From Acidovorax sp. (GTDB taxonomy: Bacteria > Pseudomonadota > Gammaproteobacteria > Burkholderiales > Burkholderiaceae_C): 52,479 nt of DNA. The notes under the pieces were generated by a model. It was not told the origin of the DNA and ran no database searches. It saw only the letters and a list, made by a program, of their open reading frames with translations. Both the position numbers and the translations under genes were made by a program. This document shows, piece by piece, positions 1 through 52,479 of the stretch. Position 1 is the stretch's first letter, and each line of letters starts with the position of its first letter. Location of the stretch: the NCBI GenBank assembly GCA_024711405.1, contig JANJSZ010000143.1:1-52479 (forward strand). Reading direction: 5' to 3'.

Positions 1-795
1 CACCTGCTCGAAGACCACGGCGCCGACCGCATTGGCGACCCGACACAGGCGCACATGGTGGCGATTGACGCGCGCGCACCGCTGTACGACGGCGGCATCT
101 GCACGCGCATCGACTGCGTGTCGCTGGGCGTGGTGGTCAACCGCGAAGGCGAGCGCTTCTACGACGAGGGCGAAGACTTCTGGCCCAAGCGCTATGCCAT
201 CTGGGGCCGCCTGGTGGCGCAGCAGCCGGGGCAGATCGGCTATTCGATCATCGACAGCAAGGCGATTGGCCGCTTCATGCCGCCCGTCTTCCCCGGCGTC
301 AAGGCCGACAGCCTGCCCGAGCTGGCGCACAAGCTGGGCCTGCCGGTGGATACCTTCATGCGCACGCTCGATGCCTACAACGCCGCCTGCCGCGTGGGCC
401 ACTTTGACCACACAGCCCTGGACGACTGCCACACCGAAGGCGTCACGCCCGCCAAGACGCACTGGGCGCGGCCCATCGACACGGGGCCGTTCTACGGCTA
501 TGCGCTCAAGCCCGGCGTGACCTTCACGTACCTCGGCCTGCACACCGACGACACGGCCGCCGTGCGCTTCAACAACCAGCCGAGCAGCAACCTGTTCGTG
601 GCCGGCGAAATGATGGCCGGCAACGTGCTGGGCAAGGGCTACACGGCCGGCGTGGGCATGAGCATTGGCACGGCCTTTGGCCGCATTGCGGGCACGAACG
701 CGGCGCAGGCGGCTTTGGCATCACAACAGCCTCCAGCGCTTACGGATAAATCGCCTGAAGCTACAAAACAAGGAGCAAACCATGCAATCGCTTGA
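1..795 (+). CDS. tcuA: FAD-dependent tricarballylate dehydrogenase, C-terminal part (5' end outside window)
   Basis: Open from base 1 in frame 1 ([25 protein letters not shown]...); flavoprotein C-terminal motif [35 protein letters not shown]; directly followed by tcuB. Confidence 0.85.
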
Positions 796-1951
796 AGCCC
801 TGACGCGCGACGCCCGGGCGCTGGCGAACGGTGAGATCGTGCTGTCTGCCCCCGAAACCGAAGTGGCGCGACAGATGCAGATCTGCAATGCCTGCCGCTA
901 CTGCGAGGGCTTTTGCGCCGTGTTTCCGGCCATGACGCGCCGGCTCGAATTCGGCAAGGCCGACATCCACTTCCTGGCCAACCTGTGCCACAACTGCGGC
1001 GCCTGCCTGCATGCCTGCCAGTACGCGCCGCCGCACGAGTTTGCGGTGAATGTGCCCCAGGCCATGGCCCAGGTGCGCGGCCAGACCTATGCCGACTACG
1101 CCTGGCCGCCCGCGCTGGGTGCGCTGTACCAGCGCCAGGGGCTCACGCTGTCGCTGGCGCTCGCTGCGGGTCTGGCACTGTTCCTGGTGCTGGCCGTGGC
1201 CTTGAAAGGCACGTTGTGGAGCGCACCCGGCGGTGACTTTTACGGCATCTTCCCGCACAACCTGCTGGTGGGCCTGTTCGCCCCGGTGTTCCTGTTCGTG
1301 GTGTTTGCGCTGGGCATGGGCGTGCGCCACTTCTGGCGCTGCATCACGCCCGCCACCAGCGGCGCGCCTTTGAGTGCGCCCGCCGCAGCCGAAGCCACCG
1401 ACGCCGTGCTGCGCCTGAAATACCTGGACGGTGGCCACGGCGACGGCTGCCACAACGAGGACGACGCCTACACGCTCGCGCGCCGGCGCCTGCACCACCT
1501 CACGTTCTACGGTTTCCTGCTGTGCTTTGCCGCCACCAGCGTGGCCACGCTCTACCACTACCTGCTGGGCTGGGCGGCGCCCTACGATCTGCCCAGCCTC
1601 CCGAAGCTGCTGGGTGCAGCAGGCGGTGTAATGCTGGCGCTGGGCACGGCGGGCCTGTGGCGGCTGAACCTGCGCCGCCACCCGCTGCACGGCGACGCCG
1701 CGCAGAAGCCCATGGACCGTGGCTTCATCGCCCTGCTGTTCCTCACCGCCACCAGCGGTCTGGCCCTGTGGCTGGTCCGTGGCACACCGGCCCTGGCGCT
1801 GCTGCTGTGCCTGCACCTGGGCGCGGTGATGGCGCTGTTTGCCACCATGCCCTACGGCAAGTTCGCCCACGGCATCTTCCGCACCGCGGCGCTGCTGCGC
1901 CACGCGGTCGAAAAGCGCCAGCCCAACCCCATTGGCCTGGGCGCAGACTGA
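782..1951 (+). CDS. tcuB: Tricarballylate utilization 4Fe-4S/membrane protein TcuB
   Basis: [18 protein letters not shown]...; Cys clusters [15 protein letters not shown] and [24 protein letters not shown] followed by several TM segments; overlaps tcuA 3' end. Confidence 0.88.
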
Positions 1952-1985
1952 ATCCCCCCACCACAACACATCCCGAGGAGCCCCC

Positions 1986-2963
1986 ATGAACAAACGCCAA
2001 CTGCTGCGCGCCACCGCGCTCGCCGCCTCGTCCCTGCTGCTGGCCGGCACGGCTGCCGCCCAGGAATTTCCGCCCAAGAAGCCCGTCACGCTGGTGGTGG
2101 GCTTCGCGGCGGGCGGCGCTGCCGATGCCGCTGCGCGCCTGATCGCCAAGAAGCTCTCCGAGAACATTGGCCAGACAGTGGTGGTGGACAACAAAGGCGG
2201 CGCGGGCGGCAACATCGCCCACCAGTTTGTCGCCAATGCCGCGCCCGACGGCACGGTGCTGCTGTTTGGCTCGGTCGGCCCGCTGACTATCGCGCCGCAC
2301 CTCATGAAGCTGAGCTACGACCCGTTCAAGGACCTGGCGGCCATCTCGGGCGGTGTGAACTTCCCCAACGTGCTGGTGGTGCACAAGGCCGCAGGCGCCA
2401 AGACGCTGGCCGAATTCATCCAGCTGTCAAAAAAGAAACCCGGCAGCGTGGACTTTGCCTCCACCGGCGCGGGCTCGGCCTCGCACCTGGCGGGTGAGCT
2501 GTTCAACCAGCGCGCGGGGATCGACATGACCCATGTGCCGTACAAAGGGGGCGCACCCGCGTTGCAGGATTTGCTGGGCGAGCGGATCACCTCGTACTTT
2601 GCCGCGCCGCCCACGGCCATGCCCCATGTGGAGGCCGGCAAGCTGATTCCGCTGGCCACCACGGGCCTGACGCGCCCGGCCTACCTGCCCAACATTCCCA
2701 CGGTGGCCGAATCGGGCTTTCCGGGTTTTGAGGCGCTGAACTGGTACGCCTTCGTGGCGCCCGGCAAAACACCCGTGCCGCTGCTGGACCGCTGGAACCA
2801 GGAGGTCGTGAAGGTGCTTCAGGATCCCGGCGTGAAGGAAGCCCTGCTCAAGCACGGCCTCACGCCCCAGCCCACCACGCGCGCCGAGTTCACGGCTTTC
2901 ATGAAGAAGGAATCGACCCAGTGGGCCGCCATCATCAAGGAGCGCAAACTCACGGCGGATTGA
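1986..2963 (+). CDS. Tripartite tricarboxylate transporter substrate-binding protein (Bug/TctC family)
   Basis: Signal peptide, then FPPKKPVTLVVGFAAGGAADAAARLIAKKLSENIGQTVVVDNKGGAGGNIA, typical Bug N-terminus; gaggag upstream of ATG. Confidence 0.9.
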   Translation: MNKRQLLRATALAASSLLLAGTAAAQEFPPKKPVTLVVGFAAGGAADAAARLIAKKLSENIGQTVVVDNKGGAGGNIAHQFVANAAPDGTVLLFGSVGPLTIAPHLMKLSYDPFKDLAAISGGVNFPNVLVVHKAAGAKTLAEFIQLSKKKPGSVDFASTGAGSASHLAGELFNQRAGIDMTHVPYKGGAPALQDLLGERITSYFAAPPTAMPHVEAGKLIPLATTGLTRPAYLPNIPTVAESGFPGFEALNWYAFVAPGKTPVPLLDRWNQEVVKVLQDPGVKEALLKHGLTPQPTTRAEFTAFMKKESTQWAAIIKERKLTAD

Positions 2964-3010
2964 TTCCGGGAGTGCAACCCGGCGCGGCCCAGGCGGCCTC
3001 GCACCCGCCC

Positions 3011-3033
3011 AGCGGCCCCGTCAGAGGGCCGCT
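3011..3033. terminator. Stem-loop between convergent Bug and NUDIX genes (possible bidirectional terminator)
   Basis: AGCGGCCC-N7-GGGCCGCT perfect 8-bp stem; NUDIX stop codon (3021-3023) lies in the loop. Confidence 0.5.
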
Positions 3034-3521
3034 GCGCTTTGCAGCACGCTCGCATCGGTGTGGATCAGCCCCAGTGGCGCGCGCTGCCCGGCCAGGTAGT
3101 CCTGGACGCACTGCAGCACCAACGGGCTGCGGTGGCGGTCGGCGCTGGCACGCAACTCTTCGAGGGTCATCCACACGGTGCGCACGATGCCTTCGTCGAG
3201 CGCGCGCCAGCCATGGTGCGTGCCCAGCGTGCCGGTGAAGACAAAGCGCAGGTAGGTGATGTCATCGCCCGTGCGCGTGCGCGTGAAGCGGTTGAGGTAC
3301 ACGCCCACCAGGGCAGTGGGCGCAAAGTCGTGGGCGGTCTCTTCCAGCACCTCGCGCGCGCAGGCGTCGATGGGTGACTCGCCCGGGTCCAGATGACCGG
3401 CCGGATTGTTGAGCCTGAGGCCGTCGGCCGTGTCTTCTTCGACCAGCAGAAAGCGGCCATCGCGCTCGATGATGGCAGCCACGGTGACGTTGGGTTTCCA
3501 GCGGTTTGGCATGGCGCGCAT
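3021..3521 (-). CDS. NUDIX hydrolase
   Basis: NUDIX box GHLDPGESPIDACAREVLEETAHDF (GX5EX7REUXEEXGU-like); MPNRWKPNVTVAAIIERDGRFLLVEE. Confidence 0.88.
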   Translation of the reverse strand: MRAMPNRWKPNVTVAAIIERDGRFLLVEEDTADGLRLNNPAGHLDPGESPIDACAREVLEETAHDFAPTALVGVYLNRFTRTRTGDDITYLRFVFTGTLGTHHGWRALDEGIVRTVWMTLEELRASADRHRSPLVLQCVQDYLAGQRAPLGLIHTDASVLQSAAAL

Positions 3522-3602
3522 TATGACGACGGGGCATGACAGGCGCCCGATGGGACCCGCAAAGGCACTTTTCAGACGCAGCAGGGGCGCCTGGTCCGCA
3601 GT

Positions 3603-4307
3603 TCAGTGCGATGCCGCGGGCGGCTGCACGAAGTCGTCGAGCGACAGGCCTTTTTCCTGGAGCAGCGCCTCCAGCACGGGTTGCAGGCGGCCCAGGCTTT
3701 CTTGCACGGCCTCGCGCACGGTGTCCACCATCACCTGCGTGCTGCGCTCGATCTCGATGTTCAGGCGGTCGCCCACTTTCTTGCTTTCAAACACGGTGGC
3801 GCGGCGCGTCTCGGGAATCATCCAGATCTCGAACCAGCCCTCGGCGCGGTTCACCTCGGCCACCGTGAGGCTGGCGCCGTGGATGGCGATGTAGCCCTTG
3901 GCGAAGATGTAGCGGCGAAACGGTTCGGGCACGGCGATGCGCCACACCAGGTTGTTGTCGAACTCGCGGCGCTCGATGAGCGTGCCGGTGAAATCGACGT
4001 GGCCCGACAGCGGGTGCCCGCCGATCTCGGCGCCTTCCTTGGCCGCGCGCTCCACGTTGACGCGGTCGCCTGGGGCATAGCTGCCCAGCGTGGTGATGCT
4101 CAGGCTCTGCAGCATCACGTCGAAGCTGGTCCGCGTGGGCGAGAGGATTTCCGTCACCGTGAGGCACACGCCGTCGGTGGCCACGCTGGCGCCAATGGCC
4201 AGGTCCTGGCAGAAGCCTGCGGGAAAATCGAGCGTGAAGGTGCGCAGGCCTGCGCGGTCGTGGATGGCGGCGATGCCTGCCGTGGCTTGGACGATGCCTG
4301 TGAACAT
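3603..4307 (-). CDS. ribE: Riboflavin synthase alpha subunit
   Basis: MFTGIVQATAGIAAI..., two lumazine-binding repeats (GASVATDGVCLTV; GYIAIHGASLTVAEV). Confidence 0.93.
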   Translation of the reverse strand: MFTGIVQATAGIAAIHDRAGLRTFTLDFPAGFCQDLAIGASVATDGVCLTVTEILSPTRTSFDVMLQSLSITTLGSYAPGDRVNVERAAKEGAEIGGHPLSGHVDFTGTLIERREFDNNLVWRIAVPEPFRRYIFAKGYIAIHGASLTVAEVNRAEGWFEIWMIPETRRATVFESKKVGDRLNIEIERSTQVMVDTVREAVQESLGRLQPVLEALLQEKGLSLDDFVQPPAASH

Positions 4308-4421
4308 GCTTTACGGGGAGGAGAAAAAGGGTTCAGACGCGAGCCCGGATTGTGCCATCCACCCCATTGCCACACCGGCGACAGGCCCCGCCGCCGCATC
4401 TATGCGCTGGGTTCTGGCGGG

Positions 4422-5363
4422 TTAGCGGCTGTGCCCCCGCGCGTGGGCCACCAAGCAGCACACCAGCTCCCTGAGCGTGGCCGAGACATGTTCGCGGTTC
4501 CACATCACGGTGATGGGGCCAAAACGGATGCTGGAGTTGATGGCGATCTTCTGGAACAGCCCGAGCGACGTCATGTAGTCGGCCATGGACTCCGAGCACA
4601 CGCCCACGTAGTCTCCTTTGTGCAACAGCGCCTGCATCATGGCCAGCGAGGCCGTTTCTGCCTTGGGCACCAGCCAGGAGGCCTCCTGCTCGATCAGGTA
4701 CGCATCCATCTGGATGCGGGTGAGCGTGCCGCTCGGTGGCATCACCCATTTCTCGCGCAGCACGTCGGCAAAACCCAGCCCAGCGCTGTGCCCCCAGTAC
4801 TTGCTGCCGCGGCCGATCACGATGGCCACCCCGTCGTCAAACAGCACCTGGTGCTCCAGACCCGGCCGGTGGGCCCGCGCATCCAGCACGCCAATCACGG
4901 CATCAAGCGCACGGGTCTCCAGCCCCTTGAGCAGGTTGTCGAACGGGCCGTCGTGGATGGACACCGCCACGTCGGCATGGTCCTGCTGGAAGGCGCTCAC
5001 GGCCTCGGGCAGGCCCCCGGCGATACCCGCCCACACGCTGCCCACGTTCAGGCGCGGCACGCGGCCCTCGGCCATGGCATTCATCTCGCGGCCGGTGCGG
5101 GCCACATCGCCCAGCACGTTGATAGCCAGGCGCTTGAGCAAATGCCCCGCCGGCGTGAGCTGCACCTTGCGCCCGCGCACCACCAGCGGCGTGCCAGCCA
5201 CGTTTTCCAGCTCGGCCAGCCAGTGAGACATGGCCGACTGCGTCATGTGCAGCCGCGCGGCCGCCTCGGTCAGCGTGCCGGCCTCGTCCAGTACCAGGAA
5301 CGATTCGAAGTGCCGCACCTTGATGCGGCGCGCCCAGGAGGCGCCTTCTGCTCGGTCAATCAT
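4422..5363 (-). CDS. LysR family transcriptional regulator
   Basis: N-terminal HTH FESFLVLDEAGTLTEAAARLHMTQSAMSHWLAELE; divergent from Bug gene. Confidence 0.9.
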   Translation of the reverse strand: MIDRAEGASWARRIKVRHFESFLVLDEAGTLTEAAARLHMTQSAMSHWLAELENVAGTPLVVRGRKVQLTPAGHLLKRLAINVLGDVARTGREMNAMAEGRVPRLNVGSVWAGIAGGLPEAVSAFQQDHADVAVSIHDGPFDNLLKGLETRALDAVIGVLDARAHRPGLEHQVLFDDGVAIVIGRGSKYWGHSAGLGFADVLREKWVMPPSGTLTRIQMDAYLIEQEASWLVPKAETASLAMMQALLHKGDYVGVCSESMADYMTSLGLFQKIAINSSIRFGPITVMWNREHVSATLRELVCCLVAHARGHSR

Positions 5364-5460
5364 GAGTAAACCTTCATACGCCTATTCTGCCTTTTCACTA
5401 GGCAAGCGGCGGGATTCGTCATGACAATGTCTTCATCTTCTGTTTATGACCCCGTAGGAA

Positions 5461-6453
5461 TTGCCTGTGTCCAAAGCCCTCACCACTATCTCCAAGCTCT
5501 TGATGGGCGTCGCTATCGCGGCCGTCACCAGCACCACCGTGTTCGCGCAAGCGGCCTACCCCAGCCGCCCGGTGCGCTTGGTCGTATCGCAGGCACCCGG
5601 GGGAAGCAGCGACACCATCGCGCGCATGTGGGCCGAGCACGCCGGTAAGGCGCTGGGCGGCACCATCGTGGTGGAGAACAAGCCGGGTGCGGGCGGTCTG
5701 ATCGCGGCACAGAACGCACTGAACGCACCGGCCGACGGCTACACCCTGCTGTTCGGCAGCGTGTCGCTCATGGTGCTCAACCAGTTCACCTACAAGCCCC
5801 TACCCTATAACCCCGAGAAGGACTTCACGGGCGTGGCCATGCTGACCACCGTGCCGTTTGTGCTGTCCACCAACCCGGCCACCGGCATCAAGACGCTCAA
5901 GGACCTGACGGACCGCGCCAAGGCCGCACCGGGCAAGCTCAACTTCGCCTCGGCGGGCTTGGGCAACTCCACACACTTGGCCGTGGAGTTGCTGGCCGAT
6001 GCCGCAGGCATCTCGATGACGCACATTCCCTACAAGGGCGAAGCCGACGGCGTGATGGCCACCATGGGCGGCCAGACCGAGGTGATGGCGCCCGTGTACG
6101 GCACGGCACTACCCCACATCAAGAATGGCAAGCTGAACCCGCTGGCCGTGCTGTCGCCACAGCGCACCCCCGACCTGCCCGATGTGCCCACCCTGGGCGA
6201 ACTTGGCGTGAAGGGCTTTGACAACATGGGCTGGAGCGCCGTGGTAGCGCGTTCGGGCACCCCGGCGGACATCGTCGAAAAGCTGAACAAGGCGACGGAA
6301 GCCTTCCACAGCAACCCAGCCGTGCAGACCAAGCTCAAGACCATGGGCGTGATGCCTGTCGCGGGCCCATCGACCCTGGTGATGGAAACCACAGTGCGTG
6401 ACACCAAGGCCTGGGGCCCCGCACTCGAAAAGCTGAACCTCAGCGCCAAGTAA
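5461..6453 (+). CDS. Tripartite tricarboxylate transporter substrate-binding protein (Bug family)
   Basis: YPSRPVRLVVSQAPGGSSDTIARMWAEHAGKALGGTIVVENKPGAGGLIAAQ; start is TTG 5461 or GTG 5467. Confidence 0.88.
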   Translation: MPVSKALTTISKLLMGVAIAAVTSTTVFAQAAYPSRPVRLVVSQAPGGSSDTIARMWAEHAGKALGGTIVVENKPGAGGLIAAQNALNAPADGYTLLFGSVSLMVLNQFTYKPLPYNPEKDFTGVAMLTTVPFVLSTNPATGIKTLKDLTDRAKAAPGKLNFASAGLGNSTHLAVELLADAAGISMTHIPYKGEADGVMATMGGQTEVMAPVYGTALPHIKNGKLNPLAVLSPQRTPDLPDVPTLGELGVKGFDNMGWSAVVARSGTPADIVEKLNKATEAFHSNPAVQTKLKTMGVMPVAGPSTLVMETTVRDTKAWGPALEKLNLSAK

Positions 6454-6500
6454 GTTCTCAGGCCGCACGCGGCGGTCTCCTTCCCCCTATCCACGCAACA

Positions 6501-6531
6501 CCCCGTGCCGCATCGCTAATGCCGCACGGGG
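6501..6531 (+). terminator. Rho-independent terminator-like hairpin between Bug gene and gamma-glutamyltransferase
   Basis: CCCCGTGCCGCAT-CGCTA-ATGCCGCACGGGG (12/13 arm match) followed by CTTTTCCTT. Confidence 0.75.
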
Positions 6532-6547
6532 CTTTTCCTTAGACGCT

Positions 6548-8179
6548 ATGAAAAAAGAAGCAATGGTGGTCTGCGCCCAGCCCGAGGCCGCAGAGTCCGG
6601 AATTGAGATCCTGCGCGCGGGCGGCAACGCGGTCGATGCCGCCGTGGCCACGGCCCTGGCCCAGACCGTGGTCGACCCGCTGATGTGCGGTATTGCAGGG
6701 TTTGGGACCGCAGCGGTGTACGTGCCCGGCGCCCAAGTGCATGAGTATTTCGATTTCCACTCGCCCGCGCCGCTGGCCGCGCACGAGAACATGTGGGAAG
6801 ACCTGCTCGAAGGCGAAACCAAGGATGGCTTTGGTTTCATCCTGAAGGGCCGCGTCAACGACATCGGCCCGCAGTCCATCGGCACCCCCGCAACGCTCAA
6901 GGGCCTGGAGGCCATGCACCAGGCCCACGGCCGACTGCCGTGGAAGCAGGTGGTGGAGCCCGCCATCCGCTGGGCCGCCGACGGCTTCTTCGTGCGCCCC
7001 GGCATGCACGCCTTCTGGATCGACGAGCCCAGCATGGGCCGCGTGGGCAACCTGGAACGCCTGCAGTACTGCGAGGACAGCCGCGAGCTCTACTGCCGCC
7101 CCGACGGCCGCCCCAAGGCCATCGGCACGCCGCTGCGCAACGAAGGCATGGCGCGCGTGCTACAGCAGGTGGCCGAGGAAGGCACGCGACCGTTCTATCA
7201 CGGTGACCTGGCGCAGAAGATGATCGCGCACCTGCAGTCGCTGGGCGCCCTGCTCACGCTGGAAGACCTGGCCCAATACGAGGTCACGCGCAACGCCCCG
7301 CTGGTGGGCACGTACCGCGACCGCACCATCACCACCAACCAGCCCCCGGGCGGCGGTGCCATGTTGCTGGAGATGCTCAACATCCTGGAGCACTTTGACC
7401 TGCGCGGCATGGAGCACAGCAGCCCCGAGTACATCCGCCTGGTGTGCGAGGCCATGAAACAGGCCACGATCGACAAGGACCGCTACATCGGCGACCCGAA
7501 GTTCTTCGACGTGCCGCTGGACCGCCTGCTGTCCAAGGATATGGCACGCGCCGTGGCCGAGCAGATCCGCGCCGGCCAGAAGTTCAGCGTCGAGCGCGTG
7601 AACCCCGGTGCGCCCGTGCCGCGCGACACCACGCACCTGAGCGTGGTCGATGCCGATGGCAATGCCGTCTCGATGACACATTCTCTGGCCATGCCCTCGG
7701 GCATCATCACGCCGGGCATGGGCTTCCTCTACAACGGCTGCATGGGCGTATTCGACCCGCGCCCTGGCCGCGCCGGCAGCATCCAACCGGGCAAAAGCCG
7801 CTTCACCTCGTCATGCCCCACGATGACCTTCAAGGACGGGCAGCTCGACGTGGTGCTGGGCGCGCCCGGCGGAACGCAGATTGCCATGGGCGTGCTGCAT
7901 GTGTTGATCAACGTGATCGACCACGGCATGGAAATGCAAGCCGCCGTGTCAGCGCCGCGTTTCTCGTCCACCAGCAACTCCATCGACGTGTGCAATCGCA
8001 TCCCACGCTATACCACCCGTGCGCTGGAAGACCAAGGCTACAGCATTGGCCGCAACCCGTACAACTACACCATTGGCTGGGTGCATGGGGTGCAGGTCCA
8101 ACCCGACGGCCTGCACGGCGGCGCCGACCCGGGACGTGACGGCGTGGCGTACAAGCTGCGCGGGGACGTGGCGCACTGA
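6548..8179 (+). CDS. Gamma-glutamyltransferase / gamma-glutamyltranspeptidase family protein
   Basis: GIEILRAGGNAVDAAVATALAQTVVDPLMCGIAGFGTAAVY; catalytic-type DTTHLSVVDADGNAVSMTHSL; start at 6548 or 6563. Confidence 0.88.
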   Translation: MKKEAMVVCAQPEAAESGIEILRAGGNAVDAAVATALAQTVVDPLMCGIAGFGTAAVYVPGAQVHEYFDFHSPAPLAAHENMWEDLLEGETKDGFGFILKGRVNDIGPQSIGTPATLKGLEAMHQAHGRLPWKQVVEPAIRWAADGFFVRPGMHAFWIDEPSMGRVGNLERLQYCEDSRELYCRPDGRPKAIGTPLRNEGMARVLQQVAEEGTRPFYHGDLAQKMIAHLQSLGALLTLEDLAQYEVTRNAPLVGTYRDRTITTNQPPGGGAMLLEMLNILEHFDLRGMEHSSPEYIRLVCEAMKQATIDKDRYIGDPKFFDVPLDRLLSKDMARAVAEQIRAGQKFSVERVNPGAPVPRDTTHLSVVDADGNAVSMTHSLAMPSGIITPGMGFLYNGCMGVFDPRPGRAGSIQPGKSRFTSSCPTMTFKDGQLDVVLGAPGGTQIAMGVLHVLINVIDHGMEMQAAVSAPRFSSTSNSIDVCNRIPRYTTRALEDQGYSIGRNPYNYTIGWVHGVQVQPDGLHGGADPGRDGVAYKLRGDVAH

Positions 8180-8235
8180 GCCCGGCGGACCGATATGCCT
8201 GAAGGACGGCGCCACCAAACGCTCACCATTTGATA

Positions 8236-8268
8236 GCCTCCAGCGCTTGCTGCATAAGCGATGGAGGC
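8236..8268. repeat. Dispersed AGCGCTT-core palindromic repeat (intergenic copy)
   Basis: GCCTCCAGCGCTT-N7-AAGCGATGGAGGC, 12/13 arm complementarity; resembles other copies in window. Confidence 0.7.
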
Positions 8269-8387
8269 CTAATCCTCTTCAATTTTCGTACGCCGGGTCA
8301 GCCCATGCAGCGCCAGGGCGCTGGCGGCGGGTACGGAAGATGATGCGCCACCCGCGCTCTTCCTGCGTCCTCCCTGCGCACCTCGAC

Positions 8388-9743
8388 CTATTTGGCGCGC
8401 AGGAGCTCGCCCACTTCGAGCAGCACCAGCTCGTTGTCATCCGCCTTGTTCGGCTCGCGGCTGCTGCTGAACGGCAGGTTGTTGTCGTTGCCCACCACGA
8501 TGTGCGTGCCGTCCACCACGTCCACGTTCTCGATGGTGAAGAACGGGAAGGTCAGCACGCCGTTGTTCAAGGGCTTTTTCGACAGGCGCTGCGGGTCCTG
8601 GATGTTCAGGAGGTCGATGTAGCCCACTTTGCGGATCTCGCCGCCCACGTTGGCGTCCGAGAGCTCGACCTTGTAGACGCGCTTGAACCTGGCCAGGTCA
8701 TGGAAGCAGTCGGTGCGCTTTTGGCCTTCGAGGCAGGCCTTGTCGTCCGTGCCTTCTCCATTGTCGCGCTCGATGATCAGGCCCGTGGTGCCATCGATCA
8801 TGTTGAAGTCGCCTATCGCGTGGTGGTTGGCTTCCATCACGTACTTCCAGTGGCGGCCCGTCCATTGCTCGGCCTTCACGTCGAACTCCAGCACGCGCAG
8901 GTATTGCTTGCCGCCCACGTGTTCGTAGGCCTTGGCCTCATCGTTCCACAGCGCGCCTTCGAGCAGGGCATACAGCTTGCTGCCGTCCTTGGACGCAGCC
9001 ATGCCTTCATAGCCCTTGGAGCGCTTGACCGCGAACGCCGTGGGCTTGGCATCAGGGGCGCCGGGCAGGAGCACGCCGGGCGCATCGGGCGAGCGCACCA
9101 GCTTGCCGTCGACCTGGGTCTCGAACACGGCCAGCACCTTGCCCTGGAGGTCGGCCTTCACCAGGAAGGGGCCAAACTCCTCACCGATCCACAACGCGCC
9201 ACCGGCGAACTGGAAGCTCTCGGGGTCCAGATCGGCACCCGTCAGATAGCGCGGCTTGGTACCTTCGTGGGTGATGCGAAACGGCAGCTTCTTGTCGGGG
9301 TCGTGCAGGAATACCGTTTTCAGGCGGTTGAACTTGCCGCTCTTGAAGTCCACCTGGTAATGGCTCAAGTGCAGCATGAAATCGGGCGAATTGGCCTTGG
9401 AGCCGGCGCCGTTGTCCGTAAGAATCCAGAACGAGCCATCGGCCATGCGCTTGATGCCCGAATGACCCTGCACCGGCTGGCCCTTGAACGGCACCGAAAT
9501 GCCGGTGGGGCGACCGACCGACTTGCCTTCCACGCTGGCCAGCTTCTCAACGCGGGCGCCGGTGGTGAACTTGCCGCTGGTCTGCAGATCCGCCGGCGCG
9601 TCCTTGGGTGCGGCAATCAGCGTCAGGGCAGGCGACACGGCATGGCCCGCCAGCGCAGCCGGGTAGGCCTGCTGGGCCACGGCGGTGGAGGAGGCCGCGC
9701 ACAGCAGGGCGGCGCTGGCGACCAGGGAAGTGATTCGGAGCAT
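8388..9743 (-). CDS. Esterase-like activity of phytase family protein (exported)
   Basis: Signal peptide MLRITSLVASAALLCAASSTAVA; GHSGIKRMADGSFWILTDNGAGSKANSPDFMLHL; GGALWIGEEFGPFLVKADLQG. Confidence 0.75.
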   Translation of the reverse strand: MLRITSLVASAALLCAASSTAVAQQAYPAALAGHAVSPALTLIAAPKDAPADLQTSGKFTTGARVEKLASVEGKSVGRPTGISVPFKGQPVQGHSGIKRMADGSFWILTDNGAGSKANSPDFMLHLSHYQVDFKSGKFNRLKTVFLHDPDKKLPFRITHEGTKPRYLTGADLDPESFQFAGGALWIGEEFGPFLVKADLQGKVLAVFETQVDGKLVRSPDAPGVLLPGAPDAKPTAFAVKRSKGYEGMAASKDGSKLYALLEGALWNDEAKAYEHVGGKQYLRVLEFDVKAEQWTGRHWKYVMEANHHAIGDFNMIDGTTGLIIERDNGEGTDDKACLEGQKRTDCFHDLARFKRVYKVELSDANVGGEIRKVGYIDLLNIQDPQRLSKKPLNNGVLTFPFFTIENVDVVDGTHIVVGNDNNLPFSSSREPNKADDNELVLLEVGELLRAK

Positions 9744-9848
9744 GGTGGGTATCGGAGTGGATGAAGCCGCAACGATGCAGGGATAGCATGACTGGCCCGT
9801 GAACACGCCATGACGCTGGCGTTACATCTGCCGCGCAACCGCTGCGCC

Positions 9849-10085
9849 TCAATCCGCCATGGCCCGCGCCATGTACACCGCACCCGCACCATAGCTGGCC
9901 AGGTGGCACGCAAACACCTCGGCGCTCTCGACGAAGCCAGCGCCATCGCAAGCCTGCTGCACGGCCAGAACCTCCTCGAGGTCGTGGTGCGCGAAGGCAC
10001 ACAGGCACACCAGGGGCAAAGGGAGCACACAAGGGGACATCACGGCAGGCTGCAGACCAAAGCCAGGCACCGGATTGTCAGTCAA
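9849..10085 (-). CDS. Small hypothetical protein
   Basis: 78-aa ORF with TTG start, in otherwise unassigned space; weak support. Confidence 0.3.
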   Translation of the reverse strand: MTDNPVPGFGLQPAVMSPCVLPLPLVCLCAFAHHDLEEVLAVQQACDGAGFVESAEVFACHLASYGAGAVYMARAMAD

Positions 10086-10454
10086 GGTGCGTCAGGCAAG
10101 GAACCGCCCGCTCCTTGCGGGTGCAGCGCGCTGGGTGCGCGGGGATCAGGCGGCCTGCACGGCGGCAGGCAGGCCCCAGGCGCTGGCGGTCACGGTCAGC
10201 ACGGCGGCGATGGTCGCGTTCAGGGGCAGAAGGGAGAGGATCGGCATGGCAACGGCATTCAGGCAACAGAACAATGCCGCAAAGGTAACCGCTGGCTGTG
10301 ACGCGGGGATGACATGGTGCGGCGCAAACGATGACAAGCAGCACGCCCCGTGCAAGTGATGCGGGGGTATTGCTGGCGCGTCACACGGCCGTCATGCAAG
10401 GGCAAAACACTGCGCCTTCGTTGTTTCAATTCGTCACATCACGGAAGGCCCACC

Positions 10455-12350
10455 ATGCACCTGCACATCTCGCTTGTATCGCCCCGCCGTCCGCTGGCCC
10501 TGGCCCTGATGGGCGCGCTCTCCCTGGGCCTGGTGGCCTGTGGCGGCAGCGACGATGGCCCCAGCTTCAAGGCCATCGAGCTGAACATTGCCCACATCAA
10601 CGACCACCACTCGCAGCTCGACGCGTTTGCCGCCACCGAACTCACCCTCGACGGCGTGGCCACGCAGGTGGAGCTGGGTGGCTTTGCGCGCCAGACGGCG
10701 CTGTTCAAGTCGCTGGCCGGCACGCCCAACCTGCTCAAGCTGCACGCGGGCGATGCCATCACGGGCTCGCTGTACTACACCTTCTTCAAGGGCAAGGCCG
10801 ATGCGCAGATGATGAACAGCATCTGCTTTGACGCCTTCATTCCGGGCAACCACGAGTTTGACGACGGCGACAGCGTCTTCAAGGGGTTTCTGGATGCACT
10901 GGCCGACCCGGCCAACGGCGGCAACTGCAAGACGCCCACGCTGTCGGCCAACATCGTGCCGCAGACCGGCACGCCCCTGGCTCCGGCGGGCGCCCCTACC
11001 TACCTGCAGCCCTACACCATCAAGAAGATCGATGGCGTGGACGTCGGCATCGTGGGCCTGACCATTGCCGGCAAGACAACCACTTCGTCGCGCCCGCTGG
11101 CCACCACCCAGTTCCTGGATGAAGCCGCCTCGGCGCAAAAGGCGATCGACGAACTCAAGGGGAAGGGCGTGCGCCACATCGTGCTGGTGTCGCACCTGGG
11201 CTACGACAACGACAAGCAGATCGCCACCAAACTGACCGACGTGGACGTGGTCATCGGGGGCGATTCGCACACCCTGCTGGGCGACTTCAAGGCCGTGGGG
11301 GTTGCGTCCGCCACCGGCACCTACCCGACGGTGGTGACCAACAAATCGGGCGAGACGGTGTGTATCGGCCAGGCCTGGGAATACGCCAAGGCCTACGGCC
11401 ACATGAACGTAAAGTTCAACGACAAGGGCAGCGTCGCCAGCTGCGGCGGCAAGACCCAGCTGGTGATTGGCGACCGCTTCAAGCGCAAGGACAGCACCGG
11501 CACCTGGCAACCGCTGGCCGATGCCGATCGCGCCGCGCTGGTCAGCAAGCTGGCGTCCAGCGCCAACGTGAAGGTCGTGACGCCCGACGCCACAGCGACG
11601 CAGACGCTGTCCGTCTACACATCCCAGGTCACGGCGCAGAAGGCCATCACCATCGGCACGGCCAGCGAAGCCCTGTGCCTGATGCGCGTGCCCGGTGGCT
11701 CCAACAGCCGCAACACGGGCGTGGCGGGCTGTGAAACCGCCAACACCCTGGCCCGTGGCAGCGATGCCGCCCAGGTGGTGTCAGAGGCCTTCCTGCGCGC
11801 CAGCAAGCGCGCTGACTTTGCACTGCAAAACGCCGGTGGTGTGCGCACCCCGATTGCCGCCGGCACACTGAGCATGAACACGGCCTTCACCCTGCTGCCG
11901 TTCACCAACGTGCTGGTCGAGATGGACCTCAAGGGCTCCGAAGTGATGGCCGCCCTGGAAGACGGCGTGGCCGCCCATCTGGACGCCACCGTGCCCTCGG
12001 ACGGCGCGCACCCCTACGCCGCCGGCCTGCGCTGGGACCTGGACATGAGCAAGACCAAGGGCCAACGCTTCAGCAACGTGCAGGTGCGCAGCAAGACCAC
12101 GGGTGCCTGGACCGCCATCGACCCCGCCAAGACCTATGTGCTGGTGACCAACGACTTCGTGGCCGCAGGCGGTGACGGCTACGCCACGCTCAAGCCCATC
12201 TACGCCGCAGGCCGTTATGTCAATACCTACCTGCTCTATACGCAGAGCTTTGTGGACTATGTGATCGCCCAGGGCACCATCGCCCGCCCCCAGGCGGCTG
12301 ACTACTCGCACCAGAAGGTCTTCACCAAGGCGGGCGTGGCGCTGCCCTGA
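10455..12350 (+). CDS. Bifunctional metallophosphatase/5'-nucleotidase family lipoprotein
   Basis: Lipobox LGLVACGGSDD; metallophosphoesterase motifs NIAHINDHHSQ, GDAITGSLYY, GNHEFDDG; C-terminal nucleotidase domain VTNDFVAAGGDGYATL. Confidence 0.87.
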   Translation: MHLHISLVSPRRPLALALMGALSLGLVACGGSDDGPSFKAIELNIAHINDHHSQLDAFAATELTLDGVATQVELGGFARQTALFKSLAGTPNLLKLHAGDAITGSLYYTFFKGKADAQMMNSICFDAFIPGNHEFDDGDSVFKGFLDALADPANGGNCKTPTLSANIVPQTGTPLAPAGAPTYLQPYTIKKIDGVDVGIVGLTIAGKTTTSSRPLATTQFLDEAASAQKAIDELKGKGVRHIVLVSHLGYDNDKQIATKLTDVDVVIGGDSHTLLGDFKAVGVASATGTYPTVVTNKSGETVCIGQAWEYAKAYGHMNVKFNDKGSVASCGGKTQLVIGDRFKRKDSTGTWQPLADADRAALVSKLASSANVKVVTPDATATQTLSVYTSQVTAQKAITIGTASEALCLMRVPGGSNSRNTGVAGCETANTLARGSDAAQVVSEAFLRASKRADFALQNAGGVRTPIAAGTLSMNTAFTLLPFTNVLVEMDLKGSEVMAALEDGVAAHLDATVPSDGAHPYAAGLRWDLDMSKTKGQRFSNVQVRSKTTGAWTAIDPAKTYVLVTNDFVAAGGDGYATLKPIYAAGRYVNTYLLYTQSFVDYVIAQGTIARPQAADYSHQKVFTKAGVALP

Positions 12351-12438
12351 GGTCGCCCGGTGTGGCGTGCGCGCGCCTGTGGCCCGCCGCGCATGCCACG
12401 CACCGAACCTGCGCCGCAGGCAGCGGGGGCCAGCCACG

Positions 12439-14133
12439 CTACCGCGCCACCGCCAGCCCCGCGCCATGCCCGCGCGTGAAGGCCTCTTCGAACACCGAAT
12501 ACCCCGACCAGTCGCTGTGCGCAAACGCCAGCCGCGCCGTGGTGGGCGTGGGCAGCCACGCAGCTCGCTCACCATTGAACAGCCGATTGCGCTTGCTGGA
12601 CGGGCGCTGCAGGCCAATCTGGCTGAAAAAACCCAGCACACCCGGCGTGGGGATGGCCATGGCATGGCCGTAGCGGGTGATGTCGATGCGCGTGGCGCGG
12701 CGCGGCAGGTCGGGGTGGGGCCCGCTCAAAGCGGCCAGCGCGGCCTGGGCCCAGTGCGTCCAGGGCTGGTTGGCCAGTTGCACGCGGCCCTGCGGCACAT
12801 CGCCCAGGGCCTGGTAGTAGCTGAGCACGGTGGGCCCGGCGAGCACGGCGCGGGGGTCCAGGCGCTGGTGGCCGGCGTCCACATAGCCCAGGCCGCCGGG
12901 GTTGGCATCGCCGTAGAGCACGTTGTCCCACGCGGGCGCGGCGCCGGGGCGGTCGGCCAGCGGTGCGTCGATGTGGATGTTGGCCACCAGCCAGGGCGCC
13001 CACTGCAGGCGCCGCGCGGCCGCGCGCAGGAACGCCGGGGGCTGTTGCACCACGCGCGCGGCCACCATCACCGGCAGCGCCACGATGCAGCGCTGCGCCT
13101 GCCAGCGCTCCACGCTGTCGGTGGCGTGGTTGTAGGCGTCCACCTCCACGCCGTGGCGGCCCTCGGCGATGCGCAGCACGCTGCAGGCGGTGCGCAGCTG
13201 CCCGCCGTCCTGCAGCGGCGCGGCCAGGCGCCGGGTGAGCCAGCCATTGCCCTCGGGCCAGGTGAGCACGCCCTCGCGCTCCTCGGGCGCGGCATCGCCC
13301 GGCGCATGGAAGCCGTGACGGCTGGCGAAGTAGTGGATGCCGGCCCAGGCCGACACGCGCGCGGTACCGGCGCCGTAGTCGTCACGGCAACAGTAGTCGA
13401 GGTACCAGCGCAGGTGCGGGTCGTCCAGGTTCTCGCGGGCCAGCCATTCATCAACAGTAATGGCGTCCAGCGCTTTCTGGACGGGCGCAATAGACCTTTT
13501 GGAGTCAACACTCTTGAGCATGGGCATGGTGAAGCGCGCGGCCTGGCCCAGCGCCTGCACCCGCTCGGCAAAACGCCGGTACTGCGCCAGCGTGGCCACG
13601 CCCACGCCCTGCACGGGCAGCAGGCCCTCTTGCCACTCGCCCTCGAAGAACAGGCGCTCCTGCGGACTGTGGCACAGGTGGCGCTCGTCGTATTGCCAGC
13701 GCCCGGCCACGCGCTGGCGCAGGCCCAGTTCTTCCAGCAGGTCCTGCACCTCGCGCGCATCGTCGCCGGGCACGGGCAGGTAGTGCGCGCCCAGCGGGCA
13801 GGCAATGCCGTTCACCTGGCCGCCGCGGCTGTTACCGCCGGCCTCGTCTTCCAGCTCCAGCAGGGCAAAGTCATCCACCCCCGCCAGCCGCAGCGAGCGC
13901 GCCGCCGCCAGCCCGGCCACGCCACCGCCCGCGATGACGATCTGCGCGCGGCGCACCACGGCGGGCGCGGGCAGCGTGCCGGTGGCCAGCAGGTCGCGCA
14001 GCGCATGGCCGCGCGCCATGTCGATGCCGGTGAAGCCGCCTTCGAGCGTGCGCGGCACCTCATGACAGCCTGCGAGGACGCTGGCTGCGGCGGTGGCAAG
14101 GAAATGGCGGCGCTGCATGGTTTCAGAGGCCAA
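12439..14133 (-). CDS. Exported FAD-dependent oxidoreductase (amine-oxidase-like)
   Basis: Tat/lipoprotein-like N-terminus QRRHFLATAAASVLAGC; dinucleotide-binding VVRRAQIVIAGGGVAGLAAARSLRLAG; EDEAGGNSRGGQVNG; C-terminal LAFAHSDWSGYSVFEEA. Confidence 0.78.
   Translation of the reverse strand: MASETMQRRHFLATAAASVLAGCHEVPRTLEGGFTGIDMARGHALRDLLATGTLPAPAVVRRAQIVIAGGGVAGLAAARSLRLAGVDDFALLELEDEAGGNSRGGQVNGIACPLGAHYLPVPGDDAREVQDLLEELGLRQRVAGRWQYDERHLCHSPQERLFFEGEWQEGLLPVQGVGVATLAQYRRFAERVQALGQAARFTMPMLKSVDSKRSIAPVQKALDAITVDEWLARENLDDPHLRWYLDYCCRDDYGAGTARVSAWAGIHYFASRHGFHAPGDAAPEEREGVLTWPEGNGWLTRRLAAPLQDGGQLRTACSVLRIAEGRHGVEVDAYNHATDSVERWQAQRCIVALPVMVAARVVQQPPAFLRAAARRLQWAPWLVANIHIDAPLADRPGAAPAWDNVLYGDANPGGLGYVDAGHQRLDPRAVLAGPTVLSYYQALGDVPQGRVQLANQPWTHWAQAALAALSGPHPDLPRRATRIDITRYGHAMAIPTPGVLGFFSQIGLQRPSSKRNRLFNGERAAWLPTPTTARLAFAHSDWSGYSVFEEAFTRGHGAGLAVAR
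13457..13500. repeat. AGCGCTT-core repeat copy inside FAD oxidoreductase CDS
   Basis: taatggcGTCCAGCGCTTTCTGGACgggcgcaatagac; inverted arms GTCCAG/CTGGAC. Confidence 0.5.
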
Positions 14134-14199
14134 CAGGTGGGCTATGGTCAGCAGCCGTCGACACCGGCGCGGCCCCAGCCAGGGCTCCCGCGCAAGGGC

Positions 14200-14282
14200 C
14201 GCCCCGCCGCGCTGGGAGCGTCCCCCCTCCGCGCAGCAAAGCGAAGAAGAGAGGGGGGAAGCGGCGTAGCCGCTCAGGGGGG
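14200..14282. repeat. Multi-stem intergenic repeat (GGGGGGAAGCGGCGTAGCCGCTCAGGGGGG type)
   Basis: TCCCCCCTC (14221-14229) pairs perfectly with GAGGGGGGA (14251-14259), followed by AGCGGC-GTA-GCCGCT (14260-14274); recognised as a Comamonadaceae-type intergenic repeat from memory. Confidence 0.6.
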
Positions 14283-14289
14283 TGCCTCC

Positions 14290-15828
14290 TCAATGCTTTC
14301 CCCACTCGCGCTCGTAGGTATGCACCAGCGCCTGGTTCGACAGCCGGTTCACCTCGGCCGGCACTCGGGCCATGTCGAGCGGAAAGTCGAACAGCAACGG
14401 CAGCGTGCCAGCGCTCAAGAACTGCAGCCCCGCGGGCAGCGCCTCGGGCAGGCGCCAGGGGCGTCGGCTGGCGATGACGAAACCCCACTCGCCAAAGCTG
14501 GGCACATGGGCATGGTAGGGCGCCGTGCGCAGGCCCACCGACTCCATGGTCTGCACCACGGTCCAGAAACTCTGGCGCGCCACCAGGGGCGAAGTGGTCT
14601 GCACCACGGCGTAGCCGCTGGCCGCCAGGCGCTTGTCGAGCAGCGCGTAGAAGCTGTTGGTGTAGAGCTTGCCGATGGAAAAATTGGTGGGATCGGGGAA
14701 ATCCACCACGATCACGTCAAAAGTGTCCGTCCCCTCCTGCAGCCAGCCAAAGGCATCGGTATTGACGATCTTCACCTTGGGGTTTTGCAGCGCGTGGCCG
14801 TTGAGCTGCGCCAGCATGGGGTTGTCGCTGAAGATGCGCGTCATCGCCGGGTCGAGCTCAACCAGCGTGACCGATTCCACCGAGGGGTATTTCAGGATCT
14901 CGCGCACCGCCATGCCGTCGCCGCCGCCCAGCACCGCCACCCGTTGGGGTGCCCCGTGCGCCGCCATGGCCGGGTGCACCAGGGCCTCGTGGTAGCGGTA
15001 TTCGTCGCGCTCGGCAAACTGCAGGTTGCCGTTGAGGAACAGCCGGTGCCCCGTGCGCCCCCGCGTGACCACGATGCGCTGGTAGGGCGATGCGGTGCTG
15101 AACACGATGCGGTCCTGGTAGAACTTGTCCTCGGCAAAGCTGGTGATGTGCTCGGCCCCTGCCAGGGCCGCCAGCAGGATGCCCAGCACCATCGCGCAGG
15201 CCGCCACATGCGCCTTCAGGCGCCGCAGCTCGTGCCGGAACAGCCACACGGCCCACAGCGCCACCAGTGCATTCATCAAGCCAAACAGCAGCCCCGTGCG
15301 GATCAGCCCCAACTGCGGCACCAGCAGCAGCGGGAACGCCAGCGACACGGCCAGCGCGCCCAGATAGTCGAAGGTCAGCACCTGCGAGACCAGGTCTTTC
15401 AGCGCCACGTTGCGCTTCAAGATGCGCATGACCAGCGGAATCTCCAGCCCCACCAGCGTGCCCACCATGAACACCATGCCGTACAGCAGCAAGCGAAAGG
15501 CGCCCGGCGTGTAGGCGTTGGCCAGGAACAGCGTGGCCGGCAGCGCCCCGCCCATCAGCGCCACCAGCAGCTCGATGCGCAGGAAATGCGCGGGCAGTTG
15601 CCGCTCGAAATACCGCGACAGCCAGGAGCCCACGCCCATGGCAAACAGGTAGGTGCCGATGATGGTGCTGAACTGCAGCACCGAGTCGCCCAGCAGGTAC
15701 GACGCCAGCGCGCCCGCCGCCAGCTCGTACAGCAGGCCGCAGGCGGCCACCACGAACACGCTGATGAGCAGGGCGACTTCGATGGGGCGGGGGCCTGGGG
15801 CAGCGGCAGGCGCTTCGGAAGGCGTCAT
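14290..15828 (-). CDS. Membrane-bound spermidine synthase-like / polyamine aminopropyltransferase
   Basis: N-terminal TM region (PIEVALLISVFVVAACGLLYELAAGALASYLLGDSVLQFSTIIGTYLFAMGVGSWLSRYFE) plus SpeE fold (HEALVHPAM, VAVLGGGDGMAVREILKYPSVESVTLVELDPAM, DVIVVDFPDPTN). Confidence 0.88.
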   Translation of the reverse strand: MTPSEAPAAAPGPRPIEVALLISVFVVAACGLLYELAAGALASYLLGDSVLQFSTIIGTYLFAMGVGSWLSRYFERQLPAHFLRIELLVALMGGALPATLFLANAYTPGAFRLLLYGMVFMVGTLVGLEIPLVMRILKRNVALKDLVSQVLTFDYLGALAVSLAFPLLLVPQLGLIRTGLLFGLMNALVALWAVWLFRHELRRLKAHVAACAMVLGILLAALAGAEHITSFAEDKFYQDRIVFSTASPYQRIVVTRGRTGHRLFLNGNLQFAERDEYRYHEALVHPAMAAHGAPQRVAVLGGGDGMAVREILKYPSVESVTLVELDPAMTRIFSDNPMLAQLNGHALQNPKVKIVNTDAFGWLQEGTDTFDVIVVDFPDPTNFSIGKLYTNSFYALLDKRLAASGYAVVQTTSPLVARQSFWTVVQTMESVGLRTAPYHAHVPSFGEWGFVIASRRPWRLPEALPAGLQFLSAGTLPLLFDFPLDMARVPAEVNRLSNQALVHTYEREWGKH

Positions 15829-18542
15829 GCCAGCACCGTGTCCAACTGCTGCGCCAGGCTCTTGCCGTCTTGCTGCTTGGTCAGCCAACCAAACACGGCT
15901 TTGCCCGCGCTGGCCTGTGCCCACAGCGCACCCACCTGGCTCTTTTCAATTTCGTAGGGGTCGTTCAGCAAATGCGCCCCTTTGTATTCGAGCAAGGCCA
16001 CACGGCCATCGACCAGCTCGGCCACAAAGTCGGCAAAAAACCGGCCGCGCGACGTGGGCAGGGCAAAGCCGCAGGGCGCGGTATCCAGGTTGCGCACCCA
16101 TTGCTTGACCCGGGGGTGGCGGTCAATCCGCTGCGCGCACTGAAACTCTTCGCCGCCATCCTTCAGGTCGGCCAGCACGGCAAAGTAATGCCGCGTGAAC
16201 TGGTAGCGCCCGCTGTAGCGCGACGCCACCGGCGCCGGGTATCGGCCAGGCTCCAACACATGGGGCCGAAGCCAGTCGCTCTCCAGCAACCACGCGCCCG
16301 CCTGACCGTTTTGCAGCACCAGCTGGCGAAACTGCCGCGTGGCCGCCTGGTCGCGCAGGTCGCCCACATGCAACGCAATGCACCGGGCCAACTGGAATCG
16401 CGCCTGCGCCAGCAGCGCCAGCGGCAGGCCGCAGGCATGCAGCTGGTGGTTCACCACAGCCGCCAGAAAAGCGCGGCGCTGCGACTGGGTAGTGCCCGCC
16501 AGCGGCGCGTGCAGTGCCTTGTGCAGCGACTGGTCCAGCCAGCGCACCAGCGTGTCGGCGGTGATGCTGCTGGCGCCGTATTCCATGGCCATCTGCTGCA
16601 CATCGGTGGGGCGCAGCGTCACGCGCGCGTCCTTCACGTCGATCTCGATCACGTTCGACTCTTGCACCACATGAAAACCGGGCAGCTGCACGGCCTGGGG
16701 GCTGAGCAGATCAAGCTCCACCGTCCCCAGCACCGCGCCCTGCTCCAGCGGCCACAGCGGCGCCTGGGCGTCGGTGCGATAGGCCAGCGTGGGCACGGGC
16801 GCAAAGCGCACGCCGCGCGATGCGGGGGCCACGCTGGCGGCCACCAGCGCGTTGTGCTGGGCCACCTGCTCGCGCAGCTGCTCCTGCTTTTTGGCCCCGC
16901 GCACCTGGGCCAGCATCAGCGCCTCGGTGCTGGCCTCGATGTGGCCCGCAACCACCAGCTGCGTCGCACCGGCAATGGCCTGCTGCTGCACACCGGGCAC
17001 TGCCAGCAGCTCGGGCGTGGCTGCAATTACATCAAAATTAGTAGCTATCAGCGCTTGAGGGGCGGGCGCTGCATGTGGATTTTCGTCAAATTCTTCGCCA
17101 AACAGCGGGTAGCTCGATGGCGGCGCCAGCATCGAAGCCACATCCAGCGCCTCGAACCCCATGTGCTGGATCAACCGGTCGGCCAGTGCATGCGCTGCAG
17201 CAGAAAACTCCGCCGCGCACACATGGGCATAAGCGCGGTTGAGCGCCTCGCGCCCACGCCGGCGGGCCTGCGGCATGCGCAGCACACGGCCCAGCAACTG
17301 CTCCACCGCCGTGGCGCTGGTCAGCTTTTGCAGGCTGCACAGCACATAGGCAAACGGGCAATCCCAGCCCTCGCGCAGCGCCTGCACCGTAATCACATAA
17401 CGCACCGGGCAATTGCGCGCCGCCAGGTTGATGTCGTCCAGCCCGCGCTGGGTGCCTGTGGCCACCACGATCTGGTTGTCTGGCAGATTGAGCTCTTCCA
17501 CCAGATAGCGGCGCAGTGCCTCCGGCGGCATCTCGTCGCCCAGGTTTTGCGCCTGAAAGAGCACGATGGGCCGCACATAGCCATGCCCCTCGGCCTCGTC
17601 CTTCAGCGCCTCGGCCTCCAGCTTGCGCTGCGTCTGCACTGCGCCAAACACGGCGGCGGGCCAGCCCTCGGGGTGCTCGGCCAGCACGATGGGCAGCTTG
17701 ATCATGTCCTCGGCCGCCAGCTCCTGCGCGCTGACGTGGTAGAGCACATTGGTCTTGGTCGCAATCGGCGTGGCCGTCAGCTCCAGGATGAACGCGGGGT
17801 TCAGGCGCTGCAGCGCAGTAAAGCTCTTGTCCGTTTTGGTGTTGTGCGCCTCGTCCACGATAAGCAGGGGGCGGTGCAGCGCCAGCCAGTTGGCCAGGCT
17901 CCAGCGTAGCTGGCCCACAAAGCCGGCCAGCACGCCGGTGGTGTCGCGCGCCACATCCTCGGGCGTAACCAGGGCGTCGGGCAGCTCGCGCAGCGGCGCC
18001 AGGGTGCGTTCATCAGCGCCCTTGAAGTGCGGTTCAAAGCCCTCCGCAAAGCTGTACACATTGCGCTGGCCCGCGTCCTCCACCCGAAAACTCTGGATGG
18101 TTGCCACCACCACCACGGCATGGCGCCCCCAGTCGGGCGGGGCGATTTGCGCCACGTCGTCGAGCGTGCACACCTGCAAGCCCTCGCCATAGGCATCGGT
18201 CAGCGCGGCGCGGTAGGCGTGGCCGGGCGTCTGCAAGGCCTTGAGCGTTTGCTGGCGAATGGCGTCGCTGGGCACCAGCCACACGGTCACTGGCGCATCG
18301 CTGCCTTGCCACTCGCGCGCCAGCAGGGGCACCGCGTGCGCCGCCAGCACCGTTTTGCCGCCGCCCGTGGGAATGCGCAGGCACACGCAAGGCACCTGCG
18401 GGCCAAAGGCGTCAAGGTTGTAGGGGCGGCCCGCCAGTTCGCCAAAGGCCAGCGCCGGGCCCTTGGTGCGGGCTGCGCGGGCGAACGCGCCCAGCGCATC
18501 CAGGGCGGTTTGCTGGTAGGACTTGAGGGTGATGGGGGTCAT
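15825..18542 (-). CDS. DEAD/DEAH helicase with C-terminal nuclease, type III restriction Res-like subunit
   Basis: Walker A RIPTGGGKTVLAAHAVPL; DEAH in LIVDEAHNTKTDKSF; LTATPI; VEQLLGRVLRMPQARR; C-terminal ADFVAELVDGRVALLEYKGAHL PD-(D/E)XK-like. Start chosen at MTPITLKSYQQ; ORF opens upstream at 18641. Confidence 0.85.
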   Translation of the reverse strand: MTPITLKSYQQTALDALGAFARAARTKGPALAFGELAGRPYNLDAFGPQVPCVCLRIPTGGGKTVLAAHAVPLLAREWQGSDAPVTVWLVPSDAIRQQTLKALQTPGHAYRAALTDAYGEGLQVCTLDDVAQIAPPDWGRHAVVVVATIQSFRVEDAGQRNVYSFAEGFEPHFKGADERTLAPLRELPDALVTPEDVARDTTGVLAGFVGQLRWSLANWLALHRPLLIVDEAHNTKTDKSFTALQRLNPAFILELTATPIATKTNVLYHVSAQELAAEDMIKLPIVLAEHPEGWPAAVFGAVQTQRKLEAEALKDEAEGHGYVRPIVLFQAQNLGDEMPPEALRRYLVEELNLPDNQIVVATGTQRGLDDINLAARNCPVRYVITVQALREGWDCPFAYVLCSLQKLTSATAVEQLLGRVLRMPQARRRGREALNRAYAHVCAAEFSAAAHALADRLIQHMGFEALDVASMLAPPSSYPLFGEEFDENPHAAPAPQALIATNFDVIAATPELLAVPGVQQQAIAGATQLVVAGHIEASTEALMLAQVRGAKKQEQLREQVAQHNALVAASVAPASRGVRFAPVPTLAYRTDAQAPLWPLEQGAVLGTVELDLLSPQAVQLPGFHVVQESNVIEIDVKDARVTLRPTDVQQMAMEYGASSITADTLVRWLDQSLHKALHAPLAGTTQSQRRAFLAAVVNHQLHACGLPLALLAQARFQLARCIALHVGDLRDQAATRQFRQLVLQNGQAGAWLLESDWLRPHVLEPGRYPAPVASRYSGRYQFTRHYFAVLADLKDGGEEFQCAQRIDRHPRVKQWVRNLDTAPCGFALPTSRGRFFADFVAELVDGRVALLEYKGAHLLNDPYEIEKSQVGALWAQASAGKAVFGWLTKQQDGKSLAQQLDTVLA
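17029..17074. repeat. AGCGCTT-core repeat copy inside res-like CDS
   Basis: tacatcaaaattaGTAGCTATCAGCGCTTGAGGGGCGGGCGCTgc. Confidence 0.5.
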
Positions 18543-18647
18543 GGGGATGGATTTGAATTGGCGCAAATTTTGGGAATCTTTAGCCAATGCACCAATGCAA
18601 GTTGTTGATTTATAAGGATTTTTAATTTTCCATTGGAACAATATTGG

Positions 18648-20381
18648 CTAAACACGAGCACTCATTGGCGCAACCAGCGCCCAAACAGCGCCACGCGTCG
18701 GCTTGCCAATATTCCGGATCGTGCCCTGCCGTGCCATATCGGCCAGCAGTTCCTTGATGTACTTCTTGCGCTCCGACGCCCCCGGAATCCACAGCATCAG
18801 CTTGTTCATCAACAGGGCATTGATCTCGACACGGGGCTGGGGCGCCAAGGCGAGCAAATCGCACACCGCCTTTTTGCAGTCCTCAACGGACGGGCCTTTT
18901 TGATTGAGGTAGGCCACTTCTTGCCCCATTGCAACCGCCAACTGCGCCGAGATGCGCAACCTGGGGCTGCGCCCCTCCACCAAACCCTTGGCGCGCAGAC
19001 GTCGCAATTCGCCTGCGGGTGGCTTGCGGCCTTTTTGAATCTGGTCGAGCAGCACGGCATCTTCCAGGCTGAGGTCGCTGTTCGTCATCAAGGCATCGAC
19101 ATACCCCTTGTCCAGAACGCGGCCATACAGCAAGACGCTGACGGATGCAGGTTGCGCCGCGATGTCGTAATCGGGCAGCGGGAAGAAGCGCTCCTTTTGC
19201 TTGCGGAACATTCCTTTCACGCCACGGTTGAGCGTCTCCATCAAGTCCAGCTCCACCATCGCATCGGCCAGGCAGGCATTGCGGTAGCGCTGCTCGGGCT
19301 GCTGCGCATGCAGAACCTTGTCCAGTGACCCAGGCAGAAACTCTCCGTAGTTGAAAAAGCGCAGCGTATCCGGCCCCTCCGTCACCAGAATGCGTCCGCC
19401 CTGTGTGTAATCCTGGTGTGCCACGCAGTTGTGCAGGGCTTCGCGCAGCACCCAATCGTCGTAGTTGGGCAGATTCAGTGGCGCCACTTCACGCGGCGGC
19501 AAGATATTGATCTCGATGATGCGAATGCGGGCAATCAAGGCGTCGATGGACGACAGCAGCGGCAGCCCGAAATGCTGGTGCGTCACAGGTTCGTTTCGGT
19601 GGTCCAGCAGCTGCCAGCTGATGCGCGGCGTTGGTCCGCCCAACTGGCTGGCAGCCGTTGGCAGGCCCAAAAGCACCAGCGCCGCCCGCGTCAGGCCACC
19701 ATGGACGGCCAACCGCAGCGAATGCAGAAACTGTGCATCCGTCTGCCCCAGCATCTCTTTGACGATATCGGGCTTGCTGGCATAGCGGCGCGCATACAGC
19801 TCCCGCGCCCTGGCAATGGCTGGGGCCGACAGCAGCGCCCAATCCTGCGTGACAACAGCCGCTGACCAATCATGCAACGCCGATTGCGCACGCAAGGTAT
19901 CGAGCTTGTGCAAGGGTAGCCCACACAGCTTCTCACCATTCCGCCCCCAGTAGTGACCCTTGCAAGAGACCGGCACCCCTCGGGGCGCAGCCGGAATACG
20001 CCACAGCAGCACCCGCGCTGGCGCTCCGTCTGGCCGATCCACCTCCAGCTCGTGGGGCGGATGCAAAACGACGGGCGGTGCCGTTTGCGCAGCCACCGAC
20101 TCTCTGATCCGGTTGAGTTCAGGCAATGCGCGCGCAAATTCTGTTCCGATCGCCGGGCGCATGCCGGTGGTCGGGTCCAGCCTGTCATCAATGCCCATGA
20201 CCAGCCAGCCCTCTTCGCGGCGGTGCAAATTGGCTTCGTTGGCCAGCGCAGAGACGTACTGCGCCATCTGGTCAAAGCTGAACGTCTGCCCGGCACGCTT
20301 GAACTCCAGCCATTCGGTCTCCGTGGACATGCGCCGAAGTTCATTCAGAAACTCGCCCGTAACGTCGTTCATTGCCCTCAC
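18648..20381 (-). CDS. Schlafen/AlbA_2-type putative DNA-binding protein with HATPase_c_4-like domain
   Basis: N-terminal ETEWLEFKRAGQTFSFDQMAQYVSALANEANLHRREEGWLVMGIDD; LREALHNCVAHQDYTQGGRILVTEGPDTLRFFNYGEF; GTG start with 4-nt GTGA overlap to mod stop. Confidence 0.8.
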   Translation of the reverse strand: MRAMNDVTGEFLNELRRMSTETEWLEFKRAGQTFSFDQMAQYVSALANEANLHRREEGWLVMGIDDRLDPTTGMRPAIGTEFARALPELNRIRESVAAQTAPPVVLHPPHELEVDRPDGAPARVLLWRIPAAPRGVPVSCKGHYWGRNGEKLCGLPLHKLDTLRAQSALHDWSAAVVTQDWALLSAPAIARARELYARRYASKPDIVKEMLGQTDAQFLHSLRLAVHGGLTRAALVLLGLPTAASQLGGPTPRISWQLLDHRNEPVTHQHFGLPLLSSIDALIARIRIIEINILPPREVAPLNLPNYDDWVLREALHNCVAHQDYTQGGRILVTEGPDTLRFFNYGEFLPGSLDKVLHAQQPEQRYRNACLADAMVELDLMETLNRGVKGMFRKQKERFFPLPDYDIAAQPASVSVLLYGRVLDKGYVDALMTNSDLSLEDAVLLDQIQKGRKPPAGELRRLRAKGLVEGRSPRLRISAQLAVAMGQEVAYLNQKGPSVEDCKKAVCDLLALAPQPRVEINALLMNKLMLWIPGASERKKYIKELLADMARQGTIRNIGKPTRGAVWALVAPMSARV

Positions 20382-22087
20382 CTTGCCTTCACGTCATACG
20401 GAAGGTGCTTGAACGTGACGCGCGCCAGCGCCAGGCGCGCCTCGCCCAGGCGGCAGGCCTCGCCATACACCACCAGGGGCGCATCGGGGTGGGGCGTGCG
20501 GGCGTGCAGCGCCAGCAGCGCGTCGAGCACGGCCGAGGTCAGCACGTTGCCGCTGGCCGGGCGCTTGTCGCCCAGGATACCGTTGAACAGCAGGTAGTAC
20601 GCCGTGCGGCTGCGCAGCACGGGGGCGGGTGCCGACTCGGGCGGGGGCAGCGCGTCGGGCGCCTGCAGCCCGAGTTCACCCTGGGCCAGCGGGGCTGGGG
20701 GCAGGATATCAGGTGAAATTGGGCTTTTGCGCCCATCCGGCAATCGCTCGTAGCTATCAAAAACAGAGTGTGTACCCAGGTGTGGCGTGCCCGGCGTGGC
20801 GCGCGCGGGGTCAAAGGCGGTGCCGGTTTCCTGCTGCCACACAAAGGCGGCCAGCGTGGCAAAGCGCACCTCGGGGTGGATGCAGCCATCGGCGTCGAAG
20901 ATCGGTGCGCCCAGCCTCTGGAAGCGAAAGCCGCCGCCGCCCTGCCAGTTCACCGCCTGGCTGATGCCGCCCGGCTCGCCGTCCACCACCTTTTGCAGGC
21001 GCGGCAGGCAGTGCGTGGCGGCGTGCTCGCCCATTTCGATGCCGATCCAGCGCCGGCCCATCTTGTGGGCCACGGCGGCCGTGGTGCCACTGCCAAGGAA
21101 GCTGTCGAGGACGAGGTCGCCGGAGTGGGTGGCGATGTGGAGGATGCGTTGAAGCAGACGTTCTGGCTTTGGGGTGCCGAAAAAAGATGCTTGGCCAAAG
21201 AGTTTTTTAGATTCGAGCATTGCCTCTTGCGTATGCCCCAGATCGTCGTAGTGCCAAAGGCTGCGCGGAATAACCGGCTTTGCCTCAATTGCAAAGCGCT
21301 TGATTCTCGGGCTTCGAGAAGAGCCATCCTTGCCCCAATAAATGAGCCCTTGCTCCGCCATCTCCGCATATGTCTCCGGGCTGGCTCGCCACGTCAATCC
21401 GTCGGGTGGCCAAACCTCCTGTCCCGCAGGACCAGTAATTTTGAAGTACAGGTTGGGACGTTCCTCTTGTGTCTTATTGCCAGTCAACGTCACCGAATTC
21501 CATGACCCACGGACGTCGTTGTCGGGGTTTTTAAAAACAGCGTTGTTTTTTTCAGTCCGCTCCAAACGATTAATGGCAAGGCAATCGATGGCCTTGGCAT
21601 AGACAAGAAGGTGGTCGTTGTCATTGCTGAAAAACTTGGCGTCATTTGCTGGTGACACCTTGCGATGCCAGGCAATATCGAGAACAAAATTCCGCCGCCC
21701 AAACACCTCATCCATCAGTACCTTGAGGTAATGCCCTTCGTTGTCGTCAATCGTCACCCAGATCGAGCCGTCGTCACTGAGCAGGTCGCGCAGCAGCTGC
21801 AGGCGCGGCAGCATCATGCTGAGCCACTGGCTGTGCTCCAGGTTGTCGTCGTAATGCTCGAACGCGCTTTTCGTGTTGTAGGGCGGGTCGATGAAGATGC
21901 ATTTGACCTGCCCCCGGTAAAACGGCAGCAGGGCCTTGAGCGCTTCGAGGTTGTCGCCCTGGATCAGCAGGTTGTTGTGTGCGCTGGCGGCGTCGCCGTG
22001 GGTGGAGACGCTCTCCAGCAGGCGGTAGGGCACCTGGGCGGCGGTGGTGAAGGCGGTGGAGCGGTTGAGCCAGTCAAGGGTGGGCAT
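20378..22087 (-). CDS. Site-specific DNA-methyltransferase (type III Mod-like, beta-type N6-adenine)
   Basis: CIFIDPPYNTKSAFEHYDDNLEHSQWLSMMLPRL; SIWVTIDDNEGHYLKVLMDEVFG; DSFLGSGTTAAVAHKMGRRWIGIEMGEH. Confidence 0.92.
   Translation of the reverse strand: MPTLDWLNRSTAFTTAAQVPYRLLESVSTHGDAASAHNNLLIQGDNLEALKALLPFYRGQVKCIFIDPPYNTKSAFEHYDDNLEHSQWLSMMLPRLQLLRDLLSDDGSIWVTIDDNEGHYLKVLMDEVFGRRNFVLDIAWHRKVSPANDAKFFSNDNDHLLVYAKAIDCLAINRLERTEKNNAVFKNPDNDVRGSWNSVTLTGNKTQEERPNLYFKITGPAGQEVWPPDGLTWRASPETYAEMAEQGLIYWGKDGSSRSPRIKRFAIEAKPVIPRSLWHYDDLGHTQEAMLESKKLFGQASFFGTPKPERLLQRILHIATHSGDLVLDSFLGSGTTAAVAHKMGRRWIGIEMGEHAATHCLPRLQKVVDGEPGGISQAVNWQGGGGFRFQRLGAPIFDADGCIHPEVRFATLAAFVWQQETGTAFDPARATPGTPHLGTHSVFDSYERLPDGRKSPISPDILPPAPLAQGELGLQAPDALPPPESAPAPVLRSRTAYYLLFNGILGDKRPASGNVLTSAVLDALLALHARTPHPDAPLVVYGEACRLGEARLALARVTFKHLPYDVKAR
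20705..20766. repeat. AGCG-core repeat copy inside mod-like CDS
   Basis: Minus strand: TTTTTGATAGCTACGAGCGATTGCCGGATGGGCGCAAAAGCCCAATTTCACCTGATAT, encoding DSYERLPDGRKSPISPDI. Confidence 0.55.
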
Positions 22088-22138
22088 GGAGGGGGGCAGT
22101 CGGGCGGTGCGGGGTGAACAGGTTCGTAGGCCGGGGGT

Positions 22139-22933
22139 TCAGGCGCTGCAGCATTTTTTGAATTTTTTGCCACTGCCGCAGGGGCAGGGGTCGTTGCGGC
22201 CCACCTTGGGGGTGTCGCGCACCAGCGTCGGCGTGATGTTGGGCGCATGGTGTGCTCCATGGGTTTGGCGGTACTGGCGCCACCAGTCGCGCAGGGCGTA
22301 CAGGGAGCCGATGAGTGCAGGGAAGAGTTCGCGGCTGTCTGCTTCCAGCTGAAAGTCCGGGTTGTCGGGGTTGTAGCCCGTGGAGTACAGCACCACGGGC
22401 GCGAGCAGTGGGGCCGCTTCGGGGTCGGTGCACAGCGGCGCCCAGTCCTCGTCTGCCGCCACAGCCAGGCGAAAGCCCTCGGCCCAGTCTTTGAGCTCCC
22501 AGTCACCCATGCGCTCACCGTTGGAATTGAGGCGGTGCGGGGTGATGCAGTCGCCTTCTGCCAGCTCCGACGACAGCGGTGTGTAAAGGTTGTCCACCGT
22601 GGAGTCGGCGGGCCGCACCGACAGGGCGGTCTGAATGTCGCTGTAGCGCCGCATCAGCAGTTGCAGCAGCCGCTGCTGGCGCGCGGGGTCGTGCGGCAGG
22701 GGCAGTGTGGGTTGGGCAAAGATGTCCTCCAGCCACAGGTGCACGGGCACCTGGGAGGGGCCGATGGCGCAGGCCGTCATGTAGCCATCGGCCATGTCGA
22801 TGGTCATGGCGTCGTGGTCCAGCGACGGGTCGGCCATCAGATCGAACAGTTCTTCGGTTTCTGCGTCGCTCAGGGGCCGCTGAATGTCCCAGGGGCGGTT
22901 GTGGAGCATGACCCACTGAAAAAATTCATTCAT
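22139..22933 (-). CDS. UPF0149/YecA family protein with C-terminal SEC-C zinc-binding motif
   Basis: [40 protein letters not shown]-terminal [21 protein letters not shown]. Confidence 0.88.
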
Positions 22934-23095
22934 GGTCTTTGTGGGGTGAAGGTGGCTGCCGATAGCAATGTGTGGCACCGTAAATATAAATGTGTGGGGT
23001 GCAGCCACAGCCAGCGCCTGGACGCACGGGGCCGGTGCGCCGTGGTGCTCACGCAGGCGCACGGGCATGGCCCGCTGCCGCCCCATCCTTCGTCG

Positions 23096-23317
23096 TCAAT
23101 GTATAGCCGCCGCCACGATGATGCTGATGCCTAGGCACATCGCGGCCACCACCAGGGCCAGGGCCTGGTTTTGTTTTTCGACGATTTCGCGCCACAGGTC
23201 GGCGGGTGTGATCTTGTCAACGAGGACAAAACACAGCCAGAAGATGATGACACCAATGATGGCGTACAGGATGGACCCGAGGAACGCTGCGGGCTTGAGC
23301 CATTCGATGCCGATCAT
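23096..23317 (-). CDS. DUF350 domain-containing small membrane protein (YjfL-like)
   Basis: 73 aa, two TM helices: FLGSILYAIIGVIIFWLCFVLVDKITPADLWREIVEKQNQALALVVAAMCLGISIIVAAAIH. Confidence 0.85.
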   Translation of the reverse strand: MIGIEWLKPAAFLGSILYAIIGVIIFWLCFVLVDKITPADLWREIVEKQNQALALVVAAMCLGISIIVAAAIH

Positions 23318-23368
23318 GAGGGGATCTCCTTAAAACGATTGTTCACGGGTGCGTGCGGTGGCGCCCGC

Positions 23369-24859
23369 CTATTTGTGCCCGCCGCCGGATGAATACCCGC
23401 CAAACGAGCCGCCGGAGCTGCGGTAACCGCTGCCGGGCGACCCCGAGCAATTGCCCAAGATGATGAGCAGGATGAGGATGATGACCGCAATCAGGATGAT
23501 GGTGCCGCAACCCAGGCCCGACTTGGCCACAAAGGGGCCGGGGTCGTCGCGCTGCAGCACGTCTTTTTTGTCTTCGAGCTGAAAGGCCTTGACCACGGTG
23601 TCGCTGGAGAGCTTGTCGCCGGACGACCAGGTGATCTCATTGGGGCTTTGCTCCATGGACAGCAGGCCCTTGGCGCTTTCGAAGTCGCGGTTACTGGTTT
23701 TCTGGCCGCGCTCGACCTGCCAATAGAACTCGCCCAGCACGTAGGTGGTTTCGGCCAGGTAACTGTATTTGAGCTGGTAAGTGGTACCCAGGTAGGTGGC
23801 GCTGCGCCCGCTGGCGGCCATCTGCGGTGCGCCGGTGGTGGGGCGCACCATGCTCCAGCCTTCTTCCGAATCGACCAGAAAGGCGAAGCCACGCTTCTGG
23901 TTGTAGAGCAGGTATTCGCTCCAGCCAAAGTGTTCATCGTCGCCGGGCGCCACGCCCATGCGGTGCTGGAAGCCCACCACCTGCCAGTGCACGCCCTGCA
24001 GCGGGCCCTTGGCGCCCAGCGGGATGATGGGGCGCACGGGCTCGTCCTGCATGGCCGAGCGCAGCTCGCCACCCACGCCGCTGCCCAGGTCGATGATGCT
24101 GGCGCAGGATCCACAGGTGATACTTTTGGTGGAGGCCAGCTGCACCTGCACCGGCGCACCACAGTGCGGGCAGTTGAACTGGCGGCCTTTTTCGTCCTTG
24201 GCGGATTCGCCCTTGAGGCCCTGGAGCTGCAGGTCTTCAAGCAGGACGGCGCGGCCGCGCTCGACGCGGGGCGGGGTGTGGCCGTAGTCGATGCTGAGCA
24301 CTTCGCCATCGCTACTCCTCAACTCGACCATGCCGAAGGGCTGGCCCAGCGGCGGCAGCTTGGACAGCTCGCCCTGCGCCGAGATCAGCTGCGCCTGGCC
24401 GGCGTAGGCCACGCTGTAGGGCTTGCCGTTGATGGCCGTGGTGGTGCCGATGGACCAGCGCGCGGCCTCGGGCAGCTCGCGACCCGGGTCGATGGGCCGG
24501 GAGAACACGTAGGCGCCGTTGTCCTCGCCCAGCGTGGCCAGGGTACCGTCTTCGAGGAAGGCGGCCCATTCGGTCCAGACCCCGGCATCGCCCTTGTACT
24601 GCAGGCGGCCGATGAGGGTGAAGGGCACCTCCTTGCCATCGAGCGTGATGCGCCCGCTGGCCATGGGCTGCAGCGGGCTGTGGTCGTCGAACAGCTCGGC
24701 CATCTTGCCCAGGCGCGTGAGCACATCGCCGCTGCGCACCACGGTGCTCTGGCAGTAGCCGCAGACGGCGTGCGTGGACTGCGCGCTGCGGAATTCGACC
24801 GGCGCGCCGCAGCCGGGGCAGGGCGCGCGGTAGTGGCGTTGTGTGGCGCTTTCGGCCAT
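23369..24859 (-). CDS. DUF4178 domain-containing protein with zinc ribbons and C-terminal TM/Gly-rich tail
   Basis: Two CxxC pairs (CPGCGAPVEF..CGYC; CPHCGAPVQV..CGSC); C-terminal IILIAVIILILLIILGNCSGSPGSGYRSSGGSFGGYSSGGGHK. Confidence 0.8.
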   Translation of the reverse strand: MAESATQRHYRAPCPGCGAPVEFRSAQSTHAVCGYCQSTVVRSGDVLTRLGKMAELFDDHSPLQPMASGRITLDGKEVPFTLIGRLQYKGDAGVWTEWAAFLEDGTLATLGEDNGAYVFSRPIDPGRELPEAARWSIGTTTAINGKPYSVAYAGQAQLISAQGELSKLPPLGQPFGMVELRSSDGEVLSIDYGHTPPRVERGRAVLLEDLQLQGLKGESAKDEKGRQFNCPHCGAPVQVQLASTKSITCGSCASIIDLGSGVGGELRSAMQDEPVRPIIPLGAKGPLQGVHWQVVGFQHRMGVAPGDDEHFGWSEYLLYNQKRGFAFLVDSEEGWSMVRPTTGAPQMAASGRSATYLGTTYQLKYSYLAETTYVLGEFYWQVERGQKTSNRDFESAKGLLSMEQSPNEITWSSGDKLSSDTVVKAFQLEDKKDVLQRDDPGPFVAKSGLGCGTIILIAVIILILLIILGNCSGSPGSGYRSSGGSFGGYSSGGGHK

Positions 24860-24883
24860 TCTTTAAGGTATTTTGGGCCTCGT

Positions 24884-24926
24884 GCACCTATCCATCAAGC
24901 GCAGACAGCTATTTAAACAATAGCAA
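24884..24926. repeat. AGCGC-type dispersed repeat copy (DUF4178/SPFH intergenic)
   Basis: cacctatccatcaaGCGCAGACAGCTATTTAAACAATAGC. Confidence 0.5.
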
Positions 24927-25973
24927 TCAGACCAACTTCTTGAGCAGTTCGGCCTTCTTGGCGTCGAACTCTTCCTGCGTGAGGATGCCCTTGGCCTTGA
25001 GCTCGCCCAGCTTTTCGAGTGTGGCCATCACGTCTTCGGGCTTGACGCCCACCGGTGCCGCTGCAGCAGGCGTCTGCGCCGCCGCCCCGCCGCCTTGCAG
25101 ACCCGCCTGCAGGTTCTGCGCCAGCACCTGGCCCAGCGCCACGCCGGCGCCCAGGCCCATGGCGTCGCCGGCAATGCCGCCACCGCCATTGCCCGCGCCT
25201 TCGGCGAACTTCGGGATGGCCTGCGCGGTCTGGTACTGCATGAACTTGCCCATGTCGTTGCCGACCATGCCCATGCCGATCTTCTGGTCCAGGACTTTCT
25301 GCAGCTCTTCGGGCAGCGAGACGTTCTGCACCGTCAGGCTCTCGATGACGAGACCAATCTTGGCAAAAACGGGCGCCAGCTCCTTGGCCAGCGCATCGGC
25401 AAACATCACCTGGTTGGCCGCCAGGTCGAGAAACGGCAGGCCGCTGCCCGCGATGGCGTTGCTGATGTTCTGCAGCACCAGGCCGCGCAGCTGGCCTTCG
25501 AGGTCGGCCACGGGGTAGCTGTCGCGCGTGCCCGAGATCTCGGTGTGGAACAGCTTGGGGTCGGCGATGCGGTAGGCGTAGTTGCCGAACGCGCGCAGGC
25601 GCACCGCGCCAAAGTCCTTGTCGCGGATGGTGATGGGCTGGGGCGTGCCCCATTTCTGGTCGATCTGCTGGCGCGTGCTGAAGAAATACACATCGCTCTT
25701 GAAGGGCGACTGGAACAGCTTGTCCCAGTTCTTCAGATAGGTCAGCACCGGCAGGGTCTGCGTGGTGAGCTGGTAGGTGCCGGGGCCGAACACGTCGGCC
25801 ACCTGGCCCTCGTTGACGAACACCGCCATCTGCGACTCGCGCACCACCAGCGTGCCGCCGTTCTGGATTTCCATCCCCGCCATCGGGTAGCGCCAGGCCA
25901 GCGTGCCATCGCCCTCTTCGGTCCACTCCAGGATGTCGATGAACTGTTTCTTGATGAAGTCCATGAGGGCCAT
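24927..25973 (-). CDS. SPFH/band-7 domain protein with C-terminal SHOCT domain (YdjI/virion-core-like)
   Basis: MALMDFIKKQFIDILEWTEEGDGTLAWRYPMAGMEIQNGGTLVVRESQMAVFVNEGQVADVFGPGTYQL; C-terminal LEKLGELKAKGILTQEEFDAKKAELLKKL is SHOCT-like. Confidence 0.87.
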   Translation of the reverse strand: MALMDFIKKQFIDILEWTEEGDGTLAWRYPMAGMEIQNGGTLVVRESQMAVFVNEGQVADVFGPGTYQLTTQTLPVLTYLKNWDKLFQSPFKSDVYFFSTRQQIDQKWGTPQPITIRDKDFGAVRLRAFGNYAYRIADPKLFHTEISGTRDSYPVADLEGQLRGLVLQNISNAIAGSGLPFLDLAANQVMFADALAKELAPVFAKIGLVIESLTVQNVSLPEELQKVLDQKIGMGMVGNDMGKFMQYQTAQAIPKFAEGAGNGGGGIAGDAMGLGAGVALGQVLAQNLQAGLQGGGAAAQTPAAAAPVGVKPEDVMATLEKLGELKAKGILTQEEFDAKKAELLKKLV

Positions 25974-26071
25974 GCGGTGCTCCCGGTGGTGGATGGGAAA
26001 AGGGTCGACCATCATAGCCAAAAGCTTTATCGCAGCGGTGGGCTTGCGCAGATTCTGCCTGCGCGATGGCT

Positions 26072-27679
26072 TTACTGGAGCTGTTCGCGCAGCGCGCGCT
26101 TGAGCAGTTTGCCGCCTGAGTTGCGAGGTAAAGGCATGTCTGACCAAGTGATGGTCTCTGGCACTTTGTAGTCCGTAAGCTGCGTTTGGCAATGAGCACG
26201 CACCGCCTCGTCGTCGTGCGCGACACCGGGCGCATAGATGAAAGCGTGCACCCGTTCCCCCAGCACCGGACACGGCAGGCCGACAATTGCTGCTTCGACC
26301 ACGCCGGGGATTGCCATCAACACGTTTTCTACTTCAGCTGAATAGATCTTAAAGCCGCCGCGGTTGAGCATGTCCTTCTTGCGATCGAAGAGTCGAATGA
26401 ACCCTTGCGCGTCGACCGATCCCATGTCCCCCGAATGCCAATACCCCCCCGAGAAAGACGAGTGCGTAGCCTCTGGGTTCTCCCAGTAGCCGGGCACCAC
26501 CATGGGGCCGGAAATCCACAGCTCGCCCATCTCCCCGGTGGGCACTTCGCGGCCCTCTTCGTCCATCACACGTACGTCGGCGCAAGGCAGTGGAACGCCA
26601 ACGGTGTCGGCATGGCCGCGCGTGAGTCCGGCGGGCATCATCGTGGTCGGCGAGGTCGTCTCCGTCGCGCCGTAGGCATTGATCAATGTCAGTCCCGGTA
26701 GCCGCTCGCCTAGAGAGTCGATGGCCGACACCGGCATGGGCGCGCCGCCATATCCACCGATGCGCCAATGCGAGAGATTCGTGCTGTCGAATGACGCGTG
26801 CAGGAGGCACAGCGTGTACATCGCCGGTACCATCAGTGTGTAGGTGATGCGCTCGGCCTCCATCGCCTGCAGAAACGACGCCGCCTTGAACTCCGGCAGA
26901 ACCACGATGACACCACCCACATGCACCATGGCGGCGATCACGGCGATCAGCCCGGTAACGTGGCTGGCAGGCACGGTCAGCGCCGAGCGGTCGCCGCTGC
27001 GCAGGCCCATGCATGCCTCGTAGTGGCGTACGGAATGCGCGACGTTGAGGTGCGTCAGCATGGCACCTTTGGGCCGCCCGGTCGTGCCAGAGGTGTACAG
27101 GATGACCGCTGTGTCTTGTTCTTGTACGGCGGCGATGCCCGCTGTTGCTTCGCCCGAGGTGCCCAGCGTATCAAGCGCCAGCGCCCCGGCGGCGGCACCT
27201 GATACCGTGATGTGCAGACGCAACCCCGGGACGTCTGCAGCGTCAGGAATGCGCTCGGCCAGCGCCGCATCAAACACGATTGCGCAGGCGCTGCACTGGG
27301 CCAACATGTACGCAAGGCCAGGTTTTTGCTCGCGCTCGCCGATGGGCACGGCGATGGCGCCCAGGCGCTGCAGCGCGAAAAGTACGGCAACAAACGCCGG
27401 CTGGTTGCCCATGAACAGCGCCACGCGTTCGCCCGCCGTCACGCCCTGCGCGGCCAAACCTGCGGCGATGCGTGCCACTTCAGCGTCAAGTTGGCGATAG
27501 CTCCAGCGCAGTGCGCCGCACACGACGGCATCGCTGTCGCCATGTGTGGCCACAGCGCGTTCGAGCAAGGAATGCATGCTCTGGGGCCGCTCGGTGAAGC
27601 AGCGCACGGTGCGGTCGCCGTAGATGGCCTCCACACGCATTGTGGGCGTTTGGTCGGGGTTCCAGTGTGGGCGGTTCAT
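26072..27679 (-). CDS. AMP-dependent synthetase/acyl-CoA ligase
   Basis: P-loop AVILYTSGTTGRPKGAMLTH; GYWHSGDMGSVDAQGFIRLFDRKKDMLNRGGFKIYSAEVENVL; C-terminal PRNSGGKLLKRALRE. Confidence 0.93.
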   Translation of the reverse strand: MNRPHWNPDQTPTMRVEAIYGDRTVRCFTERPQSMHSLLERAVATHGDSDAVVCGALRWSYRQLDAEVARIAAGLAAQGVTAGERVALFMGNQPAFVAVLFALQRLGAIAVPIGEREQKPGLAYMLAQCSACAIVFDAALAERIPDAADVPGLRLHITVSGAAAGALALDTLGTSGEATAGIAAVQEQDTAVILYTSGTTGRPKGAMLTHLNVAHSVRHYEACMGLRSGDRSALTVPASHVTGLIAVIAAMVHVGGVIVVLPEFKAASFLQAMEAERITYTLMVPAMYTLCLLHASFDSTNLSHWRIGGYGGAPMPVSAIDSLGERLPGLTLINAYGATETTSPTTMMPAGLTRGHADTVGVPLPCADVRVMDEEGREVPTGEMGELWISGPMVVPGYWENPEATHSSFSGGYWHSGDMGSVDAQGFIRLFDRKKDMLNRGGFKIYSAEVENVLMAIPGVVEAAIVGLPCPVLGERVHAFIYAPGVAHDDEAVRAHCQTQLTDYKVPETITWSDMPLPRNSGGKLLKRALREQLQ

Positions 27680-28338
27680 GCCGCACTCTCTTCGGTCGCA
27701 GCCACGTTGGCGCCGCGCTCGATCACATATTCGACGTCCACCAGCTTGCGCGAATGGTTCAGGTCCGATTGCGCGATGAGGACCGACAGCGCGCTGCCAC
27801 GCAGTCCGGCGATGACCTCGCCCAGTCGCATCGACAAGGCTGGCGCAACGCCTTCAAAGGGCTCGTCAAGCAACAGCAGGCGCTTGCCGATCGCCAAAGC
27901 CCGCGCCAAGGCAACCAACTTTTGCTGGCCACCCGATAACAGGAGCGCACGACGTTCGCGCATGGCAGTCAGTTCAGGTAGCACCCCGTATACGAAGTCG
28001 AGCCGCTGCGTAGCGTTGTGAGCGCCTGTCGCCCACAGAGGCACGAGAATGTTCTCCTCAACCGTCAGTTCGGGCACCAAGCCACGGTCTTCGGGCATGT
28101 AGCCGATACCGAGCGCAGCGCGCTCATGCTTGGGCGTTTTCGCCAGGTCCTTTCCGTCGAAGTAGATGGTGCCTTGAGTGGGTACGAGGTGGCCCATCAC
28201 CGAACGAAGCAGCGTGGTTTTGCCCGCGCCGTTTCGACCGATGAGCCCAGTCATGCTGCTGTGCGCAACGGTCAGGCTCAGGCCTCGCAGCACCTGCACG
28301 GAACCGATGGAGACATGGATCGATTGGATGGCGAGCAT
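27676..28338 (-). CDS. Branched-chain amino acid-type ABC transporter ATP-binding protein (LivF-like)
   Basis: GLIGRNGAGKTTLLRSVMG; LLLSGGQQKLVALARAL; LLLLDEPFEGVAP; 4-nt overlap with ligase. Confidence 0.92.
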   Translation of the reverse strand: MLAIQSIHVSIGSVQVLRGLSLTVAHSSMTGLIGRNGAGKTTLLRSVMGHLVPTQGTIYFDGKDLAKTPKHERAALGIGYMPEDRGLVPELTVEENILVPLWATGAHNATQRLDFVYGVLPELTAMRERRALLLSGGQQKLVALARALAIGKRLLLLDEPFEGVAPALSMRLGEVIAGLRGSALSVLIAQSDLNHSRKLVDVEYVIERGANVAATEESAA

Positions 28339-28341
28339 CGC

Positions 28342-29151
28342 TTACTCCTGCTGTAGGGTGCCAGTTACGTAGCGGCGCACGTCATCGGTGGCGAGCGCAG
28401 CCTGCGGCGTGTTGTCGGCAATGATGCGGCCGCTGTAGAAAGCGATCACGCGATCGGCGTAGCGCTTGACAATGTCCATGTCGTGCTCCACGAAGAGCAC
28501 CGCCATCGACTCCTGGCCGAGCGCGGTCATGATGATTTCCATCATCGGGAATTTCTCTTCCGCAGAAACACCGCTGGTGGGCTCGTCGAGCAGCAGCAGG
28601 CGCGGGTGGCCTGTCATGGCCATGGCAATGTCCAGCAGCTTGCGCACGCCGCCGGGCAGCTCGGCGACCCGGCGTTCGCGGTGCTCGCTGAGGTTGAAGC
28701 GCGCCAAGAGCGCGTCGGCGCGCACTACCGCATCGGCATGCCGTGCGGACTGCCAGAACGAGAGCCTGTTTTCGTGGCAGGCCGTGGCCACCAGCATGTT
28801 GTCAAGGACCGACAACTCCTGAAATAGCTGCGGAATCTGAAACGACCGTGCCACGCCCAGGTGCGTAATCTCGCGCGGCGTGAGCCGCGTGATGTCGCGT
28901 TCGCCCAGCACAATGCTGCCGGTGTCAGGCTTGAGGTAGCCGGTGATCATGTTGACGAACGTCGTCTTGCCTGCCCCGTTGCTGCCGATCAGGCTTACCC
29001 TTTCACCGACACCGATGGCGACCTCAATGCCGCTGGCCGCAACCACTGCACCAAAGCGTTTCTCGATGCCGCTGGCACGCAGCAGAATCTCGCGTTCTGC
29101 CAAGGCGGTAGGTTGCTTCGCTCTGGTGCGCGGATGCAAAACGGCGCTCAT
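28342..29151 (-). CDS. ABC transporter ATP-binding protein (LivG-like)
   Basis: SLIGSNGAGKTTFVNMITGYLKPDTGSIVLGERDITRL; LLLLDEPTSGVS; ILFVEHD-type region. Confidence 0.92.
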   Translation of the reverse strand: MSAVLHPRTRAKQPTALAEREILLRASGIEKRFGAVVAASGIEVAIGVGERVSLIGSNGAGKTTFVNMITGYLKPDTGSIVLGERDITRLTPREITHLGVARSFQIPQLFQELSVLDNMLVATACHENRLSFWQSARHADAVVRADALLARFNLSEHRERRVAELPGGVRKLLDIAMAMTGHPRLLLLDEPTSGVSAEEKFPMMEIIMTALGQESMAVLFVEHDMDIVKRYADRVIAFYSGRIIADNTPQAALATDDVRRYVTGTLQQE

Positions 29152-30143
29152 GAGCGGTCTCCTTTCGCGCTGCGATCGACCCACAACGAGCCGATCCCGC
29201 GGGGCAGGAAGCGGATCATCACCAGCAGAAATAGACCGAGCGACAACTGCCAAGTGTTGGGGAAATAGAGGCTGGAGAACGAGCGCACAACCTCCAACAG
29301 CGTTGATGCGATAAACACCGCGAGCACGCTCTGCCAGCCAGCGAGAATCGCAACGAAGACGAACTCGCCAGAGGTGGTCCAGAAGCTGAAGTTCGGGTCG
29401 ATGTGGCCGAGCGACATCACGGTCAGCGCACCGCCCACGCCCCCGGCAAAGGCCGCGAGAAGGTAGTTGATGCCCATCGCCTGTTTAACCGAACCGCCGA
29501 GGTATTCAACACGCAGTTCATTCTCGCGCACTGCCAGCGTGACTAGGCCGCGCGTCGAATGGAAATAAACGTGCGCCATCAGCGCAAAGATTCCAGCGAC
29601 CGCGATCGTCACGCCGTAGAGCACATAGGCCACACGCTCATCCGCCAGCGTCTGGCCAAACAGCGTGGGGCGGCCCATGTTGAAGCCGTCGGATCCGCCC
29701 AGCGCGTTGGTCTTCACCAAGGCGCCGTAGCAGACCATGGACAGCGCAAGTGTCAGCATGGCGAAGAAAATGCCACGGTAGCGTGCGAGCAGAGGCGCAA
29801 AAGGCGCAGCCACCACCAGTGCCGCCACGCCACCCATCAGCGCCAGGCCGAGTGCGTCGGTAATGCCGAGCTTATTAAAAGTCAGCGCTGCCGCATAGCC
29901 GCCTACCGAAAACACCAGGCCCTGGCCGAAAGACACCACGCCGCCGCGCATCAGCAATACGATGCCCAGTGACACCAGTCCGTGCGATGCAGCCATAGTG
30001 AGCAGAAAGACCAGCCACCGTGGCATGAAGGCGCCGCCAATAATCAGCGCAGCGATCGAGGCGATGCCTACCAGCAGCGCAAGGGTTCGACGCGGCGCGT
30101 ATGGAACGGCCACTGGGGCAGGAGTGAGAGGAATACTCTGCAT
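29148..30143 (-). CDS. ABC transporter permease (LivM-like)
   Basis: Hydrophobic; GLVSLGIVLLMRGGVVSFGQGLVFSVGGYAAAL; LAVRENELRVEYLGGSVKQAMGINYLLAAFAGGVGGALT. Confidence 0.9.
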   Translation of the reverse strand: MQSIPLTPAPVAVPYAPRRTLALLVGIASIAALIIGGAFMPRWLVFLLTMAASHGLVSLGIVLLMRGGVVSFGQGLVFSVGGYAAALTFNKLGITDALGLALMGGVAALVVAAPFAPLLARYRGIFFAMLTLALSMVCYGALVKTNALGGSDGFNMGRPTLFGQTLADERVAYVLYGVTIAVAGIFALMAHVYFHSTRGLVTLAVRENELRVEYLGGSVKQAMGINYLLAAFAGGVGGALTVMSLGHIDPNFSFWTTSGEFVFVAILAGWQSVLAVFIASTLLEVVRSFSSLYFPNTWQLSLGLFLLVMIRFLPRGIGSLWVDRSAKGDRS

Positions 30144-30146
30144 AGG

Positions 30147-31043
30147 TCAAATCTTTCGCGCTTGAATGCGTTGAAATAGCCCTTCGGGCCTGACGATGAG
30201 CACCAGCGCCATCACGATGTAGATGGAGAAGAGCTCGATTTCTGGCATGACGTGCACCGCAAAAGATCGCGCGAGACCCACGATGAGTGCGCCGATGGCG
30301 GCGCCCTCAATGCTCCCAAGCCCGCCGATGATCACGACGGCAAAGGACACGATGATCACGCCGACCGACACTCCCGGCTGTACCGAGATCAGAGGTGCCG
30401 TGAAGGCGCCGCCGAGGGCGGCGAGGAAAATGCCGGCCGAGAAGGCCAGCAGGTAAACGCGCGAGACATTCACACCCATGCTGGCTGCGACCTCTTCGCT
30501 GTGGATCACGGCGAGCACTATCTTGCCGTGGCGGGTGCAATTGAGCCCCCACCAGACGGCCAGCCCCACGATAACCGCGATGACCATCAGCATGAAGTCG
30601 TAACCCACATACACCTGGGTACCGATTTCCACGTTTCCAAAGAGTGCGTAGGGCTCCGAGACGTAGTACGGATTGGCACCCCAGATGAGCTTGGTGACGT
30701 CTTCCAGGATCAGAAACAAGGCGTAGGTGACCAGCACCAGCAACACCTCATCACGGCCGTAAAAAAAGCGCAACAAATAGCGCTCGGTCAGCGGCGCGAA
30801 GATCAGTGCCACCGCAATCGCAGCCAGCAACATCGCAACCAGTGACCATTGCGGCGCGAAATTCAGGGTGGCAAACCAACCCACGAGGCTGGCGGCGGCA
30901 TAGGCGCCCAGTGCATAGAAGCTGCCATGCGCGATATTGAGAATCTTCAGCACACCGAACACGAGCGTGAGCCCGAGCGCAACGATGAAGAGCCACGACG
31001 CATAGCTCAGACCGTCGATGAGGATGGTGATGGCGGTATTCAT
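30147..31043 (-). CDS. ABC transporter permease (LivH-like)
   Basis: LFIVALGLTLVFGVLKILNIAHGSFYALGAYAAASL; GGLGSIEGAAIGALIVGLARSF. Confidence 0.9.
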   Translation of the reverse strand: MNTAITILIDGLSYASWLFIVALGLTLVFGVLKILNIAHGSFYALGAYAAASLVGWFATLNFAPQWSLVAMLLAAIAVALIFAPLTERYLLRFFYGRDEVLLVLVTYALFLILEDVTKLIWGANPYYVSEPYALFGNVEIGTQVYVGYDFMLMVIAVIVGLAVWWGLNCTRHGKIVLAVIHSEEVAASMGVNVSRVYLLAFSAGIFLAALGGAFTAPLISVQPGVSVGVIIVSFAVVIIGGLGSIEGAAIGALIVGLARSFAVHVMPEIELFSIYIVMALVLIVRPEGLFQRIQARKI

Positions 31044-31080
31044 GCCCGTCCTGGTATATGTTGTGGGGGTGACAATGAGG

Positions 31081-31111
31081 CCGTCAGCCCGCGCGCTGCT
31101 CGGGCTGACGG
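31081..31111 (-). terminator. Stem-loop between ABC substrate-binding gene and LivH-like gene (attenuator/processing hairpin)
   Basis: CCGTCAGCCCG-N9-CGGGCTGACGG perfect 11-bp stem. Confidence 0.6.
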
Positions 31112-31151
31112 AGTCTCCGTGCCACTGGGATACGATGCAGCGCTTAGGCGC

Positions 31152-32495
31152 TTAGCACTTCGATCCGGCGAATCCGCTCTTGATCCATTCTTCCGATTTC
31201 ATGTGAGCGGGCGGGTTGACGCACTCGGCCGGGAAGCGCTGGATATCGTCGATCACCACCATCTTTTTGGCCGCGTCGTAGCGCGTCTTGCCAATGGCGG
31301 TTTCTTGCATCGCCTGCTGGCCGTCACCCAGCGCCATGCGGATCTTTCCAGCGGGGGAATCCCATTCCATGCCTTTGAGCGCAGCCGCCAGTTGCTCTGA
31401 CGTGGGCTTCTTGCCGCCATTGGCCGCCATGGCCTTCTCGGCGGCGAGCTTCAAGCCCATGAGCGCCTGCGCCATGCGGTAGGGAGCCTGTGCCGGGTAG
31501 GTGTTGTAGCCCTTTTGGTACGTACTCCACCACCAGTCGTTCAACGCTGACTTGGGCGAGAGCAGGCCGTAGGCGCCGCGCGCACCAAGGATCGCGCCGT
31601 CGGGCATCTTGTTGCCCAGATTGGTCAGTACATGGTCAGCGGCAGACAGCACTACTTGCGAGCGTTTGAACAGTCCGCGTGGACCCGACTGCAGGATGAA
31701 TGCCTGCAGGTCACCACCCCACAGGCTGGAATGCGTGACGTCGGCACTCTTGGACATTAATACTGATATTTCGGTACCGTACTGGCCTGCGCCGAACTTG
31801 GGCAGCAGATCCTCGCCCAGCTTTGCACCTGGATAGAGCTGGGCCATCGACAGCATGAAGTCCTTGCGCGAATCCTGGCCCCATGCATAGTCTTGGTTGA
31901 TCATGTTGTACGTTGCGACTTTGATGTCGCGCGCCTTCATGTAGCGGGCTAATGCGACGTTGTCCATGGTGGCGTGCGACGCCGTGCGAAAGACGTAGTT
32001 GTATTTCGCATCCTCGAAGATGCGCGGCGTGCCGCAGTCGTAGAGGATGAGGAACTTCTTCAATTCCTCTGCGACCGGGGCCGCGGCCAGGCAATCCCCA
32101 GAACTGACGTAGCCGATTACCGCATCAACTTTTTCGCGGTCGTAGAGATTGCGCAGCTCTTGCACCTGCTTGGTCGCGCCGCCGTTCTCATCTACATAGA
32201 TGGCTTCAATCTTCATGCCACCGAAACCGGTTTTGTTGTACGGAGCAGGCGCCTCGCCTTTGTTGAACGCATCCACTAACACCTTCGCACCGTTGACGGC
32301 GGGAATGCCAAAGCTTTCCGCCGCTTGGCCCGAGAGAAAACTGACAACGCCGATCTTGAAGGTTTCCTGCGCATGGGCGGTCATGCCGAGCGCGACCATG
32401 CCGACGGCTACCGCGCTCCGCGCCAAATGGCGGTACCAGATGGCCGGTTGTGGCAACCCCGAAATTTGTTGATGCTTCTTCTGCTTCGATTCCAT
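31152..32495 (-). CDS. ABC transporter substrate-binding protein (LivK-like, periplasmic)
   Basis: Signal peptide; FKIGVVSFLSGQAAESFGIPAVNGAKVLVDAFNKGEAPAPYNKTGFGGMKIEAIYVDENGGATKQVQELRNL. Confidence 0.9.
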   Translation of the reverse strand: MESKQKKHQQISGLPQPAIWYRHLARSAVAVGMVALGMTAHAQETFKIGVVSFLSGQAAESFGIPAVNGAKVLVDAFNKGEAPAPYNKTGFGGMKIEAIYVDENGGATKQVQELRNLYDREKVDAVIGYVSSGDCLAAAPVAEELKKFLILYDCGTPRIFEDAKYNYVFRTASHATMDNVALARYMKARDIKVATYNMINQDYAWGQDSRKDFMLSMAQLYPGAKLGEDLLPKFGAGQYGTEISVLMSKSADVTHSSLWGGDLQAFILQSGPRGLFKRSQVVLSAADHVLTNLGNKMPDGAILGARGAYGLLSPKSALNDWWWSTYQKGYNTYPAQAPYRMAQALMGLKLAAEKAMAANGGKKPTSEQLAAALKGMEWDSPAGKIRMALGDGQQAMQETAIGKTRYDAAKKMVVIDDIQRFPAECVNPPAHMKSEEWIKSGFAGSKC

Positions 32496-32515
32496 GTCTG
32501 TCTCCTTGTAGTGAA

Positions 32516-33262
32516 CTAGGGTGCTGTCGTGATGGGCGTGCGCATGTCCAAGCCCGTCATCTCGAAACCTTTTTGAAAATCAACCATGTGCTTTCGCGTC
32601 CACTCGGTGGCGGATTGCACGTCCTTGCACAGAAGTGCATCGAGGATGGCGCGATGCGCCACCAGGTTGCGCGCCTTGGACTGAGGCAAGTGCAGATGGA
32701 TCTGCAGCAGCGTAGGGTTGTAGAGCAGGCTGATCGGCTCGCGTGCGAGCATGAGCGCGCGGTTGTGGCTGGCGCGGCCGACCAAGGCGTGGAATTCAAC
32801 GTCGAGCTCAACGAGGCGGATGTTCTCTTCCATCGACGTTGCACCGCGAGCTTGGAGTTCTGCGGTGAGCGCCGTGTTGGCTTCCAGCGCCTCGATATCT
32901 TCGGAGTTCGCCTGTACCGCAGCGAGTCCGGCGGCAAGCGGCTCCAGCGTGACGGCGACCTGCCACAGCTCCTGGAAGGTGGTCTGTTGCAGCAATAACA
33001 AGCGCGTTGCACGGGGGGCAAGGTCGTAGAGGCCCGGCAAGGTGACGAAAAGCCGGCGCCCTTCGCGGCGCTGCAGCAGCCCCTCTTGCTCGATCTGACG
33101 GATGGCTTCTCGCACCGTGGAGCGATGGACGCCGAATTGCTCGGCCAAGCTCTGCTCGGTCGGCATTGGCATGCCAGGCTGGATTTGTCCACTGAGAATG
33201 CTGCGTTCGATCTCTGCGGAAACGGCCTTGTAGGCTGGCTCGATGCGAAGCCGGTTGAACAT
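32516..33262 (-). CDS. GntR/FadR family transcriptional regulator
   Basis: AYKAVSAEIERSILSGQIQPGMPMPTEQSLAEQFGVHRSTVREAIRQIEQEGLLQRREGRRLFV; FCD-type C-terminus; longer ORF opens at 33436. Confidence 0.88.
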   Translation of the reverse strand: MFNRLRIEPAYKAVSAEIERSILSGQIQPGMPMPTEQSLAEQFGVHRSTVREAIRQIEQEGLLQRREGRRLFVTLPGLYDLAPRATRLLLLQQTTFQELWQVAVTLEPLAAGLAAVQANSEDIEALEANTALTAELQARGATSMEENIRLVELDVEFHALVGRASHNRALMLAREPISLLYNPTLLQIHLHLPQSKARNLVAHRAILDALLCKDVQSATEWTRKHMVDFQKGFEMTGLDMRTPITTAP

Positions 33263-33623
33263 CGAACCATCGGCGAGCGCCTTCGCTTTGCCAGATGGCG
33301 ATGCGACGCTCTCAGATGGTGTGCCTGCCTTGCGGCGTGACGGATGAATGCGACCGTTCAATCGATGTCTCCTTGCGGCTGTCGCGCTGCAATTTGTTTG
33401 TCGGACAATCGGATTTTGGGTAGCTCGTGCGTTCACCCGTTATCGGGTTTTCCCGCGCCTGTCAGAAAGCCTGCGCCTTGGGAATGCCATTTCTAGGCGG
33501 CTTCCAAATGGAAGAGGCCAGAAATCGGTCGTAGCTATAGAGCCGCGAAGACGTCACGCCACGGCCAGCGCAGCTAGGGCGTGCCATCAATCGGTATCCG
33601 AGTGCAACCAAAGGCCATGGTGC

Positions 33624-33775
33624 TCAATTGAGCCAAACCATGGTTACGGCCAAGTGAATGGCACCCAGAAAATTGCGCGCCGTCTTGTCATAACGCGTAG
33701 CAATGGCCCGGTATCGCTTAAGACGCGCAAAGAAGTTCTCGATCAGGTGGCGCACCTTGTACTGAATCGCCGGGT
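33624..33775 (-). pseudogene. IS5-family transposase C-terminal remnant
   Basis: Minus-strand translation GSSDPAIQYKVRHLIENFFARLKRYRAIATRYDKTARNFLGAIHLAVTMVWLN*; no upstream catalytic portion present. Confidence 0.82.
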
Positions 33776-33797
33776 CTGAACTGCCCCCCAGAAACAA

Positions 33798-33822
33798 CCA
33801 TGCCCCGACCTGCGGGGCATGG
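33798..33822 (-). terminator. Intrinsic terminator-like hairpin downstream of flagellar-rod-like gene
   Basis: CCATGCCCCG-N5-CGGGGCATGG, followed on the minus strand by TTGTTTC. Confidence 0.6.
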
Positions 33823-33844
33823 GGGGCGGGGGCGATGCAAACGT

Positions 33845-34150
33845 TCAGGCCTTTGTATCCAGCAGCGAGCCCATCCTCTCGTCCTGCGCCCTGATGGTCT
33901 GCAGGTTGGCCTTGAAGGCGTAGGTGGCCGCCATCTGCTCCACGGCCTCCTGCTCCAGCGCCACACCTTTTTCGCTGGCCTCGCGCTGCACCGTGGCATG
34001 CACGCCCGCACTGTCTTCAACGGCCTGTTGCTCCACCCCCTGGCGGCGATAGCCGGGCGTGTTCATGTTGGCCACGTTGTGGGCCGACGCATCCAGCCGC
34101 AACTGTGCGGCCTGCAGGCCCGAACTGCCGATGGAAGCAATGCTTGTCAT
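33845..34150 (-). CDS. Short flagellar basal-body rod-like protein (orphan)
   Basis: MTSIASIGSSGLQAAQLRLDASAHNVANMNTPGYRRQ (rod N-terminal motif) and C-terminal ANLQTIRAQDERMGSLLDTKA. Confidence 0.78.
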   Translation of the reverse strand: MTSIASIGSSGLQAAQLRLDASAHNVANMNTPGYRRQGVEQQAVEDSAGVHATVQREASEKGVALEQEAVEQMAATYAFKANLQTIRAQDERMGSLLDTKA

Positions 34151-34225
34151 CATGTGCTCCGCTGGAAACGCACCAAAGGGCAAGCATTGTCTGCCTGTCC
34201 TGCGCACAGGGCAACTCACTGCCAC

Positions 34226-35158
34226 TCACCCATGCGCCTGCACCAGGCATTGCGCAAACGCCTGCGCAGCGCGCGGTGGCTGGGGCGACTTGCGCAGCAC
34301 GCTGACAAACTGGCAGCGGTAGAAAAACTGCGCGGGCTGCACGGCCTGCATCAGGCCCTGGCGCACGAAGGCTTCGGCGTAGTGGTCGGGCAGAAAGCCC
34401 AGATAGCGGCCCGAGAGGATCAGCGTGGCGATCGACTCCTGGTCAAACCCCGTGGCCTTGCGCGGCAGGTGTGCGCGGTGGCTCAGCTCCATGTTGGGCG
34501 AGTGGTAGCCCAGGCCGGCAAACTGGTGGGTGCGCAAGGCGTCCCAGGTCAGGGCCGCGTGGTCGGCCCCGAACAGCGGGTGGCGCGCGCCGCAGTACAG
34601 CAGCATGGTCTCGGTGAACAGGTTGGCATACACCAGGCTTTGCGAGGCGCGGTGCGCCGGGATGATGCCGATATGCAGGCTGCCGTCGATCAGCCCCCGC
34701 TCGATGGCATTGATCGAGGCCACATGCATCTGCAGGCTCACGTCCGGTGCCTGTTCGGAGAACAGCGCAATCGCGTCGCCGATGTGCGCCGCCGGGTTGC
34801 TGGCGGTCTTGTCGAATACCGCCACCTCCAGGCGCCCGCCCATGCGGCGGTGGATGTCGTCGATGCTGCTGCGAAACGCGTCCACGGCGCTCAGCAACCG
34901 CAGGGTTTCGTCGTACACGCGCTGGCCCTCGGGCGTGAGGGCAAAGCCCGCCCGCCCGCGCCGGCACAGCGTGAGGCCCAGGCGCGTCTCCAGGTCTTTC
35001 ATGTGGCGGCTCACGGTGCTGGTGCCGATGTTCAGCTCCAGCTCGGCCGCCGACATGCCGCCGCACTCGGCCACGCTCTTGAACACCTGCAGCAGGCGCA
35101 GGTCCATGTCGCTGAGCTGGCCCAGCACGGCACGTTCACGGGGGGAAGGGGCGGGCAT
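34226..35158 (-). CDS. LysR family transcriptional regulator
   Basis: LSDMDLRLLQVFKSVAECGGMSAAELELNIGTSTVSRHMKDLETRLGLTLCRRGRAGFALT. Confidence 0.9.
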   Translation of the reverse strand: MPAPSPRERAVLGQLSDMDLRLLQVFKSVAECGGMSAAELELNIGTSTVSRHMKDLETRLGLTLCRRGRAGFALTPEGQRVYDETLRLLSAVDAFRSSIDDIHRRMGGRLEVAVFDKTASNPAAHIGDAIALFSEQAPDVSLQMHVASINAIERGLIDGSLHIGIIPAHRASQSLVYANLFTETMLLYCGARHPLFGADHAALTWDALRTHQFAGLGYHSPNMELSHRAHLPRKATGFDQESIATLILSGRYLGFLPDHYAEAFVRQGLMQAVQPAQFFYRCQFVSVLRKSPQPPRAAQAFAQCLVQAHG

Positions 35159-35453
35159 TGCGGTGATACGGGCAAGGGAAAAACAGCCCCCAAGACTACC
35201 AGCCCGATCGCCGGTGCCGGCGCGAACGCAATAGCCTAAAAAAGCTATACCGCCACCCCAAAGCGGTACTTGTGCAGGAAAAACCGGCTGCTTACGATGA
35301 TTTCGCAGGCTGGATCAACAGGAGTCTGTGCTGGTCAAAAGTGGTCATGACAGCGCAGCAAACCTGTTGGAGTTGCGGCAATGGTGCATGCAGTGCACCG
35401 CTGGTGCGTCCCGCGTGCGTATTTTCGCCAAGATTCACACATTACGACTTCCT

Positions 35454-37670
35454 ATGAAGAATCCCCTTCGCCATCCCTCTGCATTCGTTCGCCGCGCGGT
35501 TCTATTCGGAGCACTGGCGGGAATATTCGTGACCGCCTCGCCTGTCATCGGGCAAGCCATCGAAGCGACGACGAGTGCACCGTCCAAACATGCCATGGAG
35601 CCGCAGGTCATTGATGACCTGCCCGCCAACTACGCAGCCGATCTGCCCCCTGAGCAGCGCAGCCTGATTGAGCGTGGACGCTACATCGCCCGTCTGGGCG
35701 ACTGCGTAGCCTGCCACACGGGCGAAAAGTCCCAGCCCATGGCCGGCGGCCTCGCGCTGGAGACACCGTTCGGCAAGCTTTACTCCACCAATATCACGCC
35801 GGACAAGACCACCGGCATGGGCAGCTACAGCTTCGATCAGTTCGATCGCGCCATGCGCAAGGGCGTGGCAGCCGACGGTCGTAACCTGTATCCGGCCATG
35901 CCCTACCCGTCGTATGCCAAGATGTCCACTGAAGACATGCAGGCACTGTATGCGTATCTGATGGAAGGTGTGGCACCGGTGCAAGCGCCGAACAAGGCGT
36001 TGGAAATGGGCTTCCCTTTCAACCAGCGCTGGGGGCTTTCACTGTGGAACTGGCTGTTTCTGGACGCTACGCCGTTCCAGTCCAGCGCCCAGCAAACACC
36101 AGAGTGGAATCGCGGGGCCTACCTGGTACAGGGTCTGGGCCACTGCGGGGCGTGCCACACGCCGCGCGGCGTGGCTTTCCAGGAGAAGGCCATGACCGGC
36201 GAGGGCAAGAGCGGCACCTACTTCCTGGCCGGCGAGACGGTGGAAGGCTGGCGTGCCCTGAGTCTGCGCGACCTGTGGACGCCCAAGGAAACCGCCGAGA
36301 TGCTCAAAACCGGCCGCAACCGCCACGGCACGGTCTCGGGAAACATGGTGGACGTGGTGCAGCACAGCACGCAGTACATGAGCGATTCCGACCTGCTGGC
36401 CATCGGCACCTACCTCAAGTCCCTGCCCGCCGGCAAGGATGACCTGCCCATGCAGGTGGCCCAGGGGCCGGCGCCGCGCATCGCGATTCCGGCGCGCGCC
36501 GTTGGCAGCACTGAAGCCAATGCCGTCAACGCCGCGCACTACAACGTGCCGGCCGACCTCTACACCAGCCGCGGCGGCTTGGGATATCTGCAGTTCTGTG
36601 CGGACTGCCACCGTGCCGATGGCGGCGGCGTCAAGGACGTTTTCCCCTCGCTGGAGGGCAATCGCTCGCTGCGCGCGGACAATCCCAGCACGCTCATCCA
36701 CATCATGCTGACCGGCTGGACTACGCCGGTGACCCAGAGCCACGCACGGCCGCTGACCATGCCGGCTTTCGCCCAGCTGGGCGACCAGGAGATTGCTGAC
36801 ATCCTGAACTTCACCCGCCGCAACTGGGGCAGCAAGGATGCGTCGGAGATCAAGGCCGGGGATATTTCCAGCCAGCGCAAGCAGCTCCATGCATCGCCCG
36901 ACACTTCGCGTCCCTTCGAGACCCCTCGCCTGGCCGCCATGCTGGCCGAGCCCAACGCCAAGCAACTGGTCTATGGCGCGCGCCTGAACATCGAAACACG
37001 CGATCTGCTGCCCAAGAACGTGGGCAATGCGCTGAACTGCGCCAGCTGCCACCTGAATGCCGGCACTGTGGCCGATGGCTCACCCTATATCGGCATCTCG
37101 GCTTTCTTCCCTAGTTACGCGCCGCGCGCCGGCCGCACCATCACGCTGGAAGACCGCATCAACGGCTGTTTCCTGCGCTCAATGAACGGCAAACCGCTGC
37201 CGCTGGACTCGGAGGAGCTCAAGGCCATGGTGGCGCTGTTCGACTGGATGCGTCGCGAGACCAAGCCCGAGGACAAGGTCGAGGGTCGGGGCGTGGGCAA
37301 GGTCAGCCAGAGCATCATCCCCAACACCGAGAACGGCAAGAAAATCTACCAGGCCCAATGCGCACAATGCCACGGCACGGACGGCGAAGGCATCAAGAAC
37401 GCCAAGGGCCAGTGGGTCTATCCGCCGCTATGGGGTGACGAGTCCTTCAACATCGGCGCCGGCATGGCCCGCACCTACACGGCAGCCGCCTTCGTCAAGC
37501 GCAACATGCCGATCGCGATGCACAACAAGTTTCCGCTGGGCCAGGGCGGCTTGACAGACCAGGAGGCGGTGGACGTTGCCGAGTACTTCAGCCACCAGCC
37601 GCGCCCGGACTTCGCCGACAAGGTCAAGGACTGGCCGAATGGTAAAAAACCTGCGGATGCCAGGTACTGA
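35454..37670 (+). CDS. Pentaheme c-type cytochrome: triheme dehydrogenase-type cytochrome fused to TsdA-like diheme (thiosulfate dehydrogenase-like) domain
   Basis: Signal peptide; five CxxCH: CVACH (35703), CGACH (36144), CADCH (36597), CASCH (37038), CAQCH (37359); TsdA-like LPKNVGNALNCASCHLNAG...FPSYAPRAGRTITLEDRINGCFLRSMNGKPL. Confidence 0.85.
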   Translation: MKNPLRHPSAFVRRAVLFGALAGIFVTASPVIGQAIEATTSAPSKHAMEPQVIDDLPANYAADLPPEQRSLIERGRYIARLGDCVACHTGEKSQPMAGGLALETPFGKLYSTNITPDKTTGMGSYSFDQFDRAMRKGVAADGRNLYPAMPYPSYAKMSTEDMQALYAYLMEGVAPVQAPNKALEMGFPFNQRWGLSLWNWLFLDATPFQSSAQQTPEWNRGAYLVQGLGHCGACHTPRGVAFQEKAMTGEGKSGTYFLAGETVEGWRALSLRDLWTPKETAEMLKTGRNRHGTVSGNMVDVVQHSTQYMSDSDLLAIGTYLKSLPAGKDDLPMQVAQGPAPRIAIPARAVGSTEANAVNAAHYNVPADLYTSRGGLGYLQFCADCHRADGGGVKDVFPSLEGNRSLRADNPSTLIHIMLTGWTTPVTQSHARPLTMPAFAQLGDQEIADILNFTRRNWGSKDASEIKAGDISSQRKQLHASPDTSRPFETPRLAAMLAEPNAKQLVYGARLNIETRDLLPKNVGNALNCASCHLNAGTVADGSPYIGISAFFPSYAPRAGRTITLEDRINGCFLRSMNGKPLPLDSEELKAMVALFDWMRRETKPEDKVEGRGVGKVSQSIIPNTENGKKIYQAQCAQCHGTDGEGIKNAKGQWVYPPLWGDESFNIGAGMARTYTAAAFVKRNMPIAMHNKFPLGQGGLTDQEAVDVAEYFSHQPRPDFADKVKDWPNGKKPADARY

Positions 37671-37687
37671 GCATCTGTTGACGGTCT

Positions 37688-37709
37688 CGCAGGGGCACAC
37701 GCCCCTGCG
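37688..37709 (+). terminator. Stem-loop downstream of pentaheme cytochrome
   Basis: CGCAGGGG-CACACG-CCCCTGCG perfect stem; no clear U-tract. Confidence 0.45.
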
Positions 37710-37946
37710 GCACTGGCGACACCATGGGGCGGGCACCTTGTCCGCGAACATGGGTAACGTCGTGCATGGCACAGCGCGAACAGGCCCCGGCGGCTACACA
37801 GTGATGTCCTCTGGCGCAGCTTCCATCGCAACCCTCAACGCTTGATTTCGTGCGGTTGAGCAAACGCTGGCAAGCGGTCCACTGCATTTCCAATGCGGAA
37901 ATGCTCTGCGATGGTTTCAGAAGCAATGGGGAGTGGGGCCACGCGT

Positions 37947-38582
37947 TCAGCCGGCTTCCAGGCTCTCCGGGTCGGCGCGCAGGATCAGGCGGGCCAGGTC
38001 GGCGGCATGGCCGCTGCCGGTCTTCTCGGTGATACGCTGGCGGTGCACATGCACAGTGTGGTCGCTGATGCTCAGTTGCCGCGCCACTTCCTTGTTGCTC
38101 AGGCCGAGGGCCAGCAGGCGCGCCACGTCGCGCTCGCGCGGCGACAGGCGCCCGAGCTGCTCCTGCGCGGCGGCGCGCAGCCCCTGCTGGCGCTGCGCCG
38201 CCAGGTTCACACCCACGGCGTAGTTGAGGGCATCGAGCAGCGCCTGCTCGCGAAAGGGCTTTTGCAGAAAATCGATGGCGCCCGCGCGCATGGCCTGCAC
38301 GGCCTGGTCGATGTCGCCGTGGCCGGTCATGAACACGATGGGATAGGCGCGCCCCAGGTCGGCCAGGCGCCGCTGCAGCTCCAGCCCGCTCATGCGCGGC
38401 ATGCGGATGTCCAGCAGCAGGCAGCAGCCCTGGGGCGCGGGCGCTGGATCGGCATCCAGAAAATCCTGCGCCTGTGCGTAGCCCACGGGTGCAAAGCCCA
38501 ACCCTTCCACCATGAACAGGGTCGAGCGCAAAAAAGCGGGGTCGTCATCGACCACATGGATGATGGGAGCAGGTGCAGTCAT
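37947..38582 (-). CDS. FixJ/NarL-type response regulator (TtrR-like)
   Basis: [110 protein letters not shown] overlap with kinase. Confidence 0.88.
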
Positions 38583-40443
38583 GGCGTGGTTTCCTGGAGG
38601 GCCGGCAGCGCAGAGACCGCGGGCAAGGCCAGCGGCAGCAGCAATTCGAACACCATGCCGGGCTCGCCCGCCGCGCCGGCGGGGCGGGCCTGCAGCGCGC
38701 CGCCATGCGTTTCGGCAATGCCGCGGCAGATGGCCAGGCCCAGGCCCAAGCCGTCGGGGCGGGTGGTGTAGAAGGGTTCGAACAGCCGCGCACGCTCGGC
38801 ATCGCTCAGCGGGGCGCCCTGGTCTTGCACGGCAATGGCCAGGCGGTCGCCCTGGCATTCGATATGGATGGTGATGGGGGCATCCGCCCGGCCAGCGGCG
38901 CGGTGGGCGTCCAGCGCATTCTTCAGCAGATTCAGCAGCACCTGCTGAATCTGCTGCGGGTCACCCGGCACGCGCAGGCCCCGGCTACCGGGCGCGCCGT
39001 CGACGCGAATCGGCGGTGCCTGGCCCAGCAGGCCGCCAAACAGGGCCACGGCCTCGTTGGCCAGCGCCACCGGGCATTGAGCGCACGCACCGGCACGCGC
39101 TTGCGCGCCAGCGCGCGAATGCTCTCGATGACGCGCGTGGCGCGCTCGGCTTCCTGGCCGATGTCCAGCAATGCCAGGGCCAGCGCGTCGGGTGTGAGGT
39201 CGCCTCGCGTAGCCCGGCGCTGCACGCTGGCGGCGTAGTTGGCGATGGTGGCCAGCGGGTGGCTGAGCTCGTGCGCCAGCGTGGCCGACAGCTCCCCCAG
39301 GATGGACAGGCGCGCGAGGTGGTCCATGGCCTCCTGGCCCTGCGCAATCTGCTGCGCCAGGCGTTCACGCTCGCGCAGACTGCGCGAGAGCTCAAAGGTG
39401 CGGCGCTTGACCAGCACTTCCACATGCAGCATGTAGGCCGCGCCCAGCAGCAACAAGGCCAACATGCCGGCCAGCAAATACCAGTAGCGGCCCAACAGAG
39501 CCTGCGGGCGCGTCTCGCGCATGAACGCATAGGGCTCGGCCTGCAGCGCGCGCAGCACGTCATGCACGCGCTGGTAATCAGCGGGCACCGACCAGCGGCC
39601 GCCATGGGCGTCGGCGGGCAGGGCCAACAACGCCAGCAGCACGGTGCGGCCCAGCTCGGGCGGCGTGTAGGCCAGCGCGGCAAAAGCCCAGCCGGGGTAC
39701 AGCGGCGTGGACGATTGGCAGGCCGCCGGCGCATCGGGCCGCGCGCCCACCACCACCAGCGCGCCCGGGGCCACGCGCCCCGCGCGTTCGAGCTGCTCCA
39801 GCACGCAGGTGCGCAGGATGCCCGCGTCGGCCCGGCCCGCCAGCACCGCGTCGGCCACGCGCTGCATCGGAAAACCGGTGAACACCCGCTGCACCGCGCC
39901 CGCCTCGGCGTCCAGGCCGCTCTGCAACCATTCGTGCGCCACCAGCTGGTAGCCGCCAAACGCCTCTTCGGCCACCGCCGCCACGCGCTGCCCGCGCAGC
40001 GCCTCCAGCGTGGCGGGCAGCGGCGCACCGGCACGCACCACCACGGCCGAGCCCACGGTGTGCGCGGGGTCGTCGCTTTCGGCCGTGGTCTGGGTGGCGA
40101 TGCGCGTGGCGCCATGGCGTGCCTCCAGCCGCACATAGTGCCCCGGGTTGGTCACCACGAAGTCCAGAGCCTGCCGCGCCAGCGCCGCTTCCAGCGCCTG
40201 CGGGTCAAGCACCTGCAGCCGCACGCTGTGCCCCGGCAGGGCGCGCGCCAGCCCGTCGGCCAGCGGCTGCCACAGGCGCTGGGTCTCCTCGCCTTCGAGC
40301 ACGGCCAGCACGCCGATGCGGATGGGCGCGGTGGCCGCCGCGGGCGTCTGCCCGGCCCCCGCCAGCGGCGCAGCCAGCAGCCAGGCCGCCACCAGCCAGC
40401 GCCCTGCCGCGCCAGCGCATCGGAAGAAGGTGGGCTTGCGCAT
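38579..40443 (-). pseudogene. Sensor histidine kinase with periplasmic PhnD-like domain (TtrS-like), interrupted by an apparent 1-nt frameshift near 39071-39078
   Basis: Frame A: PIRIGVLAVLEGEETQRLWQPLADGLARALPGHSVRLQVLD...LDFVVTNPGHYVRLEARHGATRIATQ, TM, LSILGELSATLAHELSHPLATIANYA. Frame B (38579-39070): [19 protein letters not shown]...[28 protein letters not shown]. Confidence 0.82.
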
Positions 40444-40483
40444 GGGCGAATTGTAAGCAAGGGAAGATTCAGTCTTTGGACAA

Positions 40484-40537
40484 AAAAGGCTGCAGCGCTT
40501 TCCTGTTCGGCAAAAACAGCTATTTATTTGATAGCAA
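40484..40537. repeat. AGCGCTT-core dispersed repeat copy (intergenic)
   Basis: aaaaaaggctgcAGCGCTTtcctgttcggcaaaaacagctatttatttgatagc. Confidence 0.55.
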
Positions 40538-40690
40538 ATCAATCGCCATCGCGACACAGTAGAAACGATCAATGCTTGCATAAATCAGCAAGTGAACATT
40601 GATATTGCGTTCTTTGAGCAATTGGCGACCGGGGCAACAATGGCGGCTCCATGCCCCGGCTGGGGCCGATCTTTGTACCGGAGACTTCCC

Positions 40691-42049
40691 ATGAGCTTTG
40701 CCCCCATCGACACCCCCGCCGCTGGCGCCGCACCCCGCATGGACGCCGAATGGCTGGACGCGCACTGGATGCCCTACACGGCCAACCGCCAGTTCAAGCA
40801 AAACCCGCGCATGATCGTGGAGGGCAGCGGCGCGTATTACACCGACAGCGAAGGCCGCAAGATCTTTGACGGCCTTTCGGGCCTGTGGTGCGCGGGCCTG
40901 GGCCACGGCCGCCGCGAGATCGCCGAGGCGATCGGCAAGCAGGCGCAGAAGCTGGACTACGCGCCCGCCTTCCAGTTCGGTCACCCGCTGGGTTTCGAGC
41001 TGGCCAACCGCGTCAAGGAACTCACGCCTGCCGGGCTGGACTATGTGTTCTTCACCGGCTCGGGCTCCGAGTCAGCCGACACCTCGCTGAAGATGGCCCG
41101 CGCCTACTGGCGCGCCAAGGGCCAGGGCACCAAGACGCGCCTGATCGGCCGCGAAAAGGGCTACCACGGCGTGAACTTCGGCGGCATCTCGGTGGGCGGC
41201 ATCGTGGCCAACCGCAAGCTGTTCGGCCAGGGCGTCGAGGCCGACCACCTGCCCCACACCCAGCCGCCGGCGGGCTCGTTCCACAAGGGCATGCCGCCCA
41301 CCGGCAAGGAGCTGGCCGATCGCCTGCTCGACGTGATTGCACTGCACGACGCGAGCAACATCGCGGCTGTGATCGTGGAGCCCTTCTCGGGCTCGGCCGG
41401 CGTCGTCATCCCGCCCGTGGGCTACCTGCAGCGTCTGCGCGAGATCTGCACGCAAAACAACATTCTGCTGATTTTTGACGAGGTGATCAGCGGTTTTGGC
41501 CGCAGCGGCGCCTGGACCGGCGCCGAAGCCTTTGGCGTGACGCCCGACATCCTGAACTTCGCCAAGCAGGTCACCAACGGCGCGCAGCCGCTGGGCGGCG
41601 TGGTGGCCAGCAAGGAAATCTACGACACCTTCATGGCGGCCGGTGGCCCGGACTACATGCTGGAGTTCCCGCATGGCTACACCTACTCGGCCCACCCCGT
41701 GGCCTGCGCGGCGGGCATTGCGACGCTCGACATCCTGCAAAAGGAAGACATGATTGGCCGCGTGAAAGCCCTGGCGCCGTATTTTGAAGCCGCCGTGCAC
41801 AGCCTCCAGGGCACCAAGCATGTGCTGGACATCCGCAACTTCGGCCTGGCTGCGGGCCTGACGATTGCACCGCTGCCCGGCGAGCCTGCCAAGCGCCCGT
41901 ACGAGATCGCGATGAACTGCTGGAAGAAGGGCTTTTACGTGCGCTACGGTGGCGACACCATCCAGCTGGCGCCGCCGTTCATCAGCGAACGCGCCGAGAT
42001 CGACCGCCTGGTCAATGCGCTGGGCGATGCGCTGGCGGAGACGGCCTGA
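40691..42049 (+). CDS. Class III omega-aminotransferase (beta-alanine:pyruvate transaminase-like)
   Basis: LDAHWMPYTANRQFKQNPRMIVEGSGAYYTDSEGRKIFDGLSGLWCAGLGHGRREI; LLIFDEVISGFGRSGAWTGAEAFGVTPDILNFAKQVTNGAQPLGGV. Confidence 0.93.
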   Translation: MSFAPIDTPAAGAAPRMDAEWLDAHWMPYTANRQFKQNPRMIVEGSGAYYTDSEGRKIFDGLSGLWCAGLGHGRREIAEAIGKQAQKLDYAPAFQFGHPLGFELANRVKELTPAGLDYVFFTGSGSESADTSLKMARAYWRAKGQGTKTRLIGREKGYHGVNFGGISVGGIVANRKLFGQGVEADHLPHTQPPAGSFHKGMPPTGKELADRLLDVIALHDASNIAAVIVEPFSGSAGVVIPPVGYLQRLREICTQNNILLIFDEVISGFGRSGAWTGAEAFGVTPDILNFAKQVTNGAQPLGGVVASKEIYDTFMAAGGPDYMLEFPHGYTYSAHPVACAAGIATLDILQKEDMIGRVKALAPYFEAAVHSLQGTKHVLDIRNFGLAAGLTIAPLPGEPAKRPYEIAMNCWKKGFYVRYGGDTIQLAPPFISERAEIDRLVNALGDALAETA

Positions 42050-42084
42050 GCACCGTCACCACGCCAAAAACTCTCTGTTGGATC

Positions 42085-42117
42085 GCTGCCAGCGCTTTCT
42101 GGACAAGCACTGGCAGC
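42085..42117. repeat. AGCGCTT-core palindromic repeat, possible terminator for aminotransferase
   Basis: GCTGCCAGCGCTTTCTGGACAAGCACTGGCAGC followed by GCTTTTG. Confidence 0.6.
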
Positions 42118-42222
42118 GCTTTTGCGCCCCTGCTGTTTCGGGCGGTACCGCACCAATCGGCCAACTGACCTGCCATCCTCGGCAGCGGCCGGACAGCACT
42201 GCCTCTGGATGGGGTACGTGGG

Positions 42223-43032
42223 TTATTCAGGCCGTACATGCGCGGACCGAGGCCGGCGCAGCGAGTCCGCGTCCAATATCAAGCGGCCCTGGATGCGCCC
42301 CTTCATGCGCTTGACACTGCTGGCTGCCTCGCGCATGTGGATGGCCATGAGTTCGCGCACCCTCTCCGTGTCGCGCGCGCGCGCCGCCTGCACGATATCG
42401 CGGTGGATCTGCGCGTTGGCCTCGCCGAAGCGCCGGTGCTCCGCCTTGGGAGTGCGGTTGCCGAAAACGATGAGCTGGCGAATCATTTCGTTGATCAGCT
42501 CGCAAGTGAAGCGCAGGAACGGATTGGGGTTGGCCGCCGCCAGGATGTCGTGAAAGTTCACGTCTTCGCGGCGCTGGCTGACAAGGTCCTCGTTGCTGCG
42601 TGTCGGGTCGCAGCAGCTGATGCTGTGCTCCAGCGCCGCAAAATCGGCTTCGGTCAGGTGTGGCACAGCGCCGGCCGCCAGTTCGGGCTCGAGCAGCTGG
42701 CGCACGGTGTAGATGTTGTCGATCGTCACTTCCTGGAAAAACAGGTAGTTCTGCATGAACTGCAGCGTGCGGTCGAGTGGCACCTCGGCGATGGTGCCAC
42801 CGCCCGACGGGCCCGTCGAGATGGTCACCAGGCCTTGTACTTCCAAGGATTTCAATGCCTCGCGGATGGTGCCCTTGCTGACGTCGAAATGGGTCTGCAG
42901 CTCGCTCTCGCGCGGTAGTCTGTCGCCGGGGCTGAGATTTTTTTCGGTGATCAGCCGCTTGATTTCCTGGGCCACCAGATCGGGCCGCTTGAGTTGCTTG
43001 ATTGGGCGTTGCCCCGTCGTTTTCGTTGCCAT
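42223..43032 (-). CDS. GntR/FadR family transcriptional regulator
   Basis: LVAQEIKRLITEKNLSPGDRLPRESELQTHFDVSKGTIREALKSLEVQGLVTISTGPSGGGTI. Confidence 0.9.
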   Translation of the reverse strand: MATKTTGQRPIKQLKRPDLVAQEIKRLITEKNLSPGDRLPRESELQTHFDVSKGTIREALKSLEVQGLVTISTGPSGGGTIAEVPLDRTLQFMQNYLFFQEVTIDNIYTVRQLLEPELAAGAVPHLTEADFAALEHSISCCDPTRSNEDLVSQRREDVNFHDILAAANPNPFLRFTCELINEMIRQLIVFGNRTPKAEHRRFGEANAQIHRDIVQAARARDTERVRELMAIHMREAASSVKRMKGRIQGRLILDADSLRRPRSAHVRPE

Positions 43033-43087
43033 GTCGGGTTGTGCTCTGGTCTGTCCAGCGCGCGGGGTGCGACGCGGGCGCGCTGAT

Positions 43088-43104
43088 GGTGCAGTGTATG
43101 CACC
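43088..43104. promoter_or_regulatory. Palindrome in GntR/ABC divergent region (candidate operator)
   Basis: GGTGCA-GTGTA-TGCACC perfect 6-bp arms. Confidence 0.4.
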
Positions 43105-43156
43105 GCAAGTGTGCAATGGAATGGCGCCTAGGGTTTTCACGCGCCCTATTTTTTAT

Positions 43157-43172
43157 ATTTATCACTATAAAT
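43157..43172. promoter_or_regulatory. AT-rich palindrome in GntR/ABC divergent region (candidate operator/promoter)
   Basis: ATTTAT-CACT-ATAAAT perfect, flanked by CCTATTT/AAATAGG. Confidence 0.4.
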
Positions 43173-43313
43173 AGGAAAAAAGCAGAACACAAGATTCTGC
43201 GCGCCAGACGCCCACAGGGTGAACTGGCGCAGCCCGTACTGGCACGCATAGTGCTTCTACGAACGCACCTCACCGCCGGCCATCGGGCCTTTGTCCATCC
43301 ACAGGAGATATTC

Positions 43314-44519
43314 ATGCACCGTCGTCAACTTCTGCAGCTCTCGGCTTTGGGCGCACTGCCCGCTTCGTTGGGATTGGCCCGCAGTGCGTGGGCCCAGTCC
43401 ACGGGCGCCATCCAGTTCGGCTGTCCGGTGCCCATGTCGGGCGCGTTCGCGGCCAACGGCAAGTTCGCCGACCTGGGCATGAAGCTGGCGATCGAACAGT
43501 ACGGCAGCGTGCTCAAGCGCCCCCTGGCCTACACGGTCCTCGACACCGAAGGCAAGCCCGCCACGGCGGTGCGCAAGGTGCAGGAGTCGTCGCAGCAACT
43601 GGGAACGCGTTTCTTTGCCGGCGGCATCCTGTCGTCCGAGGCGCTGGCCATGGGCAAGGAAGCTGAAAAGACAGGCAGCATTTTCATCACCACCGCTGGC
43701 GCGGACGAGATCACGGGCAAGGACTGCAACCCTGCAACCTTTCGCTGGTCGGTCCCCACCTTCGGTGCGATCGAGCAGACCGTGCGGCCGCTGATCGAGG
43801 CCAACCCCAAGGCCAAGCGCTGGTACACCATCACGCCGCAATACGTGTTTGGCGACGGCCTGTTGTCTGCGGCCAAGAACATCTTCAAGGAAAAGGGCCT
43901 GGAGCATGTGGGCAACAGCTACCACTCGCTCGCCGAAAAGGAGTTCAGCGGCTACCTGACCAATGCCATCGCGGCCAAACCCGATGTGCTGCTGTTGCTC
44001 AACTTCGGCTCGCAGTCATCCGATGCGCTGCGCCAGGCCGTGAGCTTTGGCATGCACAAGAACATGACCATCCTGATCGCCTGGGCGTCGGGCCTGGAGC
44101 AGTTCGAGTCGCTGGGTGCAGACCTGTGCGAAGGCGTGTACTTCGGCGCACAGTACTGGCACACCACCAACACGCCACTGAATCTGGACCTGGTCAAGCG
44201 CGCGAACGACAAGTTCAAGGCCAACCCCAACTACAGCCTGGCGGGCTCCTACATCTGCACCAAGCTGCTGATCGACGGCATCATCAAGGCCGGCACGGTG
44301 GAGCCCAAGGCCGTGGTGGCAGCGCTGGAAGGCATGAAGTACCAGGGCCTGACCGGCGAGGAAGAGATCCGCAAAGGCGACCACCAGGTGCTCAAGAAGT
44401 ACTACCTACTCAAGGGCAAGGGCAAGGCCAAGATGGCCAACAAAGACGACTACGTGGACGTCGTGAGTTCCGGTCAGTCCTTCCTGCCGCTGGAGCAGAC
44501 TGGCTGCAAGCTGGCCTGA
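43314..44519 (+). CDS. ABC transporter substrate-binding protein (LivK-like)
   Basis: MHRRQLLQLSALGALPASLGLARSAWAQSTGAIQFGCPVPMSGAFAANGKFADLGMKLAIEQYG. Confidence 0.9.
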   Translation: MHRRQLLQLSALGALPASLGLARSAWAQSTGAIQFGCPVPMSGAFAANGKFADLGMKLAIEQYGSVLKRPLAYTVLDTEGKPATAVRKVQESSQQLGTRFFAGGILSSEALAMGKEAEKTGSIFITTAGADEITGKDCNPATFRWSVPTFGAIEQTVRPLIEANPKAKRWYTITPQYVFGDGLLSAAKNIFKEKGLEHVGNSYHSLAEKEFSGYLTNAIAAKPDVLLLLNFGSQSSDALRQAVSFGMHKNMTILIAWASGLEQFESLGADLCEGVYFGAQYWHTTNTPLNLDLVKRANDKFKANPNYSLAGSYICTKLLIDGIIKAGTVEPKAVVAALEGMKYQGLTGEEEIRKGDHQVLKKYYLLKGKGKAKMANKDDYVDVVSSGQSFLPLEQTGCKLA

Positions 44520-44574
44520 CCCCACACCAGGCAAGGATCGTGCGTCCCTTGCAACACCACCCTGTTCTCAGGAT

Positions 44575-44602
44575 CCGGCAGCAGCTCCTGCGCAGCTGCC
44601 GG
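44575..44602 (+). terminator. Stem-loop between substrate-binding gene and LivH-like gene
   Basis: CCGGCAGC-N12-GCTGCCGG followed by GGTTCTCCTCTTG. Confidence 0.55.
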
Positions 44603-44628
44603 GGTTCTCCTCTTGTTCCAGAAATCCT

Positions 44629-45489
44629 ATGAGCATCTATCTGCTGCAGGTCATTAACGGGGTCGGCATCGGGATGCTGTACTTCCTGCTGGCCGTAGGC
44701 TTGTCCATCGTTTTCGGCCTGCTGCGCTTCGTGAATTTTGCGCATGGCGCGTTTTACCTGCTGGGCGCGTACTTCTGTTACCAGATGATGCGCTGGGGTT
44801 TGAACTTCTGGCTGGCGTTGGTCGTCGTTCCTGTGGTGGTCGGCATCGTCGGCTGGCTCACCGAGAAGCTGTTGCTGCGCCATGTGTACGCCAAGCCGCA
44901 TGAGTTCCACATCCTGGTGACCGTGGGCCTGGCGCTGGTGGTCCAGGAACTGGTCATTCTGCAATGGGGGCCGCTGGGCGACACCGTTCCCGTGCCCGAT
45001 CTGCTGCAGGGCGTGGTGATGTGGGGCAGCTTTGTGTACCCCAAATACCGCCTGTTCGTGATTGGTTTCACTGCGGTGCTGGCGGTGGGGCTCTGGTATG
45101 TGCTGGAAGGCACACGCCTGGGCAGCGCGGTGCGTGCCGGCAGTGAGTCGACCGAAATGGTGTCCTTGCTCGGCATCAATGTCTTTCGCATCTTCAGCCT
45201 GGTGTTCGCACTGGGTGCGGCCACCGCCGCGCTCGCGGGCGTGCTGGCCGCGCCGATCCGTGGCGCCGAACCCTTCATGGGCGTCGAGGCGCTGGGTGTC
45301 GCCTTCGTCATCGTGGTTGTGGGCGGCATGGGCAGCTTTGGCGGCGCCCTGGCGGGTGGCTTGCTGATCGGCGTCGTGCAGAGCGTGATGAGCACCGTGT
45401 GGCCCGAGGGCGCGCGCCTGATGATCTACGTCGCCATGGCAGCCGTGCTGCTGCTGCGCCCGCATGGCCTTCTGGGCCGCAAAGGATGA
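44629..45489 (+). CDS. ABC transporter permease (LivH-like)
   Basis: YFLLAVGLSIVFGLLRFVNFAHGAFYLLGAYF; GGMGSFGGALAGGLLIGVVQS. Confidence 0.92.
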   Translation: MSIYLLQVINGVGIGMLYFLLAVGLSIVFGLLRFVNFAHGAFYLLGAYFCYQMMRWGLNFWLALVVVPVVVGIVGWLTEKLLLRHVYAKPHEFHILVTVGLALVVQELVILQWGPLGDTVPVPDLLQGVVMWGSFVYPKYRLFVIGFTAVLAVGLWYVLEGTRLGSAVRAGSESTEMVSLLGINVFRIFSLVFALGAATAALAGVLAAPIRGAEPFMGVEALGVAFVIVVVGGMGSFGGALAGGLLIGVVQSVMSTVWPEGARLMIYVAMAAVLLLRPHGLLGRKG

Positions 45490-46478
45490 ACACGATGCGC
45501 AAACATACCCACTTGCTGCTGGCCCTCGCCGTCGTTCTGGTCATGCCACTGACCATGCAGTCGGGTTCGCTGGCCAGCGAGGTGCTGATCTTCGGCCTCG
45601 CGGCCATGGGCTGCAATCTGCTGCTGGGCTACACCGGTTTGCTGTCATTCGGCCAGGGCATTTTCTTTGGCCTGGGCAGCTACACCATTGCCCTGACGCT
45701 CACGCGCTGGCCGCTGCCCATGCCGCTGGCGTTGGCCGCCGCCGTCGCGATGGGCGCGCTGGGCGCGGCGATCGTGGGCTGGGTCGCCATCCGGCAGCGC
45801 GGCACCTACTTCGTCATGCTGACCTTGGCGTTCGCGCAGATGTTCTACTTTCTGGCCTACTCGTTCCCTGGGCTCACGGGTGGCGACAACGGCCTGCTGG
45901 ACATTCCGCGTCCCTCGATCGCCGTGGCGGGCTTCACGCTGTGGCCGCTCGCGTCGCCCTGGCAGTACTACGGCTTTGTCGCCGCGGTGTTCCTGATGGC
46001 GTTCTGGCTGTTGCAGAAGGCTTCGGCCTCGATCTTCGGCCGCACCCTGCTGGCCGTGCGCGACAACGAGGAACGCGCCGGCGCCATTGGCTACAACCTG
46101 CGTTTGCTCAAGCTGCAGGCCTTCGTGATCTCTGGCGCCGTTACCGGTCTGGCGGGAGCGCTGCACGCCATGATGACCGGCATCGCGCCGCTGGCCAACG
46201 CCGAGTACCACACCAGCGAAATGATCCTGGTGATGACCGTGATCGGCGGCACCGGCAACCTGCTGGCCTCGCTGCTGGGCTCGGCGTTCTATCTGCTGAT
46301 GGGCGACTGGCTGTCCACACTGTGGCCGCGCTGGCTGCTGTTGCTGGGCGTGGTGCTGATGGTCGTCAGCCTGGGCATGCAGCGCGGCCTGTGGGGCCTG
46401 GGCGAGACGCTGTGGGCGCTGGTGCGGCGCAGGAACCCGGCGGCCGATGCCGCCAAGACCCAAGGAGACCCCGCATGA
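45486..46478 (+). CDS. ABC transporter permease (LivM-like)
   Basis: GLAAMGCNLLLGYTGLLSFGQGIFFGLGSYTIAL; ATGA overlap with upstream gene. Confidence 0.92.
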   Translation: MNTMRKHTHLLLALAVVLVMPLTMQSGSLASEVLIFGLAAMGCNLLLGYTGLLSFGQGIFFGLGSYTIALTLTRWPLPMPLALAAAVAMGALGAAIVGWVAIRQRGTYFVMLTLAFAQMFYFLAYSFPGLTGGDNGLLDIPRPSIAVAGFTLWPLASPWQYYGFVAAVFLMAFWLLQKASASIFGRTLLAVRDNEERAGAIGYNLRLLKLQAFVISGAVTGLAGALHAMMTGIAPLANAEYHTSEMILVMTVIGGTGNLLASLLGSAFYLLMGDWLSTLWPRWLLLLGVVLMVVSLGMQRGLWGLGETLWALVRRRNPAADAAKTQGDPA

Positions 46479-47245
46479 GCGCGCCCGTCCTGCTCGAAGC
46501 CGTTGGAGTGGAAAAACGCTACGACAAGTTCGCCGCCCTGGCCGGCGTGGACCTGAAGGTGCGCGCCAACACCGTGCATTCCGTGATCGGCCCGAACGGT
46601 GCGGGCAAAACCACCTTGTTCCACATGCTCACGGGCACCAAGAGCGTGAGCGGCGGCCGCATTCTGTTCGATGGCCACGACGTCACGCGCGAACCGGACC
46701 ACCGTCGCGTGCAGCGCGGCATGGCGCGCTCGTTCCAGGTCACCAGCCTGTTCCTCACGCTGCCGGTGCGCGAGAACCTGCGCCTGGCCGCGCAGGGCAC
46801 GGCGCCCGCCCACGCCCTCAATTGCTGGCATGCGCCGGTGGGCGCGCGCGCCCAGGCTGACGCGGTGGCCAGCGTGCTCGCGCGGCTCGGACTGGAGCGC
46901 CATGCCGAAACACCCGTGGGCAATCTCTCGCACGGGCAGCAGCGGCGGCTGGAGGTAGGCATGGCGCTGGCGGCCCGGCCCAAGGCGATTTTTCTCGACG
47001 AGCCGACCTCGGGCATGGGCATCGATGACCTGGACGACATGAAGCGCCTGATCCAGGGCCTCAAGGACGAGCACACCGTGGTGCTGATCGAACACAACAT
47101 GGGCATCGTGATGGACATTTCCGACACCGTGACCGTGATGCAGCTGGGTCGCGTGCTGGCCGAGGGCCTGCCGCATGACATCCGCAACGACGACCGGGTG
47201 CGCAGCGCCTACCTGGGCAACATGATCACCGGAGGCAAGGCATGA
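46475..47245 (+). CDS. ABC transporter ATP-binding protein (LivG-like)
   Basis: SVIGPNGAGKTTLFHMLTGTKSVSGGRILFDGHDVT; LSHGQQRRLEVGMALAARPKAIFLDEPTSGM; ATGA overlap. Confidence 0.93.
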   Translation: MSAPVLLEAVGVEKRYDKFAALAGVDLKVRANTVHSVIGPNGAGKTTLFHMLTGTKSVSGGRILFDGHDVTREPDHRRVQRGMARSFQVTSLFLTLPVRENLRLAAQGTAPAHALNCWHAPVGARAQADAVASVLARLGLERHAETPVGNLSHGQQRRLEVGMALAARPKAIFLDEPTSGMGIDDLDDMKRLIQGLKDEHTVVLIEHNMGIVMDISDTVTVMQLGRVLAEGLPHDIRNDDRVRSAYLGNMITGGKA

Positions 47246-47943
47246 TTCTCGGCATCGACCACCTGCATGCCCACTACGGCAAAAGCCATGTGCTGCAAGG
47301 CATCTCGCTGCACATCGGCGATGGCGAACTGGTCACCCTGCTGGGGCGCAATGGCGCGGGCAAGACAACCACGCTCAAGAGCATCTGCGGGGTGGTGCCG
47401 CCCACGCAAGGCCGCATCCGCTTCGCCGGCCAGGACCTGCAGGGCCTGGCGCCGCACACGATCGCCCAGCGCGGCGTGTGCCTGGTGCCAGAGCACCGCG
47501 GCGTCTTCAAGCTGCTCACCGTCGAAGAAAACCTGCTGCTGGGCCAACGCAAGCACTCACCCTGGCAACTGGAAGACATCTACCGCATCTTCCCGCGCCT
47601 GAAAGAGCGGCGCGGCAACGGCGGCGGCCAGCTCTCGGGTGGCGAGCAGCAGATGCTGGCCATTGGCCGCGCGCTCATGAACGCACCCAGGCTGCTGATG
47701 CTCGACGAGCCCGTGGAGGGCCTGGCACCCGTGATCGTCGAGGAAATCGTCGCCCAGCTCAAGACCATCAAGGCGGCGGGCGTGGCCATTTTGCTGGTCG
47801 AGCAGAACCTGGAGGTCTGCACCCAGCTGGCCGACCGGCACTACATCATCGAACAGGGTGCCATCGTGCACGCTGCGGACAACGCCGCCTTCCTGGCCGA
47901 CGACGCGGTCAAGGACCGCTACCTGGGCGTTGGCCTGGTCTGA
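47242..47943 (+). CDS. ABC transporter ATP-binding protein (LivF-like)
   Basis: TLLGRNGAGKTTTLKSICG; LSGGEQQMLAIGRALMNAPRLLMLDEPVEGLAP. Confidence 0.93.
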   Translation: MILGIDHLHAHYGKSHVLQGISLHIGDGELVTLLGRNGAGKTTTLKSICGVVPPTQGRIRFAGQDLQGLAPHTIAQRGVCLVPEHRGVFKLLTVEENLLLGQRKHSPWQLEDIYRIFPRLKERRGNGGGQLSGGEQQMLAIGRALMNAPRLLMLDEPVEGLAPVIVEEIVAQLKTIKAAGVAILLVEQNLEVCTQLADRHYIIEQGAIVHAADNAAFLADDAVKDRYLGVGLV

Positions 47944-47962
47944 AATTCTGTCGAGCACCACC

Positions 47963-49225
47963 ATGAACACCCTGACCTCTTTCCCTGCCGCCACGGACAC
48001 AAGAATCGACGGCGCACGCCTGTGGCAGTCGCTGATGGATCTGGCGAAAATCGGTGCCACGCCCAAGGGTGGCGTGTGCCGCCTGGCCCTGACCGCGCTC
48101 GATGGCCAGGGCCGCGACCTGTTCGTGCGATGGGCGCGCGAGGCCGGCTGCAGCATCCGCATCGATGCCATCGGCAACATCTTCGCGCGCCGCAGCGGCC
48201 GCGATGACAACCTGCCACCCGTCATGACCGGCAGCCACATCGACACCCAGCCCACGGGCGGCAAGTTCGACGGCAACTACGGCGTGCTGGCCGGCCTGGA
48301 GGTGGTGCGCAGCCTGAACGATGCCGGCATCCAGACGCAGGCGCCGATCGAAGTCGTGGTGTGGACCAACGAGGAGGGCTCGCGCTTCGTTCCCGTGATG
48401 ATGGGCTCGGGCGTGTTCGCTGGCGCCTTCACGCTGGAGCATGCGTTGGCGCAGCGCGATGCCCAGGGCGTCAGCGTCGGTGATGCGCTGGCGGCCATTG
48501 GCTATGCCGGGCAGCAAGGCCCCACGCCCGCCATCGGTGCCTATTTCGAAGCCCATATCGAGCAAGGCCCCGTGCTGGAAGCCAACGACCGCGTGATCGG
48601 CGTGGTGCAAGGCGCGCTGGGCCAGCGCTGGTACGACGTCGTGGTTCAGGGCATGGAGGCGCATGCGGGCCCCACGCCGATGGGACTGCGCCGCGACGCG
48701 TTGCTGGCCGCCAGCGAGCTCGTGGCCGAAGTCAACCGCATGGCACTGGAGCGCGCGCCGCATGCGCGCGGCACGGTGGGGGCGCTGGAGGTGTTCCCGA
48801 ACTCGCGCAACGTCATTCCGGGCAAGGTCCGCATGAGCGTGGACCTGCGCGCGGGCGACGACGCCGTGCTGCTGGAAATGGACGCCGACCTGCGCCGCAC
48901 CTGCGCGCGCATTGCCAGTGAACGCAAGCTGGGCATCGACGTGCAGCAGGTGGTGTATTTCCCGCCCCAGCCCTTCACGCCGGACCTGGTGGAGGGCATT
49001 CGCAGCGGCGCGCAGGCGCTGGGTTACAGCGCCATGGCCGTGGTCAGCGGTGCCGGCCACGACGCCGTCTACCTGGCACGGCTGGCGCCCACGGCCATGG
49101 TCTTCGTGCCATGCGCGGACGGCATCAGCCACAACGAGATCGAGGACGCCCAGCCCGACCACCTGGAGGCCGGCTGCAATGTGCTGCTGCAGGCCATGCT
49201 GCGCAGCGCCGGGGTGGTGGCATGA
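47963..49225 (+). CDS. Zn-dependent amidohydrolase (N-carbamoyl-L-amino-acid hydrolase / allantoate amidohydrolase family, M20)
   Basis: PPVMTGSHIDTQPTGGKFDGNYGVLAGLEVVRSLNDAG; EVVVWTNEEGSRFVPVMMGSGVFAGAF; EAHIEQGPVLE. Confidence 0.9.
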   Translation: MNTLTSFPAATDTRIDGARLWQSLMDLAKIGATPKGGVCRLALTALDGQGRDLFVRWAREAGCSIRIDAIGNIFARRSGRDDNLPPVMTGSHIDTQPTGGKFDGNYGVLAGLEVVRSLNDAGIQTQAPIEVVVWTNEEGSRFVPVMMGSGVFAGAFTLEHALAQRDAQGVSVGDALAAIGYAGQQGPTPAIGAYFEAHIEQGPVLEANDRVIGVVQGALGQRWYDVVVQGMEAHAGPTPMGLRRDALLAASELVAEVNRMALERAPHARGTVGALEVFPNSRNVIPGKVRMSVDLRAGDDAVLLEMDADLRRTCARIASERKLGIDVQQVVYFPPQPFTPDLVEGIRSGAQALGYSAMAVVSGAGHDAVYLARLAPTAMVFVPCADGISHNEIEDAQPDHLEAGCNVLLQAMLRSAGVVA

Positions 49226-50691
49226 AAATCCTGATCGCCCGGCTGAACCACGAGACCAACACCTTCTCGCCCGTCCCCACGCCGCTCGAATCGTTCGCGC
49301 CCACCTACGGCGACGCGGCCTACCGCGACAACAAGGGCATGCGCACCGCCATGGCGGCCTTCATCGACCTGGCCGAAGGCCTGGGTGCCACGCTGGTCAC
49401 GCCGGTATCGGCCACGGCCAACCCCAGCGGCAAGGTGCATGCCACGGCCTACGATGCGCTGACCGAACGCATCGTCAGCGCGGCGCCCGGCTGCGACGCC
49501 ATCCTGCTCGACCTGCACGGCGCCATGGTGGCCGAGAACAGCGCCGATGGCGAAGGCGACCTGCTGGCGCGCCTGCGCGCCGCCGCGCCCGGCGTACCCA
49601 TTGGCGTGGCGCTGGACCTGCACGGCAACATCACGCAAAGAATGGTCGACCATGCCGATGTGGTGGTCGGCTTCAAGACCTACCCCCATGTGGACATGTA
49701 TGAAACCGGCGCACATGCCGGACGGCTGCTGCTGGCCTTGCTGCAGGGCGGCCCGCGCCACTGCGTGCGCTGGCACCCCTTGCCGTTGATGGGCCACACG
49801 CTGCGCAGCACCACGCTGGAAGGCGCCATGCTGCGCGCAGTGGACGCCGCACGCGCCGCCGAGCACGCGGGCATGCCAGCGGTGACGGTGTTCGCAGGGT
49901 TCTCGCTGGCCGACATCGCAGCGCCCTGCATGAGCGTGGTGGTCACGGGCCACGCCAGCGATCCGCAGGCCGCACAGGCCGTGGCCGACCGCATCGCGCG
50001 CCAGATATGGGACGACCGGACCCAGTTCGTCTACGACAGCGAGCCGCTGCAGGACTCGCTGGCACGGGCGCAGACGCTGGCGCAGGGTGCCAGCCGCCCC
50101 GTGCTGCTGCTGGACCACAGCGACAACTGCATGTCTGGTGGCACCTGCGACGCCATGGACGTCCTCCAGGCCGCGCTGGCGCAGGGGCTGGACGGCATCG
50201 CCATGGGGCCGCTGTGCGATCCCCAGGCAGTGCAGGTGCTGGTGCAGGCGGGCGTGGGCGCTCATGTGGATCTGGCGCTGGGCAACAAGGTGCCGCTCAC
50301 CCAGCTGGGCATTGCCAAGCAACCACTGCAGGTCACGGGCCGCGTGCTGGCCATCAGCGATGGTGAATACACCGTCACCGGCCCGATCTATACCGGCCAG
50401 CGTTGCGGCATGGGGCGCACCGTGCTGCTGGACATCGGCCGCGCGCAGATCGTGGTCACCGAACGCCCGCATGAGCCCTGGGATCTGGGCGTATTCGGCT
50501 GCGTGGGGGTTGACCCGACGGCATTTCGCTTCGTGCTGCTGAAGTCGCGTATGTACTGCCGACCCGTTTTCGGACCGCTGGCCCAGGCGCTGGTCGAATG
50601 CGACAGCCCCAGTGGCGTGACGAGCTCGAACTACGCCTTGTTCCCTTTTTCCCAGGTCCAACGTCCGGTGTTTCCTTTGGATGCGCTCTGA
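49222..50691 (+). CDS. M81 family metallopeptidase (MlrC-like)
   Basis: MKILIARLNHETNTFSPVPTPLESF; DAILLDLHGAMVAENSADGEGDLL; LDHSDNCMSGGTCDAMDVL; ATGA overlap. Confidence 0.9.
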   Translation: MKILIARLNHETNTFSPVPTPLESFAPTYGDAAYRDNKGMRTAMAAFIDLAEGLGATLVTPVSATANPSGKVHATAYDALTERIVSAAPGCDAILLDLHGAMVAENSADGEGDLLARLRAAAPGVPIGVALDLHGNITQRMVDHADVVVGFKTYPHVDMYETGAHAGRLLLALLQGGPRHCVRWHPLPLMGHTLRSTTLEGAMLRAVDAARAAEHAGMPAVTVFAGFSLADIAAPCMSVVVTGHASDPQAAQAVADRIARQIWDDRTQFVYDSEPLQDSLARAQTLAQGASRPVLLLDHSDNCMSGGTCDAMDVLQAALAQGLDGIAMGPLCDPQAVQVLVQAGVGAHVDLALGNKVPLTQLGIAKQPLQVTGRVLAISDGEYTVTGPIYTGQRCGMGRTVLLDIGRAQIVVTERPHEPWDLGVFGCVGVDPTAFRFVLLKSRMYCRPVFGPLAQALVECDSPSGVTSSNYALFPFSQVQRPVFPLDAL

Positions 50692-50790
50692 GGGACGCGT
50701 GTGCCCGGTCTGCGCTACGCTCCTGAAAACGGAGCTATTGGTGCTTATTCACCTTGCATTTCAGGGCACGTTGTTCTGAACAGCAACCAT

Positions 50791-50808
50791 CCCCCGTAAA
50801 GCCGGGGG
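50791..50808 (+). terminator. Short GC stem-loop between M81 gene and maeB
   Basis: CCCCCG-TAAAGC-CGGGGG then GCTTCACTTTG. Confidence 0.4.
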
Positions 50809-50934
50809 CTTCACTTTGTCGCTGGGGCTTGCGCGGGACCCAGCCTACAATGCACCTCCCCTTACAAAGCTGACGGTCCGCCCCGAGCAGATCCACCGCG
50901 GACCCCGGCACTTTCTGAAAGCTGGAGACGCTTG

Positions 50935-52479
50935 ATGCCCGAGAACACCACGGCCGACAACCATCCTCTTCCCGACAAGCGTGCGCTCCTGCGCAAGGCC
51001 GCCCTCGAATACCACGAGTTTCCCAAGCCCGGCAAGATTGCGATTGCAGCCACCAAGCAGATGGTCAACCAGCATGACCTGGCGCTGGCCTACTCGCCCG
51101 GTGTCGCCGCGCCCTGCGAAGAAATCGTCAAGGACCCCAACGCCGCCTTCAAATACACCAGCCGCGGCAACCTGGTGGGCGTGGTGACCAACGGCACGGC
51201 CGTGCTGGGCCTGGGCGACATCGGCCCGCTGGCCGGCAAGCCCGTGATGGAAGGCAAGGGCGTGCTGTTCAAGAAGTTCTCTGGCATCGATGTGTACGAC
51301 ATCGAGATCAACGAGAAAGACCCCGAAAATCTGGTCGAGATCATCGCGGCGCTGGAGCCCACCTTTGGCGGCATCAACCTGGAAGACATCAAGGCCCCCG
51401 ACTGTTTCTACATCGAACGCAAGCTGCGCGAGCGCATGAAGATCCCGGTCTTCCATGACGACCAGCACGGCACGGCGATCACGGTGGGCGCCGCCATCCT
51501 CAACGGCCTGAAGGTGGCGGGCAAGGACCTGCAGAGCATCAAGCTCGTGACCTCGGGCGCGGGCGCCGCGGCACTGGCCTGCCTGGGCCTGCTGGTCAAG
51601 CTGGGCATTCCGCGCGAGAACATCTGGGTGACCGACATCGCCGGCGTGGTCTATGAAGGCCGCACCGAGCTGATGGACGAGGACAAGCGCTTTTTCGCGC
51701 AAAAGACCGATGCGCGCACGCTCGGCGAGATCATCACGGGCGCCGATGTGTTCCTGGGCCTGTCGGCCGGCGGCGTGCTCAAGAAGGATATGGTGGCCCG
51801 CATGGCACCGCGCCCCCTGATCTTCGCCCTGGCCAACCCCAACCCCGAGATCCAGCCCGAGGACGTGAAGGCCGTGCGCGACGACGCCATCATGGCCACG
51901 GGCCGCTCGGACTATCCGAACCAGGTCAACAACGTCCTGTGCTTCCCCTACATCTTCCGCGGTGCGCTCGATTGCGGCGCCACCACCATCACGATGGAGA
52001 TGGAAATCGCCGCCGTGCACGCCATCGCCGAGCTGGCCCAGGCCGAGCAGAGCGAAGTGGTGGCCGCGGCCTATGTGGGCGAGCCGCTGGCCTTCGGCCC
52101 CGAATACCTGATTCCCAAGCCGTTCGATCCGCGCCTGATGATGATGATCGCGCCGGCCGTGGCCCAGGCCGCCGTTGACAGCGGCGTGGCCCTGCGCCCC
52201 ATCGCGGACATGGACGCCTACCGCGACCATCTGCAGACCTTCGTGTACGCCTCGGGCACCACCATGAAGCCCATCTTCACCGCCGCCAAGGCCGCCACCA
52301 AAAAGCGCGTGGCCTACGCCGAGGGCGAGGAAGAGCGCGTGCTGCGCGCCGCGCAGATCGTGGTGGACGAAAGATCGCCCGCCCCACGCTGATCGGCCGC
52401 CCGGCCATCATTGCGCAGCGCATCGAGAAGTTCGGCCTGCGCCTGAAGGAGGGGCAGGACTCTGACGTGGTCAACGTCG
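50935..52479 (+). CDS. maeB: NADP-dependent malic enzyme with C-terminal phosphotransacetylase-like domain; 3' end outside window; apparent frameshift near 52370
   Basis: [93 protein letters not shown]; annotated ORF ends at 52392 but [28 protein letters not shown] continues in another frame. Confidence 0.9.

Follow-up and report, generated by a model that had tools for sequence, protein, structure and literature searches.

A five-heme cytochrome gene from Acidovorax that joins a triheme dehydrogenase-type cytochrome to a TsdA domain

Triheme cytochrome c subunits of the alcohol dehydrogenase (ADH) and fructose dehydrogenase (FDH) type act as electron acceptors of dehydrogenases, and the known ones go together with a flavin or PQQ subunit. 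TsdA proteins are thiosulfate dehydrogenases, enzymes that convert thiosulfate and tetrathionate into one another. Those of A. vinosum (AvTsdA; 4wq7/4v2k) and C. jejuni (CjTsdA) are stand-alone, exported proteins with two hemes, a Cys heme ligand and a Met ligand on heme 2. The roles of AvTsdA residues Arg109, Arg119, Cys123, Ser127 and Arg224 have been described, with Arg224 only partly conserved among the active-site residues of TsdA proteins (PMC4423706). C. jejuni TsdA functions as a tetrathionate reductase (PMC5146829). In M. purpuratum, the fusion protein TsdBA (5lo9) carries an N-terminal electron-partner cytochrome, the diheme domain TsdB, tethered to TsdA, and this protein is catalogued as a thiosulfate dehydrogenase. 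Finally, the TtrRS system of V. parahaemolyticus directly activates tsdBA, whose product oxidises thiosulfate (PMC11293645).

The window examined here is a stretch of 52,479 nucleotides from an Acidovorax species, taken from a fragmented assembly that is 82% complete. It includes a gene for a 738 amino acid protein in which the CxxCH motif occurs exactly five times, at residues 84, 231, 382, 529 and 636 (Table 1); both the coordinates and the motif count agree with an original prediction made from the sequence of the window. The mechanically called ORF opens at a GTG codon at position 35328. However, the ATG codon listed in the table is likely the true start, because this codon and the bases just 5' of it are conserved in the three nearest homologues and the sequence farther upstream diverges. 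The hydropathy maximum of the protein (1.98) falls at residues 15-33. Simple hydropathy, which an amphipathic anchor would escape, shows no other segment resembling a transmembrane helix in the protein and none beyond the N-terminus in any of 57 homologues, including at the C-terminus, where a hydrophobic membrane region was looked for as in triheme dehydrogenase subunits. These features are best explained by a protein that is exported to the periplasm.

Table 1. Positions of the fused cytochrome gene, its parts and its neighbours in the window
Feature	Position	Strand	Basis
Divergent LysR-type regulator	34226..35158	-	PF00126/PF03466
Five-heme fused cytochrome gene, 738 aa plus stop	35454..37670	+	ORF, motif count, upstream comparison with two Acidovorax homologues
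N-terminal hydrophobic export signal (signal peptide or anchor), about residues 1-35	35454..35558	+	Hydropathy
Triheme cytochrome domain, residues 66-475, AdhB / FDH-III / glucose-dehydrogenase beta family	35649..36878	+	Sequence and fold matches
CxxCH 1 (CVACH)	35703..35717	+	Cys/His invariant
CxxCH 2 (CGACH)	36144..36158	+	Motif search and homologue alignment
CxxCH 3 (CADCH)	36597..36611	+	Motif search and homologue alignment
TsdA domain, residues 494-726	36933..37631	+	4wqc_A, PF21342, Foldseek 4wq7
CxxCH 4 (CASCH), predicted catalytic heme of TsdA domain	37038..37052	+	AvTsdA and homologue alignments
Arg558, equivalent of AvTsdA Arg109	37125..37127	+	Alignment; invariant
Arg568, Cys572 (predicted heme ligand/nucleophile) and Ser576, equivalents of AvTsdA Arg119, Cys123 and Ser127	37155..37181	+	Alignment; invariant
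CxxCH 5 (CAQCH), predicted electron-transfer heme of TsdA domain	37359..37373	+	AvTsdA and homologue alignments
K682-R-N684-M685, predicted heme-2 Met ligand region	37497..37508	+	Alignments; Asn replaces AvTsdA Lys208, as in C. jejuni
TtrR/FixJ-like response regulator, convergent with cytochrome gene	37947..38582	-	Response_reg and GerE
TtrS-like sensor kinase, PhnD-type periplasmic domain, HisKA and HATPase	38579..40443	-	PF12974, PF00512, PF02518

The first three CxxCH motifs had been predicted to have the layout of triheme dehydrogenase cytochromes. In keeping with this, the N-terminal half shows a whole-length family match to AdhB, the cytochrome subunit of G. oxydans alcohol dehydrogenase (8gy2_B, E=1.5e-97). 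The same region matches the corresponding chains of B. cepacia glucose dehydrogenase (8hdd_B) and of fructose dehydrogenase (7w2j_C), and a fold search with an AlphaFold2 model of the protein (57 sequences, mean pLDDT 71.7, pTM 0.73) also recovers 8gy2_B (E=3.5e-33). The three structures share with the N-terminal half the heme motifs, the Met positions, the sequence and the fold. Met149, Met298 and Met436 are invariant and aligned with AdhB, from which we infer that they serve as heme ligands. Unlike the dehydrogenase trihemes, the protein continues C-terminally into a TsdA domain, and no gene for a partner dehydrogenase accompanies it.

The assignment of the last two CxxCH motifs to a TsdA context is decisively supported by the match of the C-terminal half to A. 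vinosum TsdA (4wqc_A, chain 13-243, E=3e-50). This half also matches the Pfam family PF21342 (SoxA-TsdA_cyt-c), and Foldseek aligned the AlphaFold2 model with 4wq7 (TM 0.83) and with the TsdBA fusion 5lo9. The Cys residue in RINGCFLRSMNG, singled out in the original prediction, aligns with the heme-ligand Cys of AvTsdA in RIGDCFERSLNG, and is predicted to be the sixth ligand of the catalytic heme 4. The set of AvTsdA equivalents is completed by Arg673, which corresponds to Arg224 in the second domain, and by Met685, which corresponds to the Met ligand of heme 2. All of these residues (Arg558, Arg568, Cys572, Ser576, Arg673 and Met685) are invariant in 57 fused homologues. The residue preceding the Met is Asn684, at the position of AvTsdA Lys208 (mature numbering).

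Despite this conservation, the C-terminal half is only about 40% identical to characterised TsdA proteins. Perhaps the domain has been repurposed, either for another sulfur substrate such as organic thiosulfates, persulfides or sulfite, or for electron transfer only. The presence of the fused gene in many genomes that lack Sox genes would suit such a change. However, every residue shown to matter in AvTsdA is invariant, and the gene is recurrently linked to a sensor pair of the tetrathionate type (described below), so we regard a repurposed domain as unlikely.

Here the TsdA domain forms the C-terminal part of a larger protein and has no signal peptide of its own, which sets it apart from stand-alone TsdA. 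The order of the domains is that of TsdBA, with a partner cytochrome tethered in front of TsdA, but the partner is a triheme domain from another cytochrome family, and a sequence search aligned 5lo9 with the TsdA part only. Thus, the fused protein is best read as an analogue of TsdBA whose partner domain is unrelated to TsdB. Both halves belong to familiar kinds of protein; what appears to be new is their fusion. In the open-access literature searchable through PubMed Central, we found papers on TsdA, TsdB and TsdBA and none on a triheme-TsdA fusion, which therefore appears to be undescribed there.

There are 61 distinct fused sequences (56 from the set of loci compared, the one in the window and four from plasmid loci), and they are found in beta-, gamma- and alphaproteobacteria. 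They are 56-96% identical to the protein in the window. Carriers include Acidovorax, Comamonas, Delftia, Cupriavidus, Ralstonia, Herbaspirillum, Thauera, Burkholderia, Paraburkholderia, Pseudomonas, Rhodopseudomonas, Roseovarius, Thioclava and Rhizobium, and some copies reside on plasmids such as C. metallidurans pMOL30. Where an annotation is given, it reads 'c-type cytochrome' or 'cytochrome C'. Essentially all relatives whose TsdA half is 64-97% identical are fused and have five CxxCH motifs; the exceptions are fragments at contig edges (L037/L075 and L080) and one broken copy (L105). Unfused TsdA proteins are at most 55% identical over the C-terminal half. The fusion is thus a widespread orthologous family. 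The broken copy, from Paraburkholderia adhaesiva (L105:9959-10561), is split into several frames and represents either a degraded gene or a sequencing error.

The incomplete state of the source assembly and a broken frame in the nearby kinase gene raise the question of whether two genes were joined by an assembly or frameshift artefact. This explanation, to which we assign practically no weight, is ruled out by the many distinct full-length fused sequences, some of them from complete genomes and from plasmids such as pMOL30. On that heavy-metal plasmid the fused gene (L117:7842-10094) has an integrase gene on one side and a gene of the MerT type on the other, and the czc cluster is about 5 kb away, a setting that suggests lateral transfer.

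A search for split homologues, proposed with the original prediction, returned three adjacent-gene pairs. In L043, L044 and L120 (Paracoccus versutus pBEN), a triheme gene is located immediately upstream of a TsdA gene on the same strand, and the two overlap by four bases in Paracoccus versutus. The split halves match the same solved structures as the fused ones, as seen for the triheme half of L044 and the TsdA half of L120. In a tree of TsdA domains, the fused proteins fall into a single clade (99/98), the split set is sister to it, and the two together are supported at 100/99. The triheme tree likewise places the split pairs as sister to the fused sequences and sets both apart from the dehydrogenase-type trihemes (97), with weak support for monophyly of the fused set itself (36). 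The sister position of the split pairs fits a single fusion of a pre-existing, co-inherited two-gene operon. The root of the trees is not fixed, which leaves fission as a possible alternative to fusion.

These relationships also bear on whether the triheme domain still docks a separate flavin or PQQ dehydrogenase. The fusion could then be a hub that links the oxidation of organic compounds to tetrathionate reduction, or that shares a route of electron export. The triheme domain has retained its three CxxCH motifs and the aligned Met positions, and other parts of the genome encode three GMC oxidoreductases and one PQQ protein. However, the window's contig carries no match to GMC-flavin (PF00732) or PQQ (PF13360) dehydrogenases, the genome's matches all being on other contigs, which agrees with the lack of an adjacent partner noted in the original prediction, and the other genes at 31-43 kb are unrelated to such a partner. 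Nor do the loci compared share a dehydrogenase gene beside the fused gene or the split pair. In addition, the separation of the fused clade from dehydrogenase-type trihemes and the co-inheritance of the triheme domain with TsdA suggest specialisation. We consider docking of a dehydrogenase quite improbable, even a little more so than a repurposed TsdA domain.

Neighbouring genes in the homologous loci, called by codon usage, reveal no conserved partner operon. Apart from lineage-specific neighbours, the fused genes mostly stand alone. In five Herbaspirillum loci (L086:7830-8387, L088, L091, L093 and L094), a cytochrome b561 gene is located directly upstream on the same strand. Its product is a candidate membrane electron partner, which hints that the quinone pool is the acceptor. 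In Delftia (L065:10982-11734), a gene of the TauE/SafE-type sulfite exporter family is directly downstream and convergent.

A sensor kinase and a response regulator resembling TtrS and TtrR recur as neighbours. For the regulator in the window, the best models are FixJ (NF006900, 4.4e-53) and TtrR (NF040749, 2.6e-43), and for the kinase TtrS (NF040750, 1.1e-66), with all three matches below the respective cut-offs. This holds generally: every kinase scanned scores highest against TtrS, at 225-333 bits with an equivalog cut-off of 750, and TtrR is second to FixJ for the scanned regulators, at 148-153 bits against a cut-off of 290. The kinase gene in the window occupies two frames, with a break near 39070-39085 on the minus strand, and homologues align on either side of it (tblastn); the break is either a sequencing error or a real frameshift.

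At least eight genera have a similar pair, in either orientation, next to the fused gene or its split counterpart. They adjoin the gene in the window, three Thauera loci, Pelomonas, two more genomes of the window's family, Ideonella, Thioclava and Rhizobium, and in the last three the kinase and regulator are downstream of the cytochrome gene and on its strand. Such a pair also flanks the split genes of L044, and in A. delafieldii a response regulator adjoins the fused gene just before the contig ends. Most fused loci have no adjacent TtrSR-like pair. A TtrS-like kinase scoring above 200 bits over most of the model is encoded in 9 of the 17 genomes searched, one in each; five of these nine adjoin a fused or split gene, and a sixth is about 4 kb from a lone TsdA. 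This recurrent linkage independently supports tetrathionate or thiosulfate chemistry.

The arrangement resembles that in V. parahaemolyticus, where a TtrS/TtrR-type pair is likewise tied to TsdA with a cytochrome partner. The Acidovorax locus differs in that no ttrBCA genes lie beside the cytochrome gene, the sensors score below the TtrS and TtrR cut-offs, and the published TtrR box is missing upstream. Specifically, there is no exact match to GTGG-N4-CCAC upstream of the fused genes in the window or in the other loci tested. The promoter region (35159-35453) contains no exact or one-mismatch copy either, and such copies are somewhat commoner than expected elsewhere in the window (62 versus 43 from shuffled sequences).

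The divergent LysR gene of the window also adjoins the fused gene of the closest Acidovorax homologues, and its product is a possible second regulator. An imperfect inverted repeat (ATAGCC-N6-AGCTAT, 35231-35248) is located between the two genes and is largely kept in two Acidovorax homologues. This element could be a binding site for the LysR protein.

Taken as a whole, the original prediction stood, and came out stronger than first put, with regard to the domains, the Cys ligand and the lack of a dehydrogenase partner, but it missed the TtrSR-like neighbours, the split homologues and the breadth of the family. The domain identities, the complete set of catalytic residues, the conserved fusion, the split relatives and the TtrSR-like linkage make it highly probable that the protein carries out TsdA-type thiosulfate/tetrathionate chemistry, in one direction or the other, with a built-in triheme conduit. 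In the oxidative direction, thiosulfate would add to Cys572 on the Cys/His-ligated heme 4 to give a Cys-S-thiosulfonate, from which tetrathionate would be formed. Electrons would move from heme 4 to heme 5 (His/Met) and then into the covalently tethered triheme domain, which would stand in for TsdB and pass them to the respiratory chain by way of a small cytochrome c, b561 or quinone. The fused protein may in this manner be coupled to an electron-transfer chain. The reverse reaction, tetrathionate reduction, is chemically possible. Expression of the gene is probably switched on by the adjoining sensor pair when tetrathionate or thiosulfate is present.

The direction of the net reaction is a closer call. 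One possibility is that the enzyme is mainly a tetrathionate reductase, differing from the scheme above in direction only. The triheme domain would take up electrons from quinol or a cytochrome, and these would be used to reduce tetrathionate at TsdA as a form of terminal respiration. The K-x-N-M sequence at K682, N684 and M685 resembles that of the reduction-adapted C. jejuni TsdA, and the TtrSR-like sensors and the b561 gene of Herbaspirillum are both suggestive of such a role. Moreover, SoxB is missing from most of the carriers tested. However, the Asn before the heme-2 Met is also present in M. purpuratum TsdBA, and thus Asn684 is not decisive. The triheme relatives in ADH and FDH receive electrons from dehydrogenases, and the tsdBA product of V. 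parahaemolyticus oxidises thiosulfate under the control of TtrRS. On balance, we modestly favour net thiosulfate oxidation, and we hold a mainly reductive role to be somewhat less than an even prospect.

SoxB was found in 6 of 17 carrier genomes, which suggests that the fused enzyme does not depend on Sox. It was not found in the other 11, among them the window's own genome (82% complete), which leaves tetrathionate without an obvious downstream route there. A search of the same genome for SoxY gave no match, and the control likewise gave none. Within the window, a SoxB-family match of 68.6 bits (cut-off 550) at 10608-11300 on the plus strand lies in a 671 amino acid open frame, which probably encodes another 5'-nucleotidase/metallophosphatase-like protein.

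We see roughly even chances for a broader proposal, namely that the triheme family has been recruited to serve an enzyme of inorganic sulfur chemistry as its dedicated redox partner. The result would be a one-polypeptide thiosulfate:respiratory-chain (or quinol:tetrathionate) oxidoreductase that, controlled by TtrSR-like proteins, operates free of Sox in common heterotrophs (Delftia, Comamonas, Cupriavidus and Acidovorax, for example), and that would explain thiosulfate/tetrathionate turnover in bacteria lacking Sox. Though labelled simply 'c-type cytochrome' or 'cytochrome C', the fused genes point to a likely capacity for thiosulfate/tetrathionate chemistry in many bacteria, including the carriers without SoxB. 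Together with TsdBA, the fused and split versions form a natural series for testing how a tethered partner sets which way a bidirectional enzyme with a Cys-ligated heme runs.

Genes for DsbD-like and DsbA-like proteins, identified by reading the sequences only, are located near the split pair of Paracoccus versutus (L120:4080-12105), and two Rhizobiales MAGs (L083:6428-9741 and L096) carry similar genes 3' of their fused gene. They possibly encode a periplasmic thiol-reduction system that serves the Cys-ligated heme.
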